Shown piece by piece: positions 1 through 34,614 of a stretch of 34,614 nt of DNA; position 1 is the stretch's first letter, and every line of letters begins with the position of its first letter. The position numbers and the translations under genes are program-made. Source of the stretch: a virus. The DNA is taken from the IMG/VR virus record IMGVR_UViG_3300042691_032841, positions 1-34,614 of that record. The stretch is one strand, 5' to 3'. The notes below the pieces were generated by a model. The model ran no database searches. It was not told the DNA's origin and saw only the letters and a list, made by a program, of their open reading frames with translations.

Positions 1-11
1 AAGAAAAAGGA

Positions 12-134
12 ATGTCAATGTATCAAGCCACGTACCATACTTACTATGAAATGGTATTACAACCAGGCACAGGTCTTTATAAGCCAGAGTTTAATGACAA
101 GATCAAAAAGTATTATTCAGAAAATTCCTATTAA
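12..134 (+). CDS. Small hypothetical protein (40 aa, possibly 5'-truncated)
   Basis: A short Tyr-rich reading frame beginning MSMYQATYHTYYE and ending in NSY before a TAA stop. The frame stays open upstream to the window edge, so this may be the C-terminal end of a longer gene; the ATG at 12 follows an A-rich stretch typical of starts in this genome. The next gene starts one base after its stop, the usual operon spacing here, which is the main reason to accept it. No function is recognised. Confidence 0.5.
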   Translation: MSMYQATYHTYYEMVLQPGTGLYKPEFNDKIKKYYSENSY

Positions 135-135
135 T

Positions 136-396
136 ATGAGAAAGACTATAAAAGAAAAACTTGTACAGCACATGATTGAGAACGGTAATGATTTTACATA
201 TACCGAGATGATCAAAGAAGTACTTAGAATTTCTAAAGGCCACAACTACAAATACAATCATAATAGTAGAGATAGAGGATTTTATGCTACCAATTTCTCT
301 AAAAGATTTAATGGATATATGGTTAATGGTAAAGGTACTTGTGGAGTCTATAAAAATGAAAACGGTAGGTGGAATGCTATCTATTATAAAAACTAA
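136..396 (+). CDS. Conserved phage protein of unknown function (86 aa)
   Basis: Starts MRKTIKEKLVQHMIENG and contains a helical first half, then a motif-rich second half with DRGFYATNF and a C-terminal G-x-W-x-A-I-Y-Y strand. An upstream in-frame ATG at 46 would add 30 residues, but that extension lies wholly inside the preceding 12-134 frame, so the start at 136, directly after that gene's stop, is preferred. The pattern (Arg-Gly-Phe-Tyr, Gly-Val-Tyr-Lys, Trp) looks like a small folded domain, possibly nucleic-acid binding, but no family is recognised with certainty. Confidence 0.7.
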   Translation: MRKTIKEKLVQHMIENGNDFTYTEMIKEVLRISKGHNYKYNHNSRDRGFYATNFSKRFNGYMVNGKGTCGVYKNENGRWNAIYYKN

Positions 397-402
397 ATAA
401 CT

Positions 403-627
403 ATGGCACAACAAACAGCAGTAAATTGGGTTATAAGTGTAGTTGACAACTTAATCCCAAGTGCAGATCTTGAGAGTGTTAGGAAGTTACTAGAACAAGC
501 CAAAGAAATGGAGAAGGAGCAGATATGTGAAGCTTGGCAACACGGCAAACAACAAACATTCTTAGGATTAGGAAAGGTGCTAACATCAGAAGAATATTAC
601 AACGAAACTTATAAAAAAAGTAAATAA
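403..627 (+). CDS. Small helical hypothetical protein (74 aa)
   Basis: Mostly helical: an amphipathic N-terminal segment (about 1-35), a charged helix with AKEMEKEQICEAWQHG (about 32-48) and a Tyr-rich tail (YYNETYKK). Small proteins of this style, with the K-x-M-E-K-E-Q-I signature and a terminal YY-x-x-TY, are familiar from large phage genomes, but no function is known to me. It lies 6 nt after the preceding gene and 6 nt before the next, in a run of small plus-strand genes probably co-transcribed. Confidence 0.7.
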   Translation: MAQQTAVNWVISVVDNLIPSADLESVRKLLEQAKEMEKEQICEAWQHGKQQTFLGLGKVLTSEEYYNETYKKSK

Positions 628-633
628 AGAAAC

Positions 634-825
634 ATGAGTAAATTAATTCAACATTTAGAAGTATGGGAAAAGATTCTTATGGCTCTTGCCCTAATTGCAT
701 CAGTATCGGTATTGACAGTTAATCTAAAGGAAGGTCGTGATTATGGATGGCAGGTTGTTGCTATCCTATGGATTATAACTTCTTGGATAAAGACAAACAA
801 GATCAAAGAACTTGAAAATAAGTAA
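634..825 (+). CDS. Small membrane protein, two predicted TM helices (63 aa)
   Basis: Two hydrophobic segments, roughly residues 14-30 (ILMALALIASVSVLTV) and 40-53 (WQVVAILWIITSWI), joined by a short charged loop KEGRDYG and followed by a Lys/Glu-rich tail. The layout fits a small inner-membrane hairpin. A holin role is conceivable for such a hairpin, but no lysis gene is adjacent, so the function is left open. Its stop and the next ATG are two bases apart. Confidence 0.6.
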   Translation: MSKLIQHLEVWEKILMALALIASVSVLTVNLKEGRDYGWQVVAILWIITSWIKTNKIKELENK

Positions 826-827
826 AT

Positions 828-1004
828 ATGAAAAAGATAGAAAGAATAAAGCTAGTCACCAACTATAACTACTTTTATATTCTACCGACTTTGTCGGTCT
901 CCTATGAAATGTATGAAGGGAGTTTTGACTATTTCTATATAGATTTGTCGTTCCTAAAATGGACCGTATCTTTTGTTATCAAAAAATTTAATTATCAATC
1001 GTAA
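828..1004 (+). CDS. Small hypothetical protein (58 aa)
   Basis: Frame of 58 codons beginning MKKIERIKLVTNYNYFY, rich in Tyr and Phe, with an alternating hydrophobic pattern suggesting beta strands and a C-terminal segment LSFLKWTVSFVIKKF that could lie on a membrane. The ATG follows the previous stop by two bases and fills an otherwise unexplained gap, which supports it as a gene. It contains a perfect 6-bp hairpin (884-889 with 893-898) in its coding sequence. Function unknown. Confidence 0.55.
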   Translation: MKKIERIKLVTNYNYFYILPTLSVSYEMYEGSFDYFYIDLSFLKWTVSFVIKKFNYQS

Positions 1005-1050
1005 ACTCCGGGAAAAATTTAAATTTACAAAAAAGAATAAATATAAAAAT

Positions 1051-1296
1051 ATGAAAAGAGGAGAATTTGAGATTAACCCATTATCACGTATTCCAGGTGG
1101 ATCCTTTATTACCATTGAATTCTCAGACGGTTCATCATCCAGAGGCGTGAACGTTAAACATGTAAGGAAATATATAGAGACTGTAATTACAGAATCCTTA
1201 TTGAAAGGTCTGGAAGTTACTAAGGCTTATTTTACTGGTGATCATGAATTGGTTTACGAGAATGGTAAGTTCTTTAATCTGGATAAGAAGGGATAG
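1051..1296 (+). CDS. Small hypothetical protein (81 aa)
   Basis: Begins MKRGEFEINPLSRIPGGSF and reads as a small beta-rich domain (strands around ITIEFSDG and RGVNV) followed by a helix with YIETVITESLL and a final strand pair around ELVYENGKFFNL. The open frame extends up to 973, but its upstream part overlaps the end of the 58-aa gene and is only Lys/Asn-rich; the ATG at 1051, after an A-rich stretch, is the likelier start. No family is recognised. Confidence 0.6.
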   Translation: MKRGEFEINPLSRIPGGSFITIEFSDGSSSRGVNVKHVRKYIETVITESLLKGLEVTKAYFTGDHELVYENGKFFNLDKKG

Positions 1297-1320
1297 TGCG
1301 GAAATGTCCAAAGTGATAAA

Positions 1321-1349
1321 TTTGTAAATACTATATTTTAGGGCCCCTA
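1321..1349 (+). promoter_or_regulatory. Possible promoter with dyad operator before the membrane-protein gene
   Basis: The 66-nt gap before the next gene holds TTTG (1321), TATATTTT (1332-1339) and an 11-bp dyad TAGGG-C-CCCTA (1339-1349), the only GC-rich patch in the area. A TATATTTT box followed by a short palindrome could be a promoter with an overlapping operator. It matches only the -7-like part of the three 32-bp promoter copies elsewhere in the window, so support is weak. Confidence 0.2.
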
Positions 1350-1362
1350 TGCGAAAACGTGA

Positions 1363-1653
1363 ATGCTTATGACTTATCTATTATTTATACTCTGTTGTTT
1401 TATTCTAGCTTTCATATATTGGAAACTCAAGTGGAGCTTGATGACTTTATGGCTGTTACTGTTCTCATTTGCATCTATAGGATTATTGATCATGCCACTT
1501 AATCTAGAACTAGGACTAACAGTAGTTGGGTTTTGTTTAGGACTAATGATCTTGATCTTCTTTCTAGGTCTTATAGGTCTAGGAGTGGCAACTATTGTGG
1601 CGGCACCTTTTGTTTTATTGTATGGTATAATCAAAGGCATATTTAATAAGTAA
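1363..1653 (+). CDS. Integral membrane protein, three predicted TM helices (96 aa)
   Basis: Almost entirely hydrophobic. Segments at about 2-20 (TYLLFILCCFILAFIYW), 26-44 and 50-90 (the last long enough for two spans), with few charges (KLKW near 21-24, IIKGIFNK at the end). It could be a holin-type or superinfection-related membrane protein, but nothing diagnostic is seen. It sits after a 66-nt gap that may contain its own promoter and just before a candidate late promoter. Confidence 0.6.
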   Translation: MLMTYLLFILCCFILAFIYWKLKWSLMTLWLLLFSFASIGLLIMPLNLELGLTVVGFCLGLMILIFFLGLIGLGVATIVAAPFVLLYGIIKGIFNK

Positions 1654-1657
1654 TTCA

Positions 1658-1670
1658 ATATTTATTAGTA
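1658..1670 (+). promoter_or_regulatory. Candidate late promoter (ATATTTATTAGTA)
   Basis: ATATTTATTAGTA lies 14 nt before the ATG of the 455-aa gene. The same element in the same orientation precedes eight other genes in the window. It is the best candidate for the site read by the gp55-like sigma factor encoded at 20335-21087. Confidence 0.45.
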
Positions 1671-1684
1671 GTAAAATTATTATA

Positions 1685-3052
1685 ATGAAAGATTTTAACA
1701 TTGCAAAGTATTTAAAAGAAAACAATCTTGGTCCACACGCTATCCTTGGTGCATACGTAGATTTGCATGGTTTGAAAGAAGAAACTCAATTAAATGAAGC
1801 TTCATTAGAACTTGATTGGGATTATGGACTAAAATATCTAAAAGCTCAGTGTAAAAAACACAATTTAAATTTTAAGGTAATAGAAGAAAACCTTGCAGAA
1901 GGCCTTTATGTAAAAATTTCAGGCAAAAAAAATGATATAATTGAATTTTTAAAAGATGGATACGTTCAAGATGAAGAGGATTTAGAATTTTATTCAGATA
2001 GTCTTAAAGAACAGCCAGAAATGGAATTGGATACAGAAATTCCGTATGAAGGTCCAGAACATAAGCTGGATGGCTTTGGTGATGAATTTGTGCAAGACAG
2101 TCCTGTAGAAGAAAAAGCAGGTAAAGATGATAGAGATAGCTTAATGACAAAACTATTTGCTATTCAAAAAAGATTTGGATGGAAAAAGGTAAGTCAGGAT
2201 ACAGAACCATTTCAAAATATAAGAATAAGCAATGGGATGAAAAGAGTTCGTAATAACTACGTTGAAGATGGTAGTATTACTGTTGATATTGATAGTACAG
2301 TAAGTAGAGCTGCTTTTACTGAGATCAAAAATTTACTACAAACAAAATTTCCTGATTGGAAAATAGATCCTAGCAGTGTTAAAAAAGATTACGATCCTGA
2401 TACTGATTCTAAGAACGTATTATTCTTTGATATAGTAAAAAATAAATCTGTTAAAGAAGATAGTCCTGTAGAAGAAATAGACAGTATGGATTATGATGAT
2501 TCTGTAAATCCATTTCCTTCATTAATGCCAGATGAGCAAGGTAAGTTTGATCGCATGATGGGACTTATTGATCAAAATATTGAACCACGTCTTGGCCAAA
2601 TAAAATCTATTATTGATGGTTCTAGGGAACAAGGATATGCAGATAGAACAATATTTACCGTTCTTGCAAGACATCCGCTTGTTAGAAATAGTATAGAAGC
2701 CCTTGTTGATGATGGTTTTGAGTTTCAAGATATCATTGATTTCTTTGCTACTGACTTTTCTCAAAATGAAGAAATTGCAGGATACAAAGCAGGTGTTCAA
2801 ATGGAAGGCGCAGAAGAATATATTGTTGATTTCGGTACTAATACAATGACTTATACATTAGATAGAGCTAATAGTGTTCTTAGAGGATTAAAACCTGGAA
2901 TTGTTCCTGGTGCTGATCGTGAAGAAGACATCATACCTGTTACAATAAGCCCTGAAGGATATTTATCAACTACTGATAGAAGTGTTAAAGATATATCTCC
3001 TAAATCTAATAAAAATCCTTTTTCTGATCCTAGTTACAGAAATATAGACTAA
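1685..3052 (+). CDS. Acidic multidomain protein, putative capsid-packaged protein (455 aa)
   Basis: Begins MKDFNIAKYLKENNLG, an N-terminal motif shared with the 116-aa protein at 33847 (FNLKKYLVENNL). Two (L/I)-x-E sites follow, LKE at 30-32 and LNE at 36-38 before Ala, as expected for a T4-type prohead-protease site. The body looks modular: a small alpha/beta domain (about 40-110), an acidic linker with DSPVEE, a second domain (about 150-255), another acidic linker repeating DSPVEE (about 258-290), a helical domain (about 285-370) and a C-terminal beta-rich part. The repeated linker suggests a beads-on-a-string protein. It has its own candidate late promoter. Packaging inside the head is inferred from the N-terminus only; the enzymatic role, if any, is unknown. 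Confidence 0.7.
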   Translation: MKDFNIAKYLKENNLGPHAILGAYVDLHGLKEETQLNEASLELDWDYGLKYLKAQCKKHNLNFKVIEENLAEGLYVKISGKKNDIIEFLKDGYVQDEEDLEFYSDSLKEQPEMELDTEIPYEGPEHKLDGFGDEFVQDSPVEEKAGKDDRDSLMTKLFAIQKRFGWKKVSQDTEPFQNIRISNGMKRVRNNYVEDGSITVDIDSTVSRAAFTEIKNLLQTKFPDWKIDPSSVKKDYDPDTDSKNVLFFDIVKNKSVKEDSPVEEIDSMDYDDSVNPFPSLMPDEQGKFDRMMGLIDQNIEPRLGQIKSIIDGSREQGYADRTIFTVLARHPLVRNSIEALVDDGFEFQDIIDFFATDFSQNEEIAGYKAGVQMEGAEEYIVDFGTNTMTYTLDRANSVLRGLKPGIVPGADREEDIIPVTISPEGYLSTTDRSVKDISPKSNKNPFSDPSYRNID

Positions 3053-3065
3053 TTAAAAAAATAAT

Positions 3066-3305
3066 ATGGCATTCAACTTTAAGCAATTTACAGCAAACAA
3101 TCCTCTTCTAAAAGAAATTAGTTCAAGAGAATTTGATTATATGGACAATGATCAGTTGGATGCCGCAGGTCTTACAGGAGATAGGATTGGCCCAGATGAA
3201 GATAATATAGGATATCCTAGAGTTGAATTTGAACAAGCTGTTATCAAAGCTTTAAAAGCAAATATAGATAAAGATACCTTACATAAGATAATTGATTGGA
3301 ATTAA
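3066..3305 (+). CDS. Small acidic protein with a packaging-type N-terminus (79 aa)
   Basis: Starts MAFNFKQFTANNPLLKE, a variant of the FN-x-x-K-Y-L-x-x-NN N-terminus of its upstream neighbour, with an L-K-E site at 15-17. The rest is an acidic domain with DNDQLDAAGLTGDRIGPDED and a C-terminal helix ending in Trp-Asn. It follows the 455-aa gene by 13 nt and ends 21 nt before a terminator, so it is the last gene of the left plus-strand operon. It may be a second, short capsid-packaged protein. Confidence 0.65.
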   Translation: MAFNFKQFTANNPLLKEISSREFDYMDNDQLDAAGLTGDRIGPDEDNIGYPRVEFEQAVIKALKANIDKDTLHKIIDWN

Positions 3306-3326
3306 CCTTTGCAAGCCCATACATAC

Positions 3327-3355
3327 AGCCCTCGGCAAGTGCCAGGGCTTTTTTT
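3327..3355 (+). terminator. Intrinsic terminator closing the left plus-strand operon
   Basis: A hairpin with AGCCCT (3327-3332) pairing AGGGCT (3344-3349), an inner GGC/GCC pair set (3334-3336 with 3341-3343), a bulged C and an AAGT loop, followed by a run of seven T ending at 3355. The T-run is on the plus side only, so it terminates transcription arriving from 3305. The last T residues also form part of the stop codon of the convergent minus-strand gene. Confidence 0.85.
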
Positions 3356-3809
3356 ATTCTACATCCTTTCTATAGAACCTACCTTGGATATTATCGTTAT
3401 ATGAATCGATATGAAGAACTTTATAGTGCATTTGCCACCAAACTTCATAATAAGTTAATTGTTTCTTAGAGTAACACAATTGTAAAATCTCTCTAGCAAA
3501 CATATCATCACCTACTTCTTTTCTTTCTTGATTAAGTAGTTTATTACTTCCATGGTATGACAACCAATCAGACTCTTTAATAATCTTCTTCTTGCGTGGG
3601 ACGCGCCCAGGTTTGTCCCATTCCGCGATCTCTTTCTTGGTTAATGCTTTATTAGTATTATTGAAAAGGACCTTTCTGCCTATATAGAATTTGCCATTGA
3701 TAAGATTGACAATCTTATATATAAAGCCAACAGTATTAGGTGGAAAGTCTTCTATTGAATTAAACTCTCTAGTAACTCCTAGAGGATCAAAATATAACCA
3801 TTTTCTCAT
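3354..3809 (-). CDS. GIY-YIG family endonuclease (151 aa)
   Basis: The catalytic GIY-YIG signature is clear: GFIYKIVN (about 28-35) and GKFYIGRK (about 39-46), where the two Tyr and the following Arg are the expected active-site elements, then SDWLSYHGSNKLL (about 82-94) and FAREILQLC (about 104-112), which supply the downstream conserved positions of this T4-type subfamily. The C-terminus (GRFYRKD) also fits T4-like members. Such proteins are free-standing DNA endonucleases, often homing-like, and one is common in T4-like phages. It is the last gene of the minus-strand block, just past a duplicated tail-fibre module, a placement that would suit a role in spreading that region. Confidence 0.85.
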   Translation of the reverse strand: MRKWLYFDPLGVTREFNSIEDFPPNTVGFIYKIVNLINGKFYIGRKVLFNNTNKALTKKEIAEWDKPGRVPRKKKIIKESDWLSYHGSNKLLNQERKEVGDDMFAREILQLCYSKKQLTYYEVWWQMHYKVLHIDSYNDNIQGRFYRKDVE

Positions 3810-3819
3810 ACTTTATTTT

Positions 3820-4119
3820 TTAACTATCCCATCTTATAATAAAAGTCATATCTGTATTAGGTGGAACTGGATATGGCCTTGATAATTTTCCTACTACTAA
3901 TAATTCATCTTGATCATTATATAATCCAACTGTAGTTGTGTAGGGATGAAAGTCAGAACCTGTTACTGCATCTATATAAGAACCTGAAGTACCTGCTTTT
4001 GTAGCACTGGGATTTTGTGTATAATTAAAATCATTTTCTTTTACTCTACACCTAACTTCATTTTGGTATACAGTAGTCTCAGCAATTAAATTAAGGGTAT
4101 ATGCAGAATAAGTTGGCAT
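3820..4119 (-). CDS. Stand-alone copy of a tail-fibre C-terminal module (99 aa)
   Basis: Homologous to the last ~75 residues of the 343-aa protein at 6337: both have F/Y-NYT-x-NPS, then P-x-TTVGLYND, then E-LL-V-K-S-P, and both end in Trp-Asp or Asp-Trp. Here the module stands alone with only a short leader (MPTYSAYTLNLIAETTV). The module is beta-rich and presumably part of the virion tail or fibre. It starts 3 nt after the glycosyltransferase gene and carries a candidate late promoter that overlaps that gene's stop. It may be a cut-down paralogue or a displaced fibre end left by recombination. Confidence 0.7.
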   Translation of the reverse strand: MPTYSAYTLNLIAETTVYQNEVRCRVKENDFNYTQNPSATKAGTSGSYIDAVTGSDFHPYTTTVGLYNDQDELLVVGKLSRPYPVPPNTDMTFIIRWDS

Positions 4120-4120
4120 A

Positions 4121-4131
4121 CTTATAAATAT
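4121..4131 (-). promoter_or_regulatory. Candidate late promoter (ATATTTATAAG) on the minus strand
   Basis: Read on the minus strand, ATATTTATAAG lies one base before the ATG of the 99-aa gene and overlaps the stop of the gene before it. The same sequence, again almost touching the start codon, precedes the 146-aa gene at 16477. Confidence 0.4.
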
Positions 4132-4802
4132 TTGTAATAGTCATTCTTAAAATGAGGATTTAATTCTATTATTCCTGTTTCTTTACTACAAAGAGAATCA
4201 GTTGTTGATAAGATATAATCATTATCATGATAGTTACCCATACCAGAAATATGATATGTTTGCATTCCCCAACGGTATATCATAGAATATTTTCCTTTAT
4301 TACCAGTAAAAGTATTTGCACTTCTTAAAAATGTTATTTCATAATCTTCATTTCCGCTAACATCTGGAATTCCTATTTTATTTATAAATTTTTTAGAATA
4401 GCAATTTCCATTATTTACACTTCCACTAATACATGTAAAATTATTATTTGTAAATAAATAATGATGGGCACACCTATATATGTCTTTATTTGGATTTTCT
4501 ATTATATATTCATTTACTATAGATAATCCCCAAGGAGTTAATAAATCGTCATCATCTAGTCTATATAAGTAATCTCCATTTGCTTTATTAAATGCAAATT
4601 CTAATTTTTTACCTATAGAATTAAATCTAGTAGCATGGTTTATTATTCTTATATTTGGATGATTAAATATATATTCTACGTCTGGTGAATCATTTACTAT
4701 TAACATTTCTGATTCTCCTATAAAATCTTGATTTAAATAAGATTGTATAGCTTCTTCTAATATATGCTTTCTTTTATAAGTTAATGTTACTACAGATATC
4801 AT
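4122..4802 (-). CDS. Family 2 (GT-A) glycosyltransferase (226 aa)
   Basis: N-terminal ISVVTLTYKRKHILEEAI is the typical start of the GT2 nucleotide-sugar-binding fold, followed by LIVNDSPD (about 35-41) and the metal-binding Asp cluster RLDDDDLLTP (81-90). The end of the fold carries GNEDYEITF (about 149-157), matching the catalytic E/D region of the family. The protein is short, essentially a catalytic domain alone, with no membrane anchor. Its start overlaps the upstream glycosyltransferase by ATGA, so the two are translated together. It transfers a sugar to an unknown acceptor: a tail protein made beside it, phage DNA or a host glycan. Confidence 0.85.
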   Translation of the reverse strand: MISVVTLTYKRKHILEEAIQSYLNQDFIGESEMLIVNDSPDVEYIFNHPNIRIINHATRFNSIGKKLEFAFNKANGDYLYRLDDDDLLTPWGLSIVNEYIIENPNKDIYRCAHHYLFTNNNFTCISGSVNNGNCYSKKFINKIGIPDVSGNEDYEITFLRSANTFTGNKGKYSMIYRWGMQTYHISGMGNYHDNDYILSTTDSLCSKETGIIELNPHFKNDYYKYL

Positions 4803-5758
4803 ATTGCTAATGGAGATTTTTTCTCTACTTCTTGTATCTCTTGATAATATCTATAACTTGCTGTTCCTTCTTTTATTCTAAGATTTAAATTATACGGTAC
4901 AGAATCTATATAATTTGCCTTAAAAAATTTTCCACCACAAGAACAAGTTACCCCAGCATTATGAAATATAGTTGATGCATTAAATCTTTCTTCCACATCA
5001 GTAGCCCAACAAAAATCTAATTCTTTTACTACTTTAGTTTCATTACCTTTTAACCAACCATTCCATAGAACTGCCCACATATCTGCACACCATATTTGTA
5101 ATTCATGATAAGATTCATTTTCTTTTTTCTTTATATTATTTAACTCTGTTATTTGAGAGTATAATTGTTCACAATCTTTTTCTACTTTTTCCCAGAATGT
5201 ATGATCGATATTTTTAAGTATATATTGAGCACCACCTGAATTAGAATTCATTAATTTAGGAATAATAGGATCAATTCCTATTATTTCACACATTTTTAAA
5301 TAAATGTCCTCTCCTTTAAATTTTATATAATTATAATTTATATAATTGTTAGTATCACTTAGATACCAAATATCATCATGAAGAAATTGTCTAAAATCAA
5401 CTTTTTTTGTAAATATAATATCACAATCATGATAAAATATAGCTTCTTTAGAAAGTTCTGGATACTCTTGGAAGTGTTGCTTTAATATATTAGGTCTTAT
5501 TGAAGAAACATAATTTACGGGATATTCTCTAGTATCAGGATAGAAAAAAAATCTAACATCTTTATAATATTCTATTAATCTATTCCAAGCTTCAATAGAT
5601 TCTTCACTACTAGTATTATCATTAGGATTGCAAGCAACTAAGATATCTATATCTTCATAACTTATTCCATTTTTAATAAAGTTATTTATCATAACTTCTA
5701 CTTGCCAAGCATAATAAACAAGCCTAGGTTGAACACAAATATAACGTAAATTTTTCAT
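4799..5758 (-). CDS. Putative glycosyltransferase (319 aa)
   Basis: Carries a D-C-D motif in FYHDCDIIFTKKVDF (D111 and D113), as in the metal-binding DxD of GT-A glycosyltransferases, after a Rossmann-like half (IDILVACNPND, about 37-47; RFFFYPDTREYP, about 69-80). Later conserved-looking features are NSNSGGAQYI, LQIWCADMWAVLWNGW and FHNAGVTCSCGGKFFK, which resemble the substrate-binding part of enzymes acting on nucleotide sugars. I cannot assign a CAZy family. It is coupled by a 4-nt overlap to the GT2 gene and lies inside the tail-fibre gene run, which suggests modification of a virion component or of the receptor. Confidence 0.65.
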   Translation of the reverse strand: MKNLRYICVQPRLVYYAWQVEVMINNFIKNGISYEDIDILVACNPNDNTSSEESIEAWNRLIEYYKDVRFFFYPDTREYPVNYVSSIRPNILKQHFQEYPELSKEAIFYHDCDIIFTKKVDFRQFLHDDIWYLSDTNNYINYNYIKFKGEDIYLKMCEIIGIDPIIPKLMNSNSGGAQYILKNIDHTFWEKVEKDCEQLYSQITELNNIKKKENESYHELQIWCADMWAVLWNGWLKGNETKVVKELDFCWATDVEERFNASTIFHNAGVTCSCGGKFFKANYIDSVPYNLNLRIKEGTASYRYYQEIQEVEKKSPLAI

Positions 5759-5782
5759 AACAAATTTTAATTAAACTAATAT

Positions 5783-6313
5783 CTATTGAATAAGTGCATT
5801 TTCATAATCTTGATTGGTAATAATTATTATTCCTTGAGCATATAAAATATTACCAACATGAACATCATTATTATCTGTATCTATTATATTACCATTACCA
5901 TCATCAATTAAATTATAAGTAGTTCCTGATAAATTAAAACTTTTCCTACTTACATTTTCACCAAAAACTGTTCTAGGTATTGCCATAACAGTTATTTGAT
6001 CTCCTGATCCTACTGGAAAATATCTATAATCATTATCAAAAGTTCCTTGTGCAGCAGTTGACTGTAAATCATCATTCCAAGCACTAGCACTATTATTTAG
6101 TGATCCAGTTAAATAAGAATTATAATAAAGTTGTTTTGCTAATTTATAAACTAAAAAATCTTCTCCGTTTGAATTAAAAGATCCATTGATTCCTCTATTT
6201 AATGTTATTCCGTAACTTGTAGCAGAGGAACTTGCGTAAGACGAGGAGTACTTTAACTTAATAGGATAAGTAGAAATATCCGATCTATTAAGAGTATTTT
6301 TTGACATTCCCAT
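5783..6313 (-). CDS. Virion tail/fibre-associated structural protein (176 aa)
   Basis: Ser/Thr/Asn/Tyr-rich and beta-type throughout, with almost no Cys and an even spread of short polar loops. It starts MGMSKNTLNRSDISTYPIKL, and an N-R-x-D-I-x-x-x-PIKLKYSSSY start is familiar from virion proteins of T4-like marine phages. It lies between two fibre-like genes (343 and 99 aa) on the same strand. Precise position in the particle unknown; a part of the distal baseplate or adhesin complex is likely. Confidence 0.6.
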   Translation of the reverse strand: MGMSKNTLNRSDISTYPIKLKYSSSYASSSATSYGITLNRGINGSFNSNGEDFLVYKLAKQLYYNSYLTGSLNNSASAWNDDLQSTAAQGTFDNDYRYFPVGSGDQITVMAIPRTVFGENVSRKSFNLSGTTYNLIDDGNGNIIDTDNNDVHVGNILYAQGIIIITNQDYENALIQ

Positions 6314-6336
6314 TTATAAACTATTGTAGTATTTTA

Positions 6337-7368
6337 CTACCAATCTAATTTAACCCTTATTAATGCTTCCTTAGTAAAGTCTTTTGTAAGAGGTTTAGAC
6401 ATTTTAGCTACTGCTAATAATTCATTATTGTCATTATATAATCCAACAGTCGTAGGATATGTTTGAGGACTGTTAATAAAATTAGAGTATATTAATTCAC
6501 CAGAACCTGTTATAAATGAAGGATTAGTAGTATAATTATAATCAGCATTTTTAAATCTTACAAATACATAATCTGAAGAAATAGTTTCTTGAGAATTAAG
6601 TTGAAAAAAAGCGCCTGAATTAATTATAGAATAAATTAAATGGTTATTAGTACTAGATGCAGCTATAGTAGTTGCGGGATTAAATGAACATGAAATACCT
6701 CCTGTTGCAGTACTTAAAGATAAAGCTCTAGGATTTAAAAGAATTAATCCAATATCTGGTAAGAATAAACCATAACTTCCTGATACTGTATATCCTTGAG
6801 CAGCACCAGAAAGAGTCGGGCTATTTTTTGCAGTTCCATTAGAACCAGATACTATATCATAAACCCTTCCACCATCTACATAAGTTATAGTAGTTACATC
6901 GTTTGAATTATCAGTCAACTTAATAGGCCCATTAGCACCATTAGTTAATGATAAATTAAACGTACCTGGAAATAAACTCTCTTTATATTTATTTCTATCT
7001 ATTTGAATAGCAATTAGATCAGGAGAATTAGTATTTCCAGTTCCAAAATTTACAGGACTTTCTGCATCTCCATAAATCAAGTTTCTAAATTGACCAAATG
7101 TAATTCTAGTCGGACTTTTACCAGGAACTAAAGTATTTAGAGGAGCCGAACCAGATCCAGCATAGTGGCCATAAGCTACAGAAAATTGGATTGATGCAGA
7201 TGGAGAACTTGTATTTCCATCATATACATCAACATAATAACTACCAGTAGTTGATGCAGCGGCAGTATAAAAAGATGTTAAAGTAGTTACGTTATTACTC
7301 CAAGCAGGAGCCGTTACCGAATCGGCCGATACTACAAAATCTGTTGGATCTAATCTTGTAAATGACAT
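6337..7368 (-). CDS. Tail fibre/adhesin-like structural protein (343 aa)
   Basis: A beta-rich, Ser/Thr/Gly/Asn-rich protein. The middle part has RNLIYGDAESPVNFG, PDLIAIQIDRNKYKESLFPG, GRVYDIVSGSNG and YGLFLPDIGLILLNP, a signature I associate with tail or neck structural proteins of T4-like marine phages. The C-terminal ~75 residues (NYTTNPSFITGSG, PTTVGLYNDNNELLAVAK) form the module that recurs as a separate gene at 3820-4119. It follows the 219-aa structural gene by 11 nt and so is co-transcribed with the baseplate block. Probably a host-contact or fibre-attachment protein. Confidence 0.65.
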   Translation of the reverse strand: MSFTRLDPTDFVVSADSVTAPAWSNNVTTLTSFYTAAASTTGSYYVDVYDGNTSSPSASIQFSVAYGHYAGSGSAPLNTLVPGKSPTRITFGQFRNLIYGDAESPVNFGTGNTNSPDLIAIQIDRNKYKESLFPGTFNLSLTNGANGPIKLTDNSNDVTTITYVDGGRVYDIVSGSNGTAKNSPTLSGAAQGYTVSGSYGLFLPDIGLILLNPRALSLSTATGGISCSFNPATTIAASSTNNHLIYSIINSGAFFQLNSQETISSDYVFVRFKNADYNYTTNPSFITGSGELIYSNFINSPQTYPTTVGLYNDNNELLAVAKMSKPLTKDFTKEALIRVKLDW

Positions 7369-7379
7369 ATTTTAATTTA

Positions 7380-8039
7380 TTATGAGTTTACTTTTATAAT
7401 TGTTACAGGTATAGAAATTCTAGCACCAGAATCACGACCAACTACAACTAAAGTAGTATATAAAGATGTACTAGAACCAAATAATGTATTAACTGTAGTA
7501 GCAGTCAAGTTAATTGTAGTTCCTATAACAGTTTTACTTACATTAGTACCAATAGTTGTTGTAGAATTTAATGATGTTGCTTCTGGTGTATTAATTCCAA
7601 CGCCATTAAATGAACTCATTGTTCTTACATCACCTATAGTAGCTACATATCCCGATTGTTCAAAAGTTGAAGTAGCACCAAGATAATTTAATGTTTGAGG
7701 AGTTATTGCTAAAGAAGCTCCTTGCTTGATAGTGATTGCATTATATCCAAGATCTAGAACTGGTATTTTAGCTGTTCCTCTTGGAAGAGTTATTAGCTTA
7801 TACTTCATTATTTCCATATCGTTAGGATATGCTTGGATTATTGGCATTGCCTCAATAGCTTCGCCATAAAATGCAGATCCAGAAGGGTGGTTTGGATTAT
7901 AAAGAGTATAATCTATTTCATCATCAGCTAAACTAAATTGAGTAATTCTGAATGATCCATCATTTCTGGAAAGGAGTTCCCTTCCTTTTTTAGTAAGGAT
8001 AGCATCTACTACTACCGATGTGCTACTTAAATATGACAT
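7380..8039 (-). CDS. Conserved virion structural protein (219 aa)
   Basis: Begins MSYLSSTSVVVDAILTKKGR and continues ELLSRNDGSFRITQFSLADD, a highly recognisable N-terminus of structural proteins found in the baseplate/fibre region of T4-like marine phages. The L-T-K-K-G-R-E-L-L patch also occurs in other tail proteins that assemble on the baseplate. The C-terminal half is Ser/Thr-rich and beta-type (TSLNSTTTIGTNVSK). A candidate late promoter lies 15 nt upstream, so this gene may begin a separate late transcript for the fibre genes. Exact role unknown. Confidence 0.65.
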   Translation of the reverse strand: MSYLSSTSVVVDAILTKKGRELLSRNDGSFRITQFSLADDEIDYTLYNPNHPSGSAFYGEAIEAMPIIQAYPNDMEIMKYKLITLPRGTAKIPVLDLGYNAITIKQGASLAITPQTLNYLGATSTFEQSGYVATIGDVRTMSSFNGVGINTPEATSLNSTTTIGTNVSKTVIGTTINLTATTVNTLFGSSTSLYTTLVVVGRDSGARISIPVTIIKVNS

Positions 8040-8053
8040 ATAAAATGGGCTTT

Positions 8054-8064
8054 TAAATAAATAT
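8054..8064 (-). promoter_or_regulatory. Candidate late promoter (ATATTTATTTA) on the minus strand
   Basis: Read on the minus strand, ATATTTATTTA sits 14 nt before the ATG of the 219-aa structural gene, in the 28-nt gap after the 1410-aa gene. It matches the ATATTTAT core of the late motif; the 3' part (TTA rather than AGTA) is weaker. Confidence 0.35.
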
Positions 8065-8067
8065 GTG

Positions 8068-11000
8068 TTATTGGAAAATTATTGTATTTGTATCTGGGTC
8101 TATTAAATTCTGTTGTTTAAGAGCCTTTATAACATTTCCAGAATTGTCTCTAACCGGAGGGTCTATATATTGAGGAAATAGTATTCCATTTTCTAATATA
8201 TTAGAATCCTTAGGATTATATCTGAGCATTACGTTTGTTTCATCTGGGACATGCTTCCATACTATGTATCTACAGGCTCTATAAGGAGCTCCTGTAAAAG
8301 ATTCAGTAGCTACAGTTGATCCTGATGTAAATAGAGCTAAGTTAACTGATCTATCTAATTCTGCTAGTAATCTAGATCCAGATATATTAGTAATAGATCC
8401 TGTAATAGACACATTTTTTACTACATATTCCTCTAATTCAGTCCAACCTAATCTAGATGCAGAATCATAAAATGAAATTCTATCTCCTATCTCTAAACTG
8501 AAAGGCAGGATGACATCATTTAGTAAAGACCCAGTCCACGCTGGATCAGAATATGAATTAAATATAAATCCATTCTTATTATAGAAATATGATATTTCAC
8601 TATTAAATATAACTTGATTAGATTCAGATATAAAGTATAAACAAGGAGTTGATCCTGTTATAATACTTGTATAGTATGTAATTTCATTAGACGATGGGTT
8701 TTCTTCTGGTGGTGGTAATGCTTCTTCTGCAGTTATATTTGATATAAATGCAGGACAATCTCCTACACCTGGAGGTAATCCAAGAAAATTACGTACTTCT
8801 TCTGTATCACAACTACTAGCTAAATCTGATAAAATTAATATATTTTTAGTACTTCCACTAACATTAGGATTGTTAACTCTAATTGTAGGACTTATAGGAG
8901 ACCCACCACAAAATCCATTAGATTGCATATATGTTGTAACTGTCACACTAACATCATAAGGAACAGACTCTGATCCATTTTTATATATTGCACGTAATCT
9001 AGATGTGTAATTACTAGTACCCGCTCCATCATAACATGGTTCTGTTTGCGTTTCTGTACTTTCCCAAATTATAGACCAATTACTTATTTGTAAAACATCA
9101 TCTGTTGGTTGAACAGTACCCCCTGCAGGAACTGTAATTTTTTCTGGGATTAATAGAGTATAAGATTGTGTAACTTCACTAGATCCACTAATATTATGTA
9201 ATATAGGCAGATATCTAAATCCGCCTTCAAATATTTCAAGAGTGGGATTATTTACTAATTGTTGAGAGTATGGATTTTTTTCATCATATTCAAATAAAGA
9301 AACGTCTGCTGTTTGTCCTGATTTAAATATATTTTGTACTGCAAATATATTTTGATTTGTTTTAGTTAAATCCAAAACATTTTCATCATTATCAATTAAG
9401 TATTTTATCTGAGCATTAGATCTTCCAGGTAAATATATAGAAGCTCCATATATATCTAATAAATAAGCATATTGGTATTTTATCTTATCTATAGTTGCTG
9501 TTTTACCATATGAAATATCTCCTGGTGTATATACATTATATAAAGCGCTATTAATTATGGATCCATTATATCTAGGATATATAGATCTTTTTAGATTATA
9601 GTTATAATCTTGAACGTATGCATAAGGATCGTTAGGATTAGTATATGTAGCATAATTATCTATTTGAGAATTATTTATAGATTCAGTAACTATTCCATAG
9701 TTAACAGGTATAGTTTGATCAGCATTATAATCTAAATCCCAAAGTATTTGTGATCTTACAGATTGACTAACATTCTGATATAGTGCTCCTAATGAGTAAG
9801 TGACAAATAAAGAGCTAGAAGGAAGTTGAGATATTTCAAATTGAGGAAATTCTTGTCCATCAGTAGCGATTATAGTAGAACCGCTAAGTTCACCAGTATA
9901 TTTTTCTATGCCATTTGAACTTATAAATTGAACTGGCCCTATTGGAGATTGTACACTACCTGTAAATGAAGTAGACCCAATAACTGAACCGGCAGAGGAA
10001 CCAGATATAAATGCAGTATCAATAGATTGTGAATAGTCATTAAAACTCATACTAGGTTCATGTCTCTCATACTTATTTCTTTCTAGCATATGAGATTTAA
10101 CTATAATACCTGTAGATAGATTAGTTCTAGCAGGTACATAATCTTTAATCATTTTGAATAAAGAGTTATTATAAAACTTAATTAGTCTTATATATTCCCA
10201 AATGCTATTTTTCTGAGTATATGAACTAAAGTACGTATTTTTAAAATTATCTAAAGCGGTATAAGAAGATGAGTATTGGTATATTGGTGCTCCAATTAAT
10301 TGATCTATATCAAAATATCCTTCTGATGAAACTATATTATCATTAATAGTATCTGCAGGTGAAAATCCTACTTCAATATTAGTAGTATTAATTCTATTAA
10401 TATTTTGATAATATTGTATACTAGCTTCTGGATGCAATAATGAAGAAGATAGCGTTAAACTACCAGTAACATTACCTCCACTTCCTGTTACTATAGCTAC
10501 TTTATATTCAGAAGAATCTAAATCAAATACACCATCCACTGAATCTACTGGAGTTCCTCCAAATTCTCTAACGGTTAAAATACTATCAGGAATACCAAAA
10601 GTACTTATAAGAGCTTTAACACCTCTTTCAGTACCTTTACTTTTAAGTAGGTATGGTAAATTATGATAAAGTCTTTTATATAATTCTTGTTGAATTTCTT
10701 TTGCAGAAAGTGTAGTTAAACTTGAAGTAACATAATTTGTAATTAATTCAGAACCAGTAGGAGGAAGTAGTGATCCATCTGTATTAATTCCGAATAACGT
10801 ATAATACAGGTTATCTGATACGTTTGAGTTTGTATATAGTTGAATACCTAAGCCTCTCAGCGCGTCTCCAACAACGTCCAATGATATTCCTGTATCAGGA
10901 TTATTTGTAGCATTATATCTATTAGAAAGATCTTTATAGTATATCCAAATATTGTCAAAGTGTTGTCCAATCATATCCATAAAGGTAATGAAAGGTTGAT

Positions 11001-12300
11001 TATTTGAATCATCTAATAAGTACTGCGGTATAGAATTATGTAGTAAATCTTTATTAGTAGAATCATAATATGATGCACTAAATAATAGTGACTGCGTAGT
11101 AGCAGTTGGCACTGTGTTTACAGATCCTAAAAAATTACTAACTTGAGATGAAGTTACTGAATATAATTGATACGGTTGTGTTAAAGTAGACTTAGGCCAT
11201 GCCCAACTAGATGAATTAAAATATAAAAAATACTCGTATGTATCAAATTTTTCTATTATATTATTTATAGCCTGTTCACTAGAATCTATAGAATTATTAG
11301 CGTAAGTTATATTTCCTGATCCCCCAGCGACTAATGATTGGCTAACCTGTTGATTTTTATATTGCTCTATTAGTCCTACTTTATAAACAAAATTGTTTAC
11401 TCTTTCAACAGCACTTGAAAAATGTATAAAATTTTTAAAGTTAGTATAGTCTACATTTATTGCTACAGATCTATCTTGATAATAGCTTAATAATTTTTGA
11501 TATGAAGAACTTACAGGACTGGCTAATAAGTTATCATAATTATAGTATGGAGTAGTTTGCCCATTTTTATCATTTATTTGAACATTAAAATTAGGACCTC
11601 TTAATCTATTTATTTGATCTATATTTTCTGCTTCAACAGTAATAGATACATTAAAACTTACAGATTCTGCTACTTTATCTACTATCCATAATTGAGATTT
11701 TAAATCAAAATCTGCATCTAATGGTTCATATAATTTTATTAATAAATAAGATCCTTCTTCATCTTCAGTATATGCTACATTACTAGCTATTATAGTTTGA
11801 TTATTACCAAAATTTAAATAAAATACAGGATAATAATTTTTATTACTTATATAAGATTGATATTGAGAAAATCCATTTAAAATAGCATCATCGCTTATTG
11901 TTTGTGATGCTAATTTTAATTCTGTTCTTGTTGAAGATATTTCTTTAATCCAATAATATGTGCCAAATGCAGAATTAAATAGTTTTTTATAAAAATTATA
12001 TTGTATATTTAAATTACCTCTATAATATCCTCTATTCTTTAAATCTTTTTCAGGATCTAATGTTAATGTAGAATATGTATTATTTTTTGGGTTAGCTGTT
12101 AAATAAGGATAATAATCAAATGCATCATAATCAACTTGTAATAAATTATTATTTTCATCGTATATATATAGCTCTAAATAATCTTCTTCTGCTCCAAATT
12201 GACTATTTATAAAATTAGAAGTTACTAATTGTTTATCTAATGGATTTAGGTCTTGAGATTGAAATCCTTCTCCTGAATATGTTATATTAACTAATTCCAT
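8068..12300 (-). CDS. Giant baseplate/tail-fibre connector protein (1410 aa)
   Basis: The largest gene of the window. An N-terminal beta-rich part (1-430) leads to a helical core (about 430-620) with FITFMDMIGQHFDNIW, LRGLGIQLYTN, KRLYHNLPYLLKSKGTERG and ALISTFGIP. The L-L-K-x-K-G-T-x-x-G-x-x-x-L-x-x-x-F-G-I pattern is that of phage tail protein I (P2 gpI)-type proteins, which join the baseplate wedge to tail fibres. The C-terminal 750 residues are Ser/Thr/Tyr/Asn-rich beta structure, with possible Ig-like stretches near VTVTTYMQSNGFCGG. Its place after gp25 and gp6 corresponds to that of gp7-like wedge proteins. I infer the outer baseplate/fibre-anchoring subunit; homology to T4 gp7 itself is not established. 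Confidence 0.7.
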   Translation of the reverse strand: MELVNITYSGEGFQSQDLNPLDKQLVTSNFINSQFGAEEDYLELYIYDENNNLLQVDYDAFDYYPYLTANPKNNTYSTLTLDPEKDLKNRGYYRGNLNIQYNFYKKLFNSAFGTYYWIKEISSTRTELKLASQTISDDAILNGFSQYQSYISNKNYYPVFYLNFGNNQTIIASNVAYTEDEEGSYLLIKLYEPLDADFDLKSQLWIVDKVAESVSFNVSITVEAENIDQINRLRGPNFNVQINDKNGQTTPYYNYDNLLASPVSSSYQKLLSYYQDRSVAINVDYTNFKNFIHFSSAVERVNNFVYKVGLIEQYKNQQVSQSLVAGGSGNITYANNSIDSSEQAINNIIEKFDTYEYFLYFNSSSWAWPKSTLTQPYQLYSVTSSQVSNFLGSVNTVPTATTQSLLFSASYYDSTNKDLLHNSIPQYLLDDSNNQPFITFMDMIGQHFDNIWIYYKDLSNRYNATNNPDTGISLDVVGDALRGLGIQLYTNSNVSDNLYYTLFGINTDGSLLPPTGSELITNYVTSSLTTLSAKEIQQELYKRLYHNLPYLLKSKGTERGVKALISTFGIPDSILTVREFGGTPVDSVDGVFDLDSSEYKVAIVTGSGGNVTGSLTLSSSLLHPEASIQYYQNINRINTTNIEVGFSPADTINDNIVSSEGYFDIDQLIGAPIYQYSSSYTALDNFKNTYFSSYTQKNSIWEYIRLIKFYNNSLFKMIKDYVPARTNLSTGIIVKSHMLERNKYERHEPSMSFNDYSQSIDTAFISGSSAGSVIGSTSFTGSVQSPIGPVQFISSNGIEKYTGELSGSTIIATDGQEFPQFEISQLPSSSLFVTYSLGALYQNVSQSVRSQILWDLDYNADQTIPVNYGIVTESINNSQIDNYATYTNPNDPYAYVQDYNYNLKRSIYPRYNGSIINSALYNVYTPGDISYGKTATIDKIKYQYAYLLDIYGASIYLPGRSNAQIKYLIDNDENVLDLTKTNQNIFAVQNIFKSGQTADVSLFEYDEKNPYSQQLVNNPTLEIFEGGFRYLPILHNISGSSEVTQSYTLLIPEKITVPAGGTVQPTDDVLQISNWSIIWESTETQTEPCYDGAGTSNYTSRLRAIYKNGSESVPYDVSVTVTTYMQSNGFCGGSPISPTIRVNNPNVSGSTKNILILSDLASSCDTEEVRNFLGLPPGVGDCPAFISNITAEEALPPPEENPSSNEITYYTSIITGSTPCLYFISESNQVIFNSEISYFYNKNGFIFNSYSDPAWTGSLLNDVILPFSLEIGDRISFYDSASRLGWTELEEYVVKNVSITGSITNISGSRLLAELDRSVNLALFTSGSTVATESFTGAPYRACRYIVWKHVPDETNVMLRYNPKDSNILENGILFPQYIDPPVRDNSGNVIKALKQQNLIDPDTNTIIFQ

Positions 12301-12641
12301 TATATCACATTATTAATATTTGCAAACGATTGATTTATATCTAGAAGTTGTTGACGCAATGAATTTATTTCTTCTATTAATGCTTGTTTTTCAGCATCTA
12401 ATACAGAACCACCAATATATTGTTGACTTTTTTCTACTAAATATGTATGTGAATTAATTGATCCATCAACAGGTATAGTAAAAAATAATTGATCATAATA
12501 TTCAAAAAACTCATCTACTGTTATTTCATTATCGGGAGTTTCAACAATAGCCGGTTCTAATAATTCACTAAAATTAGTATCTATAGCCTTACTATATGTA
12601 TTAAGTCCATAAATTTCCTTAACCATTTCTACGTTCGCCAT
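12300..12641 (-). CDS. Small baseplate-operon protein with C-terminal coiled coil (113 aa)
   Basis: Acidic N-terminal half (MANVEMVKEIYGLNTYSKAI, then VETPDNEITVDEFFEYYDQLF) followed by a C-terminal heptad-like helix, EKQALIEEINSLRQQLLDIN (about 83-102). The coiled coil suggests an oligomeric structural or chaperone role. It shares its stop and start bases (TAATG type) with both neighbours, the DNRLRE-like protein and the 1410-aa connector, so production is tightly coupled to them. It may be an assembly partner of one of those large proteins. Function unknown. Confidence 0.65.
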   Translation of the reverse strand: MANVEMVKEIYGLNTYSKAIDTNFSELLEPAIVETPDNEITVDEFFEYYDQLFFTIPVDGSINSHTYLVEKSQQYIGGSVLDAEKQALIEEINSLRQQLLDINQSFANINNVI

Positions 12642-13747
12642 TATCTAGTAACTTTAAATATTAAGTTATTATCTGTTTCATAAGACTCACCATCAGATAA
12701 TATAGTTTTAATTAATATTTTATAATATCTTTCTGGTTCTAGTCCATTCATATATAAGTTAAAATAACTATTTATTCCATCACAACTAATCTTTGTATAC
12801 GTAGTGTCAAAATCTATTAATATGTCATTTGTTTTTACATCTTGTAAAGCCCAATAAGATGTTTGAGGAAGAGCTTTATTAGTAGTGTAAATAGATGAAG
12901 TTGTAAATGTTCTTACTGGATATTTATCTCTTGCATTTATATTAAATCTATATTTTCCTGTTCCGTATTTATACGTATCTAAATTATTTGATAAAGTAAT
13001 TACACTATCGGTACTATTAATTACAGAGAGACTTCCAGTAGAATATGAACTATCATCCCATTTTATTTCTAGTGTAGGAGGATAAATTGTATGTGTATCT
13101 ACTGAAAAAAAACTTAATCCTATATAACTGCCTGAGTTTTGTTCTATAATATTTGGATGTTTTATTAAAAATCCATAATTAGCATATGAACTACTAAACC
13201 AAGTATTAACTATAGAACTTACATCTACGTTTATATCCTTATTATCAGAATATCCGAATGATTGTGTAACAGATCCATTTGTCCAAGATCCACCGCCCGG
13301 AGTTAAATAATATGATCCATTTCCCCATTCATTAGAAGCTGTAGTAAACTGATTTGGACTATACCAACAAGCACCATTTCTAGTTTCTGGTAGATCTCCA
13401 AATTTACCAGTTCCCATTTGCCAAGATTGAGAAACTTGTCTTATTTCTAAACTATAAGATGTGTTTAAATTTTCAGCGGTAGCTAAATAAAGTCTTAAAT
13501 TAGTTTTCCAAGATCCTGTAGTAAAAGATTTTAGTATTGATATATCAGCATCGGAAAAAGATATAATTGCTCTTCTTAAATTATCTTGAAGTAAAGGTTC
13601 TGATGGTACTGGATCTACAAAATAATTAGAAGGATTATCTGAATTTTTAACTGATACTTCTAGTATTTCATCTAGGCCTGCATTAGCAGCAGGACTACTT
13701 GAATATAAAGTAGTATCAGAAGATGCAAATATTTTATATACGGCCAT
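12641..13747 (-). CDS. Baseplate protein with DNRLRE-like jelly-roll domain (368 aa)
   Basis: Residues about 1-225 follow the DNRLRE-type pattern: an N-terminal Y-x-S-S-x-x-x-N-x-G strand (SSSPAANAGLDE), RRAIISFSD, LRLYLATAE, then VSQSWQMGTGKFGDLPETR, a W-rich segment, VDVSSIVNTWF and NYGFLIKHP. These jelly-roll domains are found in secreted and phage surface proteins and often bind glycans. The remaining ~140 residues are another beta domain ending LIFKVTR. It stands between gp6 and the 1410-aa connector, so it is probably a wedge or fibre-base component that may touch the host surface. No direct T4 counterpart is claimed. Confidence 0.65.
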   Translation of the reverse strand: MAVYKIFASSDTTLYSSSPAANAGLDEILEVSVKNSDNPSNYFVDPVPSEPLLQDNLRRAIISFSDADISILKSFTTGSWKTNLRLYLATAENLNTSYSLEIRQVSQSWQMGTGKFGDLPETRNGACWYSPNQFTTASNEWGNGSYYLTPGGGSWTNGSVTQSFGYSDNKDINVDVSSIVNTWFSSSYANYGFLIKHPNIIEQNSGSYIGLSFFSVDTHTIYPPTLEIKWDDSSYSTGSLSVINSTDSVITLSNNLDTYKYGTGKYRFNINARDKYPVRTFTTSSIYTTNKALPQTSYWALQDVKTNDILIDFDTTYTKISCDGINSYFNLYMNGLEPERYYKILIKTILSDGESYETDNNLIFKVTR

Positions 13748-13761
13748 TTTTTATTTTTTTT

Positions 13762-15621
13762 TTACATTGTTACTACACGACCTTGAATATCTGTATTAGG
13801 ATACTTTACCTCAAATATAGAAGGATCTAAAGATGGATAAATTACTCCATTTAAACTACCTGCAGAAATATCATAAGAATATTTTGAATATCCATCAGCT
13901 TCACCTGATTTATTTATAATTCTTACATCTTTTACTGTTTGCACTCCTTCAACTACATCTAATAAAGAATAAATGTCTCCTAATATAATTGGTTCATTAA
14001 TTTGCCAATTATTTATATTAAAATAATCTTGTAAAGTTAATATACATCTAGCAATAACATCCTGACTTGTATAATTAGGTCTAATGATTATATCAAAATC
14101 ACAACCTATATTAATTATATATCCTGGTTTTATATTTATAGCATCTGTCATCATTCTATAATCTGACAAATACGTTTGTAAATTTTGTAATAATGCTGGT
14201 GATGGATTTGCTAAATGATTATTTAGATCAAGACCTAATACATAAAGACTTACTAGTACTTGATCTTTTTGACTAATATCACCTTGCATATAGTTATTAA
14301 ATGTAGCGTCATCTTTAGTTACATATGCCTTAGATATTTTACCATATTGAGGAGGCATACTTAAAGTTCTAGCCAAATAATCTTCTTGAGTTACAGCTCT
14401 ATATTGAGTTGGAAACTCTGCTGCAATATTCATTCTTAATTCATCAACAGTATCTCCATCACCTCCTCCTGATGCTGGATCAGTATTATTTACTACTATT
14501 GTATTTTGATAAGTAGTATTTCCAGATACTGTATAAGATACTATTTGTGTTAATTCATTACTTAATACATTTGATGCAGCTCCCCCTCCTACTAAATATT
14601 GAAATGAAATACTTGTATTTTTTGGTGCTAATCCATAAGTTTGTGTTGTAACAAAATTGGTAGGATCAAATGAACTAGATAAGGTGCTGAGACCGCCACC
14701 AGTTAAACCAACACTTACATTATTAGGATTCGGCAAAACAGCAGTATCTGCAACTGAATTTATTCCAGGACCAAATTCTATTTCTAAAGATCCATCAGCT
14801 CTAAATCTAGATGTAAACCTTCTAGGTACAGATAATTTCTGTATCATGTAAGGAACTTGATTTTGAAATTGATATAATGATGGATAATTAGCAGCAGTAT
14901 TTTCTACTGGTTTTAATATATAATCTTGTGCTAAATAAGGAACCTCATACCAAGTATTACCATCAGAATCTTTAGCTTCTAATATAGTAATAATAGAATT
15001 ATCTGATAGATTTACTGTTGCAAATCTTTGTGGAGAAGAAAAACTAAAAGTTTGAGTTTTTATTTGTCCTGATAATGCTTGTACAGTTTTTCTTAAAAGA
15101 TAAGATGTTGGAACATTACTACCATTTATAGTATATACTTCTACAGTAGTTGGATCCATTGAAGAAGATTCTGCAAAATTTACTTTTTGTGGAACATAAA
15201 ATAATATAGAACTGTTAACATTCGATTTAACTTGCATTCCTTGCTCTATAGTCATTGCATAAGTAAAATCAGGGGCAACATTTCCACCTCCAATACTAAC
15301 TGCTGGTATTTGTTGATACACTTCTAAGTTTACTATAGCTGCAGAAGTAACTTTAGGTCTATAACCTAACATGTAAGCTAATGTAAATAAATTACCTTTT
15401 TGTTTAGCGTACTGTAAAAATGTTTCTTGCAGTTGATTATCTAAATAGAATGAAAGTACATCCCCTACATAAGAAGCCATATCAATAAACATACTACCAG
15501 GTGAAGCCTGAGTAAAGTCATTGTATACAGTAGGATAATATGCTCTTGCATATTCTATTAAATCTGCTTTTAAAGAAGCAAAATCTTTGTTTAAGTATTT
15601 AATATCAACTTGGTTAGCCAT
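13762..15621 (-). CDS. Baseplate wedge protein, gp6/baseplate-J type (619 aa)
   Basis: The N-terminus is typical of T4 gp6-like proteins: KYLNKDFASLKADLIEYARA (8-27), then SPGSMFIDMASYVGDVLSFY (about 40-59), LDNQLQETFL and YMLGYRPK. The C-terminal half carries the baseplate-J pattern: GGGDGDTVDELRMNIAAEF, RAVTQEDYLARTL and the later VEGVQTVKDVRI. In T4, gp6 with gp7 and gp53 forms the wedge ring, with gp6 holding the wedges together. The gene comes directly after gp25 (3-nt spacing) as in many myoviruses. The length is near that of T4 gp6 (about 660 aa). Confidence 0.88.
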   Translation of the reverse strand: MANQVDIKYLNKDFASLKADLIEYARAYYPTVYNDFTQASPGSMFIDMASYVGDVLSFYLDNQLQETFLQYAKQKGNLFTLAYMLGYRPKVTSAAIVNLEVYQQIPAVSIGGGNVAPDFTYAMTIEQGMQVKSNVNSSILFYVPQKVNFAESSSMDPTTVEVYTINGSNVPTSYLLRKTVQALSGQIKTQTFSFSSPQRFATVNLSDNSIITILEAKDSDGNTWYEVPYLAQDYILKPVENTAANYPSLYQFQNQVPYMIQKLSVPRRFTSRFRADGSLEIEFGPGINSVADTAVLPNPNNVSVGLTGGGLSTLSSSFDPTNFVTTQTYGLAPKNTSISFQYLVGGGAASNVLSNELTQIVSYTVSGNTTYQNTIVVNNTDPASGGGDGDTVDELRMNIAAEFPTQYRAVTQEDYLARTLSMPPQYGKISKAYVTKDDATFNNYMQGDISQKDQVLVSLYVLGLDLNNHLANPSPALLQNLQTYLSDYRMMTDAINIKPGYIINIGCDFDIIIRPNYTSQDVIARCILTLQDYFNINNWQINEPIILGDIYSLLDVVEGVQTVKDVRIINKSGEADGYSKYSYDISAGSLNGVIYPSLDPSIFEVKYPNTDIQGRVVTM

Positions 15622-15623
15622 TT

Positions 15624-16037
15624 CTACATATTTTGTATAGTCAATATAACTGAATCATTTTCATTTGATCTTAATAGTCTATAACTAAATTTTATATTTA
15701 TTGAATTATAATCAGGACTTCCTATTATATCTAATGTAGTAACTTGAACTTGTGGAAATTGATTTTCCATTTGGGTTCTTATAGACTGTTTAATTTCTTC
15801 AAAAGAAACCTGATCTATTTGTTCAAATAATCTAGCTCTAAGACCAGCTCCAAAAGTTGGATTAAAAACTCTTTCTCTAGGATCAGTTAATAAAAAATTA
15901 ATTATATTATATTTTATTTGATCTTTTGTAGTATATACAGATGAAAATACATTTTCAGCATCAAAAGGTATTTTAACTCCAATTGCTGTTGAAGGTTTAA
16001 GATCTAAAGGTGATATTTGTTTTAAACCGTAAGCCAT
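15624..16037 (-). CDS. Baseplate wedge protein, gp25/GpW family (137 aa)
   Basis: Contains the family's hallmark DPRERVFNPTFGAGL (52-66), including the E-P-R/E-R loop region of gp25-like proteins, with a helix before it (KDQIKYNIINFLL) and after it (SFEEIKQSIRTQMENQF) and a final two-strand sheet (INIKFSYRL, SVILTIQN). gp25-like proteins bind the inner baseplate and are thought to prime sheath assembly and contraction. The length is normal for the family. Its ATG shares a base with the preceding stop, and gp6 follows at once. Confidence 0.92.
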   Translation of the reverse strand: MAYGLKQISPLDLKPSTAIGVKIPFDAENVFSSVYTTKDQIKYNIINFLLTDPRERVFNPTFGAGLRARLFEQIDQVSFEEIKQSIRTQMENQFPQVQVTTLDIIGSPDYNSINIKFSYRLLRSNENDSVILTIQNM

Positions 16038-16477
16038 TATATTTGTCCTTGTTCTTTAAGTTTTCCCATTAAAGCAGAAAAATCTGGTACTTCATTAATT
16101 TGAACAGCGTCTAAATTTGAGCTTGGTCTAGCAGTTCCTAGCATTCCTTCTACACTTCCTACTTTAACCTCTCTTGGTTGGAAGGCCAATCCTGGATGGA
16201 TATTATCAGAAGTCATATTAAAGTCTTCATTTAACATACTTTGAGCTGTATCATTTAAGAATGCTGCCATAGGATTATTTCCTGTAAACTTAACCGGTTT
16301 AGGAATAGCCGTGTTTAAAGTACCTGGTATTTTAGATTTTACCTGTTCATGTAAACTTTTTTTAGGATCTGTCATAGGGGTTTTTTTAACCTCACTTAAT
16401 AGTTTAGGAAGCTCTTCTTTAAGAACAGCCCTGAGTTCCTCTCTTATTAATTTTCTTAATTGGTCTATTTGTCCCAT
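16037..16477 (-). CDS. Small protein with N-terminal amphipathic helix (146 aa)
   Basis: N-terminal MGQIDQLRKLIREELRAVLK and the residues that follow (EELPKLLSEVKK) form a long charged helix with heptad-like leucines, then a Pro/Lys-rich, probably disordered middle and a C-terminal helix ending MGKLKEQGQI. It lies between the 682-aa tail protein and gp25, so a role as assembly chaperone or small baseplate factor is likely. Several I-R-E/L-L-S-E-type tripeptides are present, but the N-terminus is not of the MIKLxDIL type. Candidate late promoter immediately upstream. Confidence 0.6.
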   Translation of the reverse strand: MGQIDQLRKLIREELRAVLKEELPKLLSEVKKTPMTDPKKSLHEQVKSKIPGTLNTAIPKPVKFTGNNPMAAFLNDTAQSMLNEDFNMTSDNIHPGLAFQPREVKVGSVEGMLGTARPSSNLDAVQINEVPDFSALMGKLKEQGQI

Positions 16478-16479
16478 AT

Positions 16480-16490
16480 CTTATAAATAT
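16480..16490 (-). promoter_or_regulatory. Candidate late promoter (ATATTTATAAG) on the minus strand
   Basis: Read on the minus strand, ATATTTATAAG ends two bases before the ATG of the 146-aa gene, identical to the element before the 99-aa gene at 4119. It could start a transcript covering gp25, gp6 and the connector genes. Confidence 0.4.
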
Positions 16491-16504
16491 TATTTTTAGA
16501 GATT

Positions 16505-18553
16505 TTATTCTGATTGGTTAGTTTGTTGAGGAGGTTTAATTATGGCAGCCTCTGGTTTTAGATTAAACTGTTTTCTAAGACTTGCTACTTCTTTGTCTAT
16601 ATCTGATATTCTAATAAGTATTACTGCATAACCTAATGGATTCGGAATTAATAATAAAGCTTTTAATTTTTTCCTCTCTTCTAAAAGACCCTCTATTTTT
16701 AATTTTGCAGTTTCCTCTTCTTTTTGTTTTATTATAGACTGGGAATAAGTAGAATTAGGATCTGTAGATTTTAAATTTTTAACCAGAGCCTGATTCTCTT
16801 TAATTAATTGTTTCCTAACTTTTTTTCTTAGAGCCTTACCACCAGGTAGATTATCTACAAATTGTTGAAGACCTAATTCATCACCTCCTAAATTTTGTAT
16901 ATCAAAATCTGATAATTGTACAGAATCAATTGTTATATCCTGATCATCTAAATATTTTAAAGATTCTGAAATAGTTATGGAATCCTCAGGCGATAAAGAA
17001 TCTAATCCTATTTTTACCAATCCTTTAGAAGAGAGAATTAATTTAACTTCATTAATTATAATTAAATCTAAAGAAGCAAAAGTTGGAGTAGATTGAGCTA
17101 CTATATATCCATTAATATCCCTTGCTATTCCATATCTTCTTCTAATACTTATTCCTTCATCAGTTATTTCTTCATTAACTATTTCTATTACATATTCACC
17201 AAAAGTTCTATTTATTCTATCTTGAGCACTATTATAGGTATCTAAAAAGTTTTGAAGATTATTAATTGTAGCTACAGCATTATCTATAGTGGTTTGCATT
17301 TCTTGCTTCAAATCAGAAGAAACATTTGCACAATTTTCTAAATTTAGTAATATTAAATTTATTTTTTGTACAATATCATATAATCCTATTACTATTGTTT
17401 GAGCTAATCCAGCAATTGCTCCAAGAGTTACATTTATTTGAGATAATCTTTTTATTAATTTTTTTGTGCCATTTTCTTTTAAAATATCTGAAACTAGATC
17501 ACTTGCCGTGACTGTGTCTCCGACTTTTGTAAGTACATTAGGTACTGCAAGAAGTTTAAAAAATACTACTATAAAATCAAGTATTCTAATTATTATAACT
17601 GCTATTTTTATAATAGCTCTAATAGTTGTTATATATGATAATAATTTATTACCTAAAGAAATTAAATTATTTGCTGCTTTTAATATTTGTTTTAATAAAG
17701 GAATTAATTTTGTAGGAGTTATAATTCTATTTATTTTTTCTATTTCTTTTTGTATATCTCCTCCTAATATAGAATCTGCAAAATTAACAAAAGAAGCAGG
17801 AGTATTTAATCCTTGTATAGATATTGCGTATACTCTAATTTGATCTATGGTTCTTATTATCTTCTGTAGTTCTTCATTTGGAATTTGTCTAAGATCAGTA
17901 TATCTGTTAAATAAACTTAAAGCATTAGTTAAAAAATTTGAAGCAATAGAAAGAGGAGGAAAAGCTTTAACTAAGTCTGGATTATTTATAGGAAAATTAG
18001 GATTGTTTGTAAGATTAAATATCTCTGTTATATCCTTAGTTAGATTGTACAATCCAAGCTTACTATCTGGATTTTTTGCATCTCCATAGCTAGCATAATA
18101 ATCATCTATTTTTTTCTGTACATCATAAGCGGCTTTTTGAAGCTTCCATTTAGACTGAGTAAATGGATTACCAGGCGGTGGTTCTTCATTAGGATTAAAT
18201 TGCTTGCCCCCAGGTATTTGATTTATTGCATAATTTAATAAGTTACATAAATCAATTTCTGCTATATCTTTTAATATATTAGTAATACCTCTATCAATAG
18301 CTTTAATTATAGGATTTTTACTATTCTGTTTTTGAAATTTACCATATATTATTCCTAAAACAGATCCTTGAGCTTTTATTATAAACTTATAAATTATTGC
18401 AACTGCTTTTTCTAATCCTTTAGCAGTTGTAGTATTAGCATTTATACTAGGATCTCCAAAATTTACTTTTCCTTTTTCGTATCTTTCTTTAGATTCTTTA
18501 GCACCTTTTTCAAAACTAGCCTGTGCTGATGGATTAATAGTGGATAGTGCCAT
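16505..18553 (-). CDS. Large helical tail/baseplate protein with hydrophobic core segment (682 aa)
   Basis: Predominantly alpha-helical. A first half of long amphipathic helices includes a strikingly hydrophobic stretch at about residues 312-345 (IRAIIKIAVIIIRILDFIVV and the following FFKLLAVP), unusual for a soluble baseplate part. A beta-containing segment follows (IVNEEITDEGISIRRRYGIA, about 465-485), then a C-terminal helical region with RKKVRKQLIKENQAL and a Lys/Glu coiled coil. It is placed between the spike genes and gp25, where hub or central tail-tip proteins are expected. It might be a hub component or a tail-tip protein that inserts in the cell envelope on infection. No family is recognised. 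Confidence 0.6.
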   Translation of the reverse strand: MALSTINPSAQASFEKGAKESKERYEKGKVNFGDPSINANTTTAKGLEKAVAIIYKFIIKAQGSVLGIIYGKFQKQNSKNPIIKAIDRGITNILKDIAEIDLCNLLNYAINQIPGGKQFNPNEEPPPGNPFTQSKWKLQKAAYDVQKKIDDYYASYGDAKNPDSKLGLYNLTKDITEIFNLTNNPNFPINNPDLVKAFPPLSIASNFLTNALSLFNRYTDLRQIPNEELQKIIRTIDQIRVYAISIQGLNTPASFVNFADSILGGDIQKEIEKINRIITPTKLIPLLKQILKAANNLISLGNKLLSYITTIRAIIKIAVIIIRILDFIVVFFKLLAVPNVLTKVGDTVTASDLVSDILKENGTKKLIKRLSQINVTLGAIAGLAQTIVIGLYDIVQKINLILLNLENCANVSSDLKQEMQTTIDNAVATINNLQNFLDTYNSAQDRINRTFGEYVIEIVNEEITDEGISIRRRYGIARDINGYIVAQSTPTFASLDLIIINEVKLILSSKGLVKIGLDSLSPEDSITISESLKYLDDQDITIDSVQLSDFDIQNLGGDELGLQQFVDNLPGGKALRKKVRKQLIKENQALVKNLKSTDPNSTYSQSIIKQKEEETAKLKIEGLLEERKKLKALLLIPNPLGYAVILIRISDIDKEVASLRKQFNLKPEAAIIKPPQQTNQSE

Positions 18554-18554
18554 A

Positions 18555-18989
18555 TTATCTAGTATATGTTGTTTGAGATAATATTTGTGATTCTCCTTGT
18601 AAAAGCCCTTTTAATCTCTCTGCTTCACCGGCTAAAGCGGTTCCAGCTCCTGTTATTAAAGTCATAGTAGCGGCTAAATTCGATTCAGAAGCGTTTGCAA
18701 GTTGATTTCCTACAGTTTGTAATACAGATAAAAAAACAATTAATTGAGTATTAAGAGTCCTTCCTAAAACAAGAGGTTCTCCTAATGCTTCAGCATTTGT
18801 ACCTAATTCTATTTTATTAGTATAAATTAAAACTCCATCATTAGCATCTAAATTTATAGTTCTAGGAGAAGATAATGATACCGCTTTTTTACCAAAAAGA
18901 AATATTGCATCATTTTTAGAATATAGCATTACTCTATCTGATGATAATATTATCTGGTCTCCTTTATATGGAAATTGTGGATTATACAT
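18555..18989 (-). CDS. Baseplate spike tip, gp5 C-terminal beta-helix-like (144 aa)
   Basis: The first ~65 residues are short regular beta strands of the kind seen in triple-stranded spike needles: DQIILSSDRVMLYSKNDAIF, KAVSLSSPRTINLDAN, DGVLIYTNKIELG. The repeated I-x-L-S/D-A/S pattern with D-G-V-x-I-Y is typical of gp5/gpV-type needles. The segment NAEALGEPLVLG leads into C-terminal helices (LNTQLIVFLSVLQTVGNQLA, LAGEAERLKGLLQGES). It directly follows the OB-fold gene (shared base), so the two products together would make the spike that T4 encodes in one gene 5. Confidence 0.7.
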   Translation of the reverse strand: MYNPQFPYKGDQIILSSDRVMLYSKNDAIFLFGKKAVSLSSPRTINLDANDGVLIYTNKIELGTNAEALGEPLVLGRTLNTQLIVFLSVLQTVGNQLANASESNLAATMTLITGAGTALAGEAERLKGLLQGESQILSQTTYTR

Positions 18990-19954
18990 TATTCTCCTAT
19001 TGATTTTTTATCTTGATTATTTGCAGAAACTGCTTGATTAGATATTGAAGGTGGAGTTATTTTTAAAGTTGGATTTGAAATAGGATTATTAATATTCATA
19101 GTTCTTGCACTTCTAATAGGTTTTTCAGGTTTAAATGCAAATGATTTTAAAGGAAAACTTTTTAAATCAGGAATATCTATTTCTTGTGTACTAGTCATAT
19201 AAATAGAAGATCCATCTTTATTTATATCTTCAACTATAGAATCAAATTTATTTCTAACAACTCTTTCTCCTTGTCTATTAGTTATTATTGTTATTGGATC
19301 TCCATTATTACTAGTTTCTCCATTTCTGCCATAATAATTTGTAGACCAAGTATTATTTGAATTTAATACTGTGCTTCCAAATCTTATTGACTGGCCAAAC
19401 CTTGCTTGTATTATAGTATCCCCTTCATAAAGAGTCAAATCTTTTATATTAGGATTTTCTTCAAATGTAAAACCTAATGGAAGAGTTTTTTCTGGAGTAC
19501 TATTTCCTGAATAAGTTGGTTTATTTGCAAAAGTATTTAAATAGTCTGCCCATTCTTCCATATTAGGAAATCCATTATGATTAGGATTTTTCCATATTCC
19601 GTAAGCTGGCATATAAAAATACTGCTGATTTGTTGCTCTATTATTTAATCCTATAGAAGGTCCAACAACAATTAAAACTAGCTCGTTAACTAAAGGAATT
19701 TGCTTAATAAAATACCATATTGGATATGCAGGTTCAGATACTTCTTTAGATTTTGAAGTAGATAGTGGAGAATATAGTATTTCATATTTTATAGATCCTA
19801 TATCAGCAGGAGATCTATAATTAGGATCTTTTTTACCATCTGGTCTGTTTGGTCCCAAGACAACGGATTTTACCCTTCCTATTTGGAAATATTGGCCACC
19901 AGACGAGCCATTATCAGAATCTAGTTTAGGTCCAAATGCGTATCCTGTTGACAT
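18989..19954 (-). CDS. Baseplate hub spike protein with gp5-like OB fold (321 aa)
   Basis: Residues about 20-115 look like the OB-fold domain found at the start of gp5/VgrG/gpV spikes: QIGRVKSVVLGPN, IGSIKYEIL, PIWYFIKQIPLVNELVLIVV. Next comes a region with YYMP-like and W-K-N-P motifs and then FTFEENPNIKDLTLYEGDTI with QARFGQSIRFGST (about 185-205), which matches the plug and strand motifs of hub proteins. The last ~75 residues are Pro/Ser/Asn-rich and probably flexible. No lysozyme domain is present, unlike T4 gp5. Its location next to the needle-like gene supports the assignment. Confidence 0.65.
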   Translation of the reverse strand: MSTGYAFGPKLDSDNGSSGGQYFQIGRVKSVVLGPNRPDGKKDPNYRSPADIGSIKYEILYSPLSTSKSKEVSEPAYPIWYFIKQIPLVNELVLIVVGPSIGLNNRATNQQYFYMPAYGIWKNPNHNGFPNMEEWADYLNTFANKPTYSGNSTPEKTLPLGFTFEENPNIKDLTLYEGDTIIQARFGQSIRFGSTVLNSNNTWSTNYYGRNGETSNNGDPITIITNRQGERVVRNKFDSIVEDINKDGSSIYMTSTQEIDIPDLKSFPLKSFAFKPEKPIRSARTMNINNPISNPTLKITPPSISNQAVSANNQDKKSIGE

Positions 19955-20316
19955 TATGCGCTAGGTAGTTGTTTAGGGTCTTTAATTTTAATAGTAGAAA
20001 CTTCAGAAAATAACTGCTCAATATCTTTTTCTGTAAGAATACCGGAATCCTCTGTATCGCCAGCCTTTTTACTTTCAGCAGCTTTTTGGAAAAGATTAAG
20101 TAGTTTAAGGAGAACCTCATCGTTCTTTAAACTAGAGTCTATAAATCCCTTAAGTAGAGGCACAACTACAATAGCATCACCAGGAGTTTCAATCATATCA
20201 GCTAACCTCATGATCTCCTGTTTGATTGTAGAATCTTGATTTTTTTGTTTATCGTATACCTCTTCTACAAGATTAGCAATAGTTTTGCCTTTGAATATTT
20301 CCTTATCAAGTTCCAT
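19954..20316 (-). CDS. Small helical protein at the head of the baseplate operon (120 aa)
   Basis: All-helical: a first part MELDKEIFKGKTIANLVEEV, a second with IMRLADMIETPGDAIVVVPL, LKGFIDSSLKNDEVLLKLLN, then an acidic linker and EKDIEQLFSEVSTI. The central ETPGDA-x-x-V-x-P-L-x-K pattern is one I associate with a widespread small protein of marine T4-like phages whose function I do not know. Because it follows the sigma gene directly and precedes the spike, a late-transcription co-activator (gp33-like) or a hub chaperone are both possible; neither is shown by sequence. A candidate late promoter lies upstream. Confidence 0.6.
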   Translation of the reverse strand: MELDKEIFKGKTIANLVEEVYDKQKNQDSTIKQEIMRLADMIETPGDAIVVVPLLKGFIDSSLKNDEVLLKLLNLFQKAAESKKAGDTEDSGILTEKDIEQLFSEVSTIKIKDPKQLPSA

Positions 20317-20325
20317 GACTTTTTA

Positions 20326-20336
20326 GAATAAATATT
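20326..20336 (-). promoter_or_regulatory. Candidate late promoter (AATATTTATTC) on the minus strand
   Basis: Read on the minus strand, AATATTTATTC lies 9 nt before the ATG of the 120-aa gene, at the very end of the sigma-factor gene. It sits exactly at the change from regulatory genes to the baseplate operon, where a late promoter is expected. Confidence 0.4.
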
Positions 20337-21087
20337 AATAGTCATTGTTTTCAAGATACTGATTAAGGATAGTTTTATAGATGTTTTTTAACTTTTTAAT
20401 TACTTTTGTAATGGTATTTGACTGAGTATCTGTCATTTCCTTGACATAGATAAAGACTGCTTTTTTATTAAAAATATCTATATTTTCCCTCTTTTTAAAG
20501 ATTTCTAGGATAGCATCAGCGACCTTTAGTTCCTCTGTTTTATCAAATAATTCTAATAAATTATTATCTACATATTTAATGAAAAGCTCTACCACATCTA
20601 GCTTATCTAGCTCTGGTTCTGGTTCTTTTACAAGGATACTATTCAATAATGCATCATCATCATTCTGTTCTCCAATATCTGCCTTAGCTACAAGTTTCTT
20701 ATAATTTTTTTGATTATATATGATTAAATATCTTTTAGCAATCGTCCCAAAATAAGAATAAGCCTTACCTTTAGATTGATCATAAAGGTCTAATTTTTGT
20801 AAAAGAAATGATATTACTTCATATTTAAGATCTTCTATATTATCAACTTCTGTATAATAGAATTTAAAAGTATGAATAATATTCTCTACTAGTTTATAAA
20901 ATCCGTAGTGAATATCTTGATTATAGATCCTATTTCTTTCTCCTTGATTTTTGGCCGCCCTATACCTCAGAATTGCCTCCTCAGTTTCTATTGTAAAATA
21001 GTTATTTTTTGTTTTAGGCTTTCTTTTTCTAGGCTCTCCTTTTTTGGTTAATAAAACCTCCTCCTCATTTAATAGTATATCACTCAT
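20335..21087 (-). CDS. Late-transcription sigma factor, T4 gp55-like (250 aa)
   Basis: After a basic N-terminus (KKGEPRKRKPKTK) the protein shows a sigma region 2-like core: FTIETEEAILRYRAAKNQGE, RNRIYNQDIHYGFYKLVENI, then LKYEVISFLLQKLDLYDQSK and GKAYSYFGTIAKRYLI (about 121-136). The last segment, with aromatic residues after an acidic/polar turn, parallels the T4 gp55 segment containing NPHAYITQACFNAF, the part that contacts the -10 DNA. The C-terminal ~70 residues (VADAILEIFKKRENI, KAVFIYVKEMT) are helical and go beyond T4 gp55, which is about 185 aa. gp55 redirects host RNA polymerase to late promoters. The gene is the last of the upstream set before the late tail operon. Confidence 0.8.
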   Translation of the reverse strand: MSDILLNEEEVLLTKKGEPRKRKPKTKNNYFTIETEEAILRYRAAKNQGERNRIYNQDIHYGFYKLVENIIHTFKFYYTEVDNIEDLKYEVISFLLQKLDLYDQSKGKAYSYFGTIAKRYLIIYNQKNYKKLVAKADIGEQNDDDALLNSILVKEPEPELDKLDVVELFIKYVDNNLLELFDKTEELKVADAILEIFKKRENIDIFNKKAVFIYVKEMTDTQSNTITKVIKKLKNIYKTILNQYLENNDY

Positions 21088-21088
21088 A

Positions 21089-21361
21089 TTATTCTTCTAT
21101 GAATTCGTTAATTCTAGTTTGCATTTGTTTTACATTTTCCATAAGGCTTAAAAACTCAGGGTCAGATTGTACCCATAATTTAGAATCTATTTGATTTGCC
21201 GCAATATTAATCTCTTTCATACAATCTTTAATATTGTCAATAAATAACTGTTGAGTAATAACCATTGATTCTAGTCTTCTATTTTTTTGAAACAAGTTCC
21301 AAATGATGTATCCTATTATAGATACAGCCCAGACTATAAGGGCTATAATTCCTATTGTCAT
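21089..21361 (-). CDS. Small membrane-anchored protein with coiled coil (90 aa)
   Basis: One N-terminal transmembrane helix (TIGIIALIVWAVSIIGYIIW, 2-21) followed by a basic NLFQKNRR stop-transfer patch and a cytoplasmic helical domain with regular hydrophobic spacing (LESMVITQQLFIDNIKDCMK, about 30-49). The orientation is predicted as N-out/C-in by the positive-inside rule. It lies one base after the HD hydrolase's downstream gap and one base before the sigma gene, so it belongs to the same operon. Function unknown. Confidence 0.6.
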   Translation of the reverse strand: MTIGIIALIVWAVSIIGYIIWNLFQKNRRLESMVITQQLFIDNIKDCMKEINIAANQIDSKLWVQSDPEFLSLMENVKQMQTRINEFIEE

Positions 21362-21373
21362 AATATATTAATT

Positions 21374-22003
21374 TTAGTTTGATTCAATTTTACTAGACAT
21401 CAAATCTGCTTGATGTAGTATGTAAGCAATATTAGACCTTAATTCTGTGTCTTTATTATAGGTAATATAATATTGTTTATTTGCTTCTTCATATAAACCA
21501 TCATGTAACCTGATTGCTAGAAATTCATTTTCTGAAACCTGTATACCATACTTCTGGAGTACAAATAAACTCCTTTCAGCTATTCTCATATGAGTTATTG
21601 CAGGATTATAATTAAACATAAGTCCTTGATTTTCCCTGTGCCATTGAGATTGGTTAGGAATATAAACTGGTTCATCATTCGTGCCTAGTTTACCAAGATC
21701 ATGATTAAGTGCTGCAAAAGCTAATTCTTCAGTTGTATAATTTTTATTCTGGCCAAATTTATCCCAAACTTTTTCAAATATCAAAGCAGCTTCAGTAACT
21801 CTAATAACGTGATCTAAATAACCACCAGCAAAAGCATTGTGATGACTTATTTTAGTAGATGCAGGAGAAGTAGCAAGAGTTTCTTCAATATCTTTATACA
21901 TTTCTATGACTTTATCTTTTCTATCACCAGAAATATATTTGTCTATTAAAGAATAAAACTTAGCTAGATTATCAGCCATTTGTTCAGGACTTAAATTTTT
22001 CAT
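21374..22003 (-). CDS. HD-domain phosphohydrolase (209 aa)
   Basis: Carries the HD metal-binding set: H55/H65 in SHHNAFAGGYLDHVIRV, the H101-D102 doublet in ALNHDLGKLG (98-107), and further His/Asp residues near AIRLHDGLYEE and HQADLMSSK. HD-domain enzymes cleave phosphomonoester or phosphodiester bonds of nucleotides; in phages many are dNMP/dNTP phosphohydrolases or alarmone-like hydrolases. The protein is a lone domain with an N-terminal helical extension. It is common in T4-like marine phages. The neighbouring glutaredoxin-like gene suggests a nucleotide-metabolism setting, but the substrate cannot be read from the sequence. Confidence 0.8.
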   Translation of the reverse strand: MKNLSPEQMADNLAKFYSLIDKYISGDRKDKVIEMYKDIEETLATSPASTKISHHNAFAGGYLDHVIRVTEAALIFEKVWDKFGQNKNYTTEELAFAALNHDLGKLGTNDEPVYIPNQSQWHRENQGLMFNYNPAITHMRIAERSLFVLQKYGIQVSENEFLAIRLHDGLYEEANKQYYITYNKDTELRSNIAYILHQADLMSSKIESN

Positions 22004-22020
22004 AACTTATTTATTTTTAT

Positions 22021-22197
22021 TTAGAATTCATTTTCACTGTTTATCAAAACTTCTATTTCATCTATTTTAGATTTTACTTTATCTAAATGAAAACTAATTT
22101 CGTCTTGAGATCTAGCAGTGGATACTAAAGCTCTTTGGGAATTAATTAAATTGTTCAATTCAAATAATTTCCTTAATATTAATTGTTTGTATTTCAT
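22021..22197 (-). CDS. Small coiled-coil hypothetical protein (58 aa)
   Basis: Reads MKYKQLILRKLFELNNLINS at the start, then a charged helix with DEISFHLDKVKSKIDEIEVL, ending SENEF. The leucine/isoleucine spacing suggests a short coiled coil. It fills the gap between the HD hydrolase and the glutaredoxin-like gene on the same strand with normal spacing, which is the main support. Function unknown. Confidence 0.55.
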   Translation of the reverse strand: MKYKQLILRKLFELNNLINSQRALVSTARSQDEISFHLDKVKSKIDEIEVLINSENEF

Positions 22198-22206
22198 ATT
22201 ATAAAT

Positions 22207-22527
22207 TTACAACTTTATTGTGTATTCTATTAATTGATCTATAGAGTAAAAAGGTTTACCTTTTATTTTATCATTTAAAGATAACGTAAACCCTACATCA
22301 TCATAGTTATTTGTTATATAAATTACTTCTTCTATAAAGTTATTATTTATCATTTTTAATACTATAGGATAGTTAGAACATCCTATTAAATCTTCAATAG
22401 AATCACAAAGTATAGTATCCGATTTACAAACTTCGTAGTCATAATGAATATAGTTTTTACCTAATTCTTCTTTTAACTTTTGACATCTTTGGCAACCTTC
22501 TAATAATAACAATTTAATCTTGTTCAT
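22207..22527 (-). CDS. Glutaredoxin/thioredoxin-fold protein (106 aa)
   Basis: N-terminal KIKLLLLEGCQRCQKLKEEL contains a redox C-x-x-C (CQRC, residues 12-15) after the first strand of a thioredoxin fold, and NYPIVLK (about 54-60) supplies the cis-proline before the next strand. The size is that of a glutaredoxin or NrdH-type protein. Phage glutaredoxins usually provide electrons to ribonucleotide reductase. Several additional Cys residues (CKSD, LCDS, IGCS) are unusual for the family. Its start overlaps the preceding 55-aa gene by 14 nt. Confidence 0.75.
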   Translation of the reverse strand: MNKIKLLLLEGCQRCQKLKEELGKNYIHYDYEVCKSDTILCDSIEDLIGCSNYPIVLKMINNNFIEEVIYITNNYDDVGFTLSLNDKIKGKPFYSIDQLIEYTIKL

Positions 22528-22681
22528 AAAATTCTTTATCTATTTTTTGCATTATTTGATACCACATCATTTTTTCTTCATTTTTCATAGTATCAAATGT
22601 CATTGATAAGTAAATATATAATGCATTTAATTGCTCTTCTGTTATTTTATCTCCATCTATTTGAAAATCTTCTGCTTGCAT
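22514..22681 (-). CDS. Small acidic hypothetical protein (55 aa)
   Basis: Begins MQAEDFQIDGDKITEEQLNA and ends KIDKEFYEQD, an acidic helical protein with a Met-rich centre (MKNEEKMMWYQIMQ). It overlaps the start of the glutaredoxin-like gene by 14 nt, a coupling seen elsewhere in this genome. It is the first gene after the structured leader, so it would be the first product of the transcript from the promoter at 22949-22980. Function unknown. Confidence 0.55.
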   Translation of the reverse strand: MQAEDFQIDGDKITEEQLNALYIYLSMTFDTMKNEEKMMWYQIMQKIDKEFYEQD

Positions 22682-22740
22682 AATAGCTAGTTTAAAGGTA
22701 TTTAGCCTTTTTTTAGAGTGTAATTGACTTTGTTTTTCAT

Positions 22741-22957
22741 TTGTAGCTTATATCTAAAATCCTTTAGCGGACTAAACCGTCGGATACTGCCGATATTATT
22801 TTAGAGTTTCACTACCAACTATTTTTGTATACCTGAAGCATATATTGGTCTTTACTCCTGGTAGTCATATTGCTTACTCATTCTAAAACTCACTCATGGA
22901 ATTTAACCAAGCTATGGCATAGAGCCTGAGTATACGACATTAGTTTTACTAATATAC
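22741..22957 (-). ncRNA. Structured non-coding leader or small RNA
   Basis: About 220 nt between the divergent promoters and the 55-aa gene hold no credible gene but many helices. TCTAAAAT (22753-22760) pairs with ATTTTAGA (22798-22805) around two hairpins, TTTAG/CTAAA (22763-22767 with 22772-22776) and TCGG/CCGA (22780-22783 with 22790-22793), making a three-way junction. Further stems are ACTACCA/TGGTAGT (22811-22817 with 22859-22865), ACTCA/TGAGT (22892-22896 with 22927-22931) and ATTAGT/ACTAAT (22939-22944 with 22948-22953). TTTTAGA at 22799-22805 can pair instead with a second TCTAAAA at 22882-22888, giving an alternative fold. The minus strand is preferred because of the promoter; the hairpins next to the promoter may partly be untranscribed. 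No known RNA family is recognised. Confidence 0.4.
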
Positions 22958-22980
22958 AACAAATATTTGAAACAGAAAAA
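22949..22980 (-). promoter_or_regulatory. Host-type promoter, minus strand, for the leader and regulatory genes
   Basis: Read on the minus strand the 32-bp element starts TTTTTCTGTTTCAA and ends TTGTATATTAG. It agrees at 28 of 32 positions with the plus-strand copy at 33527-33558. TATATTAG resembles the Bacteroidota -7 box TAnnTTTG. It is back to back with the promoter of the primase operon. Confidence 0.6.
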
Positions 22981-22996
22981 TTTTTTTTAATAAATA

Positions 22997-23028
22997 TTTT
23001 TTTATGTCATTTTTTTGTCTTATATTTG
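22997..23028 (+). promoter_or_regulatory. Host-type promoter, plus strand, for the primase operon
   Basis: Starts with seven T then ATGTCA and ends TATATTTG (23021-23028), an exact TAnnTTTG box, with the same 24-nt distance from T-run to box as the other two copies; 25 of 32 positions agree with 33527-33558. The box ends four bases before the primase ATG, so the transcript would be leaderless or nearly so, unless translation uses a later start. Confidence 0.55.
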
Positions 23029-23032
23029 ATAA

Positions 23033-23962
23033 ATGGATAAAGAATTACTCGTATTAGGATTATTAGAAACAGTTCTTGGTAAAGGAAAAGGATCTAAAAC
23101 TACTATGGATTATGCATTCTACTGCCCAGTTTGTAAGCATCATAATCCTAAGTTAATAGTGAATATTAAGTCTGGACAATATAATTGTTGGACTTGCCAC
23201 CCTGCTACTAAAGGTAAAACACCAGTATCACTATTAAAAAAAGTAGATGCTCCTACTGAAAAGATTATCGAAATGAAAAATTACTTTCAAGGAGATAATA
23301 CTAAGATTGATAACACAAAACCAAATAAAGTAACCTTACCAGAAGAATTCATTTCATTATCCAATCCAGATAAATCTCTTGAGTGCAGACATGCTTTAAC
23401 TTATTTAAAGAAAAGAAATATTTCTATTCAAGATATACAAAAGTACAATATTGGGTATTGTAAAACAGGAAGATATAGAAATAGGATAATAGTACCATCT
23501 TATGATAAAGATGGAAATGTAAATTATTTTATAGCTAGATCATTTGAACCTGATCCTGCTAGAAAGTATGACGCTCCTAGTTGTAATAAAACAGAACTTA
23601 TTGGACTAGAGTACTTTGTTAATTGGTCTGTTCCTGTTATATTATGCGAGGGTATTTTTGATGCCATTGCAATTAAGCGTAATGCTATTCCCCTATTCGG
23701 TAAAACTATTCCTCAGTCACTCATGATGAAATTAGTAGAATCTGAAGTAAAAACAGTATATTTGGCATTAGACAAAGACGCACTTAAAGAAGCGTTAGAT
23801 TATTCACAAAATCTTCTTAATTTAGGTAAAGAAGTTTATTTAATAGAATTAGAAGGTAAAGATCCTTCTGACCTTGGTTTTAATAATATGACCAAGTTAT
23901 TACATACTGCGAAGCCACTGTCTTTTGGAGACTTGCTTCTCAAAAAAATACAACTAATATGA
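23033..23962 (+). CDS. DNA primase, gp61/DnaG-like (309 aa)
   Basis: A zinc finger at residues 31-55 (C31-x2-C34 in YCPVCKHHN and C52-x2-C55 in NCWTCH) is followed by a linker and a TOPRIM domain: VILCEGIFDAIAI (202-214, catalytic E206) and VYLALDKDA (242-250, D247 and D249), then EGKDPSDLG. This is the layout of primases that make RNA primers for lagging-strand synthesis and work with the replicative helicase (gp41 in T4). The length is close to T4 gp61 (about 340 aa). It begins the right plus-strand operon and overlaps the nuclease gene by ATGA. It has no packaging-type N-terminus. Confidence 0.88.
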   Translation: MDKELLVLGLLETVLGKGKGSKTTMDYAFYCPVCKHHNPKLIVNIKSGQYNCWTCHPATKGKTPVSLLKKVDAPTEKIIEMKNYFQGDNTKIDNTKPNKVTLPEEFISLSNPDKSLECRHALTYLKKRNISIQDIQKYNIGYCKTGRYRNRIIVPSYDKDGNVNYFIARSFEPDPARKYDAPSCNKTELIGLEYFVNWSVPVILCEGIFDAIAIKRNAIPLFGKTIPQSLMMKLVESEVKTVYLALDKDALKEALDYSQNLLNLGKEVYLIELEGKDPSDLGFNNMTKLLHTAKPLSFGDLLLKKIQLI

Positions 23963-24753
23963 TCGAACAAAACAAGAATGTCTATAGAGACAAGTTCTTA
24001 AAAAGAATCGTTGAAACCGATCCTGAACTTAGACAAATTACTTTACATGATGCTAGATATTATCAAAGATCGCCTGGGGTCTTTTATCCGTCTGTTACCA
24101 CAATTCTTGGTTACTTTCCAAAAGGTGCTTTTTTCGAAACCTGGATTAAAGACATGGGTCATAATGCTGATATTGTTATGCGTCGCGCTGGTGATGAGGG
24201 AACTCAAGTACACAACGCCGTAGAAAAGTTCTTAAAAGGTGAAGAGATTAGGTGGATAGAACCAGATGGAAAGGTTAATTATCATACTCACGTATGGAAA
24301 ATGATTCTAGGTTTTACAGATTTCTGGACGACTTATAAGCCCACTCTTTTATTGTCAGAAGAATTCATGTTTAGTGATACTTACAAGTATTCAGGAACCC
24401 TAGATCTATTGGTAGATATCAATGGAGAGAAGTGGCTTCTAGATATTAAAACCTCAAACTCAGTTCATGAAAGCTACTATCTACAAATGTCAGCCTACAC
24501 TAAAGCTTATGAAGAAAGATATCTCCAAAAAGTGGATCGTAACGGTATCATATGGCTCAAATCTTCAAAGAGAGGTCCAGACAAGGCAGGCAAAAAAATG
24601 CAAGGTGCAGGTTGGGAAATAATTGAAGGAAAGAAGACTGTTGATGAATACTTCAGTATGTTTTTGCATACTTACGAGACTTACAAGATTATGCATCCTG
24701 AATCTGAAATTGAATTACTTACTCTTCCAAATACTGTTAAACTAATAGATTAA
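23959..24753 (+). CDS. PD-(D/E)XK nuclease, RecB/Cas4-like (264 aa)
   Basis: The catalytic set is visible: H85 in GTQVHNAVEKFL, E134/E135 in LLLSEEFMF, D149 in SGTLDLLVD, D162-I-K164 in WLLDIKTSN (the D-x-K active site) and Q176 in YYLQMSAY, the QxxxY element of RecB-family nucleases. Such phage enzymes are exonucleases acting in recombination or DNA processing; no Fe-S cluster cysteines are present, so it is not a full Cas4. It is translationally coupled to the primase, implying a replication/recombination role. An overlapping frame at 24011-24223 is a shadow. Confidence 0.85.
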   Translation: MIEQNKNVYRDKFLKRIVETDPELRQITLHDARYYQRSPGVFYPSVTTILGYFPKGAFFETWIKDMGHNADIVMRRAGDEGTQVHNAVEKFLKGEEIRWIEPDGKVNYHTHVWKMILGFTDFWTTYKPTLLLSEEFMFSDTYKYSGTLDLLVDINGEKWLLDIKTSNSVHESYYLQMSAYTKAYEERYLQKVDRNGIIWLKSSKRGPDKAGKKMQGAGWEIIEGKKTVDEYFSMFLHTYETYKIMHPESEIELLTLPNTVKLID

Positions 24754-24766
24754 TATTTATTGGTAG
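24753..24766 (+). promoter_or_regulatory. Candidate late promoter (ATATTTATTGGTAG)
   Basis: ATATTTATTGGTAG lies one base before the ATG of the kinase gene and just after the nuclease stop. The near-zero spacing repeats that of the sites at 4121 and 16480, and it marks the change from replication genes to the packaging-tagged set. Confidence 0.4.
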
Positions 24767-24767
24767 T

Positions 24768-25553
24768 ATGATTAAGCTACTAGACTTATTATTAGAAGTA
24801 AAAGGGGGCAAAAAAGCTATTATAATGGCAGGTGGAGCCGGAGCCGGCAAATCCACTTTTGTTAAACAGATTAGATCTGACTTAAAAAATCAAGGCTGGA
24901 TTGAGCTGAATGCAGACAAGTATGTAGAAGACAAAGATAGTCCTATGTACAATAATCTAGCTAAAGCCTCTATTCAAATTGATAAAAGAGACCTTCCTGA
25001 TACTATACAATCCGGAAATAATTTTTTATATGATACAACTGGAACTAATATAGAAAGAATAACTAATATTAAAGATTCTGGTTATAATATTATGATGGTG
25101 ATGGTGTATACTAACCCTATAGTTAGTTTCCTTCGTAACTTTTCTAGAGAAAGAAAGGTTCCTACTGTTGGAGTATTATCTAGCTGGAATAATGTATATA
25201 AGAACATTGATACGTACAAAAAAATGTTCGGAGATAATTTTTATCTAGTAGAGACAGGAATGTCAAATGATGAACAAAAGATGGTAGCTGAATTTCAAAA
25301 GGCTTATAAATCTAATAAATTAAAAGAATTTTTTGAGCAGCTTTTATCTTCTGGACAATTTAAGTCTACATTTAAAAAAGATCCTACTAAACAAAAATCT
25401 CCTGAAGAAATAGCAAAATCTAAAGCACTTGTTGATAAGCAAATAGACATACTGTCTGATCAGTTTGATACTATAGAAAAACAAGTAGAAGAGTTAAAAG
25501 CTCAAGATATGTCAAGTGTTGCGTCTAAAGTAAAATCATTTATTAAGTCATGA
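24768..25553 (+). CDS. P-loop (zeta/PNK-like) kinase with capsid-targeting-type N-terminus (261 aa)
   Basis: Starts MIKLLDLLLEVKGGKK, the packaging-type peptide with L-L-E at 8-10. A P-loop kinase follows: Walker A GGAGAGKST (22-30), an Asp in LNADKY (about 47-52), YDTTGTN (88-94), and an Arg-rich lid RNFSRERKVPTVGV (about 123-136). The order resembles zeta-toxin and polynucleotide/nucleoside-kinase-type enzymes that phosphorylate a sugar, nucleotide or nucleic-acid end. The ~85-residue C-terminus is a Lys/Glu-rich helix (KQIDILSDQFDTIEKQ). Overlaps the nucleotidyltransferase by ATGA. If packaged, this kinase would be delivered with the DNA. The substrate is unknown. Confidence 0.8.
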   Translation: MIKLLDLLLEVKGGKKAIIMAGGAGAGKSTFVKQIRSDLKNQGWIELNADKYVEDKDSPMYNNLAKASIQIDKRDLPDTIQSGNNFLYDTTGTNIERITNIKDSGYNIMMVMVYTNPIVSFLRNFSRERKVPTVGVLSSWNNVYKNIDTYKKMFGDNFYLVETGMSNDEQKMVAEFQKAYKSNKLKEFFEQLLSSGQFKSTFKKDPTKQKSPEEIAKSKALVDKQIDILSDQFDTIEKQVEELKAQDMSSVASKVKSFIKS

Positions 25554-26140
25554 TTAACTTCGAACAACTAGGAAGACAGATAGCAGAGGATATATTAAAA
25601 GAAGCATCGCCAGATGTAGGCCCTTGTTTTTACCCTGGTAAATTCAAACCTCCTCATAAAGGACATTTTGAAGCCGCAAAATATTTAGCGTCTCTAAATT
25701 ATATTAACAAAGTATATGTTGTTATATCTAATGTTACTAAGTACGGTATAACTCCTGAAGATTCTCTTTATATCTGGCAAGAATATCTTAAAGCAGAACC
25801 CAATCCTAAAATAGAGGTAACAATATCTAAAGAGTCCACACCAATAAAAGACATCTTTGCTTTTATGGCAGAAAACCCTGATGTTGACCCAGTCTATGTT
25901 GCGTCAGGAGAAGAAGAACAAACAGAATTAGGATACTTTGATTCTATACAAAAAAGATTTCCTAATAAAGTAAGACCTGAAATTATACCGGCACAATTTG
26001 GTAGAATATCTGCAACTCAAATGAGAGCCACAATTAAAGCTGGTAACTTTGAAGAATTTGCTAAATTTATTCCAGACTCGGCATATAATAAAGGAGTGGC
26101 TAAAGATGTTTTTGGAAGATTATTGAAAATAATGAAATGA
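25550..26140 (+). CDS. NMNAT/cytidylyltransferase-like nucleotidyltransferase with packaging-type N-terminus (196 aa)
   Basis: Residues 25-45 contain YPGKFKPPHKGHFEAAKYLA, the (H/T)xGH nucleotide-binding motif (HKGH, 36-39) of the nucleotidyltransferase alpha/beta-phosphodiesterase superfamily. ISATQMRATI (153-162) is the ISxTxxR motif that binds the triphosphate. This pair is typical of NadM/NadR/RibL-like enzymes that form dinucleotides such as NAD. The N-terminus (MINFEQLGRQIAEDILKEAS) ends in L-K-E before Ala-Ser, as a prohead-protease site would. It is coupled by 4-nt overlaps to the kinase upstream and the peptidase-HAD fusion downstream. NMN as substrate is plausible, not shown. Confidence 0.8.
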   Translation: MINFEQLGRQIAEDILKEASPDVGPCFYPGKFKPPHKGHFEAAKYLASLNYINKVYVVISNVTKYGITPEDSLYIWQEYLKAEPNPKIEVTISKESTPIKDIFAFMAENPDVDPVYVASGEEEQTELGYFDSIQKRFPNKVRPEIIPAQFGRISATQMRATIKAGNFEEFAKFIPDSAYNKGVAKDVFGRLLKIMK

Positions 26141-27030
26141 TACCAGAAAAAAGACAAGAAATAATAGAGGATTTTATACAGTTTGCAAAAAATAAACTTT
26201 ATATAAATCAGCTTCCTACAATTAGGTTTTTAAATGATCGTGAATGGGCAACAGAAAGAAGAAGTTTTGGTGAGTATAATCCAAACGAAAACCATTTAGA
26301 TGTTTATATAGGAAATAGAAACTTAGCAGATATACTAAGAACTCTATGTCATGAATTAGTTCACCATAGACAAAATGAGCTTGGTAAATTATATAATAGT
26401 GCTGGTAAGACAGGATCTAATATAGAGAATGAAGCTAATGCTTTAGCAGGTATAATGATGAGAGACTATGGTAAAACTAATGATCTTATTTATGAATCTT
26501 TTCTTCCTACTCTTAAACAAATTTATGAAGTAGAACAATCCGGAGGTATTCAGATTTATTGTGATATGGATGGAGTATTGTGTGATTTTGATGAAAGATT
26601 TGAACATTTTTATGAGATGACTCCAATTCAATATAGAGAGAAATATGGACCAACCCCTTTTAAAAATGCTGTAGATCAAGCCGGCATTGACTTTTGGGCT
26701 AAAATGAAATGGATGCCAGGAGGTCAAGAACTATGGTCAATTATAGGTAAGTATAATCCATACATCCTAACTAGTCCTAGTAAATTTAATCATGCTGTAG
26801 AAGGTAAAAAGTTATGGATAAAGTCAAATCTTGATCCTCAACCAAAAGGAATAATATTTGGACAGACAGGGCAAAAACATTTAGAAATGAAAACAGATCC
26901 TAAAAGATCTATCCTAATAGATGACTATTGGCCAAACCTAGCTCCTTGGAAAGATTTAGAAGGTATAGCAATAATGCACAAAGATATTAATAAGACAAAA
27001 AATATATTAAGTAAATTCAGAATAAAATAG
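26137..27030 (+). CDS. Fusion of zinc metallopeptidase-like and HAD phosphatase domains (297 aa)
   Basis: Residues 1-120: a zincin-like domain with LCHELVHHRQNELG (HELVHH at 72-77) and a possible third ligand in NIENEANALAG (about 95-105). Residues 138-297: a HAD hydrolase like 5'(3')-deoxyribonucleotidases, with the nucleophile motif IYCDMDGVLCDFD (D143, D145), ILTSPSK (motif II Thr/Ser), and ILIDDYWPN (motif IV D262-D263). The short linker FLPTLKQIYEVEQSGG (122-137) resembles the MIKLIDILKEVEQ start of the 181-aa protein at 28711 and includes I-Y-E. It thus looks like an internal packaging/cleavage peptide. The gene overlaps its upstream neighbour by ATGA. The domain calls are good; physiological substrates are unknown. 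Confidence 0.8.
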   Translation: MIPEKRQEIIEDFIQFAKNKLYINQLPTIRFLNDREWATERRSFGEYNPNENHLDVYIGNRNLADILRTLCHELVHHRQNELGKLYNSAGKTGSNIENEANALAGIMMRDYGKTNDLIYESFLPTLKQIYEVEQSGGIQIYCDMDGVLCDFDERFEHFYEMTPIQYREKYGPTPFKNAVDQAGIDFWAKMKWMPGGQELWSIIGKYNPYILTSPSKFNHAVEGKKLWIKSNLDPQPKGIIFGQTGQKHLEMKTDPKRSILIDDYWPNLAPWKDLEGIAIMHKDINKTKNILSKFRIK

Positions 27031-27032
27031 TT

Positions 27033-27611
27033 ATGTTACCAAAAGATTCTACGCTAAAAAAACAATTTAAACAAAGAGATGTTCAAAGGATGAGAAATAT
27101 TATTACTGGTAAAACTGGTGATAGAACTCAAGTGCTTGGAGGTTGGGAAAGTAAAATAGAAGAACATAAAGAAGGTGATATTTGGGAAGAAGATGGAAAA
27201 AAGTGGACTATAAAGAATGGCATCAAACAGTCTATAACCAAGCTAGATAAATTCAAACATCTTGTATCTCTACCTCTTACTTGTCCTAGTTGTAAGAAGC
27301 CTATGAAGGCTGATGAATTAAATAAAAAGATGTACTCGGTACATAAAGTGTGTTTGAACTGTGTTATTGATATGGAAGCTAAACTAAAGCTAGAAGGTAA
27401 ATATAAGCAGTATGAAAAAAATATTCTTAATATGAATAAGAATGCTAGTCTTGAAGAGTTTGAAATGGCTTTGGATTCATGGCTTGAGGAAAAAGATACC
27501 TTCGTAACTGAGCAAGGGGATATTGAAAGTTGGCAAGGCGGAGATAAGACTCAGATATATCAAGAACTCAAAAAGAAGATAGAAGAGTTTAGGAAAACAG
27601 ATATTTATTAG
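27033..27611 (+). CDS. Zinc-ribbon protein of unknown function (192 aa)
   Basis: Contains a four-Cys zinc ribbon: C-P-S-C in LTCPSCKKPM (about 93-102) and C-L-N-C in HKVCLNCVID (about 113-122). N-terminal basic helix (STLKKQFKQRDVQRMRNI) and an EGDIWEEDGKKWTIKNG beta region precede it, and acidic helices follow. The EGDIW-x-E-x-G-K-x-W pattern recurs in T4-like marine phage proteins, but I know no function. Unlike most neighbours it lacks the M-x-K-L-x-D-I-L start. It lies 2 nt after the peptidase-HAD gene. A nucleic-acid or protein-binding role is likely. Confidence 0.65.
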   Translation: MLPKDSTLKKQFKQRDVQRMRNIITGKTGDRTQVLGGWESKIEEHKEGDIWEEDGKKWTIKNGIKQSITKLDKFKHLVSLPLTCPSCKKPMKADELNKKMYSVHKVCLNCVIDMEAKLKLEGKYKQYEKNILNMNKNASLEEFEMALDSWLEEKDTFVTEQGDIESWQGGDKTQIYQELKKKIEEFRKTDIY

Positions 27612-27613
27612 TA
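27601..27613 (+). promoter_or_regulatory. Candidate late promoter (ATATTTATTAGTA)
   Basis: An exact copy of the 13-nt element at 1658-1670. It overlaps the last codons and stop of the zinc-ribbon gene and lies 20 nt before the next ATG. Confidence 0.45.
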
Positions 27614-27633
27614 AATTCTAAAAGAATATTGTA

Positions 27634-28710
27634 ATGCATAATATATCAGAAAAAGCTGCATCTAAACAACAACAGAAATTAATGGGTATAGTTCACGCCC
27701 TTCAAAAAGGAGATATGAAACCTTCACAAGCATCAGGAAAAGCAAAAGAAATGGCTAAATCAATGAAAAAAGGAGATGTAAAAGATTTTGCATCAACTAA
27801 ACATAAAGGACTTCCTAAAAAAGTAAAGAAGGAAGACTATGATCCTACCAAGATGTATGTGGTTCTTAAACCAATGGACAATCTAGATGCAGCAGGTTTG
27901 ATTAAAGAATTAAATCCACTAGAAGGCCTTCAGCCTCTTAATATTATGCAAGATGATGTTCATAGTGTAGTAACTGACGAATCAGAAGCACAGAGAATTG
28001 CTGCAGAAGTATATGGAGCATACGTTAAAGAAGTTCAAGCTCTTGAAGAAAAGAAAGGAAAGGTAGGTGATAAGTTGAAAAAAACTATTGACCATCTTGA
28101 GAAGAAACGTAAAGAGCATGTTGATATGGCTAAAGAAGATCCTAAAAATGCTTCTCAACATAAAGAACATATTGCTAAACTTGCATCTCAAATCGACGAT
28201 CTTATGAGTAAGATGGAAAAGATTGAGAAGAGCAAGAAAAATGTTGAAAAAGTAGAAGACGAAAAAAGTGATAAAAAAAAAGATAAATTAAAAGAAGAAT
28301 TTAATCCTACTGATAAAGTAATTTTAGACATCCCTCTTTTTATTAGACTTTTAGAATATGCTAGAGAAGATGCCAAATCAGACATGGATCTTCATAATGT
28401 AGCGCAAAAAGCCATTGAATTATCCCAATCAGGTATGTCTCTTTCTATGAAAGATTACGAATCTTTAATAGGAGGGCAAGAGCAATTAGCAGAATCTGAT
28501 AATGTAGTAGATAGTATCCCAGAAATTCAAAGATATCTTAAAGATCTTGTAATTAAAATTCCTACAGTAAAAGGTATAGATACAAATGAGGTTAAAGGAA
28601 TTGTAGAATTAATAAATTCAATACTTGCTAAATTAGGAAAAGGATCAGTTGGACCTGCTATAAATGCAACTAACAAAGTTTTTAATCAAAGAACTCAAGG
28701 ATTAAAATAA
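27634..28710 (+). CDS. Lys-rich multidomain protein with DUF3008-like N-terminus (358 aa)
   Basis: Residues about 8-68 contain AASKQQQKLMGIVHALQKGD, AKEMAKSMKKGDVKDFAST and KHKGLPKK, which from memory match small basic proteins of the DUF3008 type. A short beta domain follows (KMYVVLKPMDNL, about 75-86), then a very charged coiled coil (about 140-225), an L-K-E site in KDKLKEEFNP (about 221-230), and a C-terminal helical domain with IPLFIRLLEYAREDAKSDMD and IELSQSGMSLSMKDYESL. The first part could bind nucleic acid. It has a candidate late promoter, and it is followed with no gap by the 181-aa gene. A DNA-binding virion protein is possible. Confidence 0.65.
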   Translation: MHNISEKAASKQQQKLMGIVHALQKGDMKPSQASGKAKEMAKSMKKGDVKDFASTKHKGLPKKVKKEDYDPTKMYVVLKPMDNLDAAGLIKELNPLEGLQPLNIMQDDVHSVVTDESEAQRIAAEVYGAYVKEVQALEEKKGKVGDKLKKTIDHLEKKRKEHVDMAKEDPKNASQHKEHIAKLASQIDDLMSKMEKIEKSKKNVEKVEDEKSDKKKDKLKEEFNPTDKVILDIPLFIRLLEYAREDAKSDMDLHNVAQKAIELSQSGMSLSMKDYESLIGGQEQLAESDNVVDSIPEIQRYLKDLVIKIPTVKGIDTNEVKGIVELINSILAKLGKGSVGPAINATNKVFNQRTQGLK

Positions 28711-29256
28711 GTGATTAAATTAATAGACATATTAAAAGAAGTTGAGCAAGATCAAATAGATATATCTGCATTAAATAATCTAGATGATGAAATAGAAAAA
28801 GCTTTAGAAACTGCTCCTAAAAATGAAATAATAGGTACTATTTCTATAGTATTAGCTTTACCTGGAATCATAAATGCCATTACAAAAATTATAGAGGCGA
28901 TAGCAAAAAAAGCTGGTATTCAATTAAAAAAATCTGATCCGAAATGGTATCAAGTTATAGGAAAAGTAACTGATAAGATTGATGACTACGTAGATACACC
29001 ATTTAGAATTATGCTAAAACCTTTTATTCAAGATCAAAGTAAAAGAGATAAAGTAGCAAAGATTTTTAAGGCGGTAGTTCTAACTATGATGGCAATTTTT
29101 GGATCGGTAGATGTTAAACAAATTGAATCTACAACATCACTAATTAAAAATTTAGCTCCTGATATATCAAGTGAATTAATACAATCTATTGCAGAAAAAA
29201 ATGCAAGTAAAATTGGTACTATATTAAGAGACGTAATTAAACCATTGTTTGCTTAA
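28711..29256 (+). CDS. Putative packaged protein with membrane-active helices (181 aa, GTG start)
   Basis: Begins at GTG, directly after the preceding stop: the encoded start M-I-K-L-I-D-I-L-K-E (L-K-E at 8-10) matches the other packaging-type N-termini exactly, which fixes this start. The body is helical with a long apolar segment EIIGTISIVLALPGIINAIT (about 39-58) and a second one AVVLTMMAIFGSVD (about 115-128), separated by basic amphipathic stretches. These could insert into a membrane. In a packaged protein this might mean a pore or DNA-entry role after ejection. This is speculative, and no family is recognised. Confidence 0.65.
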   Translation: MIKLIDILKEVEQDQIDISALNNLDDEIEKALETAPKNEIIGTISIVLALPGIINAITKIIEAIAKKAGIQLKKSDPKWYQVIGKVTDKIDDYVDTPFRIMLKPFIQDQSKRDKVAKIFKAVVLTMMAIFGSVDVKQIESTTSLIKNLAPDISSELIQSIAEKNASKIGTILRDVIKPLFA

Positions 29257-29268
29257 AATTTTATAATA

Positions 29269-29598
29269 ATGGATACAATTCAAGAATTAAACGAAGGAGA
29301 ATTTTGCCCTCAATGTTTGGCTCAATATATAAGAGAACACATTAACTCTTTACAAGAAGCGGAGTATCAAGGACGTAAAGTACCTCTAGGAAAACCTATG
29401 AGAGGCGATATTAAGAAGTTTAAAGTATATGTAAAGAATAATAAGGGTAATATTGTTAAGGTTAACTTTGGAGACCCTAACATGAAGATTAAAAAGTCAA
29501 ATCCTAAAAGAAGAAAGAGTTTTAGAGCAAGACACCATTGTGACACTAATCCAGGACCAAGATGGAAAGCAAGATATTGGTCATGCAGAAAATGGTAA
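29269..29598 (+). CDS. Conserved basic Cys-containing phage protein (109 aa)
   Basis: N-terminal MDTIQELNEGEFCPQCLAQY carries a C-x-x-C and is followed by an L-Q-E site before Ala at 28-31 (NSLQEAEYQG). The remainder is a highly characteristic basic domain: KFKVYVKNNKGNIVKVNFGD, then MKIKKSNPKRRKSFRARHHC and KARYWSCRKW. I recognise this as a family widespread in T4-like phages, generally without known function; its Arg/Lys and conserved Cys/His suggest a zinc- or nucleic-acid-binding fold. If cut after E30, the mature part would be this domain alone. Confidence 0.7.
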   Translation: MDTIQELNEGEFCPQCLAQYIREHINSLQEAEYQGRKVPLGKPMRGDIKKFKVYVKNNKGNIVKVNFGDPNMKIKKSNPKRRKSFRARHHCDTNPGPRWKARYWSCRKW

Positions 29599-29601
29599 AC
29601 T

Positions 29602-29841
29602 ATGATTAAACTTAAAGATATATTAAACGAAGCAGCAAAACCAGGTCCAATAGAGTATCCAAAAGACCATAAACCAGGTATGAAAGTTACTAAGGGTGGT
29701 TCAATGTGTGCTAATTGTGAATACTGGATTAAAGAAGGTAATATATGCAATAATCAATATTGGCTTAAGTGGAGAAAAGGCAATGCCAAAATACCTGCCA
29801 ATGCTGATGAGTATTGCTGTAATTGGTGGCATGCAAACTAA
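29602..29841 (+). CDS. Cys-rich small protein with packaging-type N-terminus (79 aa)
   Basis: Starts MIKLKDILNEAAKPGPIEYP, with L-N-E at 8-10 before Ala-Ala, an ideal T4-type cleavage site. The mature part would be a ~69-residue domain with GSMCANCEYW (C-x2-C, about 34-43), a third Cys in GNICNNQYW and a C-C pair in ADEYCCNWW: five cysteines. The spacing suggests a zinc or iron-sulphur site; the pattern faintly recalls high-potential iron-sulphur proteins, but this is not proven. Gene spacing is 3 nt from the basic protein before it. Confidence 0.65.
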   Translation: MIKLKDILNEAAKPGPIEYPKDHKPGMKVTKGGSMCANCEYWIKEGNICNNQYWLKWRKGNAKIPANADEYCCNWWHAN

Positions 29842-29842
29842 G

Positions 29843-29856
29843 ATATTTATACTTAT
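29843..29856 (+). promoter_or_regulatory. Candidate late promoter (ATATTTATACTTAT)
   Basis: ATATTTATACTTAT fills the 15-nt gap between the Cys-rich gene and the 105-aa gene and touches the ATG. The ATATTTATA core agrees with the motif; the AGTA part is changed to CTTA. Confidence 0.35.
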
Positions 29857-30174
29857 ATGACAAAGCTTCTAGATATTTTAAAGGAAATTAAAGAGTCTTT
29901 CATAGACTTTGCAGAGACTAGAATGAAGGGAGCTGAGAAGATTGCAAATAACGCAAAGGAAAAAGGAGGTCTTTCTATGCTTACTTATAATCACTTTGTA
30001 GTTAAACTTCCTTATTATAAGAAGGCTAAACAAGGTGAATTTAATATAGAAGAGGCTAAGAAAGAATATAATAGGACATATAAGGAGATATCCCTGAATA
30101 TGACCCAAACAGAGTTTCAGAGAGAGGTTGGTAGACTAGAAGTATTAGGTGAACTAATAATTAGAAATAAATGA
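29857..30174 (+). CDS. Small helical protein with packaging-type N-terminus (105 aa)
   Basis: Starts MTKLLDILKEIKESF with L-K-E at 8-10. The body is helical with KEKGGLSMLTYNHFVVKLPY (about 44-63) as the only hydrophobic part and then KEYNRTYKEISLNMTQTEFQ. It overlaps the next gene by ATGA. The domain has no recognised function; small proteins with the L-P-Y-Y centre occur in related phages. Packaging in the head is inferred from the N-terminus. Confidence 0.6.
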   Translation: MTKLLDILKEIKESFIDFAETRMKGAEKIANNAKEKGGLSMLTYNHFVVKLPYYKKAKQGEFNIEEAKKEYNRTYKEISLNMTQTEFQREVGRLEVLGELIIRNK

Positions 30175-30704
30175 TTAAGCTTAAAGATATATTATTAGAA
30201 ATGGCCAAAACAGATATTCACTATCAGAATATCTTACAGTCTTTTAATAATGGAGATGCAGAAATTAGAGATCGAATATCTAGAGCGGTATCAAAAACCC
30301 CCTACACTTTAGAAAAAGATTTAGAATATCTAGGATATGATGATATTACCGATATAGAAAAAGAATTAGATTTAAATCCTCTTGAAGAAGCTTGTTGGAA
30401 AGGATATAGAAAAGATCCAAAAAATCCAATGAAAAAAGGAAAAAAAGGGAATATGGTTCCTAATTGTGTTAGAGTAAGTGAAGCAAAAAAGAAAGGAAAA
30501 GTTAATCCTGCGTATCTTACTAAAGATGCTGCAGCAATGAAGAAAGAGATTGATAGAGTTAAAAAGTTAAAGTCTGATGATCCTTCTGCTTATGGAAAGT
30601 GGGAAGCTGATTATGCTGATAAGGCTAAAACTAAGAAATATAAGACTAAGAAGAGTGCGGCAACTTCTGCTTACGAAAAAAGATTTGGTAAAAAAGAAAA
30701 ATAA
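30171..30704 (+). CDS. Modular basic protein with packaging-type N-terminus (177 aa)
   Basis: Starts MIKLKDILLEMAK (L-L-E at 8-10). After a helical part comes LNPLEEACWKGYRKDPKNPM, KKGKKGNMVPNCVRVSEAKK (about 79-118): a Cys-framed module, A-C-W-K-G-Y ... V-P-N-C-V, that I associate with many T4-like marine phage proteins, flanked by L-E-E before Ala and by V-S-E before Ala. The C-terminal domain (AYGKWEADYADKAK, KKSAATSAYEKRFGKK) is a basic helical unit also common in such phages. Several units in one short protein, separated by possible cleavage sites, suggest a small polyprotein. The Lys-rich parts could bind packaged DNA. Confidence 0.65.
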   Translation: MIKLKDILLEMAKTDIHYQNILQSFNNGDAEIRDRISRAVSKTPYTLEKDLEYLGYDDITDIEKELDLNPLEEACWKGYRKDPKNPMKKGKKGNMVPNCVRVSEAKKKGKVNPAYLTKDAAAMKKEIDRVKKLKSDDPSAYGKWEADYADKAKTKKYKTKKSAATSAYEKRFGKKEK

Positions 30705-30979
30705 TGAAGCTACAAGAACTATTACAACAATTAGTTGAAGAAAGACTTAAGTTTCACCACTCAAATGCACCAGATGCAAAAGGTAGATTTAAAGAATTGC
30801 CAGCAGAAAAGTTAGCTAATTGGTTGATTAGAACAAGAAAAGGTAATATGAGTAAAATAACAGGCTCATTAAATCAACAAGCTAATTTTAATCGTAAAGA
30901 TGATCCTGCTTACGCAAGGAAGATGGATAGGACTAGAGAGATAGTTAAAAAGAAACTAGATAAAAAGAAAAAGAAATGA
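30704..30979 (+). CDS. Small very basic protein with packaging-type N-terminus (91 aa)
   Basis: Starts MKLQELLQQLVEERLK: a short variant of the tag with L-V-E at 10-12. It then has FHHSNAPDAKGRFKELPAEK and GNMSKITGSLNQQANFNRKD, ending in a run of Lys (KKLDKKKKK). The Arg/Lys content and small size fit a DNA-binding internal protein. Its start shares a base with the previous stop, and its end overlaps the next gene by ATGA. Function unknown. Confidence 0.65.
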   Translation: MKLQELLQQLVEERLKFHHSNAPDAKGRFKELPAEKLANWLIRTRKGNMSKITGSLNQQANFNRKDDPAYARKMDRTREIVKKKLDKKKKK

Positions 30980-31263
30980 TTAATAAATTAGATATATTAA
31001 AGAAAATACTTATTCTTGAGTATGATGCTGAAGTAGAAAAAGCCTTAGCAAATAAAGCAAAGTCTACCGGTATATCTAAAACTATACTCAAAAGTGTATA
31101 TGCTAAAGGTTTAGCAGCTTGGAAAACAGGTCACCGTCCTGGAGTTGGTCAACACCAATGGGCAATGGGAAGAGTGAATTCATTTGTAACAGGTAAAGGT
31201 GGAGCAAGAAAAGCAGATAAGAGTTTATGGAAAAAGGCAAGTAAATCTAAAAAGAAAAAATAA
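30976..31263 (+). CDS. Small basic protein with W-K-T-G-H-R-P-G motif and packaging-type N-terminus (95 aa)
   Basis: Starts MINKLDILKKILILEYDAEV, with I-L-E at 13-15. The conserved core is helical: KAKSTGISKTILKSVYAKGL, then AAWKTGHRPGVGQHQWAMGR (about 52-71) and VNSFVTGKGGARKADKSLWK. The A-W-K-T-G-H-R-P-G ... Q-W-x-x-x-R-V-x-S-F signature is one I have seen in marine T4-like phages and some large eukaryotic viruses, without known function. It ends in poly-Lys. If cut at E15, the mature protein is exactly this conserved unit. Confidence 0.68.
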   Translation: MINKLDILKKILILEYDAEVEKALANKAKSTGISKTILKSVYAKGLAAWKTGHRPGVGQHQWAMGRVNSFVTGKGGARKADKSLWKKASKSKKKK

Positions 31264-31264
31264 A

Positions 31265-31915
31265 ATGAATAGTATTTCATTCTTCAAAGCTCTTTTGATG
31301 AAAGAGTTAAACGAAAAAGACGGAGCAGAATTTACAAAAAAGTATAATGATAATCCTAAATTGAAAGGAGGACAAAAAAATCTGCCTGATCAATTACAAG
31401 CTCAAATTGTAAAAAACGAAGGCGAAGATCATGAAGTATCAATGGCGCAAAATAGCCTTAAGTCTATTATAAGTTCAGCAAGCCAATTGATGAATATGTT
31501 AGGTCAAGATGAGAAAGATATCCCAGCTTGGATTCAAGATCATATTACTAATGCAGAGAACTATATTAATCAGGCTTCAAAGAACTATCATGAATATCAT
31601 AATGGTGGAGATAATATGGACGAACTTCCTGTAGGTAATGAAGAAGAGCCTGTAGATGATATGGCACTACAGTCTATGATGGAAGCAGAATTTATTAGCC
31701 TTAAAGATTTTTCTAAAAACTTAGAACTTCACAAAAAAGGAGATATTACTAAATCTCAACTTATTACCTCTTATAATAAGTTAAGTGCAAAAAATCAAGA
31801 TAAAGCTAAAGAACTTGCTAAAGATCTAGATGTATTGCCTAAACCAAAAAAGACTAACGAAACTTCTCTTCAAAGTATAATGGAAAGTGTTGTCAAGCGT
31901 AAAAAAGCAAAATAA
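31265..31915 (+). CDS. Acidic helical protein with packaging-type N-terminus (216 aa)
   Basis: The start is put at 31265 (MNSISFFKALLMKELNEKDG), one base after the preceding stop; an upstream ATG at 31199 would lie inside the preceding gene. L-N-E occurs at 15-17. The middle has EDHEVSMAQNSLKSIISSAS, IPAWIQDHITNAENYINQAS: a helical module (E-V-x-M-A-Q ... P-x-W-x-Q ... I-T-x-A-x-x-Y-I) that I associate with many T4-like marine phage proteins. Two later peptides, ALQSMMEAEF (about 136-145) and SLQSIMESVV near the end, look like duplicated cleavage-type sites (M-M-E, I-M-E), with a helical unit between them. Modular head-packaged protein inferred. Confidence 0.65.
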   Translation: MNSISFFKALLMKELNEKDGAEFTKKYNDNPKLKGGQKNLPDQLQAQIVKNEGEDHEVSMAQNSLKSIISSASQLMNMLGQDEKDIPAWIQDHITNAENYINQASKNYHEYHNGGDNMDELPVGNEEEPVDDMALQSMMEAEFISLKDFSKNLELHKKGDITKSQLITSYNKLSAKNQDKAKELAKDLDVLPKPKKTNETSLQSIMESVVKRKKAK

Positions 31916-31918
31916 TAA

Positions 31919-33520
31919 ATGCCAGTGAGTAACCAAGACATATTAAAAACAATACTCTTACAAGAGTTAGATAGGATGGAACCTGAACAATCAACGTTTG
32001 AGGATGATCCTATGCAGTTCATATTAAAGAAGTATGTAGGACTTAAGAATACTCTTGAGTATCTTATGACTCCTTCATTTGAAGAATATATTACTGGCAT
32101 ATATGTAGTGGCTCCTAAGCCTACAACATTTAAAATTGTTTTACATAATGGACAATTCTTTTTCTTGCAGTTCATGGGTAAAGCCTATGAAGCAACTGTA
32201 GAAGGAAAGAAATACTATTTAATGTCTATTGGTGAGAAAGAAAGGTGCATGGTTGCTATATCAAGACTCCTTAGATTTGGTAACCCATTAAAGACAAAAG
32301 GGCCGGATGGAGCAGAGCAAGGTACTAGAGATTCAGAAGGACCTGCAGAAGAAGCAGGACCAACTCCACCAGCAGAAACATCAGCACCAGAAGCAGAAGG
32401 TGGAGAAGAGTTGACAGAATCTAGGATATTAGAGACAATATTATTAGAACAATCTAAACCAAGTCCTAAAATAAATCAACAAGCATCTGATAAACTAATA
32501 AATCTTAATCCTAATAAGTTTGAAAAACAATCTGATCCATATAGAATAGCAAATAAAGAAAAAGTAAGTGTTGATGAGTTTGTTAAGATAATTAAAAAAG
32601 ATCTTAAAGCTAAAAACATTAAAGTTCACCCTCCTAAATCTGGACCTAATACAAGTAGTAAATTTAGTATGGTAGAATTTGATTCTGAATTTGGACCTGT
32701 TAAATTTATTTTAAGTGGTGGTGCAACTGCTAATTTAGGTAGTAAATTTGAAAAAGATTTAGTAGATAAAATTAAATCATCAGCAGGATTAAATAAAAAT
32801 GAAATACAAGATCCTATAGCTTTAAAAATATTAGACTTTTTAAATATTAATCCAAAACAATTAAAACCTGAAAACGTAATTGCAGCAGGAGAAACTGATA
32901 CAAAAAGACCATTAAATTTTAAAGGTCCACAAAATAGAGGAGAAAAAATATCTGATATAATTATTAATTATAAAAATAAACCTTATTATTTATCTATAAA
33001 AAATGTATCAGGATCTGGGATTTATAATGGTGGAGTTATTCCTGGTATAGTTTTTAATAAGGATAAAAATAAAATAGTTTTTGATAAAGCTGCTTTTGAT
33101 TCAAATGAAAATATTAAAAAAATTTTAGAAATATTTGGCGTTGATCCTAAAAAAATAGTAGCTGGATTAAATAATTATGTTTCCCAAAAAGGACCAGAAA
33201 CAAAATTTGAACAAAGTAATGGTAATATAGAATTAATAAGTAAGCTATTAGGATCAGCTATAGACTATGGATATTATTATATAAGGGAAATACCTGGAGG
33301 AGATGTTAAAATCTATAATATAGACTCTCCTAAAAAGGCAATGCAACTTTTAGGAAATCCTAGTGGAGTTTTTGTAAAATATGCAAATCCATCTACAAAA
33401 ATAACTACTATTAGAGTTCCACTAGAAGGTTCATTACTAGGACTAAAAAGAGCAGATGTTAGTATAAGAAATGCCACTGGAGGAATAGATAAGCCTGTCA
33501 TAAAAATTAATTTATTCTAA
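31919..33520 (+). CDS. Two-module protein with two packaging-type peptides; C-terminal part PD-(D/E)XK-like (533 aa)
   Basis: Residues 5-16 (NQDILKTILLQE) are a packaging-type tag. An alpha/beta domain follows (about 25-125), then a Pro/Ala/Glu linker (about 128-165). A second copy of the tag, RILETILLEQ, sits at 169-178, where an L-L-E cut would release the second module. The last ~350 residues resemble a nuclease-like fold: E278 in GSKFEKDLVDKI, D346 in EKISDIIINYKN and S359-I-K361 in YYLSIKN, the E ... D ... x-x-K order of PD-(D/E)XK enzymes, with Ser in the usual E/Q position. Nuclease identity is tentative. The architecture strongly suggests two packaged proteins joined in one gene. Confidence 0.72.
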   Translation: MPVSNQDILKTILLQELDRMEPEQSTFEDDPMQFILKKYVGLKNTLEYLMTPSFEEYITGIYVVAPKPTTFKIVLHNGQFFFLQFMGKAYEATVEGKKYYLMSIGEKERCMVAISRLLRFGNPLKTKGPDGAEQGTRDSEGPAEEAGPTPPAETSAPEAEGGEELTESRILETILLEQSKPSPKINQQASDKLINLNPNKFEKQSDPYRIANKEKVSVDEFVKIIKKDLKAKNIKVHPPKSGPNTSSKFSMVEFDSEFGPVKFILSGGATANLGSKFEKDLVDKIKSSAGLNKNEIQDPIALKILDFLNINPKQLKPENVIAAGETDTKRPLNFKGPQNRGEKISDIIINYKNKPYYLSIKNVSGSGIYNGGVIPGIVFNKDKNKIVFDKAAFDSNENIKKILEIFGVDPKKIVAGLNNYVSQKGPETKFEQSNGNIELISKLLGSAIDYGYYYIREIPGGDVKIYNIDSPKKAMQLLGNPSGVFVKYANPSTKITTIRVPLEGSLLGLKRADVSIRNATGGIDKPVIKINLF

Positions 33521-33526
33521 AATAAA

Positions 33527-33558
33527 TTTTTTTATTTCAATTATTTTTTGTATATTAG
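33527..33558 (+). promoter_or_regulatory. Host-type promoter before the 81-aa gene
   Basis: Seven T then ATTTCAA, ending TTTTTTGTATATTAG (box 33551-33558). It shares 28 of 32 positions with the minus-strand copy at 22949-22980, including the 24-nt distance from T-run to box. The ATG follows 15 nt after the box, leaving room for a short A/T-rich leader. Confidence 0.6.
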
Positions 33559-33573
33559 CCATAAATTAATTAC

Positions 33574-33819
33574 ATGGCAAAAAAAGATACAATCTATAGA
33601 ACAATAAAGACTATAGAAGGAACAACAATCCACATTTACGAAGACGAAAAAGGGGCTACAAAACCCCATTGTGCCACTGGCCCTGCTATACTTTATGGAA
33701 AAGGACAAAACAAACAAGATGAATACTATTTGTTTGGAGTAAAGTATGATTATGATAGGTGGCTAGAATTATCTAGACCTTTAAGGAAAGCTACTACTAA
33801 AGAAGATTTTGTTGATTGA
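33574..33819 (+). CDS. Small conserved phage protein with G-P-A repeat-like motif (81 aa)
   Basis: Contains HCATGPAILYGKGQNKQDEY and YLFGVKYDYDRWLE (about 32-66), a pattern of H-x-x-x-GPA followed by a Y-Y-x-x-G strand that is widespread in small phage proteins and recalls MORN/YwqK-type antitoxin repeats. Only about one and a half units are present. It has its own host-type promoter, unlike its late neighbours, so it may be made early. Function unknown. Confidence 0.6.
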   Translation: MAKKDTIYRTIKTIEGTTIHIYEDEKGATKPHCATGPAILYGKGQNKQDEYYLFGVKYDYDRWLELSRPLRKATTKEDFVD

Positions 33820-33822
33820 TAA

Positions 33823-33835
33823 ATATTTATAAGTA
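33823..33835 (+). promoter_or_regulatory. Candidate late promoter (ATATTTATAAGTA)
   Basis: ATATTTATAAGTA lies 11 nt before the ATG of the 116-aa gene, in the 27-nt gap after the 81-aa gene. It contains the complete motif. Confidence 0.45.
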
Positions 33836-33846
33836 AATGTACGACT

Positions 33847-34197
33847 ATGTCATTTAACTTAAAAAAATATTTAGTAGAAAATAATCTTACTTTAATCTCT
33901 AGGATTAGAGAAGAGGAAGATACGGAAGTAGAGCCTTCAAAAGATGATCTTAAACAATCTGAAAAAGACTTTAGATCAATAGATAAAAAGAAAAAGGAAT
34001 TAGCAAATCTTCAACAGCAAGTAAAAACAATTCTTGCAAAATATACAGAAAGAGGAGCCGACGGTAATCTTAAACTTAAAGATGTAGCTGGATATAAGAA
34101 TGCTGTTGGAAATATTCCTGATAGAATTAAACTCCTCAAAGCTCAGATAGATAAAGTAGAAAATCCTAAATTAGATTCAGATGAAGAAGACGATTAG
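33847..34197 (+). CDS. Coiled-coil protein with FNxxKYLxENNL-type N-terminus (116 aa)
   Basis: Starts MSFNLKKYLVENNLTLISRI, nearly the same as the 455-aa protein's start (FNIAKYLKENNL) 32 kb away; L-V-E at 9-11 and I-R-E at 20-22 are possible cleavage sites. The rest is an acidic/basic coiled coil (DKKKKELANLQQQVKTILAK, then GNIPDRIKLLKAQIDKVENP) with a short insertion. It has its own candidate late promoter. Probably a head-internal or scaffold-type protein; function unknown. Confidence 0.62.
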   Translation: MSFNLKKYLVENNLTLISRIREEEDTEVEPSKDDLKQSEKDFRSIDKKKKELANLQQQVKTILAKYTERGADGNLKLKDVAGYKNAVGNIPDRIKLLKAQIDKVENPKLDSDEEDD

Positions 34198-34614
34198 TAT
34201 AGTAGTAATATGCCTTTTGGCTTTAATAGCAGTGTGGTATGTATTTATTTACAAAGCACCTAAATTTGATACAAAACCTTTTGAACAAAAGATTGATTCA
34301 CTACAACATAATATAGACTCTGTAGAAATAGAAAATACTCATTTAGAAGGAGCCATTAGCGTATTAGAACAAGATAATGGATACTTGGTAGTTAAAGTAG
34401 GCGTATTAAATGAAAAAGTCTTAGATTTGAAAGGTGATCTTAAAGACGCTAAAGACGCACTTAAATATACTCCTACTCAAGTAGATAGTTTCTTTATTGC
34501 TAAATATTCTAAAGAGTATGTTTTAGTTTCTCAAGATACAACCCAACTTCCTTTAGAAGTAAGTAAAGCAGTTGTTGTTGATCTTCAAGAAGGAGAAACA
34601 AACGAGAAGTTAGT
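34181..34614 (+). CDS. Membrane-anchored coiled-coil protein, spanin-like (partial, 3' end outside window)
   Basis: Reads from ATG at 34181, overlapping the previous gene by 17 nt, and stays open to the window end (144 codons). An N-terminal transmembrane helix (TISIVVICLLALIAVWYVFI, residues 4-23) is followed by a periplasmic-type coiled coil (FEQKIDSLQHNIDSVEIENT, LEQDNGYLVVKVGVLNEKVL and so on) and a C-terminal domain with VDSFFIAKYSKEYVLV. One TM helix plus a long coiled coil is the layout of an inner-membrane spanin (Rz), which disrupts the outer membrane at lysis. Other envelope roles are possible; the lost C-terminus would help. Confidence 0.6.
   Translation, partial: MKKTISIVVICLLALIAVWYVFIYKAPKFDTKPFEQKIDSLQHNIDSVEIENTHLEGAISVLEQDNGYLVVKVGVLNEKVLDLKGDLKDAKDALKYTPTQVDSFFIAKYSKEYVLVSQDTTQLPLEVSKAVVVDLQEGETNEKL

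Follow-up and report, generated by a model that had tools for sequence, protein, structure and literature searches.

A T4-type N-terminal tag shared by unrelated proteins marks a putative cargo locus in a viral genome fragment

Background

The proteins that phages inject besides their DNA are mostly unknown outside a few models. In T4, the capsid-targeting sequence of IPI, IPII, IPIII and Alt is a 10-residue N-terminal peptide with hydrophobic residues at positions 4, 7 and 8, Glu at position 10 and an (L/I)-x-E site; it precedes unrelated bodies, and the protease is gp21. Mutational mapping of the IPIII sequence showed that hydrophobic residues 4, 7 and 8 and Glu10 matter (PMC9026906), and there is T4 precedent for variable tagged bodies being injected defence proteins. 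In phiKZ and SPN3US, a Glu-specific gp21-like protease also trims propeptides from packaged proteins, but the motif is S/A-x-E or A-x-E, the propeptides are mostly long and there is no common 10-residue tag.

Among cyanophages, enzymes of the NMNAT/cytidylyltransferase class have been reported in virions of S-CREM2, S-SCSM1 and S-CBWM1. The authors of the S-CREM2 mass spectrometry (MS) study noted that virion enzymes may be co-purifying contaminants. No targeting peptide is mentioned in those parts of the cyanophage virion-enzyme papers that were available to us, and a search for literature naming capsid-targeting sequences in cyanophages found only a T4 review, so that "not noticed before" can be said of the literature searched and no more.

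The Flavobacterium phage immuto (Immutovirus) has the same gene order as the clade studied here, with a primase, a cargo locus, terminase, portal, gp21, scaffold and capsid, and the same tag classes. It differs in that some bodies are fused or replaced, and its cargo proteins bear unrelated names or are listed as hypothetical.

Results

We analyzed a 34,614-nucleotide viral record (IMG/VR IMGVR_UViG_3300042691_032841; hereafter the window) from a T4-related aquatic phage, probably with Flavobacteria-like hosts. Five unrelated proteins between positions 24768 and 30704 start with M-x-K-L-x-D-(I/L)-L-x-E. The original prediction had singled out these five starts, and each was recovered at its coordinate with Glu as residue 10. 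The rule "hydrophobic 4, 7 and 8 plus Glu10" was met by five of the 16 genes in the 24.7–34.2 kb region, against 0.12 expected when N-termini were shuffled 1000 times (highest count in any shuffle, 2). Outside that region it was met by one of 32 window genes, 22207, which we rejected as tagged cargo; the matching residues belong to the opening strand of a thioredoxin-like fold, which makes this a false positive. Because the tag codons differ from gene to gene, the conservation is at the protein level. The tag is thus a genuine observation, far above chance expectation.

The locus is bordered on the left by a primase and an exonuclease (23033–24753, + strand, as are all genes given here with a coordinate range; PHROG 4.2e-44 and 1.8e-42), both of which, as originally remarked, lack the tag. 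It opens with a P-loop kinase resembling zeta-toxin and chloramphenicol phosphotransferase (24768–25553; strict tag MIKLLDLLLE/V, the slash marking the putative cut), whose Pfam match (PF06414, E=2.8e-10) begins at residue 15, directly after the tag. An NMNAT/cytidylyltransferase-like protein follows (25550–26140; PHROG cytidyltransferase, 3.5e-6), with an N-terminal extension reading ...IAEDILKE/AS. The next gene (26137–27030; PHROG 4.3e-22) encodes a fusion of a metalloprotease-like domain (HELVHH) and a 5'-nucleotidase (NT5C); it has no clear tag in the window, and its immuto homologue starts MKKVMGNLADLLLE/ES. Two genes of the locus are untagged, which counts against the cargo reading preferred below: 27033–27611, conserved in immuto and Mel-JY01, and 27634–28710, which contains DUF3008 (PF11450, 3.1e-9) and has no scored tag. 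The strict tag resumes in a protein of unassigned function (28711–29256; GTG start, MIKLIDILKE/V). Next come a Cys-rich protein with only a weak pattern match (29269–29598; PHROG 7595, 2.2e-10), a tagged Cys-rich protein of 79 aa (29602–29841; MIKLKDILNE/A), a tagged helical-bundle protein (29857–30174; MTKLLDILKE/I) and a tagged Lys-rich protein (30171–30704; MIKLKDILLE/M). L4, L8 and E10 are invariant in 14 aligned sequences of the 29857 family, and the linker right after E10 varies in length. An AF2 model of 29857 places the tag in a separate helix at residues 4–10 (pLDDT about 59), with most of the body above pLDDT 95 and no match to the fold in the PDB. In the 30171 family, 11 of 33 members carry the tag, several of the rest being truncated or having later called starts.

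The rightmost genes carry weaker sites. They comprise 30704–30979, with a possible tag MKLQELLQQLVEE that is a weak (L/I)xE only; 30976–31263, a DUF5824 protein (PF19141, 3e-17, from residue 26) with N-terminal ...DILKKILILE/Y, a site not significant by itself; 31265–31915, reading MNSISFFKALLMKELNE in the window; and 31919–33520, a 533-aa protein (PHROG 8438, 3.7e-13) with the site ...DILKTILLQE/L and an internal second segment of similar kind, RILETILLEQ. Homologues of 31919 keep an (I/L)LxE-type site (LILNE/VERMEP, for example). The body family of 31265 occurs behind different tags, with MIKLKEILTE/VSY in some relatives and MENSLSYYRNILLQEIEE/VSY in others, the junction being identical. Bare (L/I)-x-E at residues 8–22 occurs in about 20–25% of shuffled sequences, so that 25550, 30704, 30976, 31265 and 31919 are not individually significant; it is also present in most primase and exonuclease proteins, and we dropped it as a test. 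The variants that had been listed beside the strict tags thus form a mixed group, none significant singly and most backed by conservation in relatives. A count of about ten tagged proteins remains reasonable, with the five strict tags and 33847 (below) standing alone and the other four or five depending on homologues. Starts of the KLIREE/KKSEL type (e.g. 16037) were not counted, since they also occur on tail-module proteins. Two tagged ORFs, L158 and L151, resembled ADP-ribosyltransferases in YHAT/YHAS motifs seen by eye, but we do not assign them this function (nothing in Pfam; PHROG E about 0.005).

Across the window and its relatives, the pattern M.KL.[DNES][IL][LI].E begins 18 of 585 body families, 11 of them among the 538 without a window member, against a mean of 0.055 for a shuffled null and 0.115 for a position-specific null. 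This agrees with the initial view that the sequences behind the peptide are unrelated. A comparison of 18 distinct tagged N-termini shows no variation at residues 4, 8 and 10 and only L or I at residue 7, whereas residues 5, 6, 9 and 11–16 vary; the conserved set (4, 7, 8 and 10) coincides with the positions that mutational mapping picked out in T4 IPIII, which bears out the proposed T4 parallel. T4 IPII, IPIII, gp24 and Alt themselves satisfy the rule. Sixteen of the 18 tagged families lie in the primase-to-terminase stretch, and none of 22 tail families is tagged. A looser tag, phi-x-x-phi-(L/I)-x-E, is 10.6-fold enriched in that stretch; this pattern also matches tail-module protein 16037 and the thioredoxin-like 22207. 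All four MIKL tags of a near-complete relative with 192 genes (G012) fall within its cargo locus, which adjoins the terminase, portal, gp21, scaffold and capsid genes. The head module runs downstream in the order terminase, gp20 portal, gp21, gp22 scaffold and gp23 capsid in G012, G024 and immuto. The gene caller, trained mostly on AT-rich genomes, undercalls relative G001, whose counts were left out.

Two further tag classes accompany the MIKL type. Class C, FxLxKYLVEN, occurs in nine families; in the window it is found at 33847–34197 (MSFNLKKYLVE/NNL, retained by 41 of 45 relatives) and, outside the range first reported, at 1685–3052 (MKDFNIAKYLKE/N; a family of nine, class C in seven). The other, (K)RMQKLAGI(I/L)xE, copies the peptide with which the scaffold protein of the same phage ends. 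RMQKLAGI is N-terminal in 65 of 90 ORFs, covering 54 body families, and C-terminal in 17 cases, 15 of which are scaffold genes adjoining the capsid gene. Since one tag class equals the scaffold C-terminal peptide, docking probably occurs by imitation of a scaffold contact. These sequences suggest a targeting mechanism in which cargo would mimic the scaffold docking peptide and gp21 would then remove it. The scaffold-mimic tag looks new.

Absence of a gp21-type protease had been named in advance as grounds for abandoning the prediction. Neither that protease nor a scaffold was found in the window, which is a fragment of 34.6 kb, but of 25 records from relatives 18 encode the protease (6/11 and 12/14), directly downstream of the cargo locus. 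One such relative, G004, has a primase 99% identical to that of the window. That the window's own phage encodes a gp21-family (S77) prohead protease is an inference from these related sequences.

We also examined S-CREM2, which is only a distant relative with a tag of different flavour. Six of its annotated proteins fit the T4-derived rule, and five of the six are on the published MS list of purified-virion proteins (p=0.003; p=0.0003 without tail proteins), including a SAM hydrolase, a kinase and a cytidylyltransferase; gp175 meets the rule, yet was undetected. A stricter pattern (5/5) was devised after viewing the sequences, which leaves the T4-derived rule as the fair test. S-CREM2 and S-SCSM1 share with the clade the position-10 tag logic and the NMNAT/cytidylyltransferase and APH-like kinase-type enzymes, which published MS places in cyanophage virions, where SAM hydrolase is found as well. 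Their tag, MKxFxxFLxE, differs from the clade's. NMNATs of S-CREM2 and other cyanophages carry MKxFxxF(L/F)xE-type tags, and the RaK2 homologue has none.

Discussion

The tags and their cargo are an enlarged variant of the known T4-type mechanism. Like T4, the clade has unrelated bodies behind a common tag and a gp21-type protease (in relatives). It differs from T4 in that the tagged genes are clustered beside the head genes rather than scattered, the tagged bodies are more numerous (a genome may have as many as a dozen or so, metabolic enzymes included) and at least three interchangeable tag classes exist, one of them copying the scaffold C-terminus. We consider it probable that the tags are T4-type capsid-targeting sequences whose cargo is packaged, cut by gp21 and injected. 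As the head assembles, the protein would dock on the prohead scaffold core through its amphipathic N-terminal peptide; the gp21-type protease, which is active there, would cleave behind (L/I)-x-E (in the main class, behind Glu10), freeing a mature protein inside the head that would stay with the DNA and enter the next host along with it. The clade's system would be an enlarged one: immediately ahead of the terminase, portal, gp21, scaffold and capsid genes lies a cluster in which a handful of interchangeable tags precede many unrelated cargo bodies, among them a kinase, an NMNAT-like protein and small Cys-rich and Lys-rich proteins. The support for packaging of the window phage's proteins is strong but falls short of demonstration. 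Their presence in virions and the cut at Glu10 are inferred, as is injection, by analogy with T4.

The same tag-led entry into the prohead could serve core morphogenetic proteins like T4 gp67 and gp68, which would shape the head or condense DNA with no delivery to the host. Several tagged proteins are small and Lys-rich (30704, 30976), the homologue of 28711 in relative G009 sits between gp21 and the scaffold gene, and head proteins themselves bear (L/I)LxE N-termini. We nevertheless find this unlikely, given that the tagged bodies, some of them enzymes (kinase, NMNAT-like), differ strongly even from one close relative to the next, unlike essential core parts, and that T4's own variable tagged bodies are injected defence proteins.

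The N-terminus might also be a docking helix for some other structure, such as the replisome, the membrane or a late transcription complex, the (L/I)xE being incidental. No virion proteomics for immuto, Mel-JY01, the window phage or the clade was found in the literature searched, a gap that leaves room for such a role and, with the weakness of single (L/I)xE variants, also weighs against targeting. The neighbouring primase and exonuclease, which would speak for a replisome role, are untagged, however; the conserved positions are the targeting and processing positions of T4, one tag class is identical to the scaffold C-terminus, and the S-CREM2 virion data point to the head, so that we hold such docking to be very improbable. 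That the peptide is a functionless by-product of recent gene-start duplication, or of translation-start constraints in AT-rich genes, is already contradicted and can hardly be credited: short tags rich in Lys, Leu and Ile in an AT-rich genome might invite the idea, but the composition-preserving and the position-specific null predict about 0.1 families where 18 are observed, codons vary between genes, four positions are held across divergent homologues while their neighbours vary, and the tail genes of the same genomes have none.

Were the tags to act as targeting peptides, one could list from sequence what many uncultured phages package, and the list would hold candidates for counter-defence and host-takeover proteins. 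This would help decide whether cyanophage virion enzymes are true cargo or contaminants, a point their authors left open. That a cargo tag matches the scaffold C-terminus offers a concrete, testable docking mechanism where the targeting partner has so far been poorly defined, and the tags could be a source of portable signals for loading proteins into phage heads. A broader proposal, on which we are evenly divided, is that this large aquatic T4-like group loads cargo by scaffold mimicry (exactly KRMQKLAGI in one clade) plus a gp21 site, that any protein could become cargo by gaining about 10–20 residues and that the injected set of uncultured phages could be read from N-termini. For the phage studied here, the analysis suggests that it carries, and probably injects, an enzyme toolkit with its DNA, one that can be read from sequence alone.

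A capsid-targeting-like tag is concentrated between primase and terminase

The window, which is an entire IMG/VR record of 34,614 bases, is a genome fragment of a T4-like myovirus, in which a mostly baseplate and tail module occupies 3.8–22.7 kb on the minus strand and primase, exonuclease and the reported cluster (24768–34197) follow in that order on the plus strand from 23.0 kb. Gene calls bore out the coordinates of the five strict tags in the original prediction, which had read them as a T4-like capsid-targeting peptide shared by unrelated proteins. From gene calls on the window, its relatives and the Flavobacterium phage isolate immuto, we built 585 families on the protein body after residue 22. 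The pattern M.KL.[DNES][IL][LI].E (the MIKL class) was found on 18 families, 11 of them without a window member, against 0.055 expected under a shuffled null and 0.115 under a position-specific null. Sixteen of the 18 sit between primase/exonuclease and terminase, and this tag was found in 0 of 22 tail families. A looser core common to T4, phi-x-x-phi-(L/I)-x-E, was enriched 10.6-fold in the same stretch, where most members of 30/106 families bear it. All four MIKL tags of G012, a near-complete relative of 162 kb with 192 called genes, lie inside the locus, and the terminase, portal, gp21, scaffold and capsid genes follow it on the same strand.

Several other features of the window were recorded. 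Beyond the reported locus, at the opposite end, the gene at 1685–3052 carries a tag of a second class, MKDFNIAKYLKEN, and its family is kept in relatives. A thioredoxin/glutaredoxin-like protein (22207–22527), whose first strand MNKIKLLLLE imitates the tag rule, was rejected as a false positive. The gene at 26137–27030 fuses a HELVHH metalloprotease-like domain to a 5'-nucleotidase; its homologues are split or single-domain, with the first part alone in the records G003 and G006 and only the tagged nucleotidase in immuto. A DUF3008 protein (27634–28710) has a start, SKQQQKLMGIVHAL, that looks like the scaffold-type peptide QKLAGI, which may be convergence. Within 31919–33520, the N-terminal DILKTILLQE is near-copied as RILETILLEQ about 160 residues further in, possibly a second cleavage site separating two domains.

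Conserved positions and exchange of tags

Mutations in T4 IPIII showed that targeting depends chiefly on residues 4 and 7 and processing on 8 and 10, with gp21 cutting after (L/I)-x-E (PMC9026906); T4 gp24 and the internal proteins lose propeptides of 10–20 residues (PMC5694885). Across 18 distinct N-termini of the tagged kinase family (24768), residues 4, 8 and 10 never change and position 7 is always L or I, while 5, 6, 9 and 11–16 vary. The unrelated 29857 family (14 sequences) has invariant L4, L8 and E10, with length changes directly after E10, and an AlphaFold2 model of 29857 places residues 4–10 in a separate low-confidence helix ahead of a confident bundle. T4 IPII, IPIII, gp24 (MAKINELLRE) and Alt (MELITELFDE) satisfy the same rule (hydrophobic 4, 7 and 8, Glu 10).

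Tags are also exchanged on one body. Homologues of 31265, a single body family, begin with MIKLKEILTE| in some relatives and MENSLSYYRNILLQEIEE| in others, at the same junction ("|", predicted gp21 cut). The second class, FxLKK(F/Y)LxEN, comprises nine families, among them those of window genes 33847 and 1685; a third, (K)RMQ(K/Q)LAGI(I/L)xE, comprises 13 by the first pattern. In two further records (G020 and G024; L415–L431), roughly a dozen proteins or more per phage are tagged, over several loci, with MIKL and RMQKLAGI tags together in one genome.

The protease and the scaffold terminus

The original prediction had called for a search for a gp21-like protease, and one was found in relatives: the family (PF03420) is present in 6/11 and 12/14 of their records, those lacking it being mostly short fragments. 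One of the carriers is G004, which has a primase 99% identical to the window's; immuto has the gene order of this clade and an annotated gp21.

Nearly all of 17 gp22-like scaffold ends in this clade are of the (S/N)RWQxLAGIK type, and 17/17 fit the shared pattern. An IMG/VR scan for KRMQ(K/Q)LAGI, exact matches only, gave at least 90 distinct ORFs. Among the matches listed, the motif starts no more than 30 residues from the first Met in at least 65; these represent at least 54 unrelated body families, and in at least 46 a Glu stands three residues past the Ile. The motif lies at the extreme C-terminus in at least 17 of the matches listed, of which at least 15 are scaffold genes; the 15 listed have a capsid gene alongside and mostly a gp21 gene too. 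The peptide that ends the scaffold is thus also borne by cargo, together with a protease site. Cargo tag and scaffold peptide likely bind the same prohead partner, which has not been identified. No RMQKLAGI tag was found in the window, and no exact source of this scaffold kind was found for the MIKL class; MANLVQSLLTE|S, with which the capsid protein itself begins, resembles the MIKL tag. Separately, a 248-aa ORF without an adjoining capsid gene (L370) ends in DEFKRMQKLAGI and is possibly cargo with a C-terminal docking peptide.

Tagged enzymes in cyanophage virions

For the T4-like cyanophage S-CREM2, published mass spectrometry has established which proteins are present in virions (PMC10665884 Table 3). 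Six annotated S-CREM2 proteins fit the rule, and five are in the virion list: gp6 (SAM hydrolase, MKDFDSFLEE), gp13, gp14 (APH-like kinase, MKRFDAFLTE), gp136 and gp154 (cytidylyltransferase, MKNFSSFLTE) (PMC10665884). Against 52/219 proteins detected, this gives p = 0.003, or 0.0003 leaving out tail proteins. Whether these virion enzymes are cargo or contaminants is left undecided by the cyanophage authors. NMNAT-like proteins of other cyanophages bear a tag of the same kind, and the homologue in the jumbo phage RaK2 begins directly at the domain, without a tag; window 25550 belongs to this NMNAT/cytidylyltransferase class. The Cas9-annotated S-CREM2 gp12 (L273:7704-10313) was also detected in virions by mass spectrometry; it has RFASFMAE|A at about residues 18–26, a tag-like site behind a longer start. 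The distant T4-like Methylophilales phage Melnitz-1 (L280) encodes an NMNAT whose start, MKKFSEIIE, is tag-like, near a 5'-nucleotidase-like gene, a pairing that the window also has.

For the window phage, packaging and the cut at Glu10 are inferred, without virion detection or an observed cut, and delivery of the tagged proteins to the host is inferred by analogy with T4. The host of the nearest isolate is Flavobacterium, which is not established for the window phage, and the Pfam match of the kinase (zeta-toxin/CPT-like) does not tell its substrate. T4 is already known to use the capsid-targeting sequence, and earlier work has described how varied the T-even internal proteins that follow one such sequence are (PMC3012670). 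As far as the literature searched shows, it is new that the tagged set of this clade is so large and so clustered, that metabolic enzymes carry the tag, matching what is reported from cyanophage virions, that tags are exchanged, and that a tag matches the scaffold.

Follow-up and report, generated by a model that had tools for sequence, protein, structure and literature searches.

The gene and its surroundings

The stretch of viral DNA analysed here, called the window, comprises 34,614 nt (positions 1-34,614 of IMG/VR record IMGVR_UViG_3300042691_032841), and the data suggest that its source is an uncultured T4-like phage from water. An open reading frame with an ATG start (31919-33520, plus strand), which closes a cluster of plus-strand genes, encodes a protein of 533 aa (P0001). 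The relevant features are as follows.

24768..34197, plus strand: gene cluster around the ORF, with [I/L]xE tags at the N-termini (shuffle test)
26137..27030, plus strand: fusion of peptidase and HAD with a tag in front of the HAD part, which phage immuto encodes as a tagged gene of its own (relatives)
31919..33520, plus strand: whole gene, 533 aa, with tag 1, N-domain, linker, tag 2 and nuclease-like C-domain (ORF and AlphaFold2 model)
31919..31966, plus strand: tag 1, residues 1-16, ending LLQE (L-x-E), a putative capsid-targeting propeptide (cluster motif count; motif rule from an excerpt of PMC9026906)
32009..32275, plus strand: constant N-domain, residues about 31-119, elsewhere fused to other C-domains or a gene of its own (relatives, AlphaFold2 model)
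32279..32410, plus strand: Pro/Ala/Glu/Gly-rich disordered linker, residues about 121-164 (sequence, AlphaFold2 model)
32411..32452, plus strand: tag 2, residues 165-178 (LTESRILETILLEQ), candidate site for the prohead protease and border of exchange (relatives, DNA comparison)
32434..32449, no strand: 5' border of the exchanged cassette, where DNA homology ends in 6 of 7 relatives with other C-domains (L042: 32380) (DNA comparison)
32465..33517, plus strand: C-domain, residues 183-533, well folded in the model; its core (271-533) resembles MspI (VIA Z 6.8) (AlphaFold2 model, alignment A2)
33507..33539, no strand: 3' border of the exchanged cassette, with homology back at the stop codon (33518-33520) in 7 of 7 (DNA comparison)

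Both motifs reported in the initial annotation are present in the reading frame: DILKTILLQE (residues 7-16) lies within tag 1 and RILETILLEQ (residues 169-178) within tag 2. In the AlphaFold2 model a short N-terminal helix bears tag 1, the linker region (residues 121-175) has pLDDT <50, and the helix of tag 2 is predicted with low confidence. The same annotation had placed tag 2 behind a Pro/Ala/Glu-rich linker and directly before the C-terminal domain, which agrees with the model. P0001 has no Pfam domain above the cut-off and no usable family in Pfam, NCBIfam or PADLOC; its sole match in PHROGs is phrog_8438, a family of unknown function. Weak matches of the N-domain to a frataxin-like fold (VIA Z 6.3) were set aside.

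Exchange of the C-terminal domain

Relatives were collected in a first scan (54 loci) and in later, overlapping scans (27, 62, 26 and the best 80 of 445). At least 167 distinct ORFs carry the N- or the C-domain. Among the matches listed, 107 ORFs have the N-domain; 47 of them carry a known C-family (C4 21, C2 11, C3 10 and C1, the window type, 5) and 60 do not. At least 250 aa follow the N-domain in 63 of these 107, and 43 end within 80 aa. The unassigned C-termini among these matches form six further BLAST clusters, three of which are single sequences. The cores of C1 and C2 are homologous (hhalign 98.4), and hhalign detected no relation of C3 or C4 to C1/C2 or to each other. Taking the known families and the six clusters together, the slot therefore holds about ten families, or fewer if remote links exist. 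At one locus, L072, the gene is a truncated copy of that in L012. In a genome contig scan, two MAG contigs (Pelagibacter and Flavobacteriaceae) matched the N-domain.

That tag 2 separates two modules, as the initial annotation had proposed, was borne out at the DNA level. Ten loci were compared with the window, seven relatives with C2, C3 or C4 and three with C1. Six of the former are 85-92% identical to the window on either side of the cassette and unalignable between; for L042 the flanks are 83% and 70% identical. The three C1 relatives align straight through the cassette or from the start of their own contig. The DNA coding for the N-domain is up to 97.8% identical between carriers of different C-families. 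On a tree of this DNA (60 rows, 273 columns) the C-family changes at least 31 times, compared with 31-41 times (mean 37.4) in 300 shuffles; the C-family is therefore distributed close to randomly on this tree, whose resolution is low (25 of its 57 inner branches are open). Judged by these comparisons, tag 2 is a conserved domain border, and it is well supported that the C-domain is swapped in place, like a cassette, between related viruses.

A constant N-terminal part with an exchangeable, enzyme-like C-terminal domain is the arrangement of polymorphic toxins. A cognate immunity gene was not found behind the cassette, and such a gene in the DNA after it is ruled out, since in all seven relatives compared, regardless of their C-family, DNA homology is back from the stop codon onwards. 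The genes L053 and L024 share a subdomain (LTxxPxYxTKxGxNPYY) between different nuclease cores; the cassettes themselves are mosaic.

Tags at gene starts and at the module junction

The initial annotation had called the two motifs clear copies. With 6/10 identities (BLOSUM62 score 28) they form the best 10-mer self-match within the protein, but shuffling the protein gave an equal self-match in 54 of 100 cases, and in 13 of 300 with the first copy fixed to the N-terminus. Self-alignment, not above chance by itself, was discarded as proof of a tag duplication. What stands of the claim is that the motifs are non-random in the context of the cluster and of the relatives.

An [I/L]xE motif with E at residue 5-20 occurs in 16 of 18 plus-strand cluster genes (shuffle mean 3.2), a number reached by none of 2000 shuffles. 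This set omits the plus-strand ORFs 46, 403, 973, 1363, 23033 and 23959; with these included, 19 of all 24 plus-strand ORFs have the tag (shuffle mean 4.1, 19 reached in 0/2000). Among the minus-strand genes the motif was found in 6/21 (shuffle mean 3.4), and 186 of 2000 shuffles reach 6. In the tag count, the start of ORF 31199 was shifted to an internal ATG. Throughout, identical ORFs were collapsed. The window protein itself begins with a stretch of the propeptide kind (~10-20 residues with an L/I-x-E end), MPVSNQDILKTILLQE, with E at residue 16. Genes at window positions 1685-3305 and 33847-34197, and genes in immuto, begin with a tag of a second style, F(N/D)L(K/R)K(Y/F)LxEN.

At the junction between tag and C-domain, E is found in all 40 distinct junction strings of the fused relatives, the window's own included (C1 5, C2 9, C3 9, C4 17). 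Only ORFs matched from the beginning of the domain profile were used, and each distinct string was counted once; the 66 rows comprise 40 fused and 26 stand-alone cases, and L006, listed among the latter, is a truncated fused contig. Two residues before the last E of tag 2 (P3), I or L was read by eye in 21/40, V in 8/40 and R or T in 11/40, so that 21 junctions fit the strict [I/L]xE form and 29 fit it when V is allowed. LTE or ILE a few residues upstream of this E may be an alternative site. A scripted count of [ILV]xE at tag 2 gave 5/5 for C1, 9/9 for C2, 5/9 for C3 and 17/17 for C4; it exceeds the count by eye for C1 and C2 because the upstream ILE was also accepted. Of the fused relatives that were read, none has lost the second motif while keeping both domains, a case that would speak against the annotation.

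The shuffles of the protein fit the idea that the likeness of the tags is a meaningless chance match of two amphipathic helices. The cluster-wide enrichment, the E kept at every junction and the exchange border at the tag contradict this idea, which we consider extremely improbable. Because of the enrichment and the conservation of tag 2 in the relatives, the tags are real despite the chance-level self-match. Taken together, the architecture, the conservation of the tag and the exchange are very likely.

Resemblance of the C-terminal domains to nucleases

A D...SxK or D...ELK stretch was recognised by eye in all slot families; such a stretch is a signature of PD-(D/E)XK nucleases. In alignment A2 (window type), E116, D184, S197 and K199, equivalent to E278, D346, S359 and K361 of the window protein, are invariant in 8/8, and in alignment A7 E11, D93, S102 and K104 are invariant in 21/21. 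These are putative catalytic residues, and both alignments have the conserved acidic residues and lysine of a PD-(D/E)XK enzyme. The model of C4 (pLDDT 83.5) aligned to MspI (Z 9.2 over 186 aa), HinP1I (9.1 and 8.7) and HhaI (7.2), with the next unrelated chain at 3.6. For the C1 model of the window protein (271-533), MspI gave the VIA Z of 6.8 over 176 aa, and Hjc and I-Ssp6803I aligned over the same stretch with 5.2-5.6. C7 matches the PADLOC model REase_II for type II restriction enzymes (2.8e-9). A sequence search of the PDB returned weak, unrelated rows only for A7 and none for L213. Against a nuclease count the Z of only 6.8 for C1, which falls in the range of common arrangements, and the Foldseek search of the PDB, which gave nothing at E<=0.001 for the C1 or the C4 model. 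From the models, the C-domain is likely nuclease-like.

The slot proteins resemble the type II restriction endonucleases MspI, HinP1I and HhaI in the predicted fold of C4, more weakly in that of C1, and in the D...SxK core. They differ from these enzymes in being encoded by phages behind a head-type tag. No methyltransferase was recognised by eye beside the gene in the window. Beyond what the initial annotation had proposed, the sequences point to a nuclease-like slot in which the C-module is swapped among the roughly ten families. Elsewhere in the window, beside tail genes, a GIY-YIG endonuclease-like sequence was seen by eye (3354-3809).

The C-domain might be a mobile, homing-like nuclease that invaded the reading frame and spreads by cutting alleles without it. 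The sharp edges of exchange at tag and stop codon, the near-random distribution of C-families on the N-domain tree and the alignment of the C1 model to the homing enzyme I-Ssp6803I (Z 5.6) would fit such an element. The alleles, however, mostly carry another nuclease rather than nothing, a whole gene is exchanged in the cyanophage S-RIM44, and stand-alone copies with leaders occur. We regard this origin as quite unlikely, although homing-like spread and carriage in the capsid could both apply at once.

Separate genes, leaders and fusions

In L010, L012 and L038 the N-domain and a C-domain of the window type (50% identity) are encoded by adjacent genes. The stand-alone C-genes of this group have a leader with the core KGYPD that ends with LxE directly before the domain. 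By eye, a leader ending in LxE was found in 23 distinct C-only ORFs among the matches listed (17 C1, 3 C2, 1 C3 and 2 C4). The expectation of the initial annotation that separate homologues of the C-domain begin with the same tag was thus partly realised: such genes exist and their leaders end in LxE, but the leader is mostly of the KGYPD type. Gene 192 of immuto also has a KGYPD-type leader, and the end of gene 191 is formed by the N-domain. A C4 domain also occurs with short T4-like tags (FLTE|A in L126, FLSE|A in Melnitz, NLSE|A in HTVC008M).

The N-domain genes of the KGYPD group have no clear LxE tag of their own. Among the 43 N-only genes in the matches listed, examined by eye, a KGYPD-leader gene follows within 600 nt in 24, and in 9 the terminase comes next, corresponding to an empty slot. 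Leaders of about 45 aa with the KGYPD core stand before four nuclease families (L010, L038, L080, L083, L086-L099, L127, L129, L180, L255, L258, L261).

The likeness to the peptidase-HAD gene, also drawn in the initial annotation, holds. The HAD half encoded in the window is 40% identical to a separate gene of Flavobacterium phage immuto with an N-terminal LxE tag (leader ...LADLLLE|E). Conversely, a 907-aa protein of immuto unites the cytidylyltransferase and the peptidase half that are separate in the window. Two separate tagged genes of the window (25550-26140 and 30976-31263) match the two ends of phrog_3041. These arrangements, with fusion and fission at tags, support the polyproteins suggested in the initial annotation as a general pattern. 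The phrog_3041 counterparts in Melnitz and HTVC008M look like parts of one protein.

Head genes, protease and virion proteins

The window ends before the head genes, so that no prohead protease was seen in it. A gp21-type protease (PF03420) was found above the cut-off in 13 of 20 related contigs, the other seven being short or partial records. Downstream of the homologue in L069 lie, in this order, three small genes, terminase, portal, three genes, the protease, two genes and the major capsid protein; the names were given by eye, with reference to the sequences and to the gene order of the annotated record of immuto. By eye, probable maturation sites of the major capsid protein are VVE|S in L069, VSE|A in immuto and LTE|A in cyanophages. 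According to excerpts of PMC9026906, the cleavage site of T4 gp21 lies behind L/I-x-E, and IPIII needs its first ten residues for incorporation into the head. We liken the tag to a gp21 site because it fits the L/I-x-E rule and the phages' own capsid maturation sites. The suggestion of cargo polyproteins matured by the prohead protease, made in the initial annotation, gains from the protease in these relatives and from fusion and fission at the tags, but the missing clear tag on the N-genes of the KGYPD group does not fit it.

By sequence, cyanophages and pelagiphages have a similar slot. In Kyanoviridae it lies between a primase-helicase/mazG stretch and a cytidylyltransferase stretch. It holds C1/C2-like genes in S-RIM32, S-RIM44 Np and SynMITS9220M01, a gene like the L053 type in S-RIM44 W2 and S-CREM1, and a C3-like gene in S-RIM2; a similar slot holds C4 in HTVC008M and Melnitz. 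The S-RIM44 isolates L262 and L263 are 99.3% identical before the slot gene, 90.4% after it and unalignable within it, a whole-gene exchange of alleles at the nuclease slot within one species. Cyanophage slot genes have no long leader, and some have none.

In S-SZBM1 the slot protein is SSZBM1_142, which has a D...FSVK motif (by eye); the virion protein S-SZBM1_139 was ruled out as the slot gene by the gene map. Table 1 of PMC9146016 lists 30 virion proteins; among them are the tagged cytidylyltransferase _140 and, encoded near it, _139 and _136, and SSZBM1_142 is absent. Table 3 of PMC10665884, in an excerpt, gives the tagged cytidylyltransferase and its neighbours 155, 156 and 160 for the S-CREM2 virion, and an excerpt of PMC9964418 gives 14 proteins for the S-CREM1 virion. 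No slot-like gene was recognised beside the cytidylyltransferase of S-CREM2 in the stretch examined.

The absence of SSZBM1_142 from that list, the cyanophage slot genes without a leader and the low confidence of the predicted tag 2 helix would all suit a two-domain enzyme that acts unpackaged inside the infected cell and degrades host or rival DNA, the tag being a helical hinge for recombination. Such an enzyme leaves unexplained the E kept at 40/40 junctions, the LxE-ending leaders of the stand-alone copies and the T4-like tags on the C4 copies of HTVC008M and Melnitz. We judge it unlikely, but not negligible.

A candidate capsid cargo

The account that we find rather probable is a two-module capsid-cargo pro-protein in which the head protease cleaves at tag 2 and which delivers an exchangeable nuclease. 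Tag 1 would act like the capsid-targeting sequence of T4, and the N-domain would be the constant, head-associated part. Tag 2 would be a gp21-type prohead-protease site, at which a cut frees the C-domain during head maturation. Once freed, this domain would be a PD-(D/E)XK nuclease similar to MspI and HinP1I; delivered together with the genome, it would attack DNA of the host, of plasmids or of rival phages inside the cell. One nuclease would be replaced by another through recombination in the segment from tag 2 to the stop codon, as in polymorphic toxins but with no matching immunity gene. An exchangeable nuclease behind a protease-like tag suggests that the shell carries interchangeable nucleases into the host. 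Cleavage, packaging, injection, target and function are what we infer; cleavage at tag 2 and packaging seem plausible, and host or rival DNA is the favoured target.

For capsid cargo we counted the tag enrichment, the match to capsid sites, the gp21-type protease, the in-place exchange, the LxE leaders, the folds and the tagged cytidylyltransferases in virions. Against it stand SSZBM1_142, not among the 30 S-SZBM1 virion proteins, R or T at P3 in 11/40 junctions, the N-genes of the KGYPD group without a clear tag and the cyanophage slot genes without a long leader.

The internal proteins IPI-III and Alt of T4, as described in excerpts of PMC3012670 and PMC9026906, are similar in their short N-terminal L/I-x-E tag, in a gp21-type protease in the genome (here in relatives) and in fast-diverging cargo behind a conserved tag. 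Alt is also cleaved near its C-terminus at LTE (PMC5694885, excerpt). In contrast to these, the window protein has a second tag in mid-protein between two folded modules. Its putative cargo would be nuclease-like, not a restriction inhibitor or ADP-ribosyltransferase.

MuF proteins are associated with phage heads, and no MuF domain was found in P0001 (no MuF match in Pfam up to E=1). The MuF polymorphic toxins of temperate phages (PMC5576092) share the constant N-terminal part and the exchangeable C-terminal enzyme domain. The window type, in contrast, is found in T4-type phages, its modules are parted by a putative protease tag, and no variable immunity gene follows the cassette. Polyvalent proteins (PMC5512222, excerpt) are likewise multi-domain and thought to be packaged and injected, and some (DarA and DdrB of P1) are proteolytically processed. 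The window protein differs from them in having two modules only, a site matching the prohead protease and one module exchanged in place.

More tentatively, and with somewhat less than even confidence, we propose a polymorphic nuclease slot common to T4-like phages that infect Flavobacteriia, cyanobacteria, SAR11 and methylotrophs. It would encode a head-packaged pro-protein or gene pair with a nuclease that the head protease releases and that passes freely between phages, giving virions interchangeable, restriction-enzyme-like weapons against DNA of host or competitor. The wider cargo region would be made up of polyproteins dividing and joining at protease tags. No description of exchangeable nucleases behind a prohead-protease tag was found in the open-licence PMC literature searched. 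If the proposal is true, the presence of an [I/L]xE tag, whether initial or internal to a gene, would be a readable rule for head cargo among the unknowns of marine T4-like phages, and a delivered, exchangeable nuclease would bear on host takeover and phage-phage competition.

Near their C-terminus, most of the C4 genes L126, L139, L145, L149, L152 and L153 have a second, LTE|G-like site before an amphipathic helical tail. This tail is possibly a third released piece.
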